Source of the DNA: Phycisphaerae bacterium
Lineage (GTDB): Bacteria; Planctomycetota; Phycisphaerae; Phycisphaerales; Phycisphaeraceae
NCBI GenBank assembly: GCA_030426385.1
Contig: JAUHYI010000012.1
Location: 1 to 64,000 of the forward strand
Direction of reading: 5' to 3'
Length of the DNA: 64,000 nt
The notes under the pieces: generated by a model
Databases searched by the model: none
Seen by the model: the letters and a program-made list of their open reading frames with translations, nothing else
Told to the model about the DNA's origin: nothing
Shown: positions 1 through 64,000 of the stretch, piece after piece
Position numbering within the stretch: position 1 is the stretch's first letter
How the letters are laid out: each line of letters opens with the position of its first letter
Made by a program: the position numbers and the translations under genes

Positions 1-18
1 GAATGTGGGGGGGGGGGG

Positions 19-192
19 GTGATTCAGAGTTATGTGGTGATTCGTCCCAGCGACGGTGGCGACGAGTTGCGTGTACGTTTGCGTGATGTGTCGGACGGTC
101 GCGGTCGTCACAAGGTGAATGATGCGGTGTTCGATCTGGCACGGGTGTTACGAACTGCCAGATTTATCCATGACCTGGATGCGACCGAATAA
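19..192 (+). CDS. Unrecognised small or partial protein
   Basis: An open frame runs from the left edge to TAA at 190-192. It contains a protein-like stretch (SYVVIRPSDGGDE, then HKVNDAVFDLARVLRTARF, ending DLDATE). A GTG at 19-21 directly after a G-run could start a 57-residue protein. Equally, this could be the C-terminus of a longer gene lying left of the window. I do not recognise the family. The stop lies 53 bp before tag on the same strand, so co-transcription is possible. Confidence 0.45.
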   Translation: MIQSYVVIRPSDGGDELRVRLRDVSDGRGRHKVNDAVFDLARVLRTARFIHDLDATE

Positions 193-245
193 TCCAACGC
201 GAATTTGCCCGGCCCGGGTCTTGCCAAAGGTGCGATGAGATAGCC

Positions 246-842
246 ATGGTCAAAACAACAAAAGACAAAACGCGATGCGAGTGGTGTGGTAGTGATCCGA
301 TGTACGTGACGTATCACGATACGGAATGGGGCGTGCCATGCCATGACGATCAGGTGTTGTTTGAATTTTTGATTCTGGAAGGGGCGCAAGCGGGCTTGAG
401 TTGGATCACCGTTTTGAAAAAGCGCGAGAATTATCGCCAGGCATTAGCCGATTTTGATCCAGCCAAGGTCGCAAAATTCAGTGATGCGAAATTGGCAAAA
501 ATGCTGGAAAACCCCGGGATTATTCGCAATAAATTGAAAGTGGCGTCCCATCGACAAAACGCGAAGGCGTTCCTGGCAATACAAAAAGAGTTCGGCAGTT
601 TCGACCACTATCTATGGCATGGCGATGGCGACATTGGTAAGTGGCAGGGCATCGGCGGCAAGCCCATTGTCAATCGTTGCAAAAGCATGAAAGACATCCC
701 CGCGAAAACCGAGCTGTCCGATGCCCTGAGCAAAGACCTGAAAAAACGCGGTTTCAATTTTGTCGGCTCAACCATCATGTACGCCTACATGCAAGCCGTC
801 GGCATGGTGAACGATCACGTGATCACTTGTTTTCGCTATTGA
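246..842 (+). CDS. tag: DNA-3-methyladenine glycosylase I
   Basis: Base-excision repair enzyme that removes 3-methyladenine from alkylated DNA in the cytoplasm. The 198-residue product has the usual length of the Tag family. It shows the family N-terminus RCEWCGSDPMYVTYHDTEWG, the conserved EGAQAGLSW stretch that forms part of the base pocket, and GIIRNKLKV. It ends in NDHVITCFRY. The zinc site of this family is visible as Cys11 (Cys14 is an alternative) and His24 near the N-terminus, with His191 and Cys195 at the C-terminus. Start ATG 246 is the only sensible one. It is transcribed in the same direction as the VOC gene 93 bp downstream. Confidence 0.95.
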   Translation: MVKTTKDKTRCEWCGSDPMYVTYHDTEWGVPCHDDQVLFEFLILEGAQAGLSWITVLKKRENYRQALADFDPAKVAKFSDAKLAKMLENPGIIRNKLKVASHRQNAKAFLAIQKEFGSFDHYLWHGDGDIGKWQGIGGKPIVNRCKSMKDIPAKTELSDALSKDLKKRGFNFVGSTIMYAYMQAVGMVNDHVITCFRY

Positions 843-935
843 CCCTTGATCAGGCGATGGATAAAACCGCAAAATTATTCGAGTACATTGTCGCGGTTGT
901 TTGCGATGTGGTTTACAAGTGATGCCGAAGGATAA

Positions 936-1436
936 GTGATACGCGACGTTATGATTGAATGTATTGATCACGTGAATATCGTTGTCGACGACATGGCAAA
1001 CATGGTTGATTTTTATGCACGCGTGCTTGGCATGGAAGTTTTTAAAGAGGTGACCATCTCAGGCAAATGGGTTGATGATGTCGTGGGGTTGCAGGATGTT
1101 TTGGCAGACGTCACCTTTCTACGTCCCCCCGTTTTTCCGAACACGCCCCCCGGTACGAACCTGGAATTGATCCGCTATCGGTCGCCGATTGGCACGCGCC
1201 CCGATGCGTTATCGAAATCGAATACAGCCGGCATTCGTCACCTCGCATTTCGTGTGACGCGTATTGACGAGGTGGTCGCACGTTGTCAGAAGGCAGGCGT
1301 GTCATTCAATAGCACGGTGCAGGATGTGCCGACCGCCCAGATGGCCCCGTCTGCGACGACGCGTAAACGACTGATTTATTTCCATGATCCCGAAGGCAAT
1401 CTGCTTGAATTTTGTTCGTATGACGAGACGGCGTGA
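936..1436 (+). CDS. VOC (glyoxalase/bleomycin-resistance fold) family protein
   Basis: Small vicinal-oxygen-chelate protein with two beta-alpha-beta-beta-beta halves. The first half begins IECIDHVNIVVDDMANMVDFYARVLGMEV and the second includes GIRHLAFRVTRIDEVV. It closes with RLIYFHDPEGNLLEFCSYDE. His, Glu and His in DHVNIV, LELIRY and RHLAF, with the final LLEF Glu, match metal-ligand positions used in this superfamily. The substrate cannot be read from the sequence. The GTG at 936 has an AAGGA a few bases upstream and is preferred. ATG 951 (MIECIDHV) also fits the family start. Confidence 0.8.
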   Translation: MIRDVMIECIDHVNIVVDDMANMVDFYARVLGMEVFKEVTISGKWVDDVVGLQDVLADVTFLRPPVFPNTPPGTNLELIRYRSPIGTRPDALSKSNTAGIRHLAFRVTRIDEVVARCQKAGVSFNSTVQDVPTAQMAPSATTRKRLIYFHDPEGNLLEFCSYDETA

Positions 1437-1864
1437 TTTTTTAGCCGCAAATGGACGCAGATGTTTAAAGGGGTGGCAATAGGCAGCGTGGTATATGTGT
1501 GTGTGGTGGGGGGCGTGGTGGGATGTGGGGGATGTGTGTGTGGGAGGGGGGATTGTGCGCACAATTGCACGATGCGTTTGGGTAAAAAATGGGGTAGTCG
1601 GAAAACATTTTTTAATACTGTCTGACGTGTGGGTTATCGCGTGATTTTCCGTGCGGTCTTGCTATCCGCGTGCGCACAAAGGCGACCGTTTGGCCTGATA
1701 TGGGGGGCGACGATTTGTGTGTCGTATCGCGCGATTTGCATGAGTACGTTTGAATTGCTGCCCCCCCGCGCCGACGCCGTCGGCCGGCTAGCAAGCAATG
1801 AAAAAGTTTGATGTGATAGGTCGTGCAAGACGGACACCATTGAATTTTTGGGCATAATTTCCCA

Positions 1865-1938
1865 TTAGCTGTCGCCCTTGGACGGCGTGAATGTTGGTGA
1901 AAATACACGCCAACGCGCTACTCCAGGACAGCGGCTAA
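1865..1938. repeat. Palindromic TTAGC..GCTAA intergenic element, copy 1
   Basis: Begins TTAGCTGTCGCCCTTGGACG and ends GGACAGCGGCTAA, so the two ends are inverted repeats. The middle (GCGTGAATGTTGGTGAAAA) is nearly identical to the copy at 15247-15320. Both copies are followed closely by a CGCACGAG string. This is a dispersed REP/MITE-like element. Confidence 0.8.
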
Positions 1939-2387
1939 CGCACGAGTCGTATACGCGATTGGTATAAGGCGAGATGAAGGACTCGGTCATCGTGAGAAAA
2001 AGTGCAGCGTCGGCATGTGAATTGATGATGGAGGTGGGAAAAATGTAAGTGTGTGTTGGGGGGTGTGGTGGTGGGTGGGGGAGTGTGGATTGTTGGGTAT
2101 TCGGGTGTGATGTTTGTGCCTTGGGTGGTCGAGCCATGATCTGGTAACTGTCGGGTAACGTCCGGCGAGATACTGGTAATGGGAGAGTCGGCCACGCAAG
2201 CAGGCTACACACTCGGCCTCGCCCAGGTTTCGTTTCGTGCCAGCCGTCAGCGACTCTCCCCAACCGGCCAGGCCTCGAACAAACCCGCGAGCAAAACCTG
2301 ATGATCGGGTCTTTGAAAAGTTGAACGAAAAGTTGAAAAGTTGGAGAAGTGAAGCGCTTTGGAGCTTGGATTTATTCTTGTTGATGA

Positions 2388-2487
2388 TCGCAGAGGTCAC
2401 AGAGGCGCTGAGGCGCAGATTTGGCCATGGCATTCGTCCGCCATAACTTTAAACTTCGCGCCTTCGTGCCTCTGCGACCTCTGTGAT
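2388..2487. repeat. Long imperfect inverted repeat (CAGAGGTCACAGAGGCGC type)
   Basis: The left arm at 2388-2415 (CGCAGAGGTCACAGAGGCGC) and right arm at 2457-2487 (GCCTCTGCGACCTCTGTGAT) are near-perfect reverse complements, separated by about 40 bp. The arms could form a long hairpin. Elements of this wording occur between genes in many bacterial genomes. No protein is encoded. Confidence 0.7.
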
Positions 2488-2565
2488 GCATTGCCTGATG
2501 GTATTTGATAAGTAAACTCGCGTGGTGAGCTCACTTGCAAGTGAGCTTGGCCCACCCTGCATTGT

Positions 2566-3054
2566 TTAAGTACTGAGGTCTAGATATTCCCTGAATTTTT
2601 TTTTGGAGTCGTCGAATTGATTTAAAAGCCACTTTGTTATGTCGTGCATGTTTTGTGTAGTCTCATCATGGTTGTAGTCGTTTGATGTATTTTGATTCAT
2701 GTGTTTATATTCATCTTCGCAAAGATACCTGAGCTTATTGCCCTGTTCGTGTAGTTTGTCTAGGTATTCCCTGATGTCAGGTTTGAATAAAAAATCGGCC
2801 TCTAATGTGTTTTGGCGAAACGCGATAAGTTCCTCATCACTTGGATGCCTGTTCTTCCTGATAGTTTTTAGAAAAATCATGACTTCCTCATAGATACGAA
2901 ATCGACGGTCGTATTTGTCGAGCAGAACTTTATGCTGATTGGTTTTCCATTGTTGGTAGGCGATATAAAGAGCTATTACTGCAACCAATGGTGTCAATAA
3001 TCCTTTGAATAATTCGATCAACTGATAAATGCACATGAATTGATTATATCGCAA
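2566..3054 (-). CDS. Hypothetical protein with one N-terminal membrane helix
   Basis: The 162-residue product is not recognised. After a short N-terminus it has one hydrophobic segment (about residues 14-32, LFKGLLTPLVAVIALYIAY). A charged, mostly helical cytoplasmic part follows (KVLLDKYDRRFRIYEEVMIFLKTIRK, later YLDKLHEQGNKLRYLCEDEYKHM). The arrangement of a membrane anchor followed by QWKTNQHKVLLDKYDRRFRIYEEV is typical of small conserved membrane proteins of unknown role. Base composition is clearly more AT-rich than the neighbours, which suggests acquisition. Met7 (MCIYQLIELF) is an alternative start. It lies alone between repeat elements. Confidence 0.65.
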   Translation of the reverse strand: MRYNQFMCIYQLIELFKGLLTPLVAVIALYIAYQQWKTNQHKVLLDKYDRRFRIYEEVMIFLKTIRKNRHPSDEELIAFRQNTLEADFLFKPDIREYLDKLHEQGNKLRYLCEDEYKHMNQNTSNDYNHDETTQNMHDITKWLLNQFDDSKKKFREYLDLST

Positions 3055-3074
3055 AACAAAATAATGATAGCGAG

Positions 3075-3172
3075 GTAGGGTGGGTTAAGCGACCAACGGG
3101 AGTGAACCCACCATGGATGACGTGTCATGGTAATCCTGAATTGGTGGGTTCGCTACGCTTAACCCACCCTAC
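3075..3172. repeat. Inverted repeat GTAGGGTGGGTTAAGCG
   Basis: GTAGGGTGGGTTAAGCG at the left end is mirrored by CGCTTAACCCACCCTAC at the right end, with a roughly 60-bp interior that also carries a second pair (AACCCACC and GGTGGGTT). This is a typical non-coding palindromic repeat lying between the hypothetical gene and the fusA terminator. Confidence 0.8.
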
Positions 3173-3221
3173 GTTTGATTTTTTCGTTCAAAAAACCAAT
3201 GGCGTTTGTTTGCGGATCAAT

Positions 3222-3253
3222 AAAAAAACCCGCGAACGTTTGTTCGCGGGTTT
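3222..3253 (-). terminator. Intrinsic terminator of fusA
   Basis: On the minus strand the sequence reads AACCCGCGAAC, loop AAAC, GTTCGCGGGTT, then a T-run. It forms a strong GC stem about 50 bp after the fusA stop. Confidence 0.9.
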
Positions 3254-3299
3254 AGTAATTATGGCAAGTTTTGCGGGGGAAAAGTGGGGGGGCGGGGGG

Positions 3300-5435
3300 T
3301 TAGCCTTTGCCGCCTTCGAGGATGGTCTTGGCGATGTTCGGTGGAACCGGGCGATAGTCGAGGGGTTCCATGGTGAACGTCGCACGGCCTTGGGTTTGGC
3401 CACGCAGGGTGGTGGAGTAGCCAAACATTTCGGAGAGTGGTGCTTCGGCGGTGACGAGGCGGGCGTTGCCGCGTTGCTCGGTGTCAGCGATGATCGCACG
3501 ACGACGGTTGAGGTCGCCGGTGACGTTGCCGAGGAATTCGTCAGGGGTGGTGATCTGCACTTTCATGACAGGCTCGAGCAATTGCAGGCCGGCCTTTTGA
3601 CAAGCGGCTTTGAACGCGAGGATGCCGGCCTGTTCGAATGCGACCTGACTGGAGTCAACGTCGTGATAAGAACCGTCGAGCAGTGTGACTTTCACGCCGA
3701 CCATCGGGTAACCCGCGAGCACACCACTGAGGGATGTCGCTCGGCAGCCGGTGGCGACTGACGGAATGAATTCCTTGGGAATCGAACCGCCGACGATTTT
3801 GTTTTCGAATGCCACGCCGTCTTTGAAATCGAGTTCGGCTTCGTCGGCCTCTTCCTGTGTGAACGGTTCGATGGAGATGGTACAGTCGCCGAACTGTCCG
3901 CGACCACCGGTTTGTTTCTTGTGTGTGCCGCGAGCCTCTGCCTTTTTGGAGATGGCTTCTTTGTAGGCCACGCGTGGAGCACCAACGTTAACGTCGATTT
4001 TCAGATCGCGGAGCAATTTATTCTTGATGATTTCCAAGTGAAGTTCGCCCATGCCCGCGATGATGGTTTGGCCGGTGGCTTCATCAAAGTGTGAGCGGAA
4101 CGACGGGTCTTCGCGACGAATGGTCACCAGTGCGTCGCCAAGTTTTTCCTTGTCGGCCGTGGTGTTGGGCTCGATGGACATGGAGATAACCGGATCGGGG
4201 AATTCCATGCGTTCGAGGATGATGGGTTCATCAATGTCGCAAAGGGTGTCGCCAGTGATTGAGTTTTTGATGCCGACGAAAGCGACGATCTTGCCCGCCT
4301 TGGCGACGTCGAGCGGGTTACGCTCAGCCGAGTGCATTTCGAAAATTCGGCTGACGATTTCGCGTTTGCCGTTGCCCGCGTTGAGGACACGTGAGCCTTT
4401 TTCGATCTGGCCCGAATAGATGCGAGCATAGGTGAGGTCGCCGTGCGTGTCGGAAACGACTTTGAACACGAGCGCGGAAAACGGAGCCTCGGAATTGTGG
4501 GGCCGAGTGAGCTTGACCTCTTTGTCCTTGGGATCAGTGCCTTGCACGTCAGGAACTTCGGTGGGGTTAGGCAGGTAATCAACCACGGCATCGATGAGGC
4601 GCTGGACGCCGATGTTTTTCAAGGCCGATCCGCAGAGCACAGGGTTGATCTTTTGATCGATGGTGGCCTGTCGCAGTGCAGCGCGGAGTACTTCGTTGTC
4701 AGGCTCAGTCCCTTCGAGATATTGTTCAAGCAGTGCGTCGTCGGTTTCCGCGACGGCTTCGACCATCTTGGCTCGCCAGAGGTTGGCGGTTTCCTGCCAG
4801 TTTTCCGGGATGTCGCGTTCTTCGACGGTCATGCCCATGTCCTGCTCGCTGAAGTAGAACGCCTTCATGAGCATGAGGTCGATGACGCCTTCGAGTTCGT
4901 TGCCATGTCCCATGGGGAACTGGACCGCGACGGCGTTGGCACCGAGGCGTTCTTTGATGGAGTTGAAGCTGAATTCAAAGTCAGCACCGAGCTTGTCCAT
5001 CTTGTTGATGAAACAGATACGCGGGACGCGGTAGCGGTCAGCCTGACGCCAGACGGTTTCGGATTGGGCTTCGACGCCTTCCTTGCCATCGAATACGGCG
5101 ACGGCGCCGTCGAGGACGCGGAGCGAACGTTCGACTTCAATGGTGAAGTCGACGTGGCCGGGCGTGTCGATGAGGTTGAGCTCATACTTGACATCGTTGC
5201 GATCCCACGAACATGTGGTCGCGGCAGACTCAATGGTGATGCCGCGTTCCTGTTCGTCAGCCCGGGAGTCCATGGTGGCGGTGCCTTCGTGGACTTCACC
5301 GATTTTGTAGTTTTTGCCGGTGTAAAAAAGGATGCGTTCAGAGACGGTGGTCTTGCCCGCGTCAATATGAGCGCAGATTCCGAAGTTACGGGTTGTGGCC
5401 AGTCGGCCTTCTTTGGCGGGTGCGGAAGTGGCCAT
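3300..5435 (-). CDS. fusA: Elongation factor G
   Basis: Ribosomal translocase GTPase. The product is 711 residues, close to the usual 690-710. The G domain is at the N-terminus, with the P-loop AHIDAGKTT at about residues 22-30, then the switch I region ending [20 protein letters not shown] and [10 protein letters not shown]. It is followed by domain II, domain III (GMGELHLEI), domain IV ([17 protein letters not shown]) and domain V ending [17 protein letters not shown]. On the minus strand AGGAG stands 8 bp before the ATG, which fixes the start. It lies alone, not in the usual rpsL-rpsG-fusA-tuf string, as seen for extra or relocated EF-G genes. A hairpin terminator follows. Confidence 0.97.
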
Positions 5436-6029
5436 GAATCAAACTCCTGTAGCGGTCCCGTCGATAAAGACGGGTAAAAACAGCATCGTTAGGGGGTCAT
5501 ATCGGTTTAAAAAACAGTCCGCGCACCGGGTTGTGACAGAATCATGCCCGTGGACGCAGAGTCTTGTAACGATACCAATTTCAGGGGTGAGGTCAAGTTG
5601 AGCCGGCCGGCGAGGCTGGGCGTGGCAGGCGAATGGAAGGGTGATCGAGGTCAACATCCGGGGAACGCGTGCGTCTGTGGGGTGGGAATCGGGGTAGGAA
5701 TCCGAGTGGAATCGGGCGGGAATGTCGCGGTTAGGGATCGTCAAACCCCGCCAATGGCAGGAATTGCCACGACGAATTCAGCAGGAAACGCGAAAAAAAG
5801 TCACGGATTGTGAGCCTGATTGCGGGGAAATGCACAGGGTGATGCGCGAGAAAATGGGATGGCCGGAAAACCGTGCAAGACATGCAGGGGAAACGTAGGG
5901 CTGAAACCCCGTGCAAGGCATGCAGGGAAAAACATGGGACTGAAAACCAGCGCCAAGCATGCAGGGAAAAAGATGGGACTGAAAACCAGCGCCAAGCATG
6001 CAAGGGAAACGTGGGGGGTGGGGGGGGGG
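5436..6029. other. fusA upstream region plus G-rich tandem repeats
   Basis: No gene is seen. The half near fusA holds its leader, including a CCCGTC..GACGGG hairpin just before the Shine-Dalgarno. From about 5866 to 6025 there are roughly four degenerate tandem units of about 38-40 bp (AAGCATGCAGGGAAAAA, GATGGGACTGAAAACCAGCG). The last unit runs into a G-tract directly after the response-regulator stop. Confidence 0.65.
5866..6025. repeat. Tandem 38-40-bp repeats ending in a G-run
   Basis: Units start with a CATGCAGGGAAA core. Two consecutive units are almost identical (AAGCATGCAGGGAAAAA, then GGGACTGAAAACCAGCGCC). The outer units are degenerate. The last ends GCAAGGGAAACGTGGGGGG, which matches the dispersed G-rich motif also found at about 3276, 12541, 15003, 44462 and 50938-51020. 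Confidence 0.75.
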
Positions 6030-6410
6030 TTAGGCGGCGGGGAGGATGGCTTCGACGCGTGCCATGAGTAGGGAGGGGTTCAGGGGTTTGTTGAAAACAT
6101 CGAGGTTGGCGATGTCGGTGATGCGCAGTGATTTGAGGACACTGCGATGCATGGAGGTGGTGACGAGAATGGGGACGTCAGCGTTGACTTGTCTGATGCG
6201 ATTGATGAGGACGAACCCATCGCCGCCGGGCATGTTGAGGTCGGTGATGACCAGGTCGATGGGGTGCGCCGCGAATTCGTAGAACCCGGTCGCTCCGGCA
6301 CCGGCGGTGTGATATTGATAGCCAGCTCCGCGCAAGAGTTTGCAGACGGTCTGTTGGATCTGACGATCGTCGTCGACGACCAGCACATGTTTTTCATCAA
6401 AAGAATGCAT
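6030..6410 (-). CDS. Stand-alone response regulator receiver domain
   Basis: A 126-residue CheY-like protein with only a receiver domain. The acidic pocket is in VLVVDDDRQ. The phosphoacceptor Asp is in LVITDLNMPGGDG, the conserved Ser/Thr in ILVTTSMH, and the switch Lys in VFNKPLNP. ATG 6410 (MHSFDEKHVLV) is preferred because GAGGG lies about 8 bp upstream. A TTG five codons earlier is possible. No output domain is present, so it may act by protein contact, for example as a phosphorelay intermediate. No histidine kinase is adjacent; the hybrid kinase at 18445 lies 12 kb away. Confidence 0.9.
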   Translation of the reverse strand: MHSFDEKHVLVVDDDRQIQQTVCKLLRGAGYQYHTAGAGATGFYEFAAHPIDLVITDLNMPGGDGFVLINRIRQVNADVPILVTTSMHRSVLKSLRITDIANLDVFNKPLNPSLLMARVEAILPAA

Positions 6411-6979
6411 CGCGATATCCCTCAATAAAATGGTCGCAAAATAAAAATACTGCGATCACCGCATCATGACTTTACCAGTCATATGCATACGGCCGGAATG
6501 TTGGCTGATGAACATCAGCTATGGCAACATGGTGGAATGGCAAGCGAAGTGATTGTGAAACGCAACGCGTGGCATTTCCGTGCGCGTATCAGGGCGCGAG
6601 GAAGGCTATCGTGGCCCAAAGACCATTGCTGATTTGGTAATTACATCAGCTTTGATAGTTTGTATATCGGTGAAATTTAAATGCGTCATAGCGTGGTTAA
6701 TGTTAAAACGGAAAGTTTCCTAATGATGTCCCGGTTTGTGCGGGCTTTGGTGCCGGTTGTAACGGTTAGGTAAACCTGTGGCGAAATTAGTCCTGCGATT
6801 ATTGGCATTTGCATTTGCATCTGCGTGTCGTACACATGCCATGAAATTCTCGTGCGTGATTTTTTGTTGGCGCGTTTTGCGTCATTTGTGACCGCATGGC
6901 AACCCGGACTGGTCCGTTAAGTGACCAGTCCAGCTTCTGCTAAACGTGGGGTTGCCAAGTTGGTCGCCAGGGATTTGCG
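6411..6979. other. Gene-free region with one strong hairpin
   Basis: I see no gene. A perfect 9-bp hairpin (GGACTGGTC..GACCAGTCC, 6906-6931) lies just after the mscS stop but has no T-run on either side. The rest is unremarkable sequence, including the promoter side of the receiver gene. Confidence 0.5.
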
Positions 6980-8407
6980 TTACAGGGGAAGTTTGAAAAA
7001 CTGATTGATGCGGCGCAGCAATTGGTGGGCCAGGCCGGTGCTGTCATCGTTGACCAGATGAGGTGTGGTAGCGGTGGCCTGTTGGGTTTGCAGTTGTCGG
7101 GCGGCGACGGCGTGGCTTAGCGTTTTGGCAATGGCCGGGCGACTGGTGAGGATGGATTCAAGCGACGATTTGTCGAGTTCATACAAAGAGCAGGCGGTGG
7201 CTGTGGTGACGGTGGCGGTGCGTGGGTCGCCGGTGAGCAAAGACATCTCGCCGAAGAATTGACCCGAGGTAAGACGTGCCACGCGGCGCAACGGTTTGCC
7301 TTCATGTTGGACGTGAACATCGAGCAGACCATCAGCGACGATGAAAAGCGATTCGCCGGAGTCGCCTTGTTTGACGACGGTTTGGCGTGGATCAAACAGG
7401 CGATGGGTCATGGACTGGGCCAGAGTCTGGATGTCCGTTTCATCGAGCGAGGCGAACAGGTCGGTGCGTTTGAGCATGACCAGTGGCATGTCTTCGCGAC
7501 TGATTTCACGCTCGGGCATCGGGCTGTAATAAACATCACGTTTAGGAAAGGGCACGCCCATGCCGGCAAAATAAAGTGCGCGGTTGACGGCTGCGGCGAC
7601 CCGGCTGCGCGAATGCACGACGTCGGTGAAACTGCTGACAAACCAACGGACCTGGTATTCAATGCCATCGGCACCGAACGAGGTCACGACGACATCGGGT
7701 GCCGGGTGTTCGAGCAAGCCCGCGGTGGAACAGACCGCACCGAGCAGGACGCGCGAGGCGTCTTCGATGGTGACGCCGTATTCCAGGGCGACGGCGAGTT
7801 TGGTTCGGAAGAAACCCTCGGGATGTTCATAGTTGATAACGGTGGACTGGCTGAGTTCGCTGTTGGGAATGATGACCATGGTCTGGTCGAGGGTGACGAG
7901 ATAGGTGGCTCGCCATGTGACTTCGTTGACGCGACCATCGATGCCGTTGACGTTGATCCATTCGCCGACGCGGAATGGTTTTTCAACGTTGAGCGCGATG
8001 CCGCTGAAAAAGTCGAGGATCATGCGCTGGAGCGCGATACCCAGGACGATACCGAGCACGCCGGAACTGACGATCAGGCCGTTGATGGGTTGTTGGAAGA
8101 CGAGTGTGAGAATGCAGACGAAAACAATGATGGCGAGTATGGCACGAACCAGATCCACGAGCAGGCGTGGTGCGGCGTGGCCGACGCGTTTTTCAATGAC
8201 ACCGCCCCAGAAAAACACATCGAGCAGTCGCCAGATGAGCCAACCGGCAGCGATGAGAAACCCCGTGGCAATAATCGCGCGTGCATCGCCTAAGTTAGGA
8301 TTCTCAATGCCGAACCCGTTGTATCGGGTTGCAAAATAGCCCATGCCAGCGGTGAAAATGGCAGGAGCGATGATGGATGAGATGCCGCGTCGTTTGTATT
8401 TGGCCAT
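6980..8407 (-). CDS. MscS-family mechanosensitive channel with C-terminal cyclic-nucleotide-binding domain
   Basis: The 475-residue inner-membrane protein has N-terminal membrane helices (about residues 12-30, 43-65 and 88-108). The MscS pore helix and beta domain follow (ILSSGVLGIVLGIALQ-like stretch, DFFSGIALNVEKPFRVGEWINVNGIDGRVNEVTWRATYL, then IIPNSELSQSTVINYE). From about residue 318 to 430 there is a Crp/CNBD beta-roll (LFASLDETDIQTLAQSM, QGDSGESLFIVADGLLDV, GQFFGEMSLLTGDPRTATVTT). The phosphate-binding cassette GEMSLLTGDPRTATV keeps the Glu and Arg that bind the cyclic nucleotide. This suggests an osmotic-release channel gated or tuned by a nucleotide. It stands alone on the minus strand. 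Confidence 0.92.
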   Translation of the reverse strand: MAKYKRRGISSIIAPAIFTAGMGYFATRYNGFGIENPNLGDARAIIATGFLIAAGWLIWRLLDVFFWGGVIEKRVGHAAPRLLVDLVRAILAIIVFVCILTLVFQQPINGLIVSSGVLGIVLGIALQRMILDFFSGIALNVEKPFRVGEWINVNGIDGRVNEVTWRATYLVTLDQTMVIIPNSELSQSTVINYEHPEGFFRTKLAVALEYGVTIEDASRVLLGAVCSTAGLLEHPAPDVVVTSFGADGIEYQVRWFVSSFTDVVHSRSRVAAAVNRALYFAGMGVPFPKRDVYYSPMPEREISREDMPLVMLKRTDLFASLDETDIQTLAQSMTHRLFDPRQTVVKQGDSGESLFIVADGLLDVHVQHEGKPLRRVARLTSGQFFGEMSLLTGDPRTATVTTATACSLYELDKSSLESILTSRPAIAKTLSHAVAARQLQTQQATATTPHLVNDDSTGLAHQLLRRINQFFKLPL

Positions 8408-8461
8408 AACCTGATTCCGTGGTGGATTGGTTCATAGCCTACCGCAGGAGGTGCGGGTCTG

Positions 8462-8977
8462 TCATATAGCGGTGCTGTCGGGTTGCGAAATGGTGGGTAA
8501 TTGCTCGGCGGGCGGTGCGATGGAGGGTGACATATCGAAGCGCCAGGATTCCATCCACTGCATGGGTTGGGGAATTGAGGCGCGCACAAATTCAGCGGCG
8601 CGGCGCATGTCTTTACTGATGAGCTGAACTTCGTTGTGATAGGTTTGGCTGAGGGTGGCTACGGCGCGGTCGATGGGCAGGTCCGCGGGTGCGGGCAGGC
8701 GGTTGACGACGATAGGTTCGGAAGGCGTGTTGTAAGGGATGACCATGAATTGCCAGACGATCGCCAATGTGATCATGGCAGCCAATGCGTAGCCGGCGGT
8801 TCGGAAGATGCGGACGGTACGGAAGTGGCGCGCGGTCGCAGTGTGGCGTGCGTGTGATGCTGGTGCATGATGCGCGGGGGATGATGCGATGGTATCACGC
8901 CACGCAGGTGCATCGTGGCGCAAGCGATCGGCCAGGGTGATGTTGTTGTTTGTATTCGCGGGGTTGTGGTCAGGCAT
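8462..8977 (-). CDS. Membrane protein in the anti-sigma position
   Basis: The 171-residue product starts MPDHNPANTNNNITLADRLRHDAPAW. It has one membrane helix (about residues 63-84, AGYALAAMITLAIVWQFMVIP) and a periplasmic C-terminal part with YHNEVQLISKDMRRAAEFVRASIP. Its ATG overlaps the stop of the sigma factor gene by 8 bp, so the two are translationally coupled. A cytoplasmic N-terminus, single helix and position after an ECF sigma gene suggest an anti-sigma factor. No clear zinc anti-sigma (HxxxCxxC) motif is visible, so the role rests on context. Confidence 0.7.
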   Translation of the reverse strand: MPDHNPANTNNNITLADRLRHDAPAWRDTIASSPAHHAPASHARHTATARHFRTVRIFRTAGYALAAMITLAIVWQFMVIPYNTPSEPIVVNRLPAPADLPIDRAVATLSQTYHNEVQLISKDMRRAAEFVRASIPQPMQWMESWRFDMSPSIAPPAEQLPTISQPDSTAI

Positions 8978-9671
8978 GATTTTTTTCCCCTGTGGTGGTG
9001 TCCGGTGTTGGGGTTTGGCTTGAGGTTGCGTGTGGGGTTTTGTTGAGTGCGGTTCGTAATTTTGCCAGGGCACGATGATGGGTGACGCGGATGGAGACCT
9101 GAGTTTTGCTGAGCATTTTGGCGATGTCGGGCATGTCGAGGTTTTCGCCGTAGCGGAGCCACATGACGGTGTAGGCGTGATCGGACAGAGTGATGTCGGC
9201 CGTGTGCCAGAGGTTGTCGTGTTGTTCGCGTTGAACGAGTCGGGCGATCGGCGAGTCGGCCTCATCGGTGGGAGTGGCGTGAGGCGCGTGGTTGGTGTGA
9301 TCGGTGATGTTGCTGGTGATGGTGGGGCGGCGATCAATTTTGCGTTTGCGATCGGTGGCGAGGTTGAACGCAATGGTGAAAAGCCACGGTGCGAATCGCC
9401 GACTGATGTCGTAACGCGGCAACGCCTGGTAAGCCTGCCACAAGGTTTGTTGAACGAGGTCTTCGCAAGCATGGCGATCACGCACACGACGGTACAGCGC
9501 GGCTAACAGTCGCGGTCGCATGCGTCGATCCAGTTCGGCAAACGAATCGGCGCAACCCTGGGCCGCGCGTTGGGCCAGGGCCTCGTCGGTTTCATCCAGC
9601 AAGACACCCGCGTCAACAGGCATGGCTGACGCGGGTGTTTGGGAGTGGATTGGGATTGCGGTTTGGGGCAT
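8970..9671 (-). CDS. ECF-type RNA polymerase sigma factor
   Basis: A 233-residue sigma-70 family protein. The sigma-2 region is CADSFAELDRRMRPRLLAALYRRVRDRHACEDLVQQTLWQAYQAL, with the DLVQQT helix, and RRFAPWLFTIAFNLATDRKRK. The sigma-4 helix-turn-helix follows after a linker (LDMPDIAKMLSKTQVSIRVTHHRALAKLRTAL). The linker is rich in T, H and N, and the tail is a T/P-rich extension. Start ATG 9671 is used; Met17 (MPVDAGVLLDETDEAL) is possible. It is followed by the overlapping membrane protein gene and preceded by an exported protein gene 20 bp upstream. The three probably form one regulatory operon. Confidence 0.9.
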   Translation of the reverse strand: MPQTAIPIHSQTPASAMPVDAGVLLDETDEALAQRAAQGCADSFAELDRRMRPRLLAALYRRVRDRHACEDLVQQTLWQAYQALPRYDISRRFAPWLFTIAFNLATDRKRKIDRRPTITSNITDHTNHAPHATPTDEADSPIARLVQREQHDNLWHTADITLSDHAYTVMWLRYGENLDMPDIAKMLSKTQVSIRVTHHRALAKLRTALNKTPHATSSQTPTPDTTTGEKNHA

Positions 9672-9691
9672 GTTTGCAATTGGGGTTGCAA

Positions 9692-10783
9692 TCAGGGTTG
9701 CAAAGGCGCGGACGATTCGGCTTGGCTGGGCTGACTGGCACTGTGGTTGTTGTGATGCGTATTTTTCTTGTGTTCTATCATCATACGCATGGTTCGGGTC
9801 AGTGACGAGACATCGCTGATCATGGTGGCATTCACGTGGTTGCCCTGGCGTTCGATTTTGACACGCGAGGCCATGTCGGAGGCGGTCGTGGCACCCAGAT
9901 CATCAGGTTTTTGCATGGCGGCAATTTGGACCATGGCCAAGGCACCCTGGGCTAACTGGCGAATCTGGTCGGCACGCTGCTCGTCGACAACATCGGCGTC
10001 GGCGGTGAGCTTGACCTGTTGGTTGGATTCGGTCAGCGACATGGTCACGCGGTTGAGCATGCCGATGGTGGCCGAGTGTTCGCCTGCACCTTCCATGGGC
10101 AGGCTGGCGACGTCATTGATTTCTGCGAACACGATCGAGCCGGCAGCCGAATCGGTGGGGGTGGCCTCTGTCGATGCGACGCGATTGATGGTGCGGTTCA
10201 ACGCGTTCATCAAGTTGCCTTGATCGTTGGCGCCGATGAGCAACGTCGTTTGGCCATTGTTGATCGGCTCGACGATGACGTACATGCGGGCGTCGCCATG
10301 CGTGGCATCTTTAGCGATGAACGAATGAATGGTGCGTTTGTTTTCACGTGTGGATTGGTAGCCGGGGGCCGCGAGCATGAGGCCTTCGAGGTTGCCAGAG
10401 TTGCCGGCGATGGATGCAAGGATGACGGTGTCTTCGCGTTTGAAGCCACTGCCGTAGAGGGTAATGTTTTTCAGATTGTCGATGACATCGAAGCCGACCA
10501 CGCTGGAAACAGCGTCAGCCTTGGCGAGGAGGCCGACGTTCTTGGCTTCCTGCATCATGGCCTTGCCGAGTTGGCTGGTGTGTGCCGATTCCACATCGAC
10601 GTGGACCAGCCAGGACGCGTCGGCCGGCGAGGTCGCACGATCCAGCGGTGCAGCGATGGTGCGGGTGGGGGTGAGGCAGAGCGTGGCGACGGCCACAGTT
10701 GCCGCAGCCAAAAGCGCGGTGAGCGTGCGGCGGGCGGCGTGGTGAGGGACGTGCGAGAGAGTGTGGCAGGTAGGCATGATCAT
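9692..10783 (-). CDS. Exported protein of unknown function, upstream of the sigma gene
   Basis: The 363-residue product has a classical signal peptide (Arg-Arg, then TLTALLAAATVAVATLCL, cleavage probably after TIAA). The mature part has WLVHVDVESAHTSQLGKAMM and regular beta-alpha patterns (ILASIAGNSGNLEGLMLAAPG, AAGSIVFAEINDVASLPM). The tail is hydrophilic (HKKNTHHNNHSASQPSQAESS). It resembles planctomycete exported proteins in sigma-factor loci, but I cannot name a family. It ends 20 bp before the sigma gene on the same strand, so it may be the output or sensor partner of that regulon. Confidence 0.75.
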   Translation of the reverse strand: MIMPTCHTLSHVPHHAARRTLTALLAAATVAVATLCLTPTRTIAAPLDRATSPADASWLVHVDVESAHTSQLGKAMMQEAKNVGLLAKADAVSSVVGFDVIDNLKNITLYGSGFKREDTVILASIAGNSGNLEGLMLAAPGYQSTRENKRTIHSFIAKDATHGDARMYVIVEPINNGQTTLLIGANDQGNLMNALNRTINRVASTEATPTDSAAGSIVFAEINDVASLPMEGAGEHSATIGMLNRVTMSLTESNQQVKLTADADVVDEQRADQIRQLAQGALAMVQIAAMQKPDDLGATTASDMASRVKIERQGNHVNATMISDVSSLTRTMRMMIEHKKNTHHNNHSASQPSQAESSAPLQP

Positions 10784-11260
10784 GGGTTCCGTAGTGAGGG
10801 TAAGGGTTGAGGTAAGGGTCGGGAATGGGAGTGCGTGGGGTGGAGGGTGAAGGTGTTCAGAGTCGTCGTGGACTCACTGGCATTTGGCTGGCCCAGCTTG
10901 ACCTGGCATGGCCCAGTTTGAGCCAGCATGACCCAGCTTGGTCTAGCTTGACCCAGTATCGGCCCGGGCTTGACCCAGTATCGGCCTCGCTTTGACGCGT
11001 CAGACGGGGACGCGTGAATTGATCGGCCTAACACTGGTTATCAATGTTTACGTCTCCACCGGGGCGGGCGTTACATCATCGATCACAGGTCCCCTCAAAT
11101 GGCCAAGTCTGTTACCATAACGCCCCAGCCATCGCGTGGTAAATCCCGGACGACCTCCGCCTTACGCCCGAATGGCTCGACTCGATATTCCTGCCCAAGG
11201 TTTTGCCGGCCTACGCTGGCAAGGCACACCCCACCGACCTGATTCCCTCTGGTTCCCTCG
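10784..11260. other. Divergent intergenic region with a minisatellite
   Basis: Between about 10875 and 11000 there are at least eight degenerate copies of a GACCCAGCTTG/TGGCCCAGTTT unit of about 11 bp, two of them in longer near-identical blocks (TTGACCCAGTATCGGCC). I see no FMN-riboswitch (RFN) motifs before ribH and no convincing gene. Confidence 0.6.
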
Positions 11261-11278
11261 TTGAGCGTTACTAATCCC

Positions 11279-11767
11279 ATGCCCACTACCTTAGAAGGCC
11301 CCTGGCAAGCTGGCGATCTACGCATCGCCATCGTTGTAAGCCGTTTTAATGATTTGCTGACCGAGCATATGGCCAGCGAAGCGGTCAATACGTTTCGACG
11401 CCTGGGTGGTGATCCGGACAATGGTGAGACGCTGGTGGTGGTGCATGTGCCCGGTAGTTTTGAATTGCCGATGACCGCACAACAGTTGGCACTGACGAAT
11501 AAGTTTGACGCGGTGATCTGCCTGGGGTGTGTGATTCGTGGCGAGACGGATCACTACGATCATGTGGTGGCGCAGACAGCCAAGGGCATTCGCGAAGCGG
11601 GGATGGCCACGGGCGTGCCGGTCATCTTTGGTGTGCTGACAACCGACAACGTCGAGCAGGCCCTGAATCGGGCAGGGGTCAAGATGGGGAACAATGGGAA
11701 CAAGGCGATGCTGGCCGCGGTGGAGATGGCGCATCTGATGAAACAAATCCGTGAGTTGGCGACATGA
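11279..11767 (+). CDS. ribH: 6,7-dimethyl-8-ribityllumazine synthase
   Basis: Penultimate step of riboflavin synthesis. It condenses 5-amino-6-ribitylaminouracil with 3,4-dihydroxy-2-butanone 4-phosphate and works as a multimeric cytoplasmic shell. Family motifs are IAIVVSRFND, VVVHVPGSFELPMTAQQL, CLGCVIRGETDHYDHV with the catalytic His, and PVIFGVLTTDNVEQALNRAG, with a closing GNKAMLAAVEMAHLM. The product is 162 residues from ATG 11279. A TTG at 11261 would add six residues (MSVTNP). It overlaps nusB by 4 bp, the common ribH-nusB pair. Confidence 0.95.
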   Translation: MPTTLEGPWQAGDLRIAIVVSRFNDLLTEHMASEAVNTFRRLGGDPDNGETLVVVHVPGSFELPMTAQQLALTNKFDAVICLGCVIRGETDHYDHVVAQTAKGIREAGMATGVPVIFGVLTTDNVEQALNRAGVKMGNNGNKAMLAAVEMAHLMKQIRELAT

Positions 11768-12456
11768 ATGTTATGGTGAGTACACGACGCGAAATTCGAC
11801 GATTGGCCATGCAGTTGCTGTATCAACTGGACCTGCGCGGTGAAGATGATATTGACTTGATCACGGACAGTTTGAATGAACTGACCGAGGATGATGCGCA
11901 CAATCCACCGGCGAGCCGTGGGCCTGCGATGAATCTGGCTGTGGCCGCGTATGAACATCGCGACAAGGCTGACGCTATGGCAACCGAATTAGCACCGGAT
12001 TGGCCGACCTATCGTCAGCCGCCGATCGATCGGGCGATCCTGCGATTGGCGTATCACGAAATTTTTACGAAACATGCCCCAGCCAAAGTGGTCATCAACG
12101 AATCAGTGGAACTGGCCAAGGCGTATGGCTCGGAAAACAGCCAGGCGTTTATCAACGGCGTATTGGATAAAATGGCACGACAGTTGGGCCAGATGGGCGG
12201 GGTGGGTGCAGTGGGTGCAGTGAGTGCAGTGGGTGAACTGGACGAGCTGAACGAACTGAACGAGTTGGAGGGGATCAGTGAGGCCGAAAGTATCAAAGAG
12301 GTGGATGGCGTAGAAAGTTTAGAAAATTTAGAAAGCGCAGAAAATCAAGCTGGCCCAGAGAGCGTCGAAGATGTCGAAAGCGTCGAAGAGTTAGAACGTT
12401 TGGATGGCGTGGCGAATGGCGATGTGGCAGACGATGATCTGGAAGTTAAAAGTTAA
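11764..12456 (+). CDS. nusB: Transcription antitermination factor NusB with acidic C-terminal extension
   Basis: NusB binds boxA RNA with NusE (ribosomal protein S10) in rRNA antitermination complexes. The first about 145 residues are a normal NusB (STRREIRRLAMQLLYQLDLRG, then RPPIDRAILRLAYHEI-like QPPIDRAILRLAYHEIF, VVINESVELAKAYGSENSQAFINGVLDKMAR). Residues 146-230 are an unusual tail of low complexity, rich in Glu, Val, Gly and Ser (VGAVGAVSAVG, ELNELNEL, ESVEDVESVEELE), encoded by short tandem repeats. It starts inside the ribH stop (ATGA). ATG 11773 (MVSTRREI) is an alternative start. Confidence 0.92.
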   Translation: MNVMVSTRREIRRLAMQLLYQLDLRGEDDIDLITDSLNELTEDDAHNPPASRGPAMNLAVAAYEHRDKADAMATELAPDWPTYRQPPIDRAILRLAYHEIFTKHAPAKVVINESVELAKAYGSENSQAFINGVLDKMARQLGQMGGVGAVGAVSAVGELDELNELNELEGISEAESIKEVDGVESLENLESAENQAGPESVEDVESVEELERLDGVANGDVADDDLEVKS

Positions 12457-12568
12457 ATGTGAAACGGGCGGCATGTGTCAAGCGTTTAATGCGAACGGTG
12501 CAGCGATGAAAGCGACACCAACAAGCATTCGGAATTCGTAAGAAAACGTGGGGGGGTGGGTTTTTGTT

Positions 12569-13486
12569 ATGGGTTTATTTAGAGCGGCGTTTGACAAGAT
12601 CAAGACGGGGTTGGCCAAGACGCGATCGGGCGTGGCGGTGGTGTTGGGCGATCAACCCCTGTCGCCGACGTTGATCAAACAGTTGGAACGGGAGTTGATT
12701 CAGTCGGACGTGGGCGTCAAGACCGCGATCGAATTAACCAAAGATATTCAGGCCGGCTGGGAGCGAGGCGAAATAGAATCGACCGGCGACGCGCGGGAAT
12801 TTTTGATCGAACAGTTGATCGCATATTTTCCGCAAGAGGATCGCACGATTCATTTTGAGGATCGCAACGTGGGCCCGACGGTGATTCTGGTGGCGGGTAT
12901 CAATGGCGCGGGCAAGACGACAAGCATTGCCAAAATGGCCAAGAGCCTGCGCGATGAAGGTAAGACGGTGATGTTGGCCGCATGCGATACGTTTCGAGCC
13001 GCGGCGGTGCATCAGTTGGAAGTGTGGGCCCAGCGTTTGGGCGTGACGGTGGTCAAAGGTCAACAGGGTGGCGATCCGGCGGCGGTGGCGTTTGATGCGG
13101 TGGAAGCGGCGCTGGCTCGCGGGGTGGATGTGTTGCTGGTCGACACCGCCGGGCGCTTGCACACGCAGGATCCCTTGATGCGGCAGCTCACAAAAATTCG
13201 CAGCGTGTTGGAAAAGAAATTGCCCGGTGCCCCGCATGAGGTGATCCTCGTGTTGGATGCCACGGTCGGCCAAAACGCGGTGAACCAGGCGGTGAAATTT
13301 ACCGAAGCCACGGAAGTGACGGGCCTGTTTCTCGCCAAGTTGGATGGCACCGCCAAGGGCGGCATTGTGATCGCGATTCGCGAAGCGCTGAATATCCCGG
13401 TGAAGTTTGTCGGATTGGGTGAAACGCCTGACGATGTCGAAGCGTTCGAGCCTGAGAAATTTATTCGAGCGATGTTTGAGGGATGA
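12569..13486 (+). CDS. ftsY: Signal recognition particle receptor FtsY
   Basis: SRP-type GTPase that docks ribosome-SRP complexes at the membrane. From ATG 12569 the product is 305 residues: a short N domain (MGLFRAAFDKIKTGLAKTR, LIQSDVGVKTAIEL) and the NG GTPase. Motifs are GINGAGKTTSIAKMA (about 110-124), ACDTFRAAAVHQLEVWAQR, DTAGRLHTQDPLM, TKLD as LAKLDGTAKGG, and VGLGETPDDVEAFEPEKFI. The long acidic A domain of the E. coli protein is absent, as in many bacteria. A GTG at 12548 would add seven residues encoded partly by a G-run, which seems less likely. Confidence 0.95.
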   Translation: MGLFRAAFDKIKTGLAKTRSGVAVVLGDQPLSPTLIKQLERELIQSDVGVKTAIELTKDIQAGWERGEIESTGDAREFLIEQLIAYFPQEDRTIHFEDRNVGPTVILVAGINGAGKTTSIAKMAKSLRDEGKTVMLAACDTFRAAAVHQLEVWAQRLGVTVVKGQQGGDPAAVAFDAVEAALARGVDVLLVDTAGRLHTQDPLMRQLTKIRSVLEKKLPGAPHEVILVLDATVGQNAVNQAVKFTEATEVTGLFLAKLDGTAKGGIVIAIREALNIPVKFVGLGETPDDVEAFEPEKFIRAMFEG

Positions 13487-13500
13487 GCGTGGTGGGGGAA

Positions 13501-13537
13501 GTAAAGTTAAAAGTTAAAAGTTAAAAGTTAAAAGTGG
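13501..13537. repeat. 7-bp simple repeat GTTAAAA
   Basis: At least four tandem GTTAAAA units follow ftsY. The same heptamer array recurs after mltA (about 44384-44409) and in looser form at about 12445 and 59836. Confidence 0.9.
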
Positions 13538-13575
13538 GAAGTGGGGCGTTTTAATTCAAGAAGGGGTGGTGCGTG

Positions 13576-13938
13576 ATGGCCAAAAATGTGTTGGGAACAG
13601 AATTGCAATCGTGTTCGACCGAGCCAATGACGGGGTACTATCGCAATGGGTGTTGCGATACGGGGGCGGGTGACATGGGCGTGCACACGGTGTGCGTGCG
13701 GATGACCGCGGGGTTTCTGGCATTCAGTCAATCGGTGGGCAATGATCTGAGCACGCCTCGGCCTGAGTTTGGTTTTGCAGGATTGAAAGCGGGCGATCAA
13801 TGGTGTTTGTGTGCCGCGCGTTGGAAAGAAGCATTGGATGCAGGGTTCGCACCGCCCGTCATTTTGGAAGCGACACATGTGGCGACATTGGAATGGGCGT
13901 CGCTGGATGAAATGCAGGCCCACGCGGTTAAAGCATGA
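13576..13938 (+). CDS. DUF2237 family protein
   Basis: A 120-residue conserved protein matching the DUF2237 family along its whole length: NVLGTELQSCSTEPMTGYYRNGCC at the N-terminus, MGVHTVCVRMTAGFLAFSQSVGNDLSTPRPEFGFAGLKAGDQWCLCAARW in the middle, and the closing APPVILEATHVATLEWASLDEMQAHAV. Conserved cysteines (CSTEP, GCCDTG, HTVC, WCLCAARW) are kept. Function is unknown. A second ATG three bases upstream (13573) is possible. It stands alone downstream of ftsY. Confidence 0.9.
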   Translation: MAKNVLGTELQSCSTEPMTGYYRNGCCDTGAGDMGVHTVCVRMTAGFLAFSQSVGNDLSTPRPEFGFAGLKAGDQWCLCAARWKEALDAGFAPPVILEATHVATLEWASLDEMQAHAVKA

Positions 13939-14012
13939 GTCGTGAGTCGTGAGTTGTGTGCTGAGGGTTTTGTTGTTGACGGTTGTTCGCTGGCATCCGT
14001 GACTAGACATCC

Positions 14013-15191
14013 ATGGATAATTGGAATGACGTTATGAGTAAGACATGGTTTGATCGATTGTTTGATCAGTGCGCTGCGGCTGGTCAAAAACCGCGCGTCT
14101 TGCATGCGTTGCAAAATGATGGGCAATCTGCGGGACGTTTGTTGACGATCAATAGTGGCGGTCGGGCGCTGGCCTGCGAATTGGACGGGGTGGATCACAA
14201 TCTGTTTTTTCATACTGTGCTCGACAGCGGGCCGACCGGCGGCGATCGGTTGTGGCTGGCACCTGAGATCGGTTGGTTTTGGCCGAGTCTTGCCGATGCC
14301 CGGCGCGATGCCAAGGGAACCGCGAGCGTGCCTCCCCAGATTGATCCGGGTCAGTATGTTTGCACGTCGCATGATGATCGTGATGGATTGAGTCATGCCA
14401 CGTGGTGTGTCGGCCAGGCCCATACGAATAGCAATGTGGCATGCGACGATGTGCGCAGTAACGCAAGCGTGTCGGTCGATATCGATCGCACGTTTCGGTT
14501 GTTGTCACCGCAGGATTCCGCGTGGCCGACTGATGTGACCGCCATGTCATTTGCCACGACGACGACATTGGCGATGACCCGCTCGACGCCGGATGCTGTG
14601 ATCGGAGCGTGGCATATTTTACAGGTGCCACCGACCGGGACCTTGTGCTGTCCGACGACGATGCGTGTTGACCCGCGATCGTATTACGATCCATTCGGCG
14701 ATCGCCATGTGCAGGTCGATGATGATTGTGTGCGTTTTCTGATCGACGGAAATCGTCGCATCAAAATGGGAATCAAGCCGGAGCACACCACGGGACGGAT
14801 GGGTTACTACCGACCCATGCCCGACGAGCGCAGCAGTTTGATTGTGCGCGTGTTTGCACCAATGCCCGGCGAACCGTATTGCGACATTCCGATTGATTCC
14901 CCCGATGACCAGCGACTGGGCGGCGATTGCTTGCAAGCCTACAACGACGATGGCGATGCGTTTGGTGGAACAGATGGTGAAAATGCAGCGGGAAATGCGG
15001 CGGAAAATGTGGGGGGGAAAGTGGGGGGGGTGACGTTCGGTGAAATGGAATATCACGATCCATGTCTGGTGGCGGGGCGTGGGCCGGATCAACGCATCGG
15101 GTCATGTGTGACGCATGTGTTGGTCGGGCCAGACGACGCGGTGCGCGATGCGGGTCGGGTGTTGCTAGGCGTGGCGATTAACGCGATTTGA
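14013..15191 (+). CDS. DUF6786-like protein with an internal G-rich repeat insertion
   Basis: The 392-residue product resembles the DUF6786 family: GRLLTINSGGRALACELDG, NLFFHTVLDSGPTGGDRLWLAPEIGWFWPSL, and a long beta-rich body reminiscent of sugar-mutarotase folds. It closes RIGSCVTHVLVGPDDAVRDAGRVLLGVAINAI. I recall the family only by pattern, so the name is tentative and no enzymatic role is known. About residues 325-345 (GENAAGNAAENVGGKVGGVTF) are low-complexity. They are encoded by a G-rich stretch at about 14985-15035 that matches the dispersed intergenic GGGGAAA(A)GTGGGGGG motif, which suggests repeat invasion of a surface loop with the frame kept. Confidence 0.65.
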   Translation: MDNWNDVMSKTWFDRLFDQCAAAGQKPRVLHALQNDGQSAGRLLTINSGGRALACELDGVDHNLFFHTVLDSGPTGGDRLWLAPEIGWFWPSLADARRDAKGTASVPPQIDPGQYVCTSHDDRDGLSHATWCVGQAHTNSNVACDDVRSNASVSVDIDRTFRLLSPQDSAWPTDVTAMSFATTTTLAMTRSTPDAVIGAWHILQVPPTGTLCCPTTMRVDPRSYYDPFGDRHVQVDDDCVRFLIDGNRRIKMGIKPEHTTGRMGYYRPMPDERSSLIVRVFAPMPGEPYCDIPIDSPDDQRLGGDCLQAYNDDGDAFGGTDGENAAGNAAENVGGKVGGVTFGEMEYHDPCLVAGRGPDQRIGSCVTHVLVGPDDAVRDAGRVLLGVAINAI

Positions 15192-15246
15192 TGGGGGCGA
15201 TGTGGCCAGCGGTGGCCTGACACCAATCCCGATATAAACTCGCACG

Positions 15247-15320
15247 TTAGCCGCCGCCCTTGGGCGGCGTGAATGTTGGTGAAAAAACACGCCATCGCGC
15301 TGCCCAAGGGCAGCGGCTAA
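15247..15320. repeat. Palindromic TTAGC..GCTAA intergenic element, copy 2
   Basis: TTAGCCGCCGCCCTTGGGCG at the left end is mirrored by CGCTGCCCAAGGGCAGCGGC TAA at the right. The interior GCGTGAATGTTGGTGAAAA is shared with the copy at 1865-1938. Confidence 0.85.
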
Positions 15321-15356
15321 CGGGAAATTACGCACGAGAATTTAATGGAATCCGTA

Positions 15357-16973
15357 TCATTCAGGCATCGGTTGGGCTGACGTTTGGTTTGCACTGAATT
15401 CGTAGAGCCAGACCGTTTCAGGTTCGCGTTCGAAATCGAATTCATGCACGACCGGTTGGCCCAGACGCGCGGTGATGTCCGCGATGTATTGCTCTGCCAT
15501 CTGCGGATCGAATGGCCGTTGTGGATCGCGATAGATCATGACCCACGACGCGGGCGGCACCGCGTTGGCAGGGACGTTCATCTGAAATGGCCGATCGCCT
15601 TGTTGCAGCATTTGATAACGCAATCGCGCGAAATCACCGCCGAGCTTGCGCAGGTTTGGGCCGACCGCTTGGTCATCCCAACCGCCGTGCACGATCCACG
15701 CCTGGCCGGGTTCGCTGTGATCGGTAAGCCATTGTGCAGTTTCTCGGGCATGCAGATCGGATTTGGTTTTGTAGGGCTTTTTGAGATCGACCACGATCGC
15801 GATGAAGATTAACACCAGCATCATCACGCAGACGATACGTCCGGCATGCACCGGGCCGCGTGGTCCGAACAAGCGGCGCATGACCGCGAGTATGCCCACG
15901 CCAGCGAGCAGGCAGATGGCCGGTCCCATGTGTTGCAACACGCGAGCGCTGTCGCCATAGGGGTAGGCTTCCATGGCTGCGGCGAGGAACATGAATGGCA
16001 ACGGGCTTAGCAATAGCAACAGCAGTGCGCGTTTTTCTCGCCACAGGGTCCAGATGCCGAACACGACGAACAGGGTGGTCAGTGAGCTCCCGCCGTGATT
16101 GCCACCGATGGGATAGGCCATCATGTTGCCGGTGTGGGTATTGAAAAACCATCGGATCATGCCCAGTGGTTCGGTGATGGGTGGGAAAGCATTGAGCCAG
16201 CCTTCGAGTTCGCGGTTGCTATCGTTGGCGAGCGATTGTTGTTTGCCGAACAGGAACCACATGGCCAGAAAACTACCGGCAAACAGCAGCGAGGTGATGA
16301 TGCCCATGATCAGCGGGGCGACCCATGAGCTTGAGCGAGCACGCACATCGTCATCGCGTGTTCGTTCCTGCCACAGTACACGACCAGCTAAAAATAACAG
16401 CGCGCCGCCTGCGGGAAATACCACGGGATAGGAAAACCATGCTCCGATGATTAGCGTGATCGCCAAAGCAATCCATCGCCGTGGGTTGTTGATGTCCACG
16501 TGCACGCGCCATGCCAAGACGGTGATGATCAATGCGATCAACATGTCCAGACTGTATGGCTTGACCTCGGTCGCATAGCGCACGGAATAATACGACGCGC
16601 AGAAAATAGCAATGGCCAACATGGCTTGATGCCGACCCAGCCAGCGCACACAACACCATGCAAAGAGAAGTGCCGTCGCGATGCCCGCAGCCACCGCAGG
16701 AATGCGCAACACCAGTTCCGACGTGCCCAGCACCTGCGACAGAGCCAGCGTGGTCCATAGATAACCCAGGGGCACCACCTGATCATGGACCAGTGTGCCA
16801 AACATATCCATGTAGCCGAGCGAGATGAAATTCACCGCGATGAATGCTTCGTCGCCCCACATGGGAAACACCAGCAACCAGCGAATGGTTCGCCAAAACA
16901 CATGGCACACCAATAGCACTGCGATCCAACGTGTCGGCGGCCACTGCAAGGGATTTTTACGATGACATGTCAT
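15357..16973 (-). CDS. GT-C type membrane glycosyltransferase (GT39/ArnT-like)
   Basis: The 538-residue polytopic protein has about ten hydrophobic segments. After the first helix it carries MWGDEAFIAVN (about residues 38-48), the acidic motif in the first extracytoplasmic loop that marks GT-C enzymes using lipid-phosphate sugars. The next helices include ELVLRIPAVAAGIATALLFAWC and YATEVKPYSLDMLIALIITVLAW, a stretch typical of PMT/ArnT relatives. The soluble C-terminal part (about 420-538) has TAQWLTDHSEPGQAWIVHGG. It is therefore likely an integral-membrane sugar transferase for cell-envelope glycans or glycoproteins. The acceptor is unknown. It stands alone on the minus strand. Confidence 0.8.
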   Translation of the reverse strand: MTCHRKNPLQWPPTRWIAVLLVCHVFWRTIRWLLVFPMWGDEAFIAVNFISLGYMDMFGTLVHDQVVPLGYLWTTLALSQVLGTSELVLRIPAVAAGIATALLFAWCCVRWLGRHQAMLAIAIFCASYYSVRYATEVKPYSLDMLIALIITVLAWRVHVDINNPRRWIALAITLIIGAWFSYPVVFPAGGALLFLAGRVLWQERTRDDDVRARSSSWVAPLIMGIITSLLFAGSFLAMWFLFGKQQSLANDSNRELEGWLNAFPPITEPLGMIRWFFNTHTGNMMAYPIGGNHGGSSLTTLFVVFGIWTLWREKRALLLLLLSPLPFMFLAAAMEAYPYGDSARVLQHMGPAICLLAGVGILAVMRRLFGPRGPVHAGRIVCVMMLVLIFIAIVVDLKKPYKTKSDLHARETAQWLTDHSEPGQAWIVHGGWDDQAVGPNLRKLGGDFARLRYQMLQQGDRPFQMNVPANAVPPASWVMIYRDPQRPFDPQMAEQYIADITARLGQPVVHEFDFEREPETVWLYEFSANQTSAQPMPE

Positions 16974-17047
16974 GATTTATTGGCCGTATTATGCCAAAAG
17001 TCCAGACATGTGCGCGCAATCGAGCTCGCAATCGATTGTTACACCCA

Positions 17048-17764
17048 TCACGGATTCGGCTGTGCGATGGTCTGGCCATTCTCGAAATCGCGTTTGCCGG
17101 TGATGCAATCAACGAGCAACTGTGCGACTTCAGCAGGATCCAACGTGTTGGCCTGGGGAATCATGTCCGTGCCGAACAGGCCGCGCAACATTGGTGTTTC
17201 AATCGCGCCCGGTGCAATGGCGACCGAGCGTAAATGAAACGCTTCGCCTTGGGCTGCGGCACAACGGATAAACATATTCAACGCCGATTTCGCCGGGGCA
17301 TACAGGGGAAAATCCGGAAACGGTTCCAGACTGGCCATGGATGAAACCGCCGCGATCACACCTGATTGTTGCCGTTGAAAAATCGGCCAGGCCCGCGCGG
17401 TCATGTGCATCACATACGACACGTTCGCATCGATCGTGCGCTGCCAGAGTTCGGGCGTGATCTCATCGATTGATCCCATCGGGGCATCACCAGCCACAGC
17501 AGCCAGTGCATCAATGCGCTCAAACTGCTCGACGGTATTGTCGATGACACGTCGTGCTTCGTCAGGGTTGGTCAGATCCGCCGCCAAGATGTGGCACACG
17601 CATTGGGGATGTTGTTGCAAGATCACGTCGCGCGTGGCCTCGAGTTTGCCTTGCGTTCGACTGGTCAACATCAATCGATAACCAGCCGACGCTAATAGCA
17701 ATGCGGTGGCTTGGCCTACGCTTCCGCCTGCTCCGGTGATGATCGCGACAGGTTGATCGCTCAT
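17048..17764 (-). CDS. Short-chain dehydrogenase/reductase
   Basis: A 238-residue classical SDR with a Rossmann fold. The cofactor glycine motif is IITGAGGSVGQATA. An Arg in LMLTSRTQGK suggests NADP(H). The NAG position reads ALAAVAGDAP. The catalytic Ser is in AAVSSMASLE and the Tyr-x-x-x-Lys is LYAPAKSALN. The active site therefore looks intact. The substrate cannot be told. The gene is on the minus strand, 53 bp before the Nudix gene start region, and may share a transcript with it. Confidence 0.88.
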   Translation of the reverse strand: MSDQPVAIITGAGGSVGQATALLLASAGYRLMLTSRTQGKLEATRDVILQQHPQCVCHILAADLTNPDEARRVIDNTVEQFERIDALAAVAGDAPMGSIDEITPELWQRTIDANVSYVMHMTARAWPIFQRQQSGVIAAVSSMASLEPFPDFPLYAPAKSALNMFIRCAAAQGEAFHLRSVAIAPGAIETPMLRGLFGTDMIPQANTLDPAEVAQLLVDCITGKRDFENGQTIAQPNP

Positions 17765-17816
17765 GATTTGATTCCTTGTGATTTCTGGTGTTGGGGTTTT
17801 GCCTGCGTCACAGAGT

Positions 17817-18329
17817 TTAGGCGTTCATCTGTGCATTGGCATGCGCATTTTCCAATACGGCTAAAAATGTATCAGTATGCGTCAGAATATCCGGATGACC
17901 CAACACCTCATCGGGCCGCAGCCACAGCACGTCAGCCACTTCGTTTGGATCAGCGGTTAATTCTTGGTTTTTTAACTCAGCGTACCATCCCCATAATCGC
18001 AGGCTGCGATCAGGAATTTCAAACTCCCACACCAACGCGATCGGTTCGATCGTCGCGTTCAATTCTTCACGCAGTTCGCGCTTCACCGCCTCGCGGGGGG
18101 ACTCGCCGATTTCAACAGCCCCGCCTGGAAAACATATTTTCGAAGGTGCGGCCACCTGATCGCCGCGTCGGATCATGAGCCAGCGTCCATCATCGCGTCG
18201 GCACCCTGCGATAGCGCCATGCAATTTGCCGTCTGCTTGAATAGGGCGATTGTTTTGAGACACGCGGAGATTGTAACGAATTGCCACGCAGGTTGTTTCG
18301 CGTGTGGCATGCGGCATACATGCAGTCAT
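17817..18329 (-). CDS. Nudix hydrolase
   Basis: The 170-residue product has a Nudix box reading GGAVEIGESPREAVKRELREELNA, which keeps the Gly, the first Glu and the REXXEE helix needed for metal binding. Before it is HGAIAGCRRDDGRWLMIRRGDQVAAPSKICFPGG, the usual first strands. Later WEFEIPDRSLRLWGWYAEL and EVADVLWLRPDEVL fit general housecleaning NTP or sugar-nucleotide pyrophosphatases. The N-terminal about 25 residues look unconserved, so the true start may be a later codon. It lies directly upstream of the SDR gene on the same strand. Confidence 0.88.
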   Translation of the reverse strand: MTACMPHATRETTCVAIRYNLRVSQNNRPIQADGKLHGAIAGCRRDDGRWLMIRRGDQVAAPSKICFPGGAVEIGESPREAVKRELREELNATIEPIALVWEFEIPDRSLRLWGWYAELKNQELTADPNEVADVLWLRPDEVLGHPDILTHTDTFLAVLENAHANAQMNA

Positions 18330-18444
18330 CGATAGGGCCAGCCCTGCATCGATGATGATGCTGCGCGGTTGGAAATGGTTAGTGAATGATGGTGAACGTC
18401 GTGGGTGTGATGCTTGGCCAACACCCGATCAAGTGTTCACCTAA

Positions 18445-20457
18445 TTACGCGGCGTCTTGATGTTCTGATGCGCGATATTGTGCGATGCATTGCTTGATCG
18501 CAGCGAATAATTCATCGCGAACGATAGGCTTGGTGGCGAAATCATCGCAGCCGACATCCGCGCATTTTTGGCGATCGTCGGCCATCGCGTTGGCGGTCAA
18601 GGCAATGATGGGCCGTTCGTATCCTGCCTGACGCAATGCCTGGGTCGCGCCATAGCCATCGAGCACGGGCATCTGCATGTCCATGAGAATCACGTCGAAC
18701 GGCTCGTGATCTTTTTCTGCTTGCAGGGCTTTGTCGCAAGCGATTTGGCCGTTCTCCGCCAGGGTTACGTCATGGCCTGCCTTCTTCAGGATGAACATGA
18801 TTAAGCGTTGATTGTCCGGCGAATCTTCCGCCAACAAAATACGCGTGCCTTGCGATTGTGCAGGAGCAGCCGTAGCGGTGTGGTGTTCCGACCGTTTCGT
18901 GATGGCGTTGTTATTCTCGTCCAGTAGCGCTGCTTGTTTGATTTGCAACTCATCGAGTTTTGCCTGAGTGCCGATCGCAATGGTCGCGGTGAATGTGCTG
19001 CCCACGCCTGCTTCACTGCGAATCGTGACATCGCCGCCCAGCAAATAGGTCAGGCGTTTGGAAATCATCAGCCCCAAGCCTGTACCGCCGAATTTTCGCG
19101 TCGTAGATTGATCCGCCTGGGTGAACGGTTGGAACAATCGGTTGGTTTGTTCCGCGGTCATCCCGATGCCTGTGTCGGTGACGTCAAAGCGTATCTGTTG
19201 TTGGCCGTCGTGTTCACCATCGCACGCAATGTGCACGGCCACTTCGCCATCGCTGGTGAATTTAATCGCGTTACCGATCAGGTTGACCATGATCTGCCTG
19301 ATGCGCAGTTCGTCGGTGAAAATCCATTGAGGGATATCCGCATCAATGACGCAACTCAAACCAATGTTTTTGGCTTCACTGCGTACCCGCATCAAATTCA
19401 GCACATCATCCATCATTCCGCGTAGTCGGCATGGTCTTGATTCGGTTTCCAGTTTGCCTGCTTCGATTTTCGACACATCCAGAATGTCGTTGATGATCGA
19501 CAAAAGATGACCGCCGTTGCGCCGAATTGTTTCGACGCATTCGACACGGTCTTTGGCACACAAATCCGGATTCAGCAACATATCGGTAAAGCCCAGAATC
19601 GCAGTCATCGGCGTACGAATTTCGTGACTCATGTTGGCGACGAATGCGCTTTTCGATTGACTGGCCGCTTCGGCACGCTCAGCTTCGATCACTAGGTCCG
19701 CTTGCGATTGCTTGAGTTCCTGCGTACGCCGACCAATTATCCGCGTCGCTCGCCACATCACCAGTGACAAGCAGGTAAACACAATCAGCAACACCCCAAG
19801 CGTTATCCCGATCAATCGTCCGGTCGCTCGATCCGCTTCGGCAAAGTATTCGGTCACATCGTTGTACATCTCAAACGCGCCGATGATGTCATCGTTCTCG
19901 CCATAGATCGGCACATAGGTTTCTACCAGATCGATGTTGAAACGTTTCTCGTAGGTTAGATCTTGGAACTCGTTTTTCTTTTTCAGGAGCGGCGTGGTTA
20001 CACCCGATAGCGCTGCCATCATGTTTTTACTTTTTCGATTGTCTTTGCCGATGATCGATTCGTCCGTGGAATAGACGATGAATCCTTCACGGCTGAACAC
20101 TTTGATTTTGACCGATTCCGCAGCCAGCAACAGATCACGCACACGTTGATCGAATGCCTTGTGATCTAACCCGTCGCGATCGTGATAGGCCACCGTTTGC
20201 AGGCCTTGCTCGTTGATGTGAATCAGCTGCGGCACTACCGTCAGGCGAAAATTAGCAGCCAGCCGCACCGCATCGGCTTTGGCATTTTCCAGAACACTTT
20301 GACGCAGGACCGTTCGCTTGGCAATCATGCCAGACGTCATAATGATGACGATTGCTACAGCCGCCAATGCGATAAATCGCAGAAACATCGCGTTGGCTGA
20401 ATCGAAATTCAGACGTTTACGACCGTTGGCGGGTTTTTGTGGGGCGGGCATCGTCAT
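18445..20457 (-). CDS. Hybrid sensor histidine kinase with C-terminal receiver
   Basis: A 670-residue inner-membrane protein. TM1 is at about 26-47 and TM2 at about 214-235, enclosing a periplasmic sensor of about 165 residues (FSREGFIVYSTDESIIGKDN, YVPIYGENDDIIGAFEMYNDVTEY) that resembles single Cache-type domains. HisKA has the phospho-His in FVANMSHEIRTPM (His278). The ATPase domain shows N, G1 (DVTDTGIGM) and G2 (GGTGLGLMISKRL) boxes. A receiver domain from about 543 carries LLAEDSPDNQ, the Asp in VILMDMQMPVLDG, and ATKP. Phosphate could pass on to the lone receiver at 6030, but nothing in the sequence proves that. It is divergent from ssrA. Confidence 0.93.
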   Translation of the reverse strand: MTMPAPQKPANGRKRLNFDSANAMFLRFIALAAVAIVIIMTSGMIAKRTVLRQSVLENAKADAVRLAANFRLTVVPQLIHINEQGLQTVAYHDRDGLDHKAFDQRVRDLLLAAESVKIKVFSREGFIVYSTDESIIGKDNRKSKNMMAALSGVTTPLLKKKNEFQDLTYEKRFNIDLVETYVPIYGENDDIIGAFEMYNDVTEYFAEADRATGRLIGITLGVLLIVFTCLSLVMWRATRIIGRRTQELKQSQADLVIEAERAEAASQSKSAFVANMSHEIRTPMTAILGFTDMLLNPDLCAKDRVECVETIRRNGGHLLSIINDILDVSKIEAGKLETESRPCRLRGMMDDVLNLMRVRSEAKNIGLSCVIDADIPQWIFTDELRIRQIMVNLIGNAIKFTSDGEVAVHIACDGEHDGQQQIRFDVTDTGIGMTAEQTNRLFQPFTQADQSTTRKFGGTGLGLMISKRLTYLLGGDVTIRSEAGVGSTFTATIAIGTQAKLDELQIKQAALLDENNNAITKRSEHHTATAAPAQSQGTRILLAEDSPDNQRLIMFILKKAGHDVTLAENGQIACDKALQAEKDHEPFDVILMDMQMPVLDGYGATQALRQAGYERPIIALTANAMADDRQKCADVGCDDFATKPIVRDELFAAIKQCIAQYRASEHQDAA

Positions 20458-20618
20458 GGGCCGGTTTATTCTCTGTTCAGTTCATCAATTAACTGGACAC
20501 AAATAATGTATCGACTGTATCCCTCGGCGAATCAAACCGATGAGACTCAAACGCAGGGCATACGTGTTATTGACCCATAAAAGTAAGTCCGTCGCTATTC
20601 CCATGCCGGGAATTGGTC

Positions 20619-20624
20619 TATAAT
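20619..20624 (+). promoter_or_regulatory. -10 box of the ssrA promoter
   Basis: A perfect TATAAT lies 20 bp before the mature tmRNA 5' end. The -35 region is weak (TATTCC at the 17-bp spacing). A short 5' leader would be removed by RNase P. Confidence 0.65.
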
Positions 20625-20644
20625 AAGATTGTTCTTTGACAATT

Positions 20645-21034
20645 GGGGCCGACCGGTATCGACCGGACAGGGAAGGTTGCTCGTCGCACGTCGAGGTCGC
20701 ACGTTGGCCTCGTTAAACCACGTGCACCAATTTAAATGCCAACGATAGCAATATCGCTGGTCGCATTGGGTTTGATAGCCCAGTGCGCCTGGCTGCCTAA
20801 TTTATTAGGTACCAAACGTTTGCTTGCCGCTTGTCCGCGGTGACAGGCAAATGTCATAATCTGCGGAATCGCCCCTCGCCGACGCCTTGGCGTCGAGGGG
20901 TTAAAAAATACCCAGGCTGGATCAAACTCATGCTGTCGCTGGCAGGGGGTTGATCGAGATTAAATCAACGACTATGCGTGTAGAAGCGTTCAGCTGACTG
21001 TCTCGGCACGGGGGTTCGAATCCCCCCGGCTCCA
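20645..21034 (+). ncRNA. ssrA: Transfer-messenger RNA (tmRNA)
   Basis: Ribosome-rescue RNA of about 390 nt. The 5' end GGGGCCG pairs with CGGCTCC at the 3' end to give the alanyl acceptor stem, with discriminator A at 21034; CCA is not encoded. The T-arm is GGGGGTTCGAATCCCCC. The tag frame most likely begins at GCC 20738 and ends at TAA 20798-20800. It gives a long 20-residue tag that starts ANDSN and ends PVRLAA, so the LAA-type degron is kept. A hairpin (CCCCTCG..CGAGGGG) at about 20873-20901 fits a pseudoknot. The 3' end from 21006 on is duplicated at 39090 by island insertion; this copy is complete. Confidence 0.95.
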
Positions 21035-21126
21035 CTGTTTACGATGACAAGCATTGGCAGAAATATTCTGCGTATGCCTGAAATCACCAGAAATAGGACC
21101 GCCCAGCTTTTGGGTGGTCCTTTTTT
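21006..21126 (+). repeat. Left attachment repeat (attL): tmRNA 3' end plus terminator
   Basis: These 121 bp are identical to 39090-39210. They contain the last 29 nt of ssrA, a 61-bp spacer and the intrinsic terminator GGACCGCCCA..TGGGTGGTCC with T-run (21096-21126). Weaker similarity continues for about 75 bp further right. The 18-kb interval between the two copies is the integrated island. Confidence 0.92.
21096..21126 (+). terminator. Intrinsic terminator of ssrA
   Basis: Stem GGACCgCCCA with TGGGtGGTCC, loop GCTTT, followed by six T. The same terminator is repeated at 39180-39211. Confidence 0.9.
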
Positions 21127-21270
21127 GATTCCGCCCATTTCCGAGCGTTTCATGCACTTTCCACTGCGCATTTCGCTGCGCGCTGGTTTGGCCAGCTTGC
21201 CCACCGCATCCACGTGATGCCGCTTGAACATACAGCTCATCCGGGACGCGATTCGCATAGTGCTTGCCAC

Positions 21271-22299
21271 TAGAGCGTTTTCACCTTTTCCCTAGCGTGT
21301 ATCCGCAGTGCCAGAAGAAGTGGATCGCGTCGGTCGGGGTGATGGTGTCCATCAATCTTTGCGTGTCACCCCACAGCTCTTTCACGTCGCGATGTCTGGC
21401 CGAACGCAGGCTCTGCTTGAGCTTGGAAAACGCCAGCTCAATCGGGTTGAGGTCCGGCGAGTATGGCGGCAGATACACCACGCTCGCGCCCGCCGATCTG
21501 ATCGCATGCCGTACCCCCGCCACCTTATGTGAGCTGAGGTTGTCCATCACCACCACGTCCCCTTCACGCAACGTCGGCGTCAGGACCTGCTCGCAAAACG
21601 CCACGAACATATCGCCGTCGATCGCGCCGTCGACCGCCGTCGACCGTCGTCGAACAACGCATGCCATCATGACCCAACGCCGCGATCAGCGTCGTCGTTT
21701 TCCAGTGGCCGTGCGGCACCTTCTCGATCAATCGTTCGCCACGCGGTGCTCGGCCACGCAGTCGTGTCATGTTAGTCTTGGCCCACGTCTGGTCGATGAA
21801 CACCAAGCGATGTGGGTCAAGTCCCAGCTGTTCTAATCGCCACCGGGCGCGTCGCTCGGCGACATCGGGTCGGTCTTGCTCAGCGGCGTGTATCGTCTTT
21901 TTTTGTAAGTGAGTTTGAGTTGGACCAGCGCCTTGTGGATCGCCGACAACGCCACCTCGACGCCGAGGGCGTCACGCAATTCTCTCAGCGTCGCGTCGGG
22001 GGCCTGAGCGACCAACTCGGCAAGCCTGTCACGGCTGAACTTGCGTGGATAATGCCCGCCTTGCCTGGGCCGCAGATCGCCGCGTTCTCGACGATGCTGC
22101 TTGAGCCGACGGACCCATGCCGGGCTGACCGAGTACTTGTGTGCGACCTGCTTGGTCTGCAACCCCGCGTCGCAATCGTTGATCACCCGACGCCGCAGAT
22201 CCATTGAGTATGCCTGTGCCATATCGACCTCCTTGTCGTGAAGCCTATGTCATAACCGATTCATGACCGTGGCGCTAGAGAGAAGGTGGATCCGCTCTA
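21271..22299 (-). mobile_element. IS630-family insertion sequence
   Basis: A 1.03-kb element with terminal inverted repeats: TAGAGCGTTTTCACCTTTTC at the left and the reverse complement of TAGAGCGGATCCACCTTCTC at the right, matching at about 22 of 27 positions. A TA stands at each end, the TA target duplication typical of the IS630/Tc1 group. Removing the element and one TA joins the integrase reading frame exactly (GHSITV to SGKHY), which proves the insertion point. Confidence 0.93.
21281..22222 (-). pseudogene. IS630-family transposase, -1 frameshift type, disrupted by a 10-bp duplication
   Basis: The N-terminal half (from ATG 22222) is the helix-turn-helix region: MAQAYSMDLRRRVINDCDAG, KQVAHKYSVSPAWVRRLKQHRR. 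At a run of seven A on the minus strand (21898-21904) a -1 shift gives the expected continuation KKKTIHAAEQDRPDVAERRA, so this is probably the programmed frameshift used by some members. The DDE domain has VFIDQTWAKTNMTRLRG (first Asp), VVVMDNLSSHK (second Asp) and PPYSPDLNPIE (Glu). Between the first two, a 10-bp tandem duplication (21625-21644, GTCGACGGCG twice on the minus strand) shifts the frame. Removing one copy restores TTVDGAIDGDMFVAF. This copy is therefore probably dead. Confidence 0.88.
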
Positions 22300-22898
22300 A
22301 CCGTGATGCTGTGGCCAATCCAATGACTGACCGCATACTGCGGATACGTCATGGCCAACGCTTTCTCGCAGGACTGACGCAGCGTCTGCCATTGACCATT
22401 CCATGGTGTGATCCCCGCCCGCGTAATAATCCTTCGTGTCGGCCGAGTCATCCCACCACCCTTGCCGCCGATCGTGATCAAGCGTTCTTCGCCATCCTCT
22501 ATCTCGTCAAATCGAGCTTGCAACAGCACCATGAGCTCGGGCGTGATCGGAACGATGCGTTGCTCGTGGCCCGCGTGGTGTTCAGTCTTCGGACTACGCA
22601 CGGTCAGTCGTGAATGCTCGAAATTCACGTCAGCCAAAGTGAGCGGATGGGATTCACTGGTAATACGCAAGCCGGCGTAACGCGCCAAACCAAACAGCAA
22701 TCGCCATTGCGCATTCGGACACGCATCAATCACGCGGGCAATATCATCAGGCGTTACATAGTGCGTAGTGCGAATTTTTGCTCGGGGTCGATCCTGATTT
22801 GAGTAGGGCAAATGGATTTTCTTCGATCAATTTTCGCCGCACCGCTTCAGCAATCAGTGTTTTAGCATTGCCGCAATGTGTCTTGATCACATTGTAGA

Positions 22899-23786
22899 TC
22901 ATTCGGTAACATCGTGTCCTAGGGCGGGGAATTTTGATTCAAGTATGTGCCTTAAATCGGGGTAGCGAGAGTACACTAAGCGCAGCCAATAAATAATCTG
23001 AACAGCACGAACATATCTTTTGTTTTCGTTCCAATGGCTTTGCACGCCTATTAAGATTGCGTGATCACAACTCCACAGCTTGTCCGGATCAAATCCGTGA
23101 TCCCACAGCCCACCCCCGCTCATTCCGTATGGATCGGGTAGTGAATACGGCTGACCTGTATCCACTCGGGTTATATCGTTCTTTGGATAGTCGAGTAGGA
23201 TATCAATGTCTCTGTCTGATGCGGGTTGTGTTTGTTCCCAAATTTCATTTGTATCTTTAAAAGGGAAACTATTATAACCAAAAAATCTAGAAGTCACGCC
23301 GACAACTTCGCCAGTAGAGTCTTTATGTTTCTCCTTTAACACGTTCGGCAATCCAATTAAACATGCCAATCGATCACTTCGGCCCGGTCCACATATATGG
23401 ATACGATCAACACCGCATGGCTTCTTCGTAGATGAACTTAAAAAACATGATCGGTTCAACTCAATGATACCTACATCAGGATTTTTGTTGGGATTGCAAT
23501 GCGCGGCTATAACACAAGAATTGTGATTTTTAACGTGTTTAACATTATCGTCGAGTATCCAATAGCGAGATAATGACGCTTCTTCGTCAACGCAATGAGC
23601 TGCTGTACACGCAAATAACCGATTTCCAATTTCTACCAGTGTCGCGCTGAATAATCCGGTATCCAACCAGTCATAGTGATCCTCGCTATCCTTTGTGTTG
23701 AAAATGTCCAATGTAAACTGGCTTAAATGTGCCGATAAAATTTTTGATGACTCTTGCGCAATTTTTATTTTATCTGGATTTTTCAC
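22899..23786 (-). CDS. Trypsin-like serine protease (island cargo)
   Basis: The 295-residue product has no signal peptide, so it is probably cytoplasmic. The chymotrypsin-fold triad is visible and intact: His64 in FACTAAHCVDEEA, Asp104 in NPDVGIIEL and Ser223 in DPYGMSGGGLWD, the GxSGG oxyanion motif. The rest (ICGPGRSDRLACLIGLP, AILIGVQSHW) fits the second barrel. Codons are much more AT-rich than in the core genes. It sits in the island between the broken integrase and the CRISPR locus. Cytoplasmic trypsin-like domains are frequent effectors in bacterial conflict systems, so a defence role is possible but unproven. No adjacent sensor gene is seen. Its 3' end overlaps the integrase remnant. 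Confidence 0.8.
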   Translation of the reverse strand: MKNPDKIKIAQESSKILSAHLSQFTLDIFNTKDSEDHYDWLDTGLFSATLVEIGNRLFACTAAHCVDEEASLSRYWILDDNVKHVKNHNSCVIAAHCNPNKNPDVGIIELNRSCFLSSSTKKPCGVDRIHICGPGRSDRLACLIGLPNVLKEKHKDSTGEVVGVTSRFFGYNSFPFKDTNEIWEQTQPASDRDIDILLDYPKNDITRVDTGQPYSLPDPYGMSGGGLWDHGFDPDKLWSCDHAILIGVQSHWNENKRYVRAVQIIYWLRLVYSRYPDLRHILESKFPALGHDVTE

Positions 23787-23953
23787 GTTGAAATATCCAA
23801 TTCGATTTTTTGTGTTCTATTCGCACAACCATTGATTATTTGGATTCGATTTTATCGTTTTCTTTATTTGTATGTTTCGTATATATCCAAAAAACATGAA
23901 AGATAAGTAGGAATCGGAATTTGTTATTTTGATCTGAATCTCTTTTTTTTATA

Positions 23954-24358
23954 TCAAGCACTCGGGCAAAATCCACCATACGTGGAGCACGGGTCAATGT
24001 GGCATTTGGCAACGCTTTTTAATGTACGAGCCGGCACGTCCGATGCGCCTTTCACCACCAGTATCGGTCCCGACATCTGGTGTAGGTCGTTTGGAAAAAC
24101 CAATCCCCGCTTACATCCGGTTGCTGTTCTGGATGGTGCTCCTCTACATCCGTCAATTGTTCGTAGCGACAATCCCACCAGATTCACTCGGCCATCATGT
24201 TCCGCAAATGCAAACACACCATCGGGATAACCACCGCCGGCATCTTCCCAATCCGCGCCGCCGGCGTGTAGCGTCCGCAAGTCCTCTGCGTCACGCCAAC
24301 CTGGCGTGAGTTTGGCCCAGGAATCCTTCGGTTTGAGATAAAGTTTCAAGTCGATCAT
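23954..24358 (-). pseudogene. Fragment of a TOPRIM-domain (primase/replication-like) protein
   Basis: 134 residues. The pattern is KLTPGWRDAEDLRTLHAGGADWEDAGGG, VFAFAEHDGRVNLVGLSLRTIDG, then LVFPNDLHQMSGPILVVKGASDVPA. This resembles the start of the TOPRIM domain in primase-like proteins of mobile elements (usual wording GPILVVEGASDVAA). Here the catalytic Glu is Lys (VVKGASD). After DVPAR the protein ends in unrelated sequence (TLKSVAKCHIDPCSTYGGF), so the remaining domain is gone. It is probably a decayed relic of island replication genes. The family assignment is from pattern only. Confidence 0.5.
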
Positions 24359-24444
24359 CGGTGAGCTTGCGACGTGGCCGATCTAATGTGTTTGGTAGAT
24401 CAAATTGGGTACCCTACCCATGACGTGCAAGCGGCGTTGTACAC

Positions 24445-25919
24445 GCTTCAATGGGGCCATGCGTGTTAACGCATGGAAAGGAAGCTCAGGGTCGCGGGTG
24501 AGGTTGCCCATTAACGCTTCAATGGGGCCATGCGTGTTAACGCATGGAAAGATAGGCCGCGAGATATGGGCTCCAGAGGACCAAAACGCTTCAATGGGGC
24601 CATGCGTGTTAACGCATGGAAAGTTCACCGTGGTCAACATCCTCGCCGACAACGGCGCAGCTTCAATGGGGCCATGCGTGTTAACGCATGGAAAGTTGAT
24701 CGGGTTTTACGTTTCCCGATCGTTATGAAAGCTTCAATGGGGCCATGCGTGTTAACGCATGGAAAGAATGGCGAGGCATTTTCGGCCCCCTGCCAAGTGC
24801 TCGCTTCAATGGGGCCATGCGTGTTAACGCATGGAAAGTGGCTGCCATGCTGGGGGCAGTTGGCCACATATCAAGCTTCAATGGGGCCATGCGTGTTAAC
24901 GCATGGAAAGTGCGGCCTGGAAAACCGCATCACTCACGGAGGAGAGGCTTCAATGGGGCCATGCGTGTTAACGCATGGAAAGCGAAAACCCACGCAAGAT
25001 ACGGTTGTCTTCAGGACCGCTTCAATGGGGCCATGCGTGTTAACGCATGGAAAGGAGGCGCAGCGATTGCTAAACGCCGAGAAGTCGCGGCGCTTCAATG
25101 GGGCCATGCGTGTTAACGCATGGAAAGCCTGTGGCGATTGTGGGCCTGCTGCGTGTTTGGTCAGCTTCAATGGGGCCATGCGTGTTAACGCATGGAAAGT
25201 AGGGGTTGGGTGACCCCCAGCCCCTAAAATGCCAGCTTCAATGGGGCCATGCGTGTTAACGCATGGAAAGATGAAGCTCTACGCCACCGCCATAATGCGG
25301 CGGGTTGGCTTCAATGGGGCCATGCGTGTTAACGCATGGAAAGTTTCCCCGGCATGGATGTAACCAGGCTCCGGACTAACGCTTCAATGGGGCCATGCGT
25401 GTTAACGCATGGAAAGGGAGACGCGGCGGCCTGTTCGCCGTCCTATGCACGAGCTTCAATGGGGCCATGCGTGTTAACGCATGGAAAGCAACCCACCCCA
25501 AACGGTGCCGAAGCCCGAGCGATGCTTCAATGGGGCCATGCGTGTTAACGCATGGAAAGATGACTACATGGCCCGCAACGTGCTGGCCCAATTTGCTTCA
25601 ATGGGGCCATGCGTGTTAACGCATGGAAAGGGGCAGGATCGCTATACGAAGCCAACCGGATAATAAGCTTCAATGGGGCCATGCGTGTTAACGCATGGAA
25701 AGGTCGACCGACATCGACTACAACGTATACGAATGCGACGCTTCAATGGGGCCATGCGTGTTAACGCATGGAAAGTTCCTCCACAAAACCTGCTAAGCCA
25801 CTGTCTAGCTAGCTTCAATGGGGCCATGCGTGTTAACGCATGGAAAGTACTTAGTCAGTTTGGATTAGAAGCGGGAGAAACTGGCTTCAATGGGGCCATG
25901 CGTGTTAACGCATGGAAAG
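24445..25919 (-). CRISPR. Type I-G CRISPR array, 21 repeats and 20 spacers
   Basis: Twenty-one 36-bp repeats, all identical by eye, with 20 different spacers of 35-37 bp. On the plus strand the repeat starts GCTTCAATGGGG, then has a perfect 8-bp hairpin CCATGCGT, loop GTTA, ACGCATGG, and ends AAAG. Read on the minus strand it ends CCCCATTGAAGC, giving an ATTGAAGC 8-nt end that resembles known type I crRNA 5' handles. I therefore assign transcription to the minus strand, the same direction as the cas genes, with the leader at 25920-26154. No degenerate terminal repeat is present to confirm this. First repeat 24445-24480; last 25884-25919. Confidence 0.96.
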
Positions 25920-26154
25920 AGCGAGTGCTGTAACCGTTTGGGGGGCCGTGGGATCGAACGGGGCTAGCGAGAGGTTGGAGGTTGTGGGGGGGAATAGACT
26001 GTGGTTCATGAGGAAAGCGGCTCGTAAGTATTGACTTGTCAAAGAGCTCGAGAGGGTACTGGGATTATCTTACCACTGGGGTGCTCGATGGGGTGTTCGA
26101 GGTTGGATTTAAGTTTGAGTTTTAAGTCTGATTTTTTAAGGCTGAATTTTGTGT
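25920..26154 (-). promoter_or_regulatory. Presumed CRISPR leader between array and cas2
   Basis: A 235-bp gene-free stretch, AT-rich toward cas2 and G-rich next to the array. It contains the palindrome TTGACTTGTCAA (about 26032-26043), which offers a TTGACA-like -35 on the minus strand, but no good -10 at the right distance. Leader status is inferred from repeat polarity and cas2 adjacency. Confidence 0.5.
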
Positions 26155-26463
26155 TCATACGATGAACGTTGCGGTCATGGGATTGTACGCTTTGCCCACG
26201 GTTTGGATCAAGGTTTGGCAATCGGTTTGTGCGGCTCCAAGATCGATGAGCATCACCTGATCTTCGTTGTGGTGGACGATGTCGGTCAGTGTGGCCATCA
26301 GGTCGATGCGTTCACGTTTGGTCAGTTGGCAAACGAATACGCTGAACTGGACGTGGTCGCCATAGTCGTGGAGTGTTTTGAAGATGTGGTTTCTGCGTTT
26401 ATCGTTGCTGACATCATAGGTCACGACGTAGTGTCTTCGGTTGGTGGTGGGGTTGTGATTCAT
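26155..26463 (-). CDS. cas2: CRISPR-associated endonuclease Cas2
   Basis: The 102-residue ferredoxin-fold protein of the spacer-integration complex; two Cas1 dimers clamp a Cas2 dimer. The first strand HYVVTYDVSNDKRRNHIFKTLHDYGDHVQFSVFVCQL carries the family Asp (YDV) and the YG..VQ.SVF wording. It ends IQTVGKAYNPMTATFIV. Its start overlaps the cas4-cas1 stop by 4 bp. It is the last gene of the operon, next to the leader. Confidence 0.95.
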   Translation of the reverse strand: MNHNPTTNRRHYVVTYDVSNDKRRNHIFKTLHDYGDHVQFSVFVCQLTKRERIDLMATLTDIVHHNEDQVMLIDLGAAQTDCQTLIQTVGKAYNPMTATFIV

Positions 26464-28289
26464 CGTGTGACGATCTCCGGCAGGTTGGGGATGTCTTTTC
26501 TAAGCCAACGGGAGAACAGTCGTGCTTGGAGTTTGATCATCGATCGCCAGGAACAGCGATAGCCGAAGAGCGGGTGGGTGACGAGTTGTTGTAGCCTGTT
26601 TTCGTAGGCCCGGATGAAATTTTTTCGACCATCAGGTTTGAGTATGCAGCCTGCTTTGGAGCGGGTGAAATGCGAGGCGCGGGTCATGCTGGTATTGATG
26701 GCAGTGATGACGGCTGAGTCGACAATAACGGGTCGAAATGGTTCCATGAGATCAAGCGACAGGGCGGGGCGACCGTGTCTGGGTTGATGGTACATTCCCC
26801 ACCAGGGATCAAGACCTTCTGCCAGTAGTGCGACGGTGAACTCCTTGGCAAGCAAGGCATAGCCAAAGGAAAGCAATGCGTTGACGGGGTCTTTGGGTGG
26901 GCGACGGTTTCTGCCGTTAAAATCCCAGGTCGCGTCGAAATCTTGAGGCTTGAGCATGTGACTGAAGTGTCGGAAATAGTGTGCGGCCACCATGCCTTCG
27001 TGGCCGAGCATTGAGGGGATATCGGTCACCTCAGGTAACCGGTCAATCAATTGCTGCATGTCAGCAAGAGCGCTATCGAGGGATGCAGAACTGTTGGCAT
27101 TGCGGCGAAGCATGGTGCGTTGATTGTTTGCTTTGGACGCGACGAGATGGCGGGCGAATTGTAGTTTGAGATTGGGGGCCTGGGCTACCTGAAATTGTGC
27201 GGCCCGATCGAACGCATTACGCAGGTTGATGCCATGGGTGATGCCGTGGAACCAATGGCTCATGGAAAGATGGACGATAGGGATGCCCGCTTCACAGAGT
27301 GTGTGGATGGCTTGGGCGGAGATGCCGATGTTGCCGCAGATGACGAGGTGGCTGATGTCCTTGAGCTTGACGGTGTTGAGTGTTTGGCTTTGCATGCGAA
27401 CGGTAATGTTTTTGCTTGATTTTCCGATGAAAGCGCCCTGTTTCTGGATATAGAACGGTTGCGCTTCGTCACGTGCCGGATAGAGCCGGCGGATAGCGTG
27501 GTCGTGTTTATCGTTAGCAATGGAATCGATATTGGGGTCGAGATAGGTGTTGAGATCTGCAGCACTATCAGAATTAATATCTGTGTCAGTGATCGCAAGT
27601 GGGCGTTCCAATGCCATCGCAGTCAACGTTTCATCTGGCAGGCAGATGCCGTTGAGCGAACAGCCGTGACATTTGGGACTGTTTTCCAAAGGTGGGGGCA
27701 GACGAGTTGCGAGGGTGGCTTGTTTGGCCTGATCGAGAAGTTCGAGCGTGCGTTGTTCGAGTTCAGGTGTGAACAAGATCGGGACACGTGTGCGTGACGT
27801 GGCGAAGTAGAGGAAGCCGTGGTCGCAGTGATAACCCTGTTCACGCAATAGCAGGCCTTGTGCCATGAGTTGGATGCGTTCAGGTTCCCATGAACGTTGC
27901 GGATTGTCGGGTACCCGGCCACGTTTGGTTTCGACGGGTACCGCATCGTTGTCGGCCATGCTGACCAGATCGAGCTTGGCAGTGATACCTAATTCTGTGC
28001 TGGTCAATGGTATTGATCGGACGATGGTGGGTGGTTCGTCGCCATCGTCGGATTTATTGTCCGCGATCGATTTTGAAGTGATTTCGCTGGAGTCCGCATT
28101 GGCATCTGGCAGCACGTGATCCAATTGATCGACGCGTCGATGCACGCGTTGGCCATCGCGTGTGTAGTGATTGTCTTCCCAGCGTCCCTCGACATGCATT
28201 AGATGAAACAGTCGCGGGCAATAGGCATATTCATTGAGCATACGAAGGGGGAGCAGATCGTTCGCAGTCAGATCGTTAGTTTGAATCAT
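26460..28289 (-). CDS. cas4-cas1: Cas4-Cas1 fusion, PAM-selecting integrase
   Basis: The 609-residue fusion is typical of type I-G/I-U loci. Residues 1 to about 230 are Cas4, a RecB-like nuclease with an Fe-S cluster: Cys24 in EYAYCPRLFHL, PVETKRG as the nuclease Glu-x-Lys motif, and the C-terminal cysteines CHGCSLNGIC. An insertion rich in D, N and S interrupts both the Cas4 part and the linker. From about 280 onward is Cas1: FYIQKQGAFIGKSSKNITVR, LGHEGMVAAHYFRHF with the active-site Glu, and WWGMYHQPRHGRPALSLDLMEPFRPVIVD with the His and Asp ligands. All catalytic residues appear intact. Fusions of this kind are known to select PAM-containing prespacers. It is 23 bp after csb2. Confidence 0.95.
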   Translation of the reverse strand: MIQTNDLTANDLLPLRMLNEYAYCPRLFHLMHVEGRWEDNHYTRDGQRVHRRVDQLDHVLPDANADSSEITSKSIADNKSDDGDEPPTIVRSIPLTSTELGITAKLDLVSMADNDAVPVETKRGRVPDNPQRSWEPERIQLMAQGLLLREQGYHCDHGFLYFATSRTRVPILFTPELEQRTLELLDQAKQATLATRLPPPLENSPKCHGCSLNGICLPDETLTAMALERPLAITDTDINSDSAADLNTYLDPNIDSIANDKHDHAIRRLYPARDEAQPFYIQKQGAFIGKSSKNITVRMQSQTLNTVKLKDISHLVICGNIGISAQAIHTLCEAGIPIVHLSMSHWFHGITHGINLRNAFDRAAQFQVAQAPNLKLQFARHLVASKANNQRTMLRRNANSSASLDSALADMQQLIDRLPEVTDIPSMLGHEGMVAAHYFRHFSHMLKPQDFDATWDFNGRNRRPPKDPVNALLSFGYALLAKEFTVALLAEGLDPWWGMYHQPRHGRPALSLDLMEPFRPVIVDSAVITAINTSMTRASHFTRSKAGCILKPDGRKNFIRAYENRLQQLVTHPLFGYRCSWRSMIKLQARLFSRWLRKDIPNLPEIVTR

Positions 28290-28312
28290 CCCCGGAATCT
28301 CCTGGCTCGTGG

Positions 28313-29980
28313 TTATGTGGCGGGTGTTGTTGATTCGTGATTCAGCGATGTGTCGGGTACAAATAATCCCAAACCATAATGGCTGGCATAACCCAGTGTG
28401 ATTGGCCCGGTCACGGGTTGGTCGAATGTCAGTCTGATACCAAACGCCATGTTGACGGGCGGTTGTTGTTTATCATCTGGGCGTGTGCGGATGAATCGAA
28501 GCAGGCGACGCTCAACGAGCTCATCGTTATCGATCTTCTGGATGGTTGTGGGCGTGGGAAAGGGTTGGCCATCCGAAGTTTGTCGCGTTTCCAATTCGGT
28601 TCGAATCTGATTTTCCAAGCTGTTTTTCCCGTCTTTTTTGACAAAACGTGCGGGTATAAAAGGCGTGAGGCTGACCCATGTGCGTGATTGTTCCAGGATG
28701 GGCACGCGCTTGCCGTTGCGTTGTTTGAGTTGCCTGCGAAAGTCATCGAGTGCACCGAATCCGACACAGGTGGTGGCTAACGGATTGGTTTGGTTTTTTG
28801 TATAGGTCCATCGCTGACGCATGATCGCTTGCTGGGCAAGGCTATCGAGTTTCATGGGCGCGTAAATGATGATGTGATCGAGTCGACCATCCTCATCAAG
28901 ATCGAGCGGCAGGTAGTGGGCATGTTTATGATTGGTTTGAAGTGGTTTTTTTTGCTCATCCATGCCGGTTAGGGCAGGGCAAAATGATTGGCTAAGTTGG
29001 CTAATCACCGCTTTGTGTAGCAGATCAGCCTGCGGAAGACAGCGGATGAACGAAGGTAGTCCTGTGTTGGCATGCGACGTATCAGAAGCGAGGTTGATGA
29101 GCGCCGCTTCAACGTGGGCGGCCTCTCGTATGGGACTGGAGGGTCGCGATGGTTTACGCTCGAGTGTGCCAGGGGGCTGTGTGTATAGTTTGTACTGTGT
29201 GCCGGGCGGCTGGCTCCAGCCATGGTCTTGAAAATCAGACGTGTCGCTGAGCAGACATGTGAGTAAGTCGATCGGATAGATCGCTTCGATTTTTTTTGTC
29301 GCTTTGGCGATTTGTGATTTGCTGGGTTTTTTGCCTTTCTTTTCAGCGGTTTGTTGTAGTTCTAGCAATGCTTGCTGGACATGTTGTTCGATGACTGACT
29401 GACGCCATGTCGCATAATCATGAGCAGGCACTGGGCCCAATATTGAAACCTGTTGCTTACCAAAATCGATGGGCGACGATGGTGCATCATCGCTGGGTTC
29501 GCACCAGGTAGGGTCTGATGGCGTATCCTCAATCAATGTACCGCTGACCCAACTCTCCGCTCGACCCAGGTAGCCAAGATCGGACACCAGTTGTTCGAGC
29601 AATTGTCTTTCTGATTCGCTTAGTTCCACGTCGTAATGAATCAGTAACGGATCGTGGTTGGATGCTAGACGTATGAACGCGTCAATGACCTTGGTGGTTT
29701 TTTGGTTTTTGCCTTCCACGTATGGCATGTAATGACGGGTGTGGGCAATTTGTCCTGCGGGCAATTTGTAGCGGGGCCACGTCGCAGCAAGTTTGTCGAT
29801 GAGCGATCGGGCATCTTCGGGAACTTGCGGCCAATGATGCTTGTTAAAACCGGTGGCCAACAACGCGCGCAGCAGTCGCCACGGACAAGGCGGCCACTCG
29901 ACTTGGCCTTCGTTGACATGAAGGCCCCAAGGCGTGGCATGGTATCGACCCGCTGTAAATTTCAATTGAATCGTCGGCAT
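28313..29980 (-). CDS. csb2: Type I-G Csb2 (Cas5-Cas6 like) protein
   Basis: The 555-residue product matches the Csb2/GSU0054 family by start (MPTIQLKFTAGRYHATPWGLHVNEGQVEWPPCPWRLLRALLAT), the SWVSGTLIED region and the C-terminal half (HAHYLPLDLDEDGRLDHIIIYAPMKLD, then RTWVSLTPFIPARF, and PITLGYASHYGLGLFVPD). In type I-G this protein is regarded as a fused Cas5-Cas6. It caps the crRNA 5' handle and processes pre-crRNA. The conserved HYLP and the final GHASHFGLGLF-type segment (YASHYGLGLF) may include the catalytic His of the Cas6 part; I infer this. It lies 12 bp downstream of csb1. Confidence 0.93.
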   Translation of the reverse strand: MPTIQLKFTAGRYHATPWGLHVNEGQVEWPPCPWRLLRALLATGFNKHHWPQVPEDARSLIDKLAATWPRYKLPAGQIAHTRHYMPYVEGKNQKTTKVIDAFIRLASNHDPLLIHYDVELSESERQLLEQLVSDLGYLGRAESWVSGTLIEDTPSDPTWCEPSDDAPSSPIDFGKQQVSILGPVPAHDYATWRQSVIEQHVQQALLELQQTAEKKGKKPSKSQIAKATKKIEAIYPIDLLTCLLSDTSDFQDHGWSQPPGTQYKLYTQPPGTLERKPSRPSSPIREAAHVEAALINLASDTSHANTGLPSFIRCLPQADLLHKAVISQLSQSFCPALTGMDEQKKPLQTNHKHAHYLPLDLDEDGRLDHIIIYAPMKLDSLAQQAIMRQRWTYTKNQTNPLATTCVGFGALDDFRRQLKQRNGKRVPILEQSRTWVSLTPFIPARFVKKDGKNSLENQIRTELETRQTSDGQPFPTPTTIQKIDNDELVERRLLRFIRTRPDDKQQPPVNMAFGIRLTFDQPVTGPITLGYASHYGLGLFVPDTSLNHESTTPAT

Positions 29981-29992
29981 GTTTTATCTCGC

Positions 29993-33218
<3,226 letters not shown>

Positions 33219-33222
<4 letters not shown>

Positions 33223-35993
33223 GCCTGGGCTCCTTCTCGATCAAGTAGCGGGTCTGGTGATTGCTGGGGTTGACTTGAAACATGAATGTCGGCTGCACGT
33301 AACAGGCATTCGAAATACGCCAGCACGAATGGCCCGTGTTGTTGTTTGAGTTGATGCACACGATCGCTCCAGCTTGGCCCGTAGCGTGATGAAAGTCCTA
33401 TCGTCGCAGTTTCAAGGTGCAAACTGAGGGTTGGTATGCCGCAGAGCGTGCCGTTGTGAGAATAGAGTTGCGTCGACGGTAGTGTGTCATCTTCGCGTAC
33501 GCCCAAGATTGGTTTGTCGGTTTTTGTATCGCCGCGCAGGAAATATTTCTGGTCGTGGGATGTGTGTGGCCAGCTTAGGCGAACCTTGCCGTGGTGGGTG
33601 CATACGAGGTAGACGAGCAGGTTGAATTGCTGGGCGTCGAGTGCGTTGAGTTCATCCGCAAGTGGACAGTTTTGCAACGACTCGTGCGTAGGCATTGGTT
33701 TTAGAACGCCCATTTCAACCAATTGTTGGTAAGGGCCCAGTAGCGCTTCGTGGTTGGGATGGGTTTGGTGCAACAGTTCGAACAAAGCCAGTGTGCTGGC
33801 AAGCTCATGTCGAAAACCACGGCGATAATGGTTGGTTTCGACATCCATGCAATACATGTTTTTGAACGAACACCATGCTTCGGATGGTGCCTTGGCAAGA
33901 TGGGTTTGTTCGAGATTTTCGAGTCGGTTCGCAATGCAATTTTGAAAGGCCAAATGCGCTTTGCCCCAGTCATGAACTCGGCCTGCCAGGTTAAACAATG
34001 CCTGTTGGTCTTCGGATAGCACTAATCGTTTGGTGAGATGATTTAAATGGTTGGCCACTTCCAAGCCATGCGTGGCGATGGTTTGCCATTGGTTTGGCGT
34101 TTCGCTTTGGTCGTCACGTCCTTGAGCAGCATCGGCCGTGGCCGCGGTGTCAGGGGTGAGAGGGGTATCGGGGGCATGGCTATCTGTTTGGAAACCGGTA
34201 TGATGTTTGCCGGGTTTTTCGCCGGTGTAACCGCGTGTTGTGTCGTAACCACCCCATGCTTTGTTGATGACGATCGTCTGGCCCGGATAGCAATCACTGC
34301 GGTTTAATTTTTGCCAGTGACCGTCCACATAATTCCATGTCCAGGCGCGACAATTTGGTTTTAGTTTATTGTTATCAAACAACCATTTCTGCGCTTTATA
34401 AATAGGCACCGGGCATAGCGCATTGCGCTGCGGGCGATATTCCTTGTCAGGCGACTTCGCGTCGTCAGGCAGATCAAGCCAACACGCCATGATGTCACGC
34501 TCTTGGCCACTGCGAATAAAACGACTGATGTCCAGATCAGCACCGGTCAGGTCTGCGGTGGTGTCGAATAATTCATCGCTCTCTTTTTCAGTCAGCAGAT
34601 GCAATGGTTCGTAGGGATATAACGTCTTCAGTTGTTCTGGCTTGTGCGCTTTTAGTTCCGCTTCAAATTTTTCCAAACTGGCAATACCCATATCATCCAG
34701 TTGACTCAGCGCTTCACGAGCTGCGTTTAATGTCGGCAGTGCGTAGGGCAACGCGGCTTTATCCTCGCTCGCATCGCGATCGATCACGATCACCTGAGCG
34801 CTGCCGCCGTATCGGGCAGCTCGTCCTGCCCGTTGGACCAGACTCGGCCAAGGCGCGAGTTCGGTGATCAAGGTGGTGGCGGATATATCCACTCCTGCTT
34901 CGACCACTTGCGTTGCGATCAGGATCATGTGCGTGTCGGGGTTTTGGCAATGGGCTTTGTTGAGAAAATTGTCGACCCAGTTTTCGCGTTCCATCCCACG
35001 AAATCGGCTATGAATCAGGTGGATTGTCGGTTTGTCTGTGGCTTTTGACAGTTGCTTGTTCAGCGCGGCATAAACGTCGGTGGCTGTATCCACGCGATTC
35101 ACAATCGCCAGCGTCACACGTCCGGCCTGGGGTTGCGGTGTGGCGTTGTGATGTGCTTGCAGTATCGCATCGGCCAGTTGTGTCGATTGTTGGTCATCTT
35201 TTGCGGGAATACACTCAACACGAACGGGTTTGCGTATGTCCCACAACGCACCTTGGCGTTGGTCGGCTGGTATACAGGTCTGTGAGTTGGCCAACGGTTC
35301 GACCCATGATTTTGAATCCACCGTTTCCAACCACTGGGGTTGCAACGTGGCGCTCATCCACCATGTGAAACAAGGTCGCGTTACTGGTGTTGCGGATGTT
35401 GCAGGGGTGGCGGAGTGTTGTACATACTGTTGGCGAAAACTTTGCAACTGGACACTCGTGGCCAGTCCTACATCCATGAGTTGCACTTCGTCCATCACCC
35501 ACAAACAATCGTGATTGAGCAAGCCATAGTCCATGGGCCAGCGTGCCCGACTGGCGGCATAGCCCCGGTTCAATGCCCGCGACAACAGCATGTCCTGCGT
35601 ACCGATGATGATCGCGGGTGTGTGAGGCTGCAAATGCCATGCGTCAGCCTTAGCTCCGCCCATGAGTAGATGTACGTTTACGCGCGGCTGTTCATTCGTT
35701 AATTGTGCGCTGACCGTCTTGGCCAGGTGCAATGCTTCGGCATATGTCTGCTCTGCCAACACACGCATGGGCAGGCACCAGACCAACCGCATCGGCCACG
35801 CGTGATTCTGTTGTTGAACACGGTGGTACAACCACGCGCCCAGCACGCCATCGGTTTTTCCTAGCCCGGTAGGAATCCGAATCAGGCGATTGTCGCATGC
35901 GTCTGGCGTTGCCAATTGGGCTTGCCACGGATGCGGGGTATGCCCTTGCGTGGTCAGTGTCTTAAAAAATGAGGTGTAGGTATCCGTACTCAT
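33219..35993 (-). CDS. cas3: Cas3 helicase-nuclease with C-terminal HD domain
   Basis: A 924-residue signature type I protein that unwinds and degrades target DNA after Cascade binding. The helicase is N-terminal: Walker A IPTGLGKTDG (about 40-49), motif Ia LPMRVLAEQ, DExH-type box WVMDEVQLMD, then MSATL and the second RecA domain with STQLADAILQA and QVVEAGVDISA, QRAGRAARYGG. The HD nuclease is C-terminal, from about residue 650, with LFNLAGRVHDWGKAHLAFQ as the His-Asp metal motif and VCTHHGKVRLSW. This helicase-HD order is the reverse of E. coli Cas3 and fits type I-G. All motifs are intact. It is the first certain gene of the operon. Confidence 0.95.
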
Positions 35994-36052
35994 GAACGTT
36001 TCCTCTTGCGATTCTGTTGGCGTGAATCATTGCTGTTGATCATTGCTGTGCA

Positions 36053-36607
36053 TCATTGGGATGCAGATGATGCGTTAGCGTCGGGATCAATTGGCCGAGC
36101 GGTTGTCTGTGGGATGGGGAGAGTGGGTGGGGGGGCTGATAGTTGGCGTTGCAACATTCGCCGTGCATTGAACAGGCTGATCGCCTTGCCCGCGTCGGCC
36201 GCATGCTGGCATCGGGTGGCCACTTGTTCGAGACATTGTTTGTGAAACCCATGGAAATCGACCCTGGAAATTGCGTTGTCTGTCTGATCGGATGTATCTG
36301 CGTGGCGGCCACGGGACGGCATTGTTTCAGAAGCACCCCCCCCCACCCTCACCCCCACCCTCACCCCCACCTCCCCGACTCCTCCGCCTCCCCCGGAAAC
36401 GCCCCCGGAAGCGTCTCCGGTAATCCCCTCCGCCCCCTCCGCCCCCTCCGCCCCCTCCGCCCCCCCAGTCCCCCCGCTAGTGCTTCCGAAACAATCCCTC
36501 TGGTCGCGAGTCCCACCATCCCCATTCGCGTGATGCGTCGGCTTATCAGCCATCAGACCCTCAATGGTCATTATGTCATGACGGCCAAGGCATCCGTGCC
36601 AAGGCAA
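36053..36607 (-). CDS. Doubtful repeat-rich protein upstream of cas3
   Basis: An open frame of up to 184 residues ends 60 bp before cas3 on the same strand. The middle is a low-complexity Gly/Ala/Glu/Val stretch (GAEGAEGAEGAEG, VGVRVGVRVGGG) written by 9-bp and 12-bp tandem repeats at about 36334-36475. The ends look more ordinary (FHGFHKQCLEQVATRCQHAADAGKAISLFNARRMLQRQL). I do not recognise a family. It could be a real leader gene of the cas operon, or an accident of the C-rich repeat. The start is unclear (Met20 MADKPTHHANG possible). Confidence 0.3.
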   Translation of the reverse strand: MPWHGCLGRHDIMTIEGLMADKPTHHANGDGGTRDQRDCFGSTSGGTGGAEGAEGAEGAEGITGDASGGVSGGGGGVGEVGVRVGVRVGGGASETMPSRGRHADTSDQTDNAISRVDFHGFHKQCLEQVATRCQHAADAGKAISLFNARRMLQRQLSAPPPTLPIPQTTARPIDPDANASSASQ

Positions 36608-36803
36608 CGCGATTCAATGTAGCAGGGGGTGTGACAGGCTCATGTCGGTGTGTTTTCAAAATTGAAAAAATCCTCGATTGAGATGGGGGCCAAAAATTCG
36701 TGGGATCGTCATAAAGGCGGCATGACGCAAAGCATTGGCATGATTGCGGTTTGCACAATGTGTGTCGATATATATGGAACTCAATCGAAATTGAGGTTAT
36801 AAT

Positions 36804-36876
36804 TAACCGCGGTGGGATTCGAACCCACAACAAACCGTTTAGGAGACGATCGCCTCTGCCGTTGGGCTACGCGGTC
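36804..36876 (-). tRNA. tRNA-Arg (anticodon CCU)
   Basis: The 73-nt gene folds well. Acceptor GACCGCG pairs with CGCGGTT (first pair G-U) and discriminator is A. The D-arm has a GGC 3' side. The anticodon stem ATCGT/ACGGT has loop CTCCTAA, anticodon CCU, reading the codon AGG. Variable loop is TTGTT. The T-arm is GTGGG TTCGAAT CCCAC. CCA is not encoded. It is inside the island and has its own strong promoter. AGG is typically a rare Arg codon, which matters because CreT toxins of CRISPR loci are known to act on rare Arg tRNAs. Confidence 0.95.
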
Positions 36877-36883
36877 TAATTTT

Positions 36884-36919
36884 TAGTGGCCCATGCTCCA
36901 ACATGGGTCACTTTTTTTG
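36884..36919 (+). terminator. Terminator-like hairpin in the tRNA leader region
   Basis: On the plus strand GTGGCCCATG, loop CTCCAA, CATGGGTCAC is followed by seven T. It would stop plus-strand transcripts. On the minus strand the same hairpin lies in the 5' leader between the tRNA-Arg promoter and the tRNA. Confidence 0.6.
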
Positions 36920-36929
36920 TTGTCTATGG

Positions 36930-36958
36930 ATATTACCGGTTATAGCAATCAATGTCAA
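36930..36958 (-). promoter_or_regulatory. Strong sigma-70 type promoter of tRNA-Arg
   Basis: The minus strand reads TTGACA (36953-36958), a 17-bp spacer, then TAATAT (36930-36935). This is one of the best consensus promoters in the window. It points at tRNA-Arg about 45-50 bp downstream. Its -35 box touches the candidate crRNA target at 36956-36990. Confidence 0.8.
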
Positions 36959-36993
36959 CGAATTTGCATCATATAAATTTAAAAACTAGCGAA
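36956..36993 (-). promoter_or_regulatory. Candidate crRNA-like target site (partial protospacer with TTC)
   Basis: On the minus strand the site reads TTC followed by GCTAGTTTTTAAATTTAT. The pseudo-spacer of the mini-array at 37167 begins GCTAGGTTTTGATTTATC. Positions 1-5 and 7-10 match and position 6 differs, the position not read in type I seeds. Allowing one gap, about 19 of the first 25 bases match. TTC fits a TTN-type PAM. The site covers AT-rich DNA with a TATAAA (36972-36977) usable by a plus-strand transcript. It also touches the -35 box of tRNA-Arg. Confidence 0.55.
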
Positions 36994-36994
36994 G

Positions 36995-37130
36995 TTGTGT
37001 TTTTTGCGGCAAGCTGGACGGCCGCCAATTTAACTGTTTTGAACCAATAGTCGCGTGTATGCGTCAACTTTAGGTAGTATTACTAAGCAAAAGGTAAGTT
37101 AGTGCGTTGTCTGCGATTCATGGGTTGGGC
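36995..37130 (+). other. Possible CreT-like toxin RNA segment between target site and mini-array
   Basis: In CreTA modules the toxin RNA lies between the promoter targeted by the antitoxin and the degenerate CRISPR unit. This stretch has that position and length. Only very short frames are present, for example GTG 36998 (17 codons: FFAASWTAANLTVLNQ after the start) and GTG 37054 (15 codons). None has a clear ribosome-binding site, so no toxin can be named from sequence. Confidence 0.25.
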
Positions 37131-37278
37131 ACGCATTTATTCGAATACGCATGGCCCTATTGAAGTGCTAGGTTTTGATTTATCAGATACTTCCATGCGA
37201 TTTTTCCGCACGGGCATCCGCTCGTGCGGCCCCATTGAAGCCTCGGGATGACAGCCAGTCGTCCCGAGGCTATTTTTT
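37131..37278 (+). ncRNA. CreA-like degenerate CRISPR mini-array RNA
   Basis: Two degenerate copies of the array repeat flank one 35-nt pseudo-spacer on the plus strand. Pseudo-repeat 1 (37131-37166) keeps ACGCATGGCCC.ATTGAAG (18 of the last 20 bases); its 5' half is lost. Pseudo-repeat 2 (37202-37241) keeps TTTCC at the start of the hairpin and GGCCCCATTGAAGC at the end (14 of 14). Its stem has become CCGCACG/CGTGCGG with a 10-nt loop, so base pairing is kept although the bases changed. The pseudo-spacer length equals that of the main array (35-37). A 14-bp terminator hairpin starts inside the last repeat bases. This looks like a crRNA-type RNA under selection. An alternative reading places a repeat 5' half at 37190-37199 (CTTCCATGCG), giving a 23-nt spacer. 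Confidence 0.75.
37240..37278 (+). terminator. Intrinsic terminator of the mini-array RNA
   Basis: GCCTCGGGATGAC, loop AGCCA, GTCGTCCCGAGGC, then TATTTTTT. The stem is 14 bp with one G-U pair. It begins in the last two bases of pseudo-repeat 2. Confidence 0.9.
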
Positions 37279-37287
37279 CGAGATTTT

Positions 37288-38301
37288 TCACGATTCATAA
37301 ATCGCCACCGTAGCCTTAGCCATTTCGTAGACGCGCTGTGCTAATTCCGGGGGTTGGATGACGTGGCAATGGGGGCCCATCTCCAGAATCCAATGGACGA
37401 TTTCATCAAGGCCAGCGATCTGGCAGATGAAATCGATACTGCCATCGTCGTGATAGATGATCTGCTGGGTGGGGTGCCATTGGGTGTCGCTGATCGTTTC
37501 CGCATAGTCGGCATCAAAATGCAGACGTATGTCATAGATCTGTTTGCCACGGACCATGCGCCACGCCAGCCCGAGATGTTGTTGAATGTCGAAGTCGTCG
37601 GGGATGACATAGGCGGTTTCAGTCAAATTGATACGCGTGAAACGATTGAGCTTGAGCGTGCGAAGATCATCGCGATCGCTGCGCTGGCCAATGACGTACC
37701 AGGCACGTTTGCCGAAGTACAGGCAATAGGCCCGTAATTCGAAATGGTTGGCCGGTGTGTCTAATGGCGAGGCGGCGTCGAGCGGGTCATGCGATGGACT
37801 ATGCACCGCATCGTAGCTGCATGTGAGGACGCGACCGGTAGCGATCGCCTGCTGGATAAGGCTGTAAACGTCAGTGATGCCGTCGGTACCGACATTGCGT
37901 GCCAGGTCGATATGAATTTGTGATTCGAGTTGAGCCAACTCACGTTGCAGGCCATGGGGAATGACATTGCGGATCTTGGTGATTGCCTTGGCTGCTGCTT
38001 GCAACATAGGGACTTGCTCTCTGCTGGCCGCATGTTGTGCCAATGAGCATAGAGCCAGTGCCTCATCAAATGTCAATTGCAATGGAGGCAGAAAAAATGA
38101 TTTGTTGATGGTATACGCATTGCGATCGGCATCATACGTGCAAGGTACGTTCAATTCTTTAAGCGTTTGCAGGTAGCGGTGAATTGTTCGCTTGGTGACC
38201 TTGAGCGTGGCTGCGAGTTGTGACGCATTGCCCGCGTGTCCTGATTGGATTAACAATATCAGACGCAATAACTGGTCTAACTTCGTTAGCGATGCTGCCA
38301 T
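37288..38301 (-). CDS. WYL-domain transcriptional regulator
   Basis: A 337-residue DeoR-like/WYL protein. The N-terminal helix-turn-helix is SLTKLDQLLRLILLIQSGHAGNASQLAATLKVTKRTIHRYLQTLKELNVP. The WYL domain (about 150-240) includes LTCSYDAVHSP, HFELRAYCLYFGKRAWYVIGQRSDRDDLRTLKLNRFTRI; the signature Trp-Tyr-Leu reads WYVIG. The C-terminal WCX-type extension follows (VRGKQIYDIRLHFDADYAETI, ILEMGPHCHVIQPPELAQRV). WYL regulators bind nucleic-acid ligands and are recurrent CRISPR-Cas regulators (for example sll7009 of Synechocystis). Here it is divergent from the mini-array RNA, whose terminator ends 10 bp from its stop. That places it as the likely controller of cas, array or mini-array. Confidence 0.9.
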   Translation of the reverse strand: MAASLTKLDQLLRLILLIQSGHAGNASQLAATLKVTKRTIHRYLQTLKELNVPCTYDADRNAYTINKSFFLPPLQLTFDEALALCSLAQHAASREQVPMLQAAAKAITKIRNVIPHGLQRELAQLESQIHIDLARNVGTDGITDVYSLIQQAIATGRVLTCSYDAVHSPSHDPLDAASPLDTPANHFELRAYCLYFGKRAWYVIGQRSDRDDLRTLKLNRFTRINLTETAYVIPDDFDIQQHLGLAWRMVRGKQIYDIRLHFDADYAETISDTQWHPTQQIIYHDDGSIDFICQIAGLDEIVHWILEMGPHCHVIQPPELAQRVYEMAKATVAIYES

Positions 38302-38340
38302 GTGATCACCCCGGTGAATGTTTGGTGAAAACGTTTTGAA

Positions 38341-38358
38341 TTAACGTGCTTAACGTGC
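38341..38358. promoter_or_regulatory. Tandem TTAACGTGC direct repeat before the WYL gene
   Basis: TTAACGTGC occurs twice in immediate succession, about 40 bp upstream of the WYL start codon. It is a candidate operator for autoregulation. Confidence 0.45.
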
Positions 38359-38444
38359 AATGATATCGATCGTGATTAGAGTATCAGTCTAGGTATAAAA
38401 TGAAAACATGTCGAACGTGCTGTTTTCTGGGTAATCGTTTCCTG

Positions 38445-38705
38445 TTAAAACCAAGCCGCCACGCGGTTGGCTATCGATCCCATCTCAATGTTTGCTAGCA
38501 GGGCTTCGACCTCCCGGCCGGATAGCGGGCTGCCCTCAATGCAGGTCGACGAGCCTATGCTTTCCGTGGTGGCGACTCGCCGTAATGCCGCAAACCGTTT
38601 GGGAGCGCGCTTGCCCAAGGCTGACCATGTTCCTTTGAATTCATTGATCTCTGCGAAGATCTTCAGCATCGGGTTCGTGATAGTCAGCGTGTCAGTATTG
38701 AGCAT
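38445..38705 (-). pseudogene. N-terminal fragment of a Fic-family protein
   Basis: 86 residues match the N-terminal Fic-associated region: FKGTWSALGKRAPKRFAALRRVATTESIGSSTCIEGSPLSGREVEALLANIE. This is the segment with the SSxxEG inhibitory-helix-like wording (SSTCIEG, usually SSTRIEG). The frame then ends SIANRVAAWF and the catalytic HPFxxGNGR motif is absent, so the protein is truncated to about a quarter. It is a relic of an AMP-transferase or toxin gene in the island, near its right end. Confidence 0.7.
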
Positions 38706-38899
38706 GATCCATCCGTTAATCCATCCAATTTAGGCTTGTCTGAGATGATTGCACTATTTTGCCATCTCATTTGTATCCAATTGCGATTCATTGGCACATG
38801 AGGTCGAGTACAGCACTACGAAACGTCCCATGAAAGCAAGGGTGGGGGGCTGTGGCCTATGCGGTAGAATGTGGCGGGGGGGCAGGGGTGATAAGGGGG

Positions 38900-39089
38900 T
38901 CACGCTTCATCTTCCAAGGCAGCGTCGATCATGGCTTGGATGCCGCGCTTTACAACGCGGGGCAAGTCGGCCCATACCTCGATCAGTTGGGCGAGGTCGG
39001 GGCAGCTTACATGTGCTGGTGTATCGCTCGCTACGCATGGCGCTGCGCGTGTTTCGGAATGGTCGCTGTCATCGAGGAATTGTGGGTTT
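38900..39089 (-). pseudogene. Displaced C-terminal tail of the integrase at the right island end
   Basis: On the minus strand a frame leaves the att repeat as SRGDSNPRA and continues NPQFLDDSDHSETRAAP, then PDLAQLIEVWADLPRVVKRG and ends ALEDEA at TGA 38900-38902. At the other island end the same frame leaves the repeat as SRGDSNPRA-ETVS-stop inside ssrA. Joining the island ends in a circle therefore gives an integrase with a tail of about 63 residues beyond the att core. The tail wording is protein-like. Confidence 0.65.
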
Positions 39090-39210
39090 GCACGGGGGTT
39101 CGAATCCCCCCGGCTCCACTGTTTACGATGACAAGCATTGGCAGAAATATTCTGCGTATGCCTGAAATCACCAGAAATAGGACCGCCCAGCTTTTGGGTG
39201 GTCCTTTTTT
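39090..39210 (+). repeat. Right attachment repeat (attR)
   Basis: Identical over 121 bp to 21006-21126. It holds the last 29 nt of ssrA and the full terminator, without the rest of the tmRNA gene. It marks the right boundary of the island. Confidence 0.92.
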
Positions 39211-39653
39211 TGTGCCTGCATTTTCGGGCGTTTCGTGCTCATTTCATAGCACATTTCATGGCATATTTCGCTGCGACACAGGCTGGTTGAGCGGCATGGC
39301 TCAGGCCATCACATCTCCCGTGCGATGGCGATGCCATGGCTGTGTCCGATCTAATGATTAACCGCGGTCAGCGTATAGGTCATACGGATTACGATAAATA
39401 CGCGCGCGTAGATTTTTATTAGCTCCCGGTGAATACCGGGAGTTTGTGTGAAGGGGAAATTGAGGCCGCGCGAGTTTTTAACGGGATGGGTATCAGGGCC
39501 AACGAACTCGTTCTGCCTCCATGTTGAATCAATTCGCAGCCCGGGCGGATCACTGCCGCAATTTTGAAAGTTCATCTTGACATCATGATTTGAAAGGAAT
39601 ATATTCAGGCTATGATTTAATGTTAAATCACGGTGGTTTAAAGTTTAATCAAA
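39211..39653. other. Gene-free junction between island and LacI gene
   Basis: The first about 100 bp resemble the integrase 3' region seen at the left end. On the minus strand the wording is AAKYAMKCAMK, a stop, then ARNARKCRHKKRTTQKL, probably a relic of an earlier related island. A hairpin element TTAGCTCCCGGTGAATACCGGGAG lies at 39419-39442. The LacI operator region ends the stretch. No intact gene is seen. Confidence 0.55.
39613..39651. promoter_or_regulatory. Operator-like palindromes before the LacI gene
   Basis: TGATTTAATGTTAAATCA (39613-39630) is an 8+2+8 perfect inverted repeat. A weaker copy, TGGTTTAAAGTTTAATCA (39634-39651), follows directly and reaches to within 2 bp of the ATG. 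This suggests autoregulation. No Shine-Dalgarno is visible. Confidence 0.65.
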
Positions 39654-40739
39654 ATGGCAAGCAAAACGACCACCACAACCACGCGTACACGGCAAAGAGC
39701 TACGCTCGCCGAAATTGGACGCCTGAGTAAAGTTTCACCCACAGTGGTGAGCCAGGTCCTGTCCGGGCGAAAGGGCACATCGCGTTACAGTGACGAAACC
39801 GCCAAGCGTGTAAAGCAGATCGCCAAACGCTTGCATTATCGACCTGGTTTGGCGAGCAAATTTGTGCGTCAAGGTCGTACCCAGATTTTGGGTATCGCGA
39901 TCCCCAGCATTATTGAAGCGTATGTGGCTCGGCTATTGCCTGCCTGTATCGAAGCTGCCAGCGACTTGGGGTTTCAGTTGCTGGTTAACCAGGCTGTGTT
40001 GACCAGTGATGACTATGACGAACGCATTTCAAAATTACTTGATGCCAACGTTGACGGCTTGATATTCTTTGGCAAGCCGAGCTTTTTCGAATCAGAACTT
40101 CACAAAGAATTGATCGCCACACGTCAGCCGGTCGTATGTGTTGAGCACGATGTGGTCGGTTCTGAAATTGACTTCATAGGGATTGATGAGACCAACTGTT
40201 CGAGGCTTGCGGTTGAGCATCTTAAAAAATTAGGGCACCAACGAATTGGTTTTCTATACGAACAGGAATCGCAAATACCTGCGGCTCACGATCGGCGTGT
40301 GGCTTTTGAGAATGCGATCGAGCAAGCAAAGTTGCCAGTGTTATCTGACGCCTACATACAGACCTCTCATAATCTTTTGCCCAACGTTGATGCGGTTATC
40401 TCTAAATTGACTGATCCAGATGAAGCGATCACTGCGGTCGTGGTGCGTGGACACAAACGAGCCCGATGGCTTTACGATCATCTCGTCAAAAGCAATTTTC
40501 GCATTCCGAAAAATCTATCCATCATCGACATGACCGCGCATGATTACGCTGCGGAAGCATTCAAGTTCAATTCTGTGCGAACGCCATTAGAAGCCATGGG
40601 TAAGCAAGCGGTCGAATTGCTTGTGGCAAGAATCAACAATCCAGAGCGTCCTGCACAACGAGTTCTGTGTGCAGGCGAACTTAAGCCAGGGCACACCGTC
40701 CATCAGATCCATCATGTTGGTGATGTTGGCATGGCATGA
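39654..40739 (+). CDS. LacI-family transcriptional regulator
   Basis: A 361-residue sugar-type repressor. The N-terminal helix-turn-helix and hinge read RATLAEIGRLSKVSPTVVSQVLSGRKG, then YSDETAKRVKQIAKRLHYRPGLASKFVRQGRT. The effector domain resembles periplasmic sugar-binding proteins: LGIAIPSIIEAYVARLLPACIEAASDLGFQLLV, ANVDGLIFFGKP, IDFIGIDETNCSRLAVEHLKKLGHQRIGFLYE and NLSIIDMTAHDYAAEAF. It probably controls itself and the cupin and aldolase genes that follow on the same strand. The ligand is unknown. Palindromes overlap its start region. Confidence 0.92.
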   Translation: MASKTTTTTTRTRQRATLAEIGRLSKVSPTVVSQVLSGRKGTSRYSDETAKRVKQIAKRLHYRPGLASKFVRQGRTQILGIAIPSIIEAYVARLLPACIEAASDLGFQLLVNQAVLTSDDYDERISKLLDANVDGLIFFGKPSFFESELHKELIATRQPVVCVEHDVVGSEIDFIGIDETNCSRLAVEHLKKLGHQRIGFLYEQESQIPAAHDRRVAFENAIEQAKLPVLSDAYIQTSHNLLPNVDAVISKLTDPDEAITAVVVRGHKRARWLYDHLVKSNFRIPKNLSIIDMTAHDYAAEAFKFNSVRTPLEAMGKQAVELLVARINNPERPAQRVLCAGELKPGHTVHQIHHVGDVGMA

Positions 40740-40800
40740 GTAAATTCTTTGGCCGATTTTTAACAATGTTATATTTTTTTGTTCAGTAATAAGGAATCGT

Positions 40801-41151
40801 ATGGTGACGAATATTGATGCAGGTTTTAAGCCGTTTGATGAGACGGATACTTATGTTCAAGATGATGTGGGCGGCCTTGAATTTTGGAAAGTATTGCCAG
40901 AGGGTGTTGTTTCTGATGTTGACATGGGTTTGGTTGTAGGAACCGGACCACTGCACAAGCGAGAGGGTTCGCATATGGATTTCCATCAAATATACTTGAT
41001 ATTTGAAGGAAAAGGCCATGTGAATATTGGTGGGAATCGGTTTAGGATTGATCGGCCTGGCATTGCGACTATTCCTTGCGGCACCCTTCATTCCATCGAA
41101 GTCGATTCCGATTCAGTGATGAAGTATGTGTATGTCAATCGCAAAATATGA
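40801..41151 (+). CDS. Single-domain cupin protein
   Basis: A 116-residue small beta-barrel. Motif 1 reads KREGSHMDFHQIYLIFEGKGHVNIGG, with His, His and Glu of the metal site in altered spacing. Motif 2 is RPGIATIPCGTLHSIEVDSD, with PxGxxH. It is a likely sugar isomerase or sensor-type cupin. Located 61 bp after the LacI gene and 95 bp before the aldolase gene, it probably belongs to the same catabolic unit. Confidence 0.85.
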   Translation: MVTNIDAGFKPFDETDTYVQDDVGGLEFWKVLPEGVVSDVDMGLVVGTGPLHKREGSHMDFHQIYLIFEGKGHVNIGGNRFRIDRPGIATIPCGTLHSIEVDSDSVMKYVYVNRKI

Positions 41152-41246
41152 AGTTTTGTGTGAATTCAAATAATTTTTATTGGTTTTAAAAATCGTGCGC
41201 ATTCATGTGAATGTGTTCCGTGTGATTTGCTTTGGAGAGATATTTG

Positions 41247-42053
41247 TTGAATACGTTTAGAGAGAAAATGAATAGTGGCCAGGCTTTGCTTGGTTTGGCA
41301 CACATGTACTCTTCGGAGGGAATCATTGAAGGCATGGGGGGTGGCTGGGATTTTGTATGGATTGATATGCAGCATGGACAACATGACTTTCATTCCACAT
41401 TGAATGCGATTCGTGCTTCCGAATGCACGGGATTGCATTCGATTGTTCGTGTGCCTGGCCATAGCCCTGAGACCGCGCAGAAAGTGGCTGATATGGATCC
41501 TGATGGGATCATGATTCCTATGGTTAATGATGCCCGTGATGCAGAGCGAGCGGTTAATGCTTTGTGCTTTCCACCCGTTGGAGATCGTAGCTATGGCGGT
41601 CGTCGTGTTATTGATCGACATGGCCGCGATTTTTATAAAGATCGCGGGCTTGTCACGATTGTTCAAATCGAAACCCCCGAAGCCGTCGAGCAGGCAGAGG
41701 CGATTGCTGCGACCGAAGGCGTTGATGTGTTGTTTTTCGGTTCAGATGATATGAAGTTGCGGATGGGTTTGGATTTGGCCGTGTCCGCCGAACAAAACAA
41801 TGATCTTGCTGAGGCTCAGCGTAAAGTGGCGGCCGCTGCTGCATCGGCAGGGAAATGGTCGGGCATTGTTTCAACGTCACCAGAATCAGTGAATTTACAT
41901 CTCCAAATGGGGTATCAGTTGGTCGTTGGTGGTGGTGATATTGGATTTTTACGGTCTGGTGCATCACGGCAACTCGAGACGCTTAAAAATGCTATTAGCC
42001 ATGAAAGCGTTAACAAAACCGATGGCGCTACAGGTGGTTTGTATGGCAATTAG
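41247..42053 (+). CDS. HpcH/HpaI-type aldolase
   Basis: A 268-residue class II pyruvate-type aldolase (TIM barrel). Visible are GGGWDFVWIDMQHGQHDF with the catalytic His region, HSIVRVPGHSPETAQKVADMDPDGIMIPMV with the substrate-binding Arg, and TIVQIETPEAVEQAEAIA with the metal Glu. The second metal Asp is in FFGSDDMKLRMG, where most relatives read GPxDLS. TTG 41247 is taken as start because GGAGAGA lies 6 bp upstream; TTG 41232 is an upstream option. It probably cleaves a 2-keto acid derived from a sugar acid, under LacI control. Confidence 0.85.
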   Translation: MNTFREKMNSGQALLGLAHMYSSEGIIEGMGGGWDFVWIDMQHGQHDFHSTLNAIRASECTGLHSIVRVPGHSPETAQKVADMDPDGIMIPMVNDARDAERAVNALCFPPVGDRSYGGRRVIDRHGRDFYKDRGLVTIVQIETPEAVEQAEAIAATEGVDVLFFGSDDMKLRMGLDLAVSAEQNNDLAEAQRKVAAAAASAGKWSGIVSTSPESVNLHLQMGYQLVVGGGDIGFLRSGASRQLETLKNAISHESVNKTDGATGGLYGN

Positions 42054-42321
42054 TTTTGGTTGCAAAGACTGAAATTGACTGAGTTTGGTTTTGGCGTAAA
42101 TGTTTATCGCAATGAAAACATCATAAATGGGTGAGTTTGAGTAAGGGCAAAAGATTACAGCATGCCCATTTCAATCGTAGCGTTTACGTCTGCAAAACAA
42201 GGATGTTTCTGCCTACGAAATGGGACAATGGCGCGTCGCCCGCGACACATCGAACGTTACGATTGGATTGGTTGTGGTTTCGTTGGCCGCGAGAGGTGTG
42301 TGTGCGTGTCGGACTTTTAAG

Positions 42322-43110
42322 TTACAGGCTGAGCAGTTGTAGCAATGACGTGATGAGGTCGATGTAGATTTCGGTGACGGTCAGGGCCAGGGCGAAGAGT
42401 TGACCCGCGAAGATGAAAACGAGGATGAAGGCGAACAGGAAAATCTGTTGCTTGGAAGGGTCAGCCAGAAGGCGGGCGTAGGGTCGATAGAAATTCGCGA
42501 GGATGGCTGATCCGTCGAGCGGTGGGATGGGAATGAGGTTGAACAGGCACAAGAGGAAATTGATGTTGCCGAAGATCAGGAGAAAGTCGGCGAGTTGGCC
42601 GGGTATGGTCAGGTCGGTGCCCGCCGGTGGATTGAAAGTGTCAGGTGCGACGGTGATCATGATGGTCATGGCCGCGAGTGTGATCAAAGCGAGGATTAAA
42701 TTGGTGGCTGGCCCAGCGACAGCGACGAATGCTTCGGCGTATTTGCCACGCATGCGGGTAGGATCGATGGGCATTTGTCCCCATGCGATGCCAAAGCAAA
42801 GTAGGGCAGCGATGGAATACGGCCCCATGTGGATCAGGGGATTGCCGGTCATGCGATTGTGGGTGATGGGGGTTTGATCGCCGCATCGGATGGCGGCCCA
42901 GCCGTGTGCCAGCTCGTGAAGCACGATGCTGATGGTGACGGTGATAACCACGCTGAAAAAATAGAATTGAGTTTCGGGGTGAAAAGCGTTCTGTATGAAA
43001 AGATTGTCAAGCACAGCGGAGGGGTATCCCAATCGTGTTGAAAAGTAACGGGCGAATACAGCGAAGCGGCGGTAGGCGTTATCATAGTCGTTAATGAACT
43101 GCGTGAACAA
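42322..43110 (-). CDS. M50-family (site-2 protease like) metallopeptidase
   Basis: A 262-residue polytopic membrane protein. The zinc motif HELAHG is in ISIVLHELAHGWAAIRCGD. The third ligand is in NLIPIPPLDGSAILA. Additional helices include FVAVAGPATNLILALITLAAM and a final hydrophobic run. Length and topology fit the minimal M50B type without PDZ domain, as in rhomboid-like regulated proteolysis or maturation. The substrate is unknown. Its start codon lies inside the start region of mltA on the opposite strand, so the genes overlap head to head. Confidence 0.88.
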   Translation of the reverse strand: MFTQFINDYDNAYRRFAVFARYFSTRLGYPSAVLDNLFIQNAFHPETQFYFFSVVITVTISIVLHELAHGWAAIRCGDQTPITHNRMTGNPLIHMGPYSIAALLCFGIAWGQMPIDPTRMRGKYAEAFVAVAGPATNLILALITLAAMTIMITVAPDTFNPPAGTDLTIPGQLADFLLIFGNINFLLCLFNLIPIPPLDGSAILANFYRPYARLLADPSKQQIFLFAFILVFIFAGQLFALALTVTEIYIDLITSLLQLLSL

Positions 43111-44383
43111 AACTGTCGGCGTGATTGGGTTGATTCTGGCATTGATATGCGTGTCGCAGAGCGGATGCGCCCAGCGAGCGGTGTATGAGCCGGATTATTC
43201 GCGCCCGTTGGGCACCGGTGAGCGTGCGCTGGAATTGGTGCCCGAGTCGCAATGGCCTGACCTGTCGGTGGCGTATCGCACTGCGGACGGCGGGTTAGCT
43301 CGAGCGACGAAGCTGAGTCTGGACTGGTTCAACATCGAATCAACCAAGCGATTTTTCCCGTTGGAAAGTATCACCCATGATCAGGCGCGGGCCAGTGTGT
43401 TTGCGTTTGATAAGGTGCTAAGCGAAAGCCGATCGGCGGAGCAGTTTGTGGCATCGTTGCAACGGCAATTCGATCTGTACCAAAGTGTGGGGTGGGACAG
43501 CATGGGGACGGTGCTGTACACGGGGTACTACGCGCCGGTGTTGCCTGCATCACGGCAGCGGACGGGGATGTATCGCTATCCGTTGTATCAGAAGCCAAGC
43601 GATCTGGCGGTGAATCCAGCGACGGGAGAAATCCTGGGCAGGCGGGTGGGCGAAACGATCGTGAACTATCCCGTGCGTCGTGAGATTGAGGCGACGGGAA
43701 TGTTGCGCGGGTTGGAATTGGTTTACCTCAAAGACAAGTTCGATGTGTACATGGCGCAGTTGCAAGGTTCCGCGAAATTGGCGATGGCTGATGGGACGGA
43801 AATGTTCGTAGGGTATGCCGGGAGCAACGGGCACGAATACACGAGCGTGAGTAAAAAGCTGGTGGCTGATGGCGAGCTGCGTAAGGATGAATTAAATCTG
43901 GCAGGAGTGCGACGCTATTTTCGTAACAACCCGGAGAAGCTGGACACGTACCTGAACATGAACGATCGTTACGTGTTTATGAAAGAGTACGACGGCTCGA
44001 ACTGGCCGGCAGGTTCGTTAGGATTTCAGGTCACGCCGATGCGATCGTTGGCGACGGATAAGTCGGTGTTCCCACGCGGGGGTGTGGTGTTTGTAAAAAC
44101 GGTGGTGACTGCGCCATCCGGTGGACGGGCGCGGTTGGCCCATTTCATGCTCGATCAGGACACCGGCGGTGCGATTCGGGCCGCAGGTCGCGCGGATATT
44201 TTTATGGGGATCGGCGACGAAGCCGAGACGATGGCTGGTCGGCAATACGATCAGGGGCAGTTGTATTACCTGTTCCTGAAGCCCGCGTATGTGCCGACGT
44301 GGCGACAGCGCCAGGCGCGGGAAGCTGTTGGAGTGGTGAACGTGAACGAGCCAGGAAGCACCGTGGGCGGTGGGATAAAATAA
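43094..44383 (+). CDS. mltA: MltA-type lytic murein transglycosylase (lipoprotein)
   Basis: Cuts peptidoglycan glycan strands with formation of anhydromuramic ends. The 429-residue product has a lipoprotein signal (VGVIGLILALICVSQSGC, with lipobox-like SGC) and the MltA barrel: AFDKVLSESRSAEQFVASLQRQFDLYQSVG, LYTGYYAPVLPASRQRTGMYRYPLY, EIEATGMLRGLELVYLKDKFDVYMAQLQGSAKLAM. The C-terminal 3D domain follows (YVFMKEYDGSNWPAGSLGFQVTPMRSLA, DTGGAIRAAGRADIFMGIGDEAE); its conserved Asp is probably the catalytic acid. GTG 43103 would give a shorter signal and less overlap with the divergent M50 gene. Confidence 0.9.
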   Translation: MNCVNKTVGVIGLILALICVSQSGCAQRAVYEPDYSRPLGTGERALELVPESQWPDLSVAYRTADGGLARATKLSLDWFNIESTKRFFPLESITHDQARASVFAFDKVLSESRSAEQFVASLQRQFDLYQSVGWDSMGTVLYTGYYAPVLPASRQRTGMYRYPLYQKPSDLAVNPATGEILGRRVGETIVNYPVRREIEATGMLRGLELVYLKDKFDVYMAQLQGSAKLAMADGTEMFVGYAGSNGHEYTSVSKKLVADGELRKDELNLAGVRRYFRNNPEKLDTYLNMNDRYVFMKEYDGSNWPAGSLGFQVTPMRSLATDKSVFPRGGVVFVKTVVTAPSGGRARLAHFMLDQDTGGAIRAAGRADIFMGIGDEAETMAGRQYDQGQLYYLFLKPAYVPTWRQRQAREAVGVVNVNEPGSTVGGGIK

Positions 44384-44567
44384 AAGTTAAAAGTTAAAAG
44401 TTAAAAGTTGGGAGGGTAGCGCTAAGCCGCAAGCGGCGGCCAAGAAAAACCTGAAAGCGCGCCGGGGAAACGCGGGGGGGAGGATGGGTAAAGTCTCGCG
44501 GGGGTGAGTGGGGGCAAGTGGGGGGGGCGGGGCTGATGAAATGGGTTAGGTTTGCTAAGATCGGGCG
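44384..44567. repeat. GTTAAAA heptamers and G-rich tracts
   Basis: Three GTTAAAA units follow the mltA stop directly, then GCGCCGGGGAAACGCGGGGG and further G-runs up to cmk. The same two repeat types occur after ftsY and elsewhere. Confidence 0.8.
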
Positions 44568-45365
44568 ATGTCAGAATCTGCGAATCCTGAAAAAGCATTG
44601 ATCATCACGTTGGACGGCCCGGCCGGTTCGGGTAAGTCGACGGTGGCGCGGCTGTTAGCTAAGCGGTTGGGGTTGGAATTTCTGGATACGGGGGCGATGT
44701 ATCGCGGGTTGGCGGCGGCGGCGATCGATGCGGGGATCGACCCGGGTGAGGATGAGGCGGGGGTGGTGAACGTCGCGATTACGTATCCGATCCGGTTTGA
44801 CTGGACGGCCGATCCGCCGCGCTTGAAAGTGGGTGGCCGTGATCTGACGCATCGTTTGCGTGATCCGGATACGACCGGGCATGTGAGTCATGTGGCCTCG
44901 ATGCCTGAGGTGCGTCGGGTATTGGTCGAGGCCCAGCGTCGGATCGGGCGAGAGCACCAGCGATTGGTGACCGAAGGACGCGATCAGGGGTCGGTGGTTT
45001 TTCCTCAGGCACAAGCGAAGTTTTACATGGATGCGTCAGCGGATGTGCGAGCAAAGCGGCGCGTGGAACAATTGGAAGCCGCAGGTCGAGTGGCCAAGCA
45101 CAGCGTGGTCCTGGCCCAGATTATCGATCGCGATCATCGTGATACGACGCGCGAGGATGGCCCGTTGATTTGTCCGGAAGATGCCGAGCGTTTGGATACG
45201 TCGGGGATGTCGCTTGAGGCCGTGGTGGATCATCTCGAGGCACGCGTGCGTGAACGAGTGGGCCAGCAGCAAGCCGAACGCGATGGGGGGGCTGGTGTAG
45301 ATGGCGCGTCAGGCGGTACGGCAGAGGATGTATTGAAATCCGAAGTGACGGAGCGATCGGTTTGA
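44568..45365 (+). CDS. cmk: Cytidylate kinase
   Basis: Phosphorylates CMP and dCMP with ATP. The P-loop is ITLDGPAGSGKSTVARLLAKRLGLEFLDTGAMYRGLA, the family hallmark. Then come LKVGGRDLTHRLRDPDTTGHVSHVASMPEVR, the CMP-binding insert, and LVTEGRDQGSVVFPQAQAKFYMDASADVRAKRR, with IIDRDHRDTTREDGPL. The core is of normal length. The last about 35 residues (RERVGQQQAERDGGAGVDGASGGTAEDVL) are an extra hydrophilic tail. The stop overlaps the start of the acyltransferase gene, forming the common cmk-plsC pair. Confidence 0.95.
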   Translation: MSESANPEKALIITLDGPAGSGKSTVARLLAKRLGLEFLDTGAMYRGLAAAAIDAGIDPGEDEAGVVNVAITYPIRFDWTADPPRLKVGGRDLTHRLRDPDTTGHVSHVASMPEVRRVLVEAQRRIGREHQRLVTEGRDQGSVVFPQAQAKFYMDASADVRAKRRVEQLEAAGRVAKHSVVLAQIIDRDHRDTTREDGPLICPEDAERLDTSGMSLEAVVDHLEARVRERVGQQQAERDGGAGVDGASGGTAEDVLKSEVTERSV

Positions 45366-46039
45366 TCATTGCGCGATTACGACAACGGCATCCAGGTGCA
45401 CCTTTGTGGCGCATCATCGGTTGGTATGGGATCAAGGTAGTGTGCTACCTGTACATGGTGGTTTTTCACCGGTATCGGGTGTGGGGTGTGCGACATATTC
45501 CACGGACGGGGCCGGTGTTATTTGTATCGAATCACCAGAGTTTTTTCGACCCGGTACTGGTGGGCATGGGCGCGCATCGTCGACAGTTTTATTCGTTGGC
45601 CCGAGCGACGTTGTTTCGCAATCCGTTGTTTGCTGGCTGGATTCGATTTTTGAATGCGACGCCAGTGGATCAGGAAAAGTCAGACATCGTGGCGATGCGC
45701 AAGTGCATTGATTTGTTGAAAGATCAGCAGGCGTTGATGATTTTTCCGGAGGGGGCGCGGACGCTGGACGGGACGACGGATGAGTTTGCCACAGGGGTTA
45801 TGCTCGTGATCAAGCGAGCCAAGCCGACGATTATTCCAGTGGCAATTGAGGGTGCGTTTGATGTGTGGCCTCGCGTGAACAAAGCGCCGAAACTGTGGGG
45901 CCGTATCGGGGTGATGTATGGCGAGCCGTTTACATCTGAAGAATTGTTGGCTGGCGGGACGCCCGAGGAAGCGCTGGGACATCTGCGAGAACGTGTAGAA
46001 GCAATGCGTTTAGAAGTGCGTGATCGGATGGCGCGGTAG
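45362..46039 (+). CDS. plsC: 1-acyl-glycerol-3-phosphate acyltransferase (PlsC type)
   Basis: A 225-residue lysophosphatidic-acid acyltransferase family protein. It has an N-terminal hydrophobic stretch (VVCYLYMVVFHRYRVWGV), the HX4D motif in LFVSNHQSFFDPVLVG, FYSLARATLFRNPLFAGWIRFLNATPVDQE, and the substrate motif ALMIFPEGART followed by TIIPVAIEGAFD. It acts at the inner membrane in phospholipid synthesis. TTG 45362 overlaps the cmk stop (TTGA), so translation is coupled. A later ATG would cut the conserved N-terminus. Confidence 0.93.
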   Translation: MIIARLRQRHPGAPLWRIIGWYGIKVVCYLYMVVFHRYRVWGVRHIPRTGPVLFVSNHQSFFDPVLVGMGAHRRQFYSLARATLFRNPLFAGWIRFLNATPVDQEKSDIVAMRKCIDLLKDQQALMIFPEGARTLDGTTDEFATGVMLVIKRAKPTIIPVAIEGAFDVWPRVNKAPKLWGRIGVMYGEPFTSEELLAGGTPEEALGHLRERVEAMRLEVRDRMAR

Positions 46040-46506
46040 TGGGTCCGTTGTGCGCACAAAAGAACGTGGTGAGATCGAAAAAAACGCGGGTGGGCCATAT
46101 TTTTTTTATTCAGGCGTGGGCGAGGGGTTAACGCAATTTTTCGATGCGATGTGGCTGCCGGTGTGCGCACCAGCGCGGACATTGGGCCATGGGTAGGAAC
46201 ACCATCATGGATCGACCCGCGGGATCGGCGTGGCAATGTGGGATGTTTGTGTGGCGGTGTTTCCGATGTGATGGTTCGACGCTTCGGCGTCGTGCGGTGC
46301 GATGACCACGCCGATCAACACCCGTGTGCCTCACCTTGAGTCGAATCATGTCCCAGACTGAACATCACAATCCGATCGACGGAAATTCAGCGACGGGACG
46401 CAGCGTACCCGGCGGTCATGGCGCGATTACCGCGCGATGGCCGTCGGTTTTTTTCAGGGCTTCAATTTTTAGGGATTCGATTTTCAGGAGGTCACTGTGG
46501 CGACGA
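46040..46506. other. Gene-free stretch between convergent plsC and mlaD-like genes
   Basis: I see nothing coding that I can defend. Short frames on both strands are His/Arg-rich without family signals. No terminator with a clear T-run was found. Confidence 0.5.
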
Positions 46507-47739
46507 TTATTTTTCCGGCAAAGCGTCGAATAGTTTCTTTTCGGTGTCGCGATAGCTGTCGAACACAGCTTCGAGATATTCGATAAGTTTGCTGATGCGC
46601 TGGGCATCCTCTGGCGAATTGATGGCCAATCCCTGCAATGACGAGGTGGCGTTTTCCAACGACCCTGCGGCCAAGGCGAAGGATCGGGCGGCGTCGTAGA
46701 TGTTGTCGGAATTGAGCTCAGCCTTGTCGGGGTTGTACAACAAGCGCCAGGGCGAGCGACGGACTTCGATGCCTGCGAGTTTCAGTTGGTCGGCAGTGAG
46801 TTGCAGGTTCGCCAACGTGCGGGCTAACACTGGGGTTTGCGAGGCCATGAATCCCTGGGCTTCGTCGGTGGTGACTTTCAGATTTTCGAGCGTTTGCGTG
46901 AGTTGGATCAGGTTTTCGTTTTTGATGGTATCGGTGATGGTGCGGGTGTTTTCGACAATCGCGCGGATGTCGGGATCGTTTTCGCCGAGCATCTGGTTGG
47001 CGGTGGCCAGGGTTTCGTCCAGATTTTTGGTGATGGCGTCGATACGATCAAACCATGCCTTGCGTCGTTCGGTGAGCTCTGCGGTGAGGTCTTTCATGTG
47101 GTTGACCGTTTCGCGAGCGTCGGCCATGGTGGCACGAGCGTCGTCAGCCAGGCCCTCGGTTTTATTCAGGAGGTTGCTCATCGAGCCGGTGATTTCAGGC
47201 AGATCGCGATGGACGGTGTCGATGATGTCGCGCATCTGTTGCTTTTGTTTTTCACGGATGCCCAGATCGCGGATGAGGTCTTTGGTGAGGTTGGACCCGG
47301 ACAACGACCCGGCAATGGGGGTGAGGCCGTCGTTTTTGGCAACGGGGGTGCCGTCGGCATCGGTGCTGCGTCCGGTGCTGCGGATGTTAAGTCGTGTGCC
47401 CGAGCCGAGCGTGGGGACGACTAATTCGACGACGGCGTTTTCATAGATTTTATATTTCGCGGGAATATCCAAATAAACCCATTGGTTGGTCACGGCTTCG
47501 TCTTCATCAGCGACTTCGTCGATCATGGTGACCTGACCGATGCGTCGATCGCCGAGGGTGACGTCGGCGCCGACTTTCAAACCGCCCAGACCGTCCGCAA
47601 CGCTGTACGACACAATCAGCGTTTGCGATCCTTGGAACATGGATTTGAAATCAGCCAACGCGAAAATGGCGATCAGCGTAAGCGCGATGCCAGCGATGAC
47701 GAATAGGCCTGCTTTGTAATTATCCTGATGATTGGGCAT
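46507..47739 (-). CDS. MCE-domain (MlaD-like) lipid transport protein
   Basis: A 410-residue periplasmic protein anchored by one N-terminal helix (YKAGLFVIAGIALTLIAIFAL). The MCE domain follows at about 38-120 (LIVSYSVADGLGGLKVGADVTLGDRRIGQVTMID, TLGSGTRLNIRSTGRS). The long C-terminal region is helical (MSNLLNKTEGLADDARATMADARETVNHMKDL, TLANLQLTADQLKLAGIEVRRSPWRLLY), as in MCE proteins that form tunnels across the periplasm. The SPWRLLYNPD wording is typical for such planctomycete proteins. It lies 171 bp downstream of the ATPase gene on the same strand. No MlaE-type permease gene is next to it. Confidence 0.88.
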   Translation of the reverse strand: MPNHQDNYKAGLFVIAGIALTLIAIFALADFKSMFQGSQTLIVSYSVADGLGGLKVGADVTLGDRRIGQVTMIDEVADEDEAVTNQWVYLDIPAKYKIYENAVVELVVPTLGSGTRLNIRSTGRSTDADGTPVAKNDGLTPIAGSLSGSNLTKDLIRDLGIREKQKQQMRDIIDTVHRDLPEITGSMSNLLNKTEGLADDARATMADARETVNHMKDLTAELTERRKAWFDRIDAITKNLDETLATANQMLGENDPDIRAIVENTRTITDTIKNENLIQLTQTLENLKVTTDEAQGFMASQTPVLARTLANLQLTADQLKLAGIEVRRSPWRLLYNPDKAELNSDNIYDAARSFALAAGSLENATSSLQGLAINSPEDAQRISKLIEYLEAVFDSYRDTEKKLFDALPEK

Positions 47740-47910
47740 GGTTGATTCTGATCGAGTTTAGGAAATAGGGCGTCGGCAAATTTAAAAAAACGATGGGTCA
47801 ATACTTGTTGAAACTTACTCAAAACTTACTCAAAACATTGTCGATTCACTGTTGAGGCGTTGTCAATACTAGGGTCGTCCGTGAAATTTTCAAAATTCGC
47901 AGGCGATGGA

Positions 47911-48837
47911 TTAACGTGATGATTGGATGGCCGGGCGTGGTGCCATGCTGACACGGTCGTCGCCGAGCAGGTCCTCGGCATAGCCACTGGAAAGTTTGCG
48001 ATCGGTGAGAGGCCCTTCGGGTGATCCACGCAGGAACTGACGGATCAGGGCCTGATCGTGTTCGAGTTCATCGGTGCTGTCGCGGACGTTGGCAAACCAT
48101 TCGCGTGTTTCGATGGTCATGACACGGCCTTTGTCGAGCATGCACATGCGGTCCGCAATGGTGAATGCCGAATCCATTTCGTGGGTGACGACCACACTGG
48201 TCACGCCGAGCCGTTTGGATAGTTCGATGATGAGTTGATCGATTTCCGCGCTGGTGACCGGGTCGAGTCCAGCGGAGGGTTCATCATAAAACAGAATTTC
48301 CGGATCGAGTGCGAGAGCCCGAGCCAGGCCTGCGCGTTTTTTCTGACCACCTGACAATACGGAGGGATATTTATTGCCATGTTCGCGAAGGCCGACCAGT
48401 TCGAGTTTGATGGTGACCATGATGTCGATCACATCAGGGGTGAGGTCGGTATGTTCCTCGAGTGGTAGAGCAATGTTTTCGCGCAAGGTCATGGAATTGA
48501 ACAGCGCGCCGGATTGAAACAAAATGCCGATGCGTTTGCGAATGCGATTGAGGTCGTCTTCCGCCATGCCGACGATGTTTTCGCCAAACATTTCCACGCG
48601 TCCCTCTTCGGGAACGAGCGAGCCGATCATGCAACGCAATGTGGTGCTTTTTCCGCAGCCGGATCCACCCATGATGATCATGGTTTCACCTTTGCGGATG
48701 TCGAGGTTGATGCCGTCAAGCACGGTCACGCCGTTGAAACGTTTGACCATGCCTTTTAAGCGGATGGGATATGTTTCCGCGTTGTCAGCCGGTGCGTCAG
48801 TGCTTGATTCATTTGTGGGTTTGGCATCGTCAGACAT
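47911..48837 (-). CDS. ABC transporter ATP-binding protein (MlaF-like)
   Basis: A 308-residue ATPase. Walker A is IIMGGSGCGKSTTLRC, the Q-loop is in IGILFQSGALFNSMTLRENIALPLEEH, which is the MlaF-type wording. The signature is SGGQKKRAGLARALALDPEILFYDEPSAGLDPVTSAEID with Walker B, and the switch His is in VVTHEMDSAF. A C-terminal extension of about 40 residues is poorly ordered. With the MCE gene it forms the core of an Mla-type lipid transporter. The permease must be encoded elsewhere, because the upstream gene is unrelated. Confidence 0.92.
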   Translation of the reverse strand: MSDDAKPTNESSTDAPADNAETYPIRLKGMVKRFNGVTVLDGINLDIRKGETMIIMGGSGCGKSTTLRCMIGSLVPEEGRVEMFGENIVGMAEDDLNRIRKRIGILFQSGALFNSMTLRENIALPLEEHTDLTPDVIDIMVTIKLELVGLREHGNKYPSVLSGGQKKRAGLARALALDPEILFYDEPSAGLDPVTSAEIDQLIIELSKRLGVTSVVVTHEMDSAFTIADRMCMLDKGRVMTIETREWFANVRDSTDELEHDQALIRQFLRGSPEGPLTDRKLSSGYAEDLLGDDRVSMAPRPAIQSSR

Positions 48838-48910
48838 GGGATGGGCTCACCAAAGGCAACATGCGGATCACGCAGATCGCGTCACACGCATCATAACACG
48901 ATCAGGCGCA

Positions 48911-49954
48911 TCAGGGCGTCGTGGCTGGTTCGTTGTCGTCCAGTTTTTGCGCGGGCGGTATGTGCACGGCAGGTGCTTCGGCATTTTCCAACACGGGGCG
49001 CAATCGCAGAGTCACTCGCGTGCCGATGGGTGGGATGGCCTGTGTCATTGCACCCCACTGGGCATTGTCATTGTCGTTGGTGGTGGCCGTATCGCGGGTC
49101 AGCACGTCATCGCCGAAATTAACCAATGACAGAATCGAGCCGGTCATGTCTGCGGCATAAATTGTTTGGTCCTTGGTGTTGATGAATGTTGAGCCGACGA
49201 ATAGCCAGATGTTGTCGGGTAGTAGTTTGTCGGTGGGTTGATGTTTGACCCATTGATTGATGGGGATTTCGATGGGTTGGTTTGCATCCGTGGGGTGGGC
49301 AGGTGTCGCGGCAGGTTGAGAGGTTGCGGCGGTGTTTGCGGTGGGCGTGTGGGGAGCGGTGTGTGTGGGGGATGTGGGTGGGGGGTGGGGGGAGTGGGGG
49401 GTGATGACGGTGACTGCGATGCGTGGGCCGGTGGGGGGGATAACGGTGCCCGCGGGTTGGTCGGGCTGGGAGTTTGCGTCAGGGTTGGGTTGCCAATGCC
49501 AGGGTTGGCCGGGTTGCAATCCAATCAAGACGAGGGCCAGGTGTATGTGGCTGGGCTTGGCCTCGATGGTGAGAATGGATTCGTGTTCGCGTGATTTGGG
49601 CGAGCAGGCCACCAGTTCCAGCCAGTCCGCTTGGCGCAGCACAACGGTAGCCTCCAGGTCGACGAATTGGCGTTGCGGGTCGATGGTGAGGTGAGGCAAT
49701 ACGGGAAGCGCGGTGTTGTCGTGAGGCGGTGCGACTGGCGGTGCGACTGGGGATGCGGGTGAGGATGCGGGGGGTAACGTGGGGGGGGCTGTGGGGGAGA
49801 TTGTGGGGGGGGTGGGTTGGGCTGGTAGGTTGGTGGTGAGGATCAGGATCAAGAAGAAGCTCAGGCCAGCGTGCCACGCCAGTGTTGTGCGTGCACGTGG
49901 ATATTGAACTGCGACGGTGCGGGGCTGGTAGTGTGGCGGTTTGTGGATGAGCAT
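48911..49954 (-). CDS. YdjY-domain exported protein
   Basis: The 347-residue product has a signal anchor (about 25-45, LAWHAGLSFFLILILTTNLPAQP) and then a Pro/Ser/Thr-rich linker (PTPPTISPTAPPTLPP). The YdjY-type domain reads LTIDPQRQFVDLEATVVLRQADWLELVACSPKSREHESILTIEAKPSHIHLALVLIGLQPGQPWHWQP, and ends with WLFVGSTFINTKDQTIYAADMTGSILSLVNFGDDVL and IPPIGTRVTLRLRP. Such proteins are common in planctomycetes; their role is unknown. A second P/T/H-rich insertion (about 205-240) is encoded by G-rich repeats. It lies upstream of the mlaF-like gene on the same strand. Confidence 0.85.
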   Translation of the reverse strand: MLIHKPPHYQPRTVAVQYPRARTTLAWHAGLSFFLILILTTNLPAQPTPPTISPTAPPTLPPASSPASPVAPPVAPPHDNTALPVLPHLTIDPQRQFVDLEATVVLRQADWLELVACSPKSREHESILTIEAKPSHIHLALVLIGLQPGQPWHWQPNPDANSQPDQPAGTVIPPTGPRIAVTVITPHSPHPPPTSPTHTAPHTPTANTAATSQPAATPAHPTDANQPIEIPINQWVKHQPTDKLLPDNIWLFVGSTFINTKDQTIYAADMTGSILSLVNFGDDVLTRDTATTNDNDNAQWGAMTQAIPPIGTRVTLRLRPVLENAEAPAVHIPPAQKLDDNEPATTP

Positions 49955-51034
49955 GATGTGATTATGCCCGAGAAACGACAGGTTGAAAAATGTCAGGCAT
50001 CTAACGCCGACTGCCTATGGGTGATGTGATGGTGGGCGACTCATTACATTGAGCGTGACAAAGTGTGCGAATAAAAAGTAACACATCGACGTCACGGCAC
50101 GCGGAAGTATCGCGGGTGGCCGAGACAATATCGATTGGGTGTTGGGTGTTGGGTGTTGGGTGTTGGGTGTTGGGTGTTGCGTTCTTGTTCACGCAGTCGT
50201 GAATAATCACGAGTCGATGTGAATCGAATACCAAGGCCGTTAAAAACTCGTGCGGTCTACCCCCCCCCCACATTCCCCCACACATTCCCCCCACACCACT
50301 CACCTCCGCCGCACTCACACCGCCCGGTATTCACCGGGGGCTAATACGGATCAAAGGACGAGTCTTTATCGTCATTCGTATAAGAAGTGTGATGCGAAGT
50401 GTGACTTGAATAGCGATTCAACGAAAGGCGATTCAAATCCCAAACAGTGGAGGGCAAAAATGGCAAAAAAAAGAGGCCCGGCAAGGCCTAAGCCAAGCCG
50501 AGCCCTTCCGGGGGTCGAATGAAGTGGAACACTGAGATTGGCGGGTAAACTCGCGAATGTTTCGCGATCGATCCGCTAATTGTGTTGCGATCCAAATTGG
50601 TCTTGAATATCTAAACTCTTTAACGCTTTAGATTCCCAAGATCGCCCTGAATCGTTACCTGCTATCAGGTCCCATCTGCCATTAGTCTACACACACCGTT
50701 CACACGATGCAACTGAAAGCGCAATAATTCAAAAAGAATTCTGGCCACGTTTACGAATTGCCCGTTTTGGAGTTTGGCAAGAACTGCGTCAAACAAGTGA
50801 CACCTTAGAAGAAGCGCAAGTCCTGACCAGAGAATGCCAGAAGCCAACCCAAGAAACGTGAAACGCCTGCAGGGAAAATATGGAAGGGATATAAGAACCA
50901 TAAAAAGCTTGCGGGAGAAATGTGGGAGGCCAGAAGAAAAGTAAAAGTCTGCGGGGGAAAACGTGGGGGGGCAGAAGAAAAGTAAAAGTTTGCGGGGGAA
51001 AACGTGGGGGGGGGAGGGGGTAAACTGGAGGGGT
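49955..51034. other. 1.1-kb repeat-rich stretch without a clear gene
   Basis: It holds a TTGGGTG heptamer array (about 50134-50178), a C-run, the hairpin CCCGGTATTCACCGGG with GCTAA (50323-50344), a minus-strand terminator (50465-50504), and three units of the G-rich motif TGCGGGGGAAAACGTGGGGG (about 50938-51020). A minus-strand frame ending at 50665 has a protein-like end (LAKLQNGQFVNVARILFELLRFQLHRVNG), but its upstream part is repeat sequence. Confidence 0.55.
50465..50504 (-). terminator. Minus-strand intrinsic terminator without an assigned gene
   Basis: The minus strand reads GGCTCGGC, a loop of 14 nt, GCCGGGCC, then TCTTTTTTTT. It would end a minus-strand transcript coming from about 50500-50830. 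No confirmed gene lies there, so a small RNA or a short gene is possible. Confidence 0.6.
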
Positions 51035-51523
51035 ATGAAAGATTTGCCGAACAATCAGGAGAGCGATTTCAAGCGTCTTGATGTCCAATCGATCACATGG
51101 TCGGTGTTGTTAGCCCGTTGGATGGCATTTGCCCGCAGTGCCGTAGCGTTGCCTGACGATGAACAGGGTCAGGCCATGCGTCAATCTGTGGCAGACATCA
51201 TTGCGTTGCAGGCCGTGTGGATGGCCTTGGGCGAACTTGATGAATTGCCTGCCGACGAGCGTGCCCTGGGCATCGATCGTGCGTCGTATCTGATTGCAGA
51301 ACATGGCCGTGCGATTGAATCGCGCTATGCCATCATCGCGAGTGAAGCGATGCCGACGTTATTGCGTGAGCTGATCGATGATGCGCGAGCGCGTTTGGAT
51401 GAAGTGCGTGCGTCGCAAGGTTTAGCCCCAGAAGTTTCAGTTGTTTCAGATGTTTCAGAGGATAAGTCTAGCGACGACACGAAGCCCGACGACGAATCGT
51501 TAAAGGATTCGACCGAAGAATAG
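51035..51523 (+). CDS. Hypothetical helical protein
   Basis: The 162-residue product is not recognised. ATG 51035 has GGAGGGG directly upstream, so translation is likely. The first about 110 residues are predicted helical (ITWSVLLARWMAFARSAVALPDDEQGQAMRQSVADIIALQAVWMALGELDELPADERALGIDRASYLIAEHGRAIESRY). The last about 35 are acidic and disordered (SDVSEDKSSDDTKPDDESLKDSTEE). There is no signal peptide or membrane helix. It ends in a clear terminator at 51694 and is alone on its strand. Confidence 0.8.
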   Translation: MKDLPNNQESDFKRLDVQSITWSVLLARWMAFARSAVALPDDEQGQAMRQSVADIIALQAVWMALGELDELPADERALGIDRASYLIAEHGRAIESRYAIIASEAMPTLLRELIDDARARLDEVRASQGLAPEVSVVSDVSEDKSSDDTKPDDESLKDSTEE

Positions 51524-51693
51524 TCAGGCAATTCGTTTTGAATTGTCAGGCGTGTGATCGTGTGCGGCGCGAGTGTCGTAAAATTTTTTGCCATTTCACT
51601 TGCAACACGCGCAATGATAGGTTGAAATAACAGGGTGCTGATGATGTACTGGCACACGCGCTTGTGCGGTAGCGCCACACTGCACAAGTAAAA

Positions 51694-51726
51694 CGCCCCG
51701 GTCAAATGATCGGGGCGCTTTTTTTT
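51694..51726 (+). terminator. Intrinsic terminator downstream of 51035-51523
   Basis: GCCCCGGTC, loop AAAT, GATCGGGGC, GC and a run of T. A second hairpin, CTTGTGC..GCACAAG (51661-51688), precedes it. Confidence 0.88.
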
Positions 51727-51801
51727 ATTCAGTTTTTATCGCGGGTTAATATGCGATCAAGTGATACGTCGGCTTGATGAATTGCCCGCGATACGACTTG
51801 C

Positions 51802-52437
51802 TCAATCATCAAGCTCACTGTTTTTACGACCGCGACTTTCGCCGTCTTCGTCGTCCTCACGTTGATCGGTGTGCATCTGTGTGAGCCGAGCTTCCAGCAT
51901 GTGTACGCCGCGCAAGGCCAGCAATGTCAAGAGGGTGATACCGATGGCCAGTATCCATAGCCGCAATCCGACGGTGATTCCCACGCCGGTTGCCATCAGC
52001 AATGATGCGGCGGTGGTCAGCCCGACCACATGGTTTTTTCGGCGTTGCGTAAAAATCGTACCTGCCCCTAAAAAGCTGACGCCGGTGACGATGGCCTGGA
52101 TGATGCGAATCGGATCGGATTTCCATTGGGCTTCGCCATCGTGGCTCGGCTCCATGTAGGTCACGATGTCGGGCACGATACAAATCAACAATGCCGACAT
52201 GGCCGCAACGAGCATATGCGTACGAAAACCTGCTGGCCGATTGGCCAATTCACGCTCGAAACCAATCGCTCCGCCCAGTACTGCCGCGCCAGCCACGACA
52301 ACCAGCATTAACAGTTGGTGTTCCCAGGATGAGGGACTATCGATCAGCAGGTTGATAGCATTGATCGTATTGTCATCAGCAGGTGCGGCCATGGCGTATC
52401 CTTGAAATAGGACCGACTCGGTCATGGGCAATGGCAT
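51802..52437 (-). CDS. MgtC/SapB-family membrane protein
   Basis: A 211-residue protein with five hydrophobic segments. Family signatures are GGAIGFERELANRPAGFRTHMLVAAMSALL, IVTGVSFLGAGTIF, and NHVVGLTTAASLLMATGVGITVGL. MgtC proteins modulate the F1Fo ATPase and Mg2+ homeostasis in pathogens; environmental relatives have no known role. The C-terminus (HTDQREDDEDGESRGRKNSELDD) is charged and non-conserved. The first about 30 residues before WEHQLLMLVVVAG may be over-extended. It is 154 bp downstream of acs on the same strand. Confidence 0.9.
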   Translation of the reverse strand: MPLPMTESVLFQGYAMAAPADDNTINAINLLIDSPSSWEHQLLMLVVVAGAAVLGGAIGFERELANRPAGFRTHMLVAAMSALLICIVPDIVTYMEPSHDGEAQWKSDPIRIIQAIVTGVSFLGAGTIFTQRRKNHVVGLTTAASLLMATGVGITVGLRLWILAIGITLLTLLALRGVHMLEARLTQMHTDQREDDEDGESRGRKNSELDD

Positions 52438-52591
52438 GCTTGGTGTGATCGGCGCAGCTGATAACTATGTGTAAAGCTAAACAGCGATTCGACGATACGC
52501 CGAAGCATCGAAGCATCGAAGCATCGAGGCACCCCCTCCAAGCCCCGATATGCTCAGGTCCATGCTTATATGCTTATGCCCATGCTTAAGC

Positions 52592-54643
52592 TTATGCCTG
52601 GGCCTGCAATTTCTCCACGATGGAACGGTCTTCGAGCGTTGAGGTATCCGATGTGATCTCTTTGCCCGCAGCAATGTCACGCAACAAACGCCGCATGATT
52701 TTGCCCGAACGCGTTTTGGGCAACGCTTCGGCGAAAATGATTTTGTCCGCCTTGGCAATCGGGCCCAGTTCTTTGGCGACGTGGGCGTTGATTTTTTTAC
52801 GCAGTTCGTCGGATTCTTCGTGGGCAGGTTTCAAAGTGACAAATGCCGCCACGCCTGTGCCTTTGACATCGTGTGGGAATCCGACCACTGCCGCTTCGGC
52901 CACGGAGAAGTGACTCACCAGTGCCGACTCAACTTCCATCGTGCCCAGATTATGCCCGGCCACGACGATCACATCATCAATACGGCCCATGATCCAGAAG
53001 TTGCCGTTCTCATCCTTGCGAGCGCCGTCGCCTGCGGTGTAGAAGCCGGGCACCTTGGACCAGTAGGTATCGTGGAATCGCTCGCGATCACCATAGATGC
53101 CCCGCAACATCCCCGGCCACGGTTTGCGAATCACCAGGATGCCGCCTTGATTGGTTTCAACTTCCTCGCCTTCGCTATTGACCACCGCCGCGTCGATGCC
53201 GAAGAAGGGGCGCGTGCATGAACCGGGTGTGGTGGTCGTCGCACCGGGCATTGGCGTGATCATGTGGCCGGCGGTTTCGGTTTGCCACCACGTATCCACG
53301 ATCGGGCAGTTTTCTGCGCCGATGACCTGGTTGTACCAAATCCAAGCTTCGGGATTAATCGGTTCGCCGACAGTGCCGATCACTTTCAAGCTCGACAGGT
53401 CGTGTTTGTCCGGATAGTCGTCGCCCCATTTCATGAATGCGCGAATCGCCGTCGGCGCGGTGTAAAATTTCGTGACTTTGTGACGTTCGATCATCTCCCA
53501 GAAACGATCTTTTTCCGGCGTGTCCGGGGCACCTTCATACATCACCGTGGGCACGCGGTTGGGCAGAATGCCATAGATGATGTAGCTGTGGCCGGTGATC
53601 CAACCGATGTCTGCGGTGCACCAGTACACGTCGTTCGCATCCGGATGCAGGTCGAACGTATATTTCGAGGTGAGATAGGTGTACACCATGTACCCGCCGA
53701 CGGTGTGCATGATGCCTTTGGGCTTGCCGGTTGAGCCGGAGGTGTACAGGATGAACGCCAGGTCTTCGCTGTCGAGTTCTTCGCAGGGGCAATCGTCCGA
53801 GGCGTCAGCCATCAGCGTGTCCCAGTCTTTGTCGCGTCCATTGGTAACAGGAGCGCCTTGTTTGGTGCGCTGATACATGATGACGGTGTCGACGCGATCG
53901 GTCATGGTGAGCGCTTGATCGACGTTGTCTTTCAAGGGCACGACTTTACCGCGTCGCCATGATCCGTCGCAGGTGATCACGATGCGACTCTTGCCATCTT
54001 CGACGCGATCGCGAATGGCGTTGGCGCTGAACCCACCAAAAATAATCGAGTGCGGTGCACCGATGCGCGCACAGGCCAACATCGCGATCGCCAGTTGCGG
54101 CACCATGCCCATGTAGATCGTGACGACGTCACCTTTTTTGACGCCTTGCGATTTGAGCACATTGGCAAACTTGCTCACCTCGCGCTTCAGATCGTTGTAC
54201 GTCAGCTTGGTCACATCCGCTTTGCCATCAATCATTCCCTCGGCTTCGAAAATGATCGCCACCTGATCGCCCAGGCCATCGTCGATCTGACGATCGATGG
54301 CGTTGTAGCACAGATTGGTCTTGCCGCCGACAAACCACTTGGCGTCGGGCAGTTCCCACTCGAGGACACGCGTCCACTTTTTAAACCAGTGCAGGTTCGC
54401 CGCCTGTTCGCCCCAGAACTTGTCCGGGTTTTCGATCGACTCGGCGTACATTTTTTCGTATTGCTCAATCGAGCTGATATGAGCGTGCTCGGCCACTTTC
54501 GCAGGCGGGGCAAACATCCGCGATTCCTGCAATGTCGATTCCATCGTATTCGCATCGTTCGATGTGGTGGACGATGCGGGGGTGGCTGTGCTGGGGGGGG
54601 TCTGACTCATTAGGGTACAACTCCGCAGGGGGTCACAAATCAA
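52592..54643 (-). CDS. acs: Acetyl-CoA synthetase
   Basis: Activates acetate to acetyl-CoA through acetyl-AMP. The 683-residue product includes an N-terminal extension (SQTPPSTATPASSTTSNDANTMEST) before the conserved start ISSIEQYEKMYAESIENPDKFWGEQA. Adenylate-forming motifs are ILYTSGSTGKPKGIMHTVGGY, YWCTADIGWITGHSYIIYGIL, VDTWWQTETAGHMITPMPG and FYTAGDGARKDENGNFWIMGRIDDVIVVAGHNLGTMEVE. The catalytic Lys, controlled by acetylation in this family, is in LPKTRSGKIMRRLLRDIAAG. The true start may be Met33 (MESTLQESRMFAPP). Confidence 0.96.
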   Translation of the reverse strand: MICDPLRSCTLMSQTPPSTATPASSTTSNDANTMESTLQESRMFAPPAKVAEHAHISSIEQYEKMYAESIENPDKFWGEQAANLHWFKKWTRVLEWELPDAKWFVGGKTNLCYNAIDRQIDDGLGDQVAIIFEAEGMIDGKADVTKLTYNDLKREVSKFANVLKSQGVKKGDVVTIYMGMVPQLAIAMLACARIGAPHSIIFGGFSANAIRDRVEDGKSRIVITCDGSWRRGKVVPLKDNVDQALTMTDRVDTVIMYQRTKQGAPVTNGRDKDWDTLMADASDDCPCEELDSEDLAFILYTSGSTGKPKGIMHTVGGYMVYTYLTSKYTFDLHPDANDVYWCTADIGWITGHSYIIYGILPNRVPTVMYEGAPDTPEKDRFWEMIERHKVTKFYTAPTAIRAFMKWGDDYPDKHDLSSLKVIGTVGEPINPEAWIWYNQVIGAENCPIVDTWWQTETAGHMITPMPGATTTTPGSCTRPFFGIDAAVVNSEGEEVETNQGGILVIRKPWPGMLRGIYGDRERFHDTYWSKVPGFYTAGDGARKDENGNFWIMGRIDDVIVVAGHNLGTMEVESALVSHFSVAEAAVVGFPHDVKGTGVAAFVTLKPAHEESDELRKKINAHVAKELGPIAKADKIIFAEALPKTRSGKIMRRLLRDIAAGKEITSDTSTLEDRSIVEKLQAQA

Positions 54644-54799
54644 AAATTACAACCCGCGTAGCTTACCGGATTTCGCGTGTTTTAGGCAACCCCCCCACAT
54701 TTCCCCTTCATGCATTATTCCCGTGTTTTTCGTGGCTGCGGCCATGGCTGCGGCGCAGTTGGGCGAGCGCGTTTTGTGGCAAAAATATTGCAGGCCATC

Positions 54800-54867
54800 G
54801 CTCGCCGACGGCGTCAGCGCCGCAGGTTGACCGCTGCCATCCGCGCCGACGCCGTCGGCGGGCTAGC
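54800..54867. repeat. GC-rich palindromic element (GCCGACGCCGTCGGC type)
   Basis: GCTCGCCGACGGCGTC at the left is mirrored by GACGCCGTCGGCGGGCTAGC at the right. It is related to 59895-59984 and to the half-element 1768-1792. Confidence 0.8.
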
Positions 54868-54910
54868 AAAGTTTTTTACGAATGGACTGCCCGAAACAGC
54901 AAACTGAAAA

Positions 54911-57349
54911 TCACAACCCCAGTTCCAGCGATCCGGTGTCCATGACGCCTTGCGTATCATCGATGTCGTCGCGGTCGCTGTTCGCTTGTGTTGACAACAG
55001 CGAGAACAACGATGACTGATTGGCTGTCAAACCAGCGACGGCCATGTTAGCCCCGCCCAATCCCAATCCTAACCCTGACCCATTGCCGGTTTCAAACAGG
55101 GCCGGTTCATGCGGGTCCATAATCTCCGCGTTTTGCAAATCAATGTTAGCCAGCGTCGTGCCCACATCGCCCACCGCATGGGCTGTGATCGCGCCGTTGG
55201 AGATGGCAAACAACGTATCGCCGATGCGAATGCTGCGACGGATGTCCTCAGCATGATCGATCACCGCCACGCTGGTGATGCCGGTTTCAGGATCGATATC
55301 GAACAGATACAGGTCCGCGTTATCAACGGTGGTTGCATCGCCATCGTCGACCGTTGCAGGCAATGCCATCAAATCTACGTCATCGAAGAATTGGAACGCA
55401 TGGTGATCGCGTTGCGCTTCGCTTTGGCTTCGGCGGTAGTTTTCACTGGCAATCACATGAGCATCCAGCTCCGACGGATTATTAAAATCGGACACATCCA
55501 CGAGCGTCAGTCGGACATCCCCGTTTCGCCAGGTGGCAAATTCGCCGCGGTTGTCGCCGATGCCGATGAACAGGTCCTCGCCGACCTCATGCATGTAAGT
55601 GGAAAACGCAGGCGTGACCAGTTCGCCGCTGATGGACGGATTGGTCGGATCGGACAGATCGATGGTAAACACAGGGTCCGTGCGTTCGGTGCCGGTGGTC
55701 ATCACCGCTCGGTCGCCATCGAATCGCATTGAGAAGATACGTTCGTTGACGGCGATGTCGTTAATCTGACCCACGGTGACCAGTTCATCGCCGACCTGTT
55801 GCATGACATACAGGTGATTTTTATCACCCATCGTGCCACCGAACAGGTCGCCATCGGTGGTGGTGGCCACACGCAGGTAACCGTTATGTTCATCCATGGA
55901 AAATTCATCTGCCAGGAAGCCACCTAATTCGGTGGAAGCTGCCAGAGAGACTTGTCCATCCTCACCGACGGTGATTTTGTTGATGGTCGTGGTATAGCGG
56001 TAGCCGGTCATCCATGTCGTGCGATCGTCGTTGTGGTAAAGAACCTCACCGACCGTGTCAGCCAGGTAGATCGCATTGTCGGAAACGTAAACTGTTTTAT
56101 TACCACCCTCACTTGCGATCAGCAGGGCATCGCTCACGCCGACCTGATCGTCGTTGAGATCGATGACGACCACGCCGGTCATCGGGCCGAAGGTGCCGTC
56201 GTCGTTTCGCACGATATCGTCAGCCCCTGCCAGCAGGGTTTGGACGCCTTGCACATTGTCCTGCGTGTAATCCATCGTGGTCACGCCGGGCAACAGATCC
56301 TCGATCGGCATCGCCTCAAGCCGGGCACGATATTCATCTTCGGTTTCGTAACGCTGCTCGAGATTCGGCAGGTATGGACTGTCGTGTGTAATCAAGCCGG
56401 TGCTTGTGAATGTGAAGATCTCACCTAAATCTACCCAATTACCTATAGGCTGGGTCGTAATCGGCCTGTCAATCCACCCAATCGGCGTGGGGTCAACCCA
56501 TACCGGATTGTCTGGCGTTCCCCCGGAGATCACCTTCAGCTTTGGCGGCGTCAGCGAATGCGACGTGATCAACGTCAGCTTGCCATCGGCCATGCGCGAG
56601 TCAATCAGGCTGCCTTCCACATTGGTGCGTTCGGTCAGCGTGACATCGCTCGCATCCGACACATCGTAAATCGACGTCACCACCGTTGGCGTGGTGCCGT
56701 TCATGTTTGCCGTTGATAGTACGACCGCTTTGCCGTCATGCAGATACAAGCCTTTTACGTCATAGTCCAACGTGGTGCGCGACACCACTCGCAGATCATC
56801 AGTCACCGCCGTATCGACGATGGTCAGTTCCGTCACCCGCTTGTTGTTGCTATCCCGGCTTTGTGTGACCGCATAAATAAATCGGCCATCGGTCTTGATC
56901 AGATCGAGTTCATCGATGCCAACGTGTTGGGTGTTGGTTCCGCCGTTGACGATTGGGGTCGCGCTGAGTGCGGTGGCTGAATCAGCCGTGAATGCGACAG
57001 CGTTGCGTAATATCGCATCGTTCAGGTAGTAACCCCATGTCTGAGGCTGATAGCTCGTGCCGAGTTTACTGCGATAATATTCGACCGCGTAATCGATGTA
57101 TGCCTGTTTGAGCGCAGCCAGTTCGTCGGCCTCGGTCGTGGTGCTGGCGTTGGCGGTGATGTCATCCGTGCCGTCGAGCGACATGACTGTCGCGGCCAGA
57201 TCGTTGGCTGACATGAATGTGGTCAGGTCATCGGCCGGCGATGCGGAGAGCAACATGCGTGGCTCAAGCGTATCGAGCAAGTGACGAAGCTCGCGGGGCT
57301 GATGACTGGACCGATTGGCTTGGCGTCGAAACATTTTTTTAGATGACAT
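54911..57349 (-). CDS. Secreted beta-propeller protein with LEPR-XLL anchor motif
   Basis: About 812 residues from ATG 57349; an upstream start at 57415 is possible. The N-terminus MSSKKMFRRQANRSSHQPRELRHLLDTLEPRMLLSASPADD carries the planctomycete LEPR-XLL motif (LEPRMLLSA), proposed for surface export in this phylum. The rest is a beta-propeller of the Beta_propel type: GGTNTQHVGIDELDLIKTDGRFIYAVTQSR, then repeated blades with GDRAVMTTGTERTDPVFTIDLSDPTNPSISGEL and DLFIGIGDNRGEFATW, ending GNGSGLGLGLGGANMAVAGLTANQ. It is probably extracellular and calcium-tuned (many D/N/T loops), but this is inference. No sortase-like or dockerin end is seen. Confidence 0.88.
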   Translation of the reverse strand: MSSKKMFRRQANRSSHQPRELRHLLDTLEPRMLLSASPADDLTTFMSANDLAATVMSLDGTDDITANASTTTEADELAALKQAYIDYAVEYYRSKLGTSYQPQTWGYYLNDAILRNAVAFTADSATALSATPIVNGGTNTQHVGIDELDLIKTDGRFIYAVTQSRDSNNKRVTELTIVDTAVTDDLRVVSRTTLDYDVKGLYLHDGKAVVLSTANMNGTTPTVVTSIYDVSDASDVTLTERTNVEGSLIDSRMADGKLTLITSHSLTPPKLKVISGGTPDNPVWVDPTPIGWIDRPITTQPIGNWVDLGEIFTFTSTGLITHDSPYLPNLEQRYETEDEYRARLEAMPIEDLLPGVTTMDYTQDNVQGVQTLLAGADDIVRNDDGTFGPMTGVVVIDLNDDQVGVSDALLIASEGGNKTVYVSDNAIYLADTVGEVLYHNDDRTTWMTGYRYTTTINKITVGEDGQVSLAASTELGGFLADEFSMDEHNGYLRVATTTDGDLFGGTMGDKNHLYVMQQVGDELVTVGQINDIAVNERIFSMRFDGDRAVMTTGTERTDPVFTIDLSDPTNPSISGELVTPAFSTYMHEVGEDLFIGIGDNRGEFATWRNGDVRLTLVDVSDFNNPSELDAHVIASENYRRSQSEAQRDHHAFQFFDDVDLMALPATVDDGDATTVDNADLYLFDIDPETGITSVAVIDHAEDIRRSIRIGDTLFAISNGAITAHAVGDVGTTLANIDLQNAEIMDPHEPALFETGNGSGLGLGLGGANMAVAGLTANQSSLFSLLSTQANSDRDDIDDTQGVMDTGSLELGL

Positions 57350-57757
57350 GATCGAATTTCCGGAAGGGCTCGATAATTCGTAGTCGGCTGCGTGTGGAAA
57401 TAAGATGAGTGCCACGCAACTCTACGGTTTGTACCGTACTGGCTTGTGTCGAATTGTCAATACATTTTGCCCACCCACGCCTAAAAAATGAGAAAAAACG
57501 GTGAGAATTGTGTTCAGAATGCTGGTTTTGTGAAGCTGGGTAAATTGATGGGACGGGCTTTTTCAAATCCGGCGAGTCGGGCCATGTGTGATCAGGTTCG
57601 CCGGACGAGAACAATAGGGGCGCGGGTTAGTTTGAATTTTTTAGCCCTCGGCGAGCCGCCGAGGGGGGCGGAGGGCCGGGGGCTAATACGTGCAACGTGT
57701 AATTTTCAAATTGACCCCTCCCGCCCACTTCACCCCTCGAGCATTGCGATGATTAAG
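57350..57757. other. Intergenic region with one palindromic TTAGC element
   Basis: No gene is seen. TTAGCCCTCGGCGAGCCGCC at 57641 and GGAGGGCCGGGGGCTAATAC to 57690 form an inverted repeat of the TTAGC..GCTAA family. Confidence 0.6.
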
Positions 57758-58975
57758 TCAGGACCATTTGCCGCTGTTGCCGTAGTCGAAAATTTTAAAT
57801 TCGGCTGGATTTTGTGTTTGTGTTTGTGTTTGAGCTTGCGTAGTTTTCGTGCGGAACCCCAGCAATGACTTTCGGCCGGTGAGCATCCATCGTTCGCGTG
57901 AGGGTGGAGCAAAAACAAACACGGTGAAAAACAGAAGTAAGGTTATGAATCCGGCAAGGTTGTGCGATAGGCCCAACGTACTTAAAAACGGATACGCCTT
58001 TATGCCGACGACAAACAGTAGCAGTGGGCCTATCCACACCGAATCAAACGAGGGGATGATCAAGCGTCGCGTCGCCATGCGACCGGCGAGTGAAATGGGC
58101 CAACCGATTTTGGCACCGTAGCGCATGTATTTAGCGATGGCGAAGCCAAGGATCACCATGAACCAGAGCGAATAAAAGAAATTTTCGTCGTCTGGATCGT
58201 GTTCAATTGGAGATAAAATTTTCCAAGCCAGTGATGCCCATAACGTGGCCATTAGCACGTAAAAAATGCGATCCCCGGTGGTGGTGGCTTGAGTCACAGC
58301 GTTGGGTGCCAGCGCGTTGTAGGGGTAGCCGAGTTGTTTGGCGGTAGGTTCTTTGGCAAGGTCTGCGGTTTGCCAATTGGGGATATCAAACGGAAACAGT
58401 GAGAGTCTGCGTCGCAAGTTGTAGCAGACGATGGTCAGGATGGCTGCGAGTATGACCAGTTGCAACCCGGTGATTCCCCACGTCAGAATAAGCAACGGCC
58501 AGAGAAGCAAAACGCATGACGACATCCATGTGTTGAGCTGGAGGAAAAGCGAAAGCATCACCGCAAGAATCAACGCGATTGCCAACGGATACCACGCCGC
58601 GTGCCAATGCAAATCGAAAACGGTCAGGCCATAGCACAGGGCGAACATGATCCAACTGAGCAGGGATGGACCAAGCCTGCCGAATGGTAACGGTTGGCCG
58701 AATTGCCAGGGGGTCATGGCCAGCCATACGCGATATTTGTCATGGAGCAGAGGATTGGCGTCCAGAATGGAAATAAATAGAACGATGACGGTAATGACAA
58801 TTAATATGAAGCCACGGGCGTTCTGGATGATAGCTGGCAACTGGGCATAAACTGCATTTTGTTCAATGCACCATAGCCAGCCATAGACAGACCATGCGGC
58901 AATCCATGCCAGCAATTTCAAGATCAATGAAACGGTTCGCGGGAGGACGATGTTGATTTGTTGTGGGTCATCCAT
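57758..58975 (-). CDS. ABC-2 type membrane protein, putative permease
   Basis: The 405-residue polytopic protein has about ten hydrophobic helices (LILKLLAWIAAWSVYGWLW, GFILIVITVIVLFISIL, and pairs near 110-185, 240-345 and 365-380). No family motif is certain. Its start overlaps the stop of the ATPase gene 58968-59741 by 8 bp, which marks it as the membrane half of that ABC system. The short C-terminal tail contains TQAQTQTQTQNP, written by a simple repeat. It most resembles the membrane part of two-gene ABC-2 exporters of planctomycetes; the substrate is unknown. Confidence 0.75.
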   Translation of the reverse strand: MDDPQQINIVLPRTVSLILKLLAWIAAWSVYGWLWCIEQNAVYAQLPAIIQNARGFILIVITVIVLFISILDANPLLHDKYRVWLAMTPWQFGQPLPFGRLGPSLLSWIMFALCYGLTVFDLHWHAAWYPLAIALILAVMLSLFLQLNTWMSSCVLLLWPLLILTWGITGLQLVILAAILTIVCYNLRRRLSLFPFDIPNWQTADLAKEPTAKQLGYPYNALAPNAVTQATTTGDRIFYVLMATLWASLAWKILSPIEHDPDDENFFYSLWFMVILGFAIAKYMRYGAKIGWPISLAGRMATRRLIIPSFDSVWIGPLLLFVVGIKAYPFLSTLGLSHNLAGFITLLLFFTVFVFAPPSRERWMLTGRKSLLGFRTKTTQAQTQTQTQNPAEFKIFDYGNSGKWS

Positions 58976-59741
58976 GACGATTGAGATAGGTGGCCAAATG
59001 GTCAGGCCGATCGGGGTGGGTGAGTTTGTCGAGCGCTTCAGATAACGATTCGCAATCGTTCTGTTGGCAGATCATGTCAGGACTATCGAGGGCAACGATG
59101 TTGCCGTCAGCAATGACCGCGATGCGATGGGCGACCTGATCGACCAGTTCGGGCACGGGCACGGCCATGAGCACACTGGTCTTTTCGTTTTTGGCCAATT
59201 GTTGGAGTATCTGCCGCATGGTCCGTAGTGCCGAAGCGTCGAGGCCGCCTGAGAACGGTTCGTCGAGAATCAAAATCGGTGCTTCGGTGACAAGCGCAGA
59301 ACACAAGTAGATTTTTTTCTTTTGGCCGGTGGAGTAACCACTGATAACGTGGTCGGATTTTTCAGACAGGTCAAACACATCGAACAACTGATCAATATGT
59401 TCGAACAGCCGACGATGTTCAATGTTGTACAAGCGACCGACACCGACGAGGTACTCTCGGCCGGTCATGTGTTCGGGAGCCCAACTGGTCTCGGGAAGAT
59501 AGACGACTTGTTTACGAATTTCGCGTTCAGCATTGATAGAGCTTCGGCGGATCAGGCCATTGATTTTGACGTGGCCGGTGAGTGGGGAGAGGACGCCGCC
59601 TGCGATGCCCAGGAGGGTTGATTTTCCCATGCCGTTGGGGCCCATGACGCAGACGACTTCGCCGGGTGCGACGGTGAGATTGATGCCGCGTAGGGTGGGG
59701 CGAACGCCATAGTGATGCCAGACGTCGTGGATTTCAATCAT
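58968..59741 (-). CDS. ABC transporter ATP-binding protein
   Basis: A 257-residue ATPase of the ABC-2 exporter type. Walker A is CVMGPNGMGKSTLLGI, the Q-loop region is QVVYLPETSWAPEHMTGREYL, the signature reads GYSTGQKKKIYLCSALVTEAPILILDEPFSGGLDASAL with Walker B and D-loop. The switch His is not visible: the place that normally reads THxxEE is VLMAVPVPELVDQ. This loss could weaken hydrolysis or mark a regulatory ATPase. Translationally coupled to the membrane gene. Confidence 0.88.
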   Translation of the reverse strand: MIEIHDVWHHYGVRPTLRGINLTVAPGEVVCVMGPNGMGKSTLLGIAGGVLSPLTGHVKINGLIRRSSINAEREIRKQVVYLPETSWAPEHMTGREYLVGVGRLYNIEHRRLFEHIDQLFDVFDLSEKSDHVISGYSTGQKKKIYLCSALVTEAPILILDEPFSGGLDASALRTMRQILQQLAKNEKTSVLMAVPVPELVDQVAHRIAVIADGNIVALDSPDMICQQNDCESLSEALDKLTHPDRPDHLATYLNRHG

Positions 59742-59894
59742 GCGATGATTTTACGGGATCGGGTCCGCGGTGTGGTGGGGAATTTCAGGCGAGTGGTCCC
59801 ATTGTTGGGACGCGGGGTGGGCGGGGGTGCCGTTAAAAGTAAAAAGTAAAAAGTTAAGAGTGGGAAAGGAATAGTCGGGAAAAAGTGGGGAGGT

Positions 59895-59984
59895 GCTAGC
59901 CGGCCGACGGCGTCGGCGCGGCAGGTTTAAGGTCAATGATTTGATGAAGGGCAACGGTCCGGACCGACGCCGTCGGCCGGCTAG
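59895..59984. repeat. GC-rich palindromic element at the truncated end of a regulator gene
   Basis: GCTAGCCGGCCGACGGCGTC at the left is mirrored by GACGCCGTCGGCCGGCTAG at the right. It is placed exactly where the GntR-type regulator loses its expected C-terminus. Confidence 0.85.
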
Positions 59985-60650
59985 GAAATTCACCCGACGG
60001 GCTGGTCGAATCAACTTCGAGAATACCAACGTGGCGATGCCCGCATTTAATCACATGCTCCGCTGCGATGTAGCTGCCGCGAAAGTTATCCGTGACGATG
60101 TAGTTGTCTTTGGCTGCCTTGTAGTTCAACACGATTAACGAATCCAACACCTTGGCAGTCTGTTCATTAACTCGAGCTGCGAACCCGCCGTCGAGCACCA
60201 CACAATCCGCGCCCTGATCAAGGTAGCGTTCAAATTTTGGCAATGAATGGATGTACAAACTTGGGCGAATGGCAGGATGCAGATGATCCACAAATGCCTG
60301 AAACACTTCGAGCATTAACGGATTGGATTGCCGCGTCGTTCCCAACCCATACGCAACGGTGTATTTGTAGGCTGGGGTTTTCTGTTTGGCCACGATCTCA
60401 AGCGCTTGCTCGCTGATGTAGGTTCCATCGCCCGCCCGCCGTTCAATCAATCCGGTTTCGCCAATTGCCTCAACGCCAGGCGGAAGGTGGTACGACTAAC
60501 GCTATGGGCCGCGCCCAGCTCACGCTCGGTGGGCCGTTTCATGCCGGGGTAATACCCGGCGTCGATGATGCGTTTTTCGATGTCCTTGCTTAGAGCCGTG
60601 GATTTATCTGAAATTGACGTTGTGGACAATAAGATACCAATGTGATACAA
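59985..60650 (-). pseudogene. GntR-type regulator with LacI-like effector domain, frameshifted and truncated
   Basis: Start ATG 60650: HIGILLSTTSISDKSTALSKDIEKRIIDAGYYPGMKRPTERELGAAHSVSRTTFRLALRQL, a GntR winged helix. At about 60470 the frame changes. The following frame resumes with GLIERRAGDGTYISEQALEIV, the usual end of the DNA-binding domain, and a sugar-binding-type effector domain (YTVAYGLGTTRQSNPLMLEVFQAFVDHL, IVTDNFRGSYIAAEHVIKCGHRHVGILEVDS). It then breaks off in the palindromic element at about 59985, with roughly half the effector domain missing. It would have controlled the divergent oxidoreductase genes through the GATACC operator. Confidence 0.82.
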
Positions 60651-60673
60651 AATATCGGGTTGGATTTTGTTAT

Positions 60674-60694
60674 TTGGTATCTTTTTGATACCAA
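60674..60694. promoter_or_regulatory. Operator palindrome TTGGTATC..GATACCAA
   Basis: TTGGTATC, 5 bp of T, GATACCAA is a perfect inverted repeat. Extra half-sites (GATACCAA and GATACAAA) lie at about 60636-60654 toward the regulator start. Position between the divergent genes fits a GntR/LacI operator. Confidence 0.75.
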
Positions 60695-60812
60695 TATAGC
60701 CAAAAAGCCTGATGTGCAGGCCGGTAATTAATTAACAGGCACTACTTCTACGCAGATACCCAGACCGTGAAAACGCATTTTGCAGAACTGTATTTTGTAA
60801 GGATTTTTAGTA

Positions 60813-61892
60813 ATGAAACCGGTGAAAATTGGAATTATTGGCTGTGGCATAATCGGGCGTACCCACGCTGAAGCAGCCAACAAATCGTCGCGAATGGAAC
60901 TCGTTGCTGTGGCTGACATGAATGCCGAGGCCGCACAAAAACTTGCGGCAGAGCTCGGTGTGCCGAAATTTTATGGCAACGCAATAGAACTGCTTAACGA
61001 CGCAGAGATTGGTGCCGTTGTTTTGGCTGTGCCCACATGCGGTCGTGCGGAATTGGCGATGCAGGCATTTGCCAATGGGAAGCACGTACTGATCGAAAAA
61101 CCTGCGGGCATGAATGCGCAGGAAATAGAAAAAATGTTAGAGGTGCGAGGCGATCTTGTTGGCGCATGCTGTTCGTCTAGGCATCAGTTTCTGGATTCAA
61201 CCATCGCTACCATGGCGTTTATGGAATCAGGCAAACTCGGAGATATCCGTGTGTTGCATTGTCGCGTCATGGATGAAATTAAATCGCCGCCGAAGGTCGC
61301 GCCGCCGTCCTGGCGTTTGAGTCGATCGTTGAATGGCGGGGGTATTCTGGTGAACTGGGGCTGTTACGATTTGGATTACTTGTTAAGCCTGACTGGTTGG
61401 TCGGTGGTTCCTCAAAAAGTATTCGCATCAAGCTGGCAGATACCCACTGGTTATCGTGAACATGTGGCGCCCGGGTCTGATGCTGAAACTCATTTCATGG
61501 CTTTGATCAATTGCGAAAACGATATCACGTTCTCCATTGAACGCGGTGAGTATATGCCTGTACGTAATGAGCAGGCATGGCAGATTGTCGGCACAAAGGG
61601 AGCGTTGCGCCTAAACCTGTCTGTTCGCGAGGAACACAAAAGTATTGAGTTCGACGAGATCACAGAACAAGGCATTAAAACAACCGTGGTCTGGCAAGGT
61701 AAAGACGATGCCAGCCGATTGTTCGAAGGAGCGATACACAATTTTGCGGCTGCTATACAAAACCACGTCGAACCAGCAACAAGCCTGCGACGTGCCTTAG
61801 TAATTCAAAGTATTACCGATGCAATTTATGAATCTAGTAACTCGCGTGTAGCTGTTACGGTCACACCACAAACCACGGAGAAAAAAATATGA
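60813..61892 (+). CDS. Gfo/Idh/MocA-family oxidoreductase
   Basis: A 359-residue NAD(P)-dependent dehydrogenase. The Rossmann motif is KIGIIGCGIIGRTHAEAA, followed by VAVADMNAEAAQKLAAELG. The conserved EKP is in GKHVLIEKPAGMNAQEIE, and the C-terminal barrel has GGGILVNWGCYDLDYLLSLTGW with the Asp of the catalytic region. Probably acts on a sugar or inositol-type substrate. AAGGA stands upstream of the ATG. It overlaps the isomerase gene by 4 bp, so the two form an operon, probably repressed from the GATACC operator. Confidence 0.92.
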   Translation: MKPVKIGIIGCGIIGRTHAEAANKSSRMELVAVADMNAEAAQKLAAELGVPKFYGNAIELLNDAEIGAVVLAVPTCGRAELAMQAFANGKHVLIEKPAGMNAQEIEKMLEVRGDLVGACCSSRHQFLDSTIATMAFMESGKLGDIRVLHCRVMDEIKSPPKVAPPSWRLSRSLNGGGILVNWGCYDLDYLLSLTGWSVVPQKVFASSWQIPTGYREHVAPGSDAETHFMALINCENDITFSIERGEYMPVRNEQAWQIVGTKGALRLNLSVREEHKSIEFDEITEQGIKTTVVWQGKDDASRLFEGAIHNFAAAIQNHVEPATSLRRALVIQSITDAIYESSNSRVAVTVTPQTTEKKI

Positions 61893-62731
61893 AATACGCA
61901 TTTATGACATGGTCGTGCCCTGATTTGGATTTAGACAATGTGCTGGCACTGGGAAAAAAATACGATTATGACGGGGTAGAACTACGCATCGGCCGGGGTC
62001 GGCATTATGGATTTGAGACAGGACACAAGCACGGCGTGGAGATCAATACCAATTCGCAAGTACGCAAGGATATTCGTCTGAAAATCGCTGATAGCGGTGT
62101 TGCTGTGTGTTGTATTGCTACCAGTTGCACCTACGCGGATCCTGGTCTTGCGAAAAAGAATATCGATGAGACGCTCGAGTCTATCGGTCTCGCTTCAGAT
62201 CTTGGTGTGTCACGATTACGCGTGTTTGGCGGCGTGATACCCAAGACAGTGTCCCGGGAAGAGGCTGCTGAAAGTATCGTCATGTCGCTCAAAGCTGTCG
62301 CAAGTTATGCGAGCGAACACGGCGTGATTGTATGCATGGAAACTCATGATGACTGGTGCAATCCTGAGCAAGTGGCACAAATTATTCAACGCGTCGATCA
62401 TCCCGGCGTGGCGGTGAACTGGGATATTATGCACCCCGTACGAGCGGCGGGTTATAGCATTGACGATTCGTATGAAATTTTGAAGCCTTGGATCCGTCAT
62501 GTGCATGTTCACGATGGTTCGGCAAGTATGGATGAGATGGTCTTCAAACCAATCGGGCAAGGCGATATTGATCACACGCGGGCGCTGGAACGCTTGGTGG
62601 CGGATGGTTATGACGGATATTTGAGCGGCGAATGGATTGACTGGGAATCATACGAAACGCATCTTCCCCGCGAACGCGAAGCATTACGAGCCATCGAGTC
62701 GAAGATTATCCCTGCCCATCGTATTCCCTAA
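61889..62731 (+). CDS. Sugar phosphate isomerase/epimerase (TIM barrel)
   Basis: A 280-residue xylose-isomerase-like barrel. Metal-site wording is visible: VIVCMETHDDWCNPEQVAQII, VNWDIMHPVRAAGYSID, WIRHVHVHDGSASM and YLSGEWIDWESYE. The N-terminus MKYAFMTWSCPDLDLDNVLALGKKYDYDGVELRIG fits the family. It is coupled to the preceding oxidoreductase (ATGA overlap), a frequent pair in sugar or cyclitol catabolism. The exact substrate is unknown. Confidence 0.9.
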   Translation: MKYAFMTWSCPDLDLDNVLALGKKYDYDGVELRIGRGRHYGFETGHKHGVEINTNSQVRKDIRLKIADSGVAVCCIATSCTYADPGLAKKNIDETLESIGLASDLGVSRLRVFGGVIPKTVSREEAAESIVMSLKAVASYASEHGVIVCMETHDDWCNPEQVAQIIQRVDHPGVAVNWDIMHPVRAAGYSIDDSYEILKPWIRHVHVHDGSASMDEMVFKPIGQGDIDHTRALERLVADGYDGYLSGEWIDWESYETHLPREREALRAIESKIIPAHRIP

Positions 62732-62791
62732 TGCAGGCCACAGGTATTCGCTGTCGGCCAATTTAGGTCGTCAGGTCATCGGGTCATCCGG

Positions 62792-64000
62792 TCATCGGGG
62801 CAATTGAGGCAGCAGGCTGGCGATGTTCACGGCTTGGCCGGTTGCCATGGATCGATTCGCCGCGATGCCAGTCAGGATCGAGCGTGCGCCGTCGATGTGG
62901 CTGGCGCTGCGGCCGAGCGGGTCGTTGCCATCGGGCGCGAAGATATCCTTGAGCATCAGAGCATCGCCACCGCCGTGACCGCCTGCGTTGACTTGGGGCA
63001 GCTCGATCTGTCGAGGTTTTTCCCAGTGCGTTTGCAGGACGAGCTTCGTGGGTTCGCTCACTTCCACGGGCGAACTGCCTTGCACATTTTTGGCGAAATT
63101 GTGATCACCGTCGCTTGCAGAGACGTAAGGGGTTTCGACGCAGGTCAGTTCGAGTCGACCGGCGCTGCCGTTAAACGCCACGCGGTAGCCTTCCCATGGT
63201 GAGTACGCGGTCAGGTGATACGACATCGTGGCCCCATTGTCGTAACCGACCAGCACCGACACGTCGTCTTCGATGTCGATATCGTCAGCAAAAACCGAAC
63301 GGTCACGTTGATATCCGTCGGCGTGCTCAGCATCGAGGTAAAGTCCTTTGAGCGTTGGATCAGCCGCTAAATCCAGGGCAAATGGATCGTCGGCTGCCAA
63401 CGGACTGCCGTGAGCGCGATCATAAAATTCGGTGACGCCGCGCTGCTCGGCATTGCGTCGGCCATAAAACTTCAAGTTACCGCGGGCATAAACCGTTTGC
63501 GGTGAGGTGTCGAGCCACCAGTTCACCAGATCGAAATGGTGGGTCGATTTGTGAACCATCAGTCCGCCGGAATTAATCTTGTTGCGGTGCCATCTGCGGA
63601 AATAATCGGCCCCGTGTTTGGTATCGAGCAACCACTCGAAATGGACGGAGTTGACTTTGCCGATCACGCCGTCCATCAACAGCTCTTTGATCTTGGAATT
63701 GCGCGAAGCGTAGCGATAATTGAAGGTGACTCTGAGGTCTCGGCCTGTCGTCTCTTTCGTATCCAGCACCTGTTGGCAAAACTCGGCGGTGGTGGTCATC
63801 GGCTTTTCACTGATGACATCAACGCCCGACGCCATCGCATCGCAGATGTATAGATGGTGAGTCCGATCCATGGTCGTGACGATCACGGTATCGATACGCT
63901 GCTCTTTGAGCATGGCCTTGAACTGATCGGGAGCATAGGTCGGCAGGGGCGCGATGCCGTGGTTTTCTTTAAACGATCGGTTCCAGAAATCCATGCGTGC
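62792..64000 (-). CDS. Gfo/Idh/MocA-family oxidoreductase, 5' end outside the window
   Basis: At least 402 residues are present. The N-terminal GxGxxG motif lies beyond position 64000; the visible part starts ARMDFWNRSFKENHGI, continues IDTVIVTTMDRTHHLYICDAMASGVDVISEKPMTTT with the EKP motif, and has a long C-terminal domain (VTFNYRYASRNSKIKELLMDGVIGKV, SGGLMVHKSTHHFDLVNWWL with the catalytic-region His). It ends MATGQAVNIASLLPQLPR. The frame is open to the edge, so the Met at 63994 is internal. This longer subgroup is very common in planctomycetes. Confidence 0.9.
   Translation of the reverse strand, partial: ARMDFWNRSFKENHGIAPLPTYAPDQFKAMLKEQRIDTVIVTTMDRTHHLYICDAMASGVDVISEKPMTTTAEFCQQVLDTKETTGRDLRVTFNYRYASRNSKIKELLMDGVIGKVNSVHFEWLLDTKHGADYFRRWHRNKINSGGLMVHKSTHHFDLVNWWLDTSPQTVYARGNLKFYGRRNAEQRGVTEFYDRAHGSPLAADDPFALDLAADPTLKGLYLDAEHADGYQRDRSVFADDIDIEDDVSVLVGYDNGATMSYHLTAYSPWEGYRVAFNGSAGRLELTCVETPYVSASDGDHNFAKNVQGSSPVEVSEPTKLVLQTHWEKPRQIELPQVNAGGHGGGDALMLKDIFAPDGNDPLGRSASHIDGARSILTGIAANRSMATGQAVNIASLLPQLPR

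Follow-up and report, generated by a model that had tools for sequence, protein, structure and literature searches.

It is probable that the region 37126-37280 (+ strand), beside the cas operon of a type I-G CRISPR-Cas system, encodes a CreR/CreA-like guide with which Cascade would repress a promoter at a TTC-flanked site. The window is the whole stretch of DNA that was analysed, 64,000 nucleotides of a Phycisphaerae bacterium.

The mini-CRISPR and the type I-G system beside it

The window contains a complete type I-G (formerly I-U) CRISPR-Cas system (Table 1). The 36-nt repeat of the main array is composed of an 8-bp hairpin, CCCC and the 8-nt handle ATTGAAGC and is thus a type I-G repeat. 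An exact direct repeat of 121 nt is found at 21006-21126 and at 39090-39210 and begins within the 3'-terminal part of the tmRNA gene. A phage-type (tyrosine) integrase gene (22278-22811, - strand, PF00589) is located just inside it. Because of this flanking repeat and the integrase gene, the CRISPR system, the mini-CRISPR and the tRNA gene described below appear to travel together on an 18-kb island at ssrA. An IS630-like transposase (21284-22222, - strand) with two ORFs (DDE_3 and HTH_Tnp_IS630) lies beside the integrase within the island.

Homing of a transposon to a site beside a tRNA gene by a delocalised crRNA, as in the type I-F and V-K CAST, was also considered, since an atypical crRNA adjoins a tRNA gene here (CAST homing: PMC11656645). 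We regard this as extremely unlikely. In contrast to a CAST, the type I-G system is complete and includes cas3g, the mobile element seen here is a tyrosine-integrase island at ssrA, the target is inside the element and not at its edge, and no Tn7-like core gene was found among the ORFs scanned.

In the mini-CRISPR, two ectopic repeats surround a pseudo-spacer near the cas operon, as in CreA and CreR. The hairpin of the second repeat, psiR2, reaches -20.6 kcal/mol. The type I-G Csb2 cuts 4 nt beyond the hairpin, leaving an 8-nt 5' handle (PMC9638904). The predicted processed RNA would consist of the 5' handle AUUGAAGU, the guide and the 3' hairpin of psiR2. Since psiR1 has no proper hairpin, the processing by Csb2 on the 5' side is uncertain. 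The promoter scan of the region found no clear promoter for the guide.

Table 1. Features of the type I-G locus, the mini-CRISPR and its candidate target in the window
Feature	Position	Strand	Basis
cas3g	33219..35993	-	NCBIfam above cut-off
csx17/cas8g	30934..33222	-	NCBIfam above cut-off
csb1/cas7g	29993..30937	-	NCBIfam above cut-off
csb2, cas5-cas6 fusion, predicted processing enzyme	28313..29980	-	NCBIfam above cut-off
cas4g-cas1g fusion	26460..28289	-	NCBIfam above cut-off
Main CRISPR array, 21 repeats CTTTCCATGCGTTAACACGCATGGCCCCATTGAAGC	24445..25920	-	Repeat reading
Mini-CRISPR, two repeats, stand-alone	about 37126-37241	+	Repeat reading; intrinsic terminator at its end
psiR1, degenerate type I-G repeat ACGCATGGCCCTATTGAAGT	37126..37166	+	3' arm and 8-nt handle retained; hairpin without its 5' arm
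psiS, guide of the crRNA-like RNA	37167..37199	+	Position between psiR1 and psiR2
psiR2, diverged repeat	37200..37241	+	10-bp hairpin CCGCACGGGC/GCUCGUGCGG; handle CCCCATTGAAGC intact
Intrinsic terminator of the mini-CRISPR	37239..37280	+	14-bp stem and T run, directly behind psiR2
Candidate target (protospacer-like site) of the guide	36955..36990	-	Guide match, shuffles, genome-wide uniqueness, relatives
PAM TTC of the target	36991..36993	-	Sequence reading
Sigma70-like promoter TTGACA-17-TAATAT	36930..36958	-	10/12; -35 at the PAM-distal target edge
Leader hairpin GTGACCCATG-TTGGAG-CATGGGCCAC upstream of the tRNA	36885..36912		Terminator-like when read on the + strand
Extra tRNA-Arg(CCU), first gene behind the target promoter	36804..36876	-	ARAGORN, Rfam
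Small ORF (MADK...) between the tRNA and cas3, without known family	36053..36553	-	Homologous to L128:4804-5022

Match of the guide to a promoter site

The guide GCTAGGTTTTGATTTATCAGATACTTCCATGCG has its first base at 37167 (+ strand) and starts with GCTAGGTTTTG. On the - strand, 176-177 bp from the guide start, a TTC is followed by GCTAGTTTTTA (longer reading GCTAGTTTTTAAATTTATATGATGCAAATTCG), running downwards from 36990; the - strand reading of the whole site, 36993-36955, is TTC-GCTAGTTTTTAAATTTATATGATG. As a previous sequence-only reading had stated, the guide and the site are identical at positions 1-5 and 7-10 and mismatched at position 6. At position 11, where the guide has G and the site A, the pairing with the target strand is an rG:dT wobble.

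The match is far above chance. The motif TTN-GCTAG-N-TTTT occurs only once in the 5.19-Mb genome, at the target site itself. The sequence-only reading had proposed a computed null, and a null of this kind was run with the flipped positions ignored in the scoring. When 250-1000 bp upstream were searched, 20-32 of 20,000 shuffled guides (0.10-0.16%) equalled the real score, and among decoy guides cut elsewhere in the window 8 of 18,030 did so. The similarity reported previously beyond the seed, 19 of 25 when one gap is allowed, lacks significance, as 40% of the shuffled tails do equally well. The TTN-type PAM that had been proposed for type I-U agrees with the TTN of type I-G (PMC9638904). For CreA, experiments showed that pairing of nucleotides 1-5 and 7-11 and a TTC PAM are required (PMC8501985).

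The site is located at a promoter. TTGACA-17-TAATAT is the top-scoring promoter in the region, and the earlier claim that the site touches the -35 box of the tRNA-Arg promoter holds. Thus, as for CreA and CreR, a PAM-flanked partial seed match (TTC, positions 1-5 and 7-10, wobble at 11) lies in a promoter. The same reading had placed the site over a TATAAA on the + strand. This motif is indeed present, but it has no acceptable -35 and did not come up in the promoter scan, so that a repressed + strand promoter was not upheld.

A narrow CreTA, in which a toxic small RNA CreT would be made on the + strand from the TATAAA promoter under the target (36985-37110), is unlikely. The order of promoter, spacer region and creA is like that of the haloarchaeal creTA, and a TATAAA is at hand, but the missing -35 and the strong promoter facing in the opposite direction argue against it. 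In one of the related loci (L063), only about 20 nt separate the target from psiR1, too little to accommodate a creT. The region 36980-37130 was rejected as a structured CreT RNA because it folds worse than its own shuffles.

The same device in other type I-G loci

The presence of such pairs was analysed in 159 other type I-G loci. Of these, 40 came from whole genomes within the phylum, 80 from GTDB genomes spread over many phyla and 39 further, distinct ones from the class and order. Both strands of the loci were scanned for ectopic handle sequences, and the 40-300 bp upstream of the guides for TTN-flanked sites. This gave 20 pairs, 16 of which score 12 or more. At the 71 sites with a good handle, 16 real pairs reached 9 or more; in 20 shuffling rounds two pairs came to 8.5 and none to 9. 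L047, L155, L153 and the second hit in L185 were excluded (low score; palindromic-looking or GC-rich coding sequence), and L143, which points away from its own cas operon, and L040, which has another arrangement, were counted with reserve. At least 15 of the 159 loci are convincing, with an ectopic repeat pair and a guide matching a TTN-flanked site 50-200 bp away. The device was found in Planctomycetota, Myxococcota, Verrucomicrobiota (Opitutales) and Proteobacteria (Lysobacterales). A sigma70-like promoter towards the cas genes (at least 9/12) is near the target in 11 of 17 loci, compared to 14% in shuffles.

Over 18 pairs, guide and target are identical at positions 1-5 in 18/18, at positions 7, 8 and 10 in 17-18/18 and at positions 13-17 in 15-17/18 cases. 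At the flipped positions 6 and 12 the identity is 4/18 each, which is chance level and agrees with the previous proposal that position 6 is ignored. Since positions 6 and 12 were left out of the scoring, their chance-level identity indicates without bias that every sixth base is ignored by the effector. L038 and L067 match at 1-5, 7-11 and most or all of 13-17, and L063 at 1-5, 7-10 and most or all of 13-17; all three are preceded by TTC and mismatched at 6 and 12. The pair in the window is the weakest match among the pairs found, with 9 to 10 seed pairs and without the full 13-17 block. A crRNA-like RNA that would act by partial seed pairing, as in CreA, had been suggested before, and this suggestion is well supported by comparison with the CreA seed rule (PMC8501985) and with the relatives, at least 15 in number, that carry such a pair.

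The closest relative is L128, from a MAG of the Phycisphaeraceae, which shares with the window the gene order WYL regulator, mini-CRISPR, target, cargo, MADK ORF and cas3. The seed TAGAAGTAGAG and the target TAGAAATAAAG of L128 both differ from those of the window and still match each other; they have therefore changed together. In psiR2 of L128, the 10-bp stem and the 4-nt loop are kept and 3 of the 10 pairs are changed on both sides, showing covariation. A chance match or a functionless leftover of a decayed array would fit the short pairing in the window and the orphan repeats that are common near arrays. We consider it very unlikely in view of the unique site, the recurrence in other phyla, the pattern of the flipped positions and the covarying psiR2 hairpin.

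Different genes follow the targeted promoter. In L073 and L173 it is directly followed by cas3, in L190 by csx17 and in L038 by csb1, and in L042 csb1 is further downstream. In L134, L172, L185, L214 and probably also in L067, the cas genes are preceded by a sigma-like gene as the first one behind the promoter. The sigma-like proteins of these five loci are small, resemble sigma-70 region 4 and are encoded at the start of the type I-G operon; they are candidate cas activators. In L063 a 102-aa HNH nuclease gene (L063:15537-15845, - strand, PF01844) with its own terminator is behind the guided promoter, a candidate for a CrePA-like toxin in type I-G. In L128 (4444-4647) and L234 (3970-4200) uncharacterised proteins of 67-76 aa are encoded there that are 34% identical and form a new family. 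The L128 protein had no match in Pfam and NCBIfam, and no remnant of the L128/L234 protein was found in the window.

Proposed repression and related systems

From these observations we infer the following course of repression. The transcript of psiR1, guide, psiR2 and terminator would be processed by Csb2, and the crRNA-like RNA would be loaded by the type I-G Cascade. The loaded Cascade would then bind to the TTC-flanked site 36993-36955 through the seed pairs 1-5 and 7-10/11. As these would be too few pairs for cleavage by Cas3, the only effect of the binding would be to block the strong - strand promoter beside the site. This promoter would drive the extra tRNA-Arg(CCU), and its transcript would probably continue through the MADK ORF into the cas operon. 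The search for - strand terminators from the tRNA to cas3 gave none, so that the tRNA, the MADK ORF and the cas genes may form one transcript. This would result in a negative feedback: abundant guide-loaded Cascade would turn the transcript off, and the transcript would be turned on once Cascade is lost, titrated or inhibited by an anti-CRISPR.

CreTA, CreR and CrePA are known members of this class of mechanism (review PMC12737573). The device in the window is like the CreTA of haloarchaea (type I-B) and some bacteria in having two degenerate repeats around a pseudo-spacer and a 5'-TTC PAM. In CreTA, seed pairs 1-5 and 7-11 with the promoter lead to repression by Cascade without cleavage (PMC8501985); by analogy, pairs 1-5, 7-10 and the wobble at 11 would lead to repression in the window. 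Unlike CreTA, the window has a type I-G effector and no recognisable tRNA-sequestering CreT, and what follows its strong promoter is a tRNA gene and not a rare-codon mini-ORF. The likeness to CrePA is confined to the HNH nuclease gene of L063, a candidate toxin gene. The window differs from CrePA, as it has no protein toxin and the first gene is the tRNA.

CreR has been described in type I and V-A systems (PMC12737573). As in CreR, a crRNA-like RNA would guide Cascade to a promoter on the cas side in the window. Pure autorepression of the cas genes, with the tRNA as a passenger or a leader cistron at the start of the transcript, is a rival to regulation of the tRNA itself. The guided promoters directly before cas3, csx17 or csb1 in the relatives, the loci with a sigma-like gene and then the cas genes, and the missing - strand terminator are in its favour. 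In contrast to CreR, however, the first gene in the window is a tRNA gene, cas3 is 1.0 kb downstream of the targeted promoter, and a strong -35/-10 and the leader hairpin are right beside the tRNA. Taken as our share of opinion on the output of one switch, which overlaps with the preferred repression of the promoter by Cascade, pure autorepression falls a little short of an even chance.

Shmakov and colleagues reportedly surveyed stand-alone repeat mini-arrays that partially match promoters of cas or cargo genes, and their mini-arrays are like the device of the window in architecture and target logic. In the literature searched, outside of which this survey lay, we found no type I-G case of CreTA, CreR or CrePA, no statement on CreR for type I-G and no tRNA gene as a CRISPR-regulated unit. 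As far as found, a tRNA gene under CRISPR control would be new. The class of mechanism is already known, and the type I-G case with a tRNA as the first cistron would be new, although its priority is uncertain.

Repression by Cascade at this site would bring RNA-guided self-regulation into type I-G, which of all type I subtypes has been studied least. The at least 16 natural guide/target pairs reveal, through evolution alone, the base positions that are read by the type I-G Cascade, which are 1-5, 7-11 and 13-17 but not 6 and 12. They also suggest that one guided promoter slot can hold varied outputs, namely cas genes, sigma-like activators, a nuclease or a tRNA, and it therefore becomes testable how cas autoregulation is linked to addiction modules.

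The tRNA gene behind the targeted promoter

The genome has another tRNA-Arg(CCU), and except for Met none of the other anticodons is duplicated in the draft genome. The extra copy is closest to the tRNA-Arg(UCG) of the genome (56/73). In the D loop it has GGCAG, compared to GGATA in all five other Arg tRNAs, and among the six tRNAs with Arg anticodons it is the only one without A20. A20 is a main identity element for the bacterial ArgRS. Because A20 is absent, the extra tRNA may be a poor substrate of ArgRS. The codon read by it, AGG, is used less than any other Arg codon in the genes that were counted, with 0-2.8 per 1000 codons except in the MADK ORF, where the 166 codons include four AGG, two of them inside a G-rich repeat. 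Both ends of the MADK ORF are conserved in L128 (72 aa), and in the window it is enlarged by a G-rich minisatellite. The leader hairpin resembles a good terminator when read on the + strand, yet there is no known + strand gene upstream of it.

Three explanations for the tRNA were rejected. The cas genes do not need AGG codons, as they contain 0-1.8 AGG per 1000 codons. A close phage-tRNA relative was not found; the matches, to a Gordonia phage tRNA-Leu, cover only 62 nt with 81% identity. The reading that the tRNA is a usual neighbour conserved within the same family was likewise dismissed, because only generic tRNA matches were obtained.

Tentatively, the Cascade of the mobile type I-G island may silence the island-borne, AGG-reading tRNA without A20, which would be turned on when Cascade is lost or blocked and act either as an addiction or abortive RNA that disturbs translation or as a translation-rescue RNA. 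In an addiction module, the tRNA-Arg(CCU) or its transcript would be a harmful or emergency cargo that is silenced by Cascade, in the way CreA silences CreT or, in CrePA, a protein toxin, and binds the cell to the island. The redundancy of the tRNA, its D loop, the rare codon it decodes, the HNH nuclease or small uncharacterised protein in the same slot of L063, L128 and L234, and the integration of the whole locus as an island would all agree with this. On the other side, no tRNA gene is found at the slot or under guide control in the other type I-G loci examined, and the relatives mostly have a cas or a sigma-like gene there. In addition, the step from the loss of A20 to a lost recognition by ArgRS is presumed. 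Again as an opinion share on the output of this one switch, overlapping with the best explanation, an addiction module is possible but rather doubtful.

A tRNA-Arg in L045 and the other tRNAs found are located away from any guide/target pair. In L042, a sequence resembling the 3' half of a tRNA, GCGAGGTTCGACTCCTCGACCCCTCCA (about 7500-7560, - strand), is present between the targeted promoter and csb1 and is possibly the remnant of an attachment site.

Follow-up and report, generated by a model that had tools for sequence, protein, structure and literature searches.

A degenerate two-repeat CRISPR unit beside a planctomycete type I-G locus as a candidate source of a promoter-directed guide RNA

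Type I-G is the least studied type I subtype, and the locus described here raises the question of what a degenerate two-repeat CRISPR unit does when it stands apart from the main array, upstream of the cas genes. In the window, by which we mean the whole 64,000-nucleotide stretch of Phycisphaerae DNA that was analyzed, this unit (37147-37271, + strand) consists of a handle, a pseudo-spacer of about 35 nt, a second repeat, and a terminator, and it is divergent from I-G cas genes that all lie on the - strand. Its degenerate repeats stand outside the array with a handle kept, its guide has a PAM-flanked target at a promoter, and its cognate effector locus is intact, three marks of Cascade-guided regulatory mini-arrays of the CreA/CreR class, whose members also yield a Cas6-processed RNA that is bound by the effector and brings about effector-dependent repression. 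We propose, with a probability of about 85%, that the unit is a mini-array for one crRNA-like regulatory RNA that would load the I-G effector and repress the promoter at 36958-36930. The first-pass annotation had suggested a CreA-like or Cas-regulating RNA, and PAM-flanked targets in all eight loci described below support that suggestion, with the antitoxin role of CreA as a candidate function. Whether the regulated output is cargo beside the promoter, as in CreTA and CrePA, or cas3 and the cas operon, as in CreR, stands at about equal odds.

A mini-array on an island in ssrA

The type I-G cas set in the window is complete (Csx17/Cas8g, Csb1, Csb2, Cas3g, and Cas4-1), and matches to TIGR02621, TIGR04113, and TIGR02165 bear out the subtype first assigned to it (Table 1). 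The main-array repeat, CTTTCCATGCGTTAACACGCATGGCCCCATTGAAGC in crRNA sense, is present in 21 exact copies with spacers of 35-37 nt. Beyond that array, scanning the window with the 14-nt end of the repeat revealed no further copies of mini-array quality.

Table 1. Coordinates of the I-G locus, the two-repeat unit, and its target in the window
Feature	Position	Strand	Remarks
Main CRISPR array	24445..25934	-	21 repeats
cas4-cas1 fusion and cas2	26155..28289	-	
csb2 (cas5-cas6)	28313..29980	-	TIGR02165; predicted processing enzyme
csb1 (cas7)	29993..30937	-	PF09617
cas8g (csx17)	30934..33222	-	TIGR04113, E 3.6e-199
cas3g	33219..35993	-	TIGR02621, E 1.8e-214
ORF MADKPT..., between targeted promoter and cas3	36053..36550	-	C-terminal part conserved in L004
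Extra tRNA-Arg(CCU)	36804..36876	-	first gene downstream of targeted promoter
11-pair hairpin	36885..36912		just after predicted start of targeted transcript; terminator shape on + strand
Targeted promoter, TTGACA-17-TAATAT	36930..36958	-	toward tRNA-Arg and cas3; 10/12, best promoter-like site in 2.5-kb region
Target protospacer	36955..36990	-	guide match at positions 1-5 and 7-10; rG:dT wobble at 11
Target PAM, TTC	36991..36993	-	I-G PAM is TTN
Pseudo-repeat 1, 3' part	37147..37166	+	ACGCATGGCCCTATTGAAGT; 18/20 identical to array repeat end
8-nt 5' handle of pseudo-repeat 1	37159-37166	+	ATTGAAGT
Pseudo-spacer (guide)	37167..37201	+	GCTAGGTTTTGATTTATCAGATA..., ~35 nt; matches target at 36990
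Repeat-like segment in last part of pseudo-spacer	37190-37199	+	CTTCCATGCG
Pseudo-repeat 2	37202..37241	+	10-bp stem 37206-37229, CCCC, and ATTGAAGC; fold z -2.9
Predicted Csb2 cut in pseudo-repeat 2			before ATTGAAGC
Intrinsic terminator of unit	37239..37279	+	14-pair stem 37239-37271 and T tail
HTH-WYL-WCX regulator	37288..38301	-	PADLOC WYL models; convergent with unit

Most of the anatomy first described for the unit held up. Pseudo-repeat 2 ends in the exact last 14 bases of the array repeat, GGCCCCATTGAAGC (37228-37241), pseudo-repeat 1 (37147-37166) has kept 18 of the last 20, and a terminator with a 14-pair stem follows directly 3' (37239-37271). The stem of pseudo-repeat 2 is indeed rewritten yet paired, but the length of 7 bp originally given to it was too short, as CCGCACGGGC-ATCC-GCTCGTGCGG forms 10 bp with one G-U pair. 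Once this longer stem is counted as repeat, the spacer comes to about 35 nt, as claimed. From handle to handle the period is 75 nt in the unit, versus 71-73 nt in the main array. The 5' stem arm is missing from pseudo-repeat 1 in the window and also in L004 and L043, two of the related loci described below. In the unprocessed RNA, CTTCCATGCG could pair with GCATGG of pseudo-repeat 1, and the guide may fold into a hairpin. A promoter search of the 2.5-kb region found no consensus promoter for the unit itself, and Rfam models returned only tRNA, a tmRNA fragment, and one chance-level match between 24 and 40 kb.

A segment of 121 bp, comprising the tmRNA gene's 3' end and terminator, occurs twice as a perfect direct repeat, at 21006-21126 and 39090-39210. 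The two copies are the attachment sites of an island in ssrA, about 18 kb long, on which the I-G locus in its entirety and the unit are located, a setting that an addiction function would suit. Toward the left end of the island lie pieces of an IS630-like transposase (21281-22222) and a 178-aa tyrosine recombinase remnant (PF00589; 22275-22811, - strand) that is probably a broken integrase. A neighboring 295-aa open reading frame (22899-23786, - strand) has the look of a trypsin-like protease domain, with catalytic-type motifs recognized by eye and no Pfam match.

Guides and targets in the window and in other I-G loci

The target in the window, written as PAM and protospacer, is TTC-GCTAGtTTTTa, and the PAM of type I-G is TTN (PMC9638904). 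Csb2 is known to cut 4 nt past the stem and leave an 8-nt handle, and the order CGG-CCCC-ATTGAAGC in pseudo-repeat 2 fits the cut position established by I-G biochemistry (PMC9638904). Pairing at positions 1-5 and 7-10 agrees with the seed of two archaeal CreA RNAs, which require positions 1-5 and 7-11 (PMC8501985). At 11 of 15 scored positions, the match in the window is the weakest among eight loci; against 5,086 mock guides drawn from the same region, the guide places among the best 8. A search of the host genome found no PAM-flanked site that matched better.

According to the mechanism that we propose, the transcript would be cut after pseudo-repeat 2 by the Cas6 domain of Csb2, and its 5' end would arise at pseudo-repeat 1, either through a cut or because transcription begins there. 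The mature RNA would then comprise the handle ATTGAAGT, the guide GCTAGGTTTTG..., and the CCGCACGGGC hairpin, and after loading it would lead the I-G effector to the TTC-flanked site at 36990-36955 beside the -35 box. Because pairing is only partial, with a seed of positions 1-5 and 7-10, binding would be expected to occur without Cas3 attack, and the bound effector may block RNA polymerase at the promoter (36958-36930). CreA guides in I-B and I-F likewise block promoters through partial pairing that does not trigger Cas3 (PMC8501985, PMC10097628).

Seven other I-G loci, from Planctomycetota and Myxococcota, contain units built in this way, each with a guide of its own and a target to match. 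Relatives were gathered by a Csb1 search that covered the family, the phylum, the class, and a collection of species-level genomes, and they include one locus from the same family (L004, the nearest relative available), Myxococcales bacterium 68-20 (L070), and Gemmata sp. SKYG68 (L073). In L004 the unit occupies the same place beside an orthologous WYL regulator; its pseudo-spacer is different, and its stem is different but paired (CCGCATAAG/CTTATGCGG). The units of L043 and L035 were found by similarity to each locus's own array repeats, with second pseudo-repeats TTCCGCTCC..GGAGCGGCCCC and TTCCGTGCC..GGCACGGCCCC, respectively, and inspection of L035 revealed a terminator directly 3' of the unit. 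Pseudo-repeats that were absent or randomly mutated in relatives had been named at the outset as grounds for rejecting a function; they are kept in L004 and six more I-G loci, and the syntenic comparison places the unit upstream of cas3 with the 8-nt handle kept and stem pairing kept wherever the stem can be aligned. Across the six alignable loci, 42 of 42 cells of the pseudo-repeat 2 stem are paired, using 9 additional pair types, and this level of pairing was never reached when the 3' arms were shuffled 5,000 times, in line with the original view that compensatory change in the stem reflects selection. The 8-nt handle persists at pseudo-repeat 1 and is often lost at pseudo-repeat 2 (L004, L035, L043, L198, and L073), a pattern that would follow if the 5' handle came from pseudo-repeat 1 and pseudo-repeat 2 contributed nothing but the 3' hairpin.

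A permissive first scan for the ends of repeats returned too many chance matches and was replaced by a search with each locus's own 14-nt repeat end and then by handle, seed, and PAM together. When 67 distinct cas3-upstream regions were searched for [AG]TTGAAG followed by a guide with a PAM-flanked target, six regions were recovered (the window, L004, L035, L043, L070, and L073), and 60 shuffled handles recovered no loci. In another 12 regions, drawn from the class, L191 and L198 were found, for a total of 8 of 79 I-G loci. Relaxing the search to two handle mismatches plus a stem yielded additional loci in roughly the numbers that shuffled handles gave (1-4 loci each), and weak candidates such as L103 were therefore left out of the count.

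A TTN PAM lies beside the target in 8 of 8 loci. In addition to the site in the window, the targets are TTA-TAGAAaTAaAGtTTTGTT (L004), TTC-AGATTaATTG (L035), TTC-TCGGCaAGAAAaAGAAG (L043), TTC-AGGTGATTaCGaGGGGC (L070), TTG-GCAGGAGCGATaGCG (L073), TTA-GTTACTTGGTGaGG (L191), and TTA-TAGTTTCAGGAAAgGCGGTTC (L198). The units of the window, L004, L035, and L043 had already been identified, through synteny or the similarity of their repeats, when the guides were first tested, and L070, L073, L191, and L198 were selected by the guide-target match itself. For each of the former four, the best guide match falls between the unit and cas3 with TTN in front, and the real guide ranks within the top 6 of the mock guides in L004, the top 2 in L035, and the top 2 in L043. 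The type I backbone flips out the bases at positions 6 and 12. Within positions 1-12, the mismatches of the same four loci sit at 6 and 12 (7 of 8 cells there versus 3 of 40 elsewhere, p 1.2e-5), a statistic confined to these four because the search biases it for L070, L073, L191, and L198. Guides differ even between the window and L004, yet each suits its own target. As guides change with the fit to a local target kept, and as mismatches fall where the effector does not read bases, this strong comparative evidence suggests that, in nature, the I-G effector serves as a programmable repressor.

Targeted promoters and their possible outputs

The target in the window runs into the -35 box of the promoter, and it also abuts the -35 box of a consensus promoter directed toward cas3 in L035 (TTGACT-17-TAATAT) and L073 (TTGACA-17-TAGTAT); in L191 it is just downstream of a TTGACT-16-TACCAT promoter. 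In the window, L004, L198, and L073, the promoter is followed by a strong hairpin that would have the shape of a terminator if read from the other strand. Target and cas3 are separated by about 570-1000 nt in all eight loci (574-997 nt). Within this interval, L004 encodes a 67-aa protein and L198 a homologue of it; L035 has a gene for an HNH protein followed by a 14-pair terminator, L043 and L191 encode sigma-like proteins, and L070 and L073 contain only the unit itself. No protein gene stands directly at the targeted promoter in the window, where the hairpin and then the tRNA-Arg(CCU) are the first features, and no CreT-like mini-ORF with a good Shine-Dalgarno sequence was seen there by eye.

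The host has another tRNA-Arg(CCU), at G000:C14:29412-29485. The extra gene is not a copy of it, being divergent; its closest family matches are tRNA-Lys genes (81%), and phage matches are weak. It is conceivable, if rather unlikely, that the I-G effector and its guide keep the extra tRNA-Arg(CCU) silent and free it once the effector disappears or is inhibited, and that sister loci apply such a switch to an HNH nuclease, sigma-like factors, or small proteins. Such a CRISPR-controlled tRNA would mean that type I-G carries a general switch for effector status with exchangeable cargo. A tRNA-Arg(UCG) is also found about 500 nt upstream of cas3 at L047:7633-7708, beside no recognizable mini-array; with only the window and L047 carrying a tRNA-Arg before cas3, a general tRNA theme is unsupported. 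The small proteins downstream of the targeted promoters in L004 (14613-14813) and L198 (4470-4697) belong to an uncharacterized family of about 70 aa (xYVxIGxPxDQLPY...LRKxxxLP). The protein was set aside as a candidate toxin, as the family is widespread in the class (22 of 150 genomes, often inside longer open frames) and has no match in the family libraries searched.

Readings in which the unit guides nothing fare poorly. Degenerate repeats, and the lack of a unit in most I-G loci, are what a functionless remnant of a decayed array would leave, but a remnant is barely credible given that, across divergent loci, stems are rewritten and still intact, the handle persists, targets are flanked by a PAM, and mismatches fall at positions 6 and 12. 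A structured RNA or decoy by which Csb2 or the effector is titrated, after the manner of the solitary repeats called Racrs (PMC10651486), would suit the ability of pseudo-repeat 1 to pair with downstream CTTCCATGCG and bury the guide. PAM-flanked matches in eight loci, with their mismatches at positions 6 and 12, are not what a decoy would lead one to expect, and we regard this reading as highly improbable.

Among guiding roles, a module of the CreTA or CrePA type would have the RNA repress toxic or defensive cargo that is freed when the effector is lost, through loss of the island or through an anti-CRISPR, and in the window this cargo would be the structured leader and the extra tRNA-Arg(CCU). 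This role, which we hold tentatively at somewhat under an even chance, draws on the locus-specific cargo at the promoter (tRNA-Arg, HNH nuclease with terminator, sigma-like factors, and small proteins), on the integrated island, and on the median gap upstream of cas3 of 836 nt with a unit versus 168 nt without (p 0.004), a crude comparison involving long open frames. In the CreTA of Acinetobacter I-F, too, the toxin mini-ORF is divergent from creA (PMC10097628). Such a module is harder to reconcile with a small-protein family that is common elsewhere, with sigma factors and a tRNA that are not typical toxins and are candidate cargo only, and with the lack of a CreT-like mini-ORF in the window. 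Autorepression of the CreR type, already reported for I-B, I-E, and V-A (PMC13131331), would instead make the targeted promoter a cas-operon promoter with a long leader, and cas expression would rise when crRNAs or anti-CRISPRs take the effector. The target is upstream of cas3 in 8 of 8 loci, and the recognizable promoters point to cas3. L035 alone has a cas3-strand terminator between target and cas3, after the HNH gene, and the other seven loci have none. The shared direction and the seven loci lacking terminators keep control of cas expression plausible at not quite fifty-fifty, but the 0.6-1 kb of unrelated cargo, the L035 terminator, and the separate promoter (TTGGAA-16-TATAAT) that L198 has immediately ahead of cas3 speak for control of the cargo.

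Known crRNA-like regulators and the neighboring WYL gene

In CreTA the repressed CreT component is a toxic small RNA, in many cases with a mini-ORF that contains rare codons. Unlike CreTA, the unit is accompanied by no recognized CreT mini-ORF, and its cargo is a tRNA, an HNH nuclease, a sigma-like factor, or a small protein. CreTA has been reported for I-B and I-F (PMC8501985, PMC10097628). The CreA RNAs of Haloarcula hispanica and Halobacterium hubeiense (I-B) and of Acinetobacter (I-F) share with the unit two divergent pseudo-repeats, one pseudo-spacer, and an 8-nt handle (PMC8501985, PMC10097628), as well as a partial PAM-flanked match to a nearby promoter, a location at the cas genes, and a terminator after pseudo-repeat 2. 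The unit differs from CreA in its I-G affiliation, Csb2 stem-loop repeats, TTN PAM, and position upstream of cas3. CreR, known from I-B, I-E, and V-A, has in common with it a mini-array guide aimed at a promoter upstream of cas genes (PMC13131331, PMC12948488), whereas here the subtype is I-G, cargo lies in the 0.6-1 kb that separates the target from cas3, and in one locus this interval includes a terminator. CrePA, in which the repressed gene encodes a protein toxin, resembles the proposed function of the unit in that a guide RNA would repress a nearby gene, with a protein product in most loci. The typical CreP is a KilA-N protein that acts on FtsZ (PMC12737573), and family searches found no cargo that fits this description.

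With crRNA-like regulators already known in I-B, I-E, I-F, and V-A, the I-G unit appears to be new by the literature found. A 2023 survey by Shmakov et al., which reportedly covers CRISPR-derived regulatory mini-arrays with stand-alone repeats aimed at cas or cargo promoters, lay outside the literature search, and that search found no described I-G example. With the eight guide-target pairs, gene control by crRNA-like RNAs would reach type I-G, in loci of Planctomycetota and Myxococcota, and the cargo that lies between target and cas3, the spare tRNA-Arg and the HNH nuclease among it, would represent candidate effector-guarded genes.

Orthologues of the WYL regulator are convergent with the unit in both Phycisphaeraceae loci (window 37288-38301, L004:15164-16153), and WYL-like genes are found near cas3 in many other I-G loci. 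An inverted repeat of approximately TGTGACA-N6-TGTCACA lies upstream of cas3 in the window (36625-36650), in L004 (14521-14545), and in L035 (about 11445-11465); it is a possible operator, perhaps for the WYL regulator.
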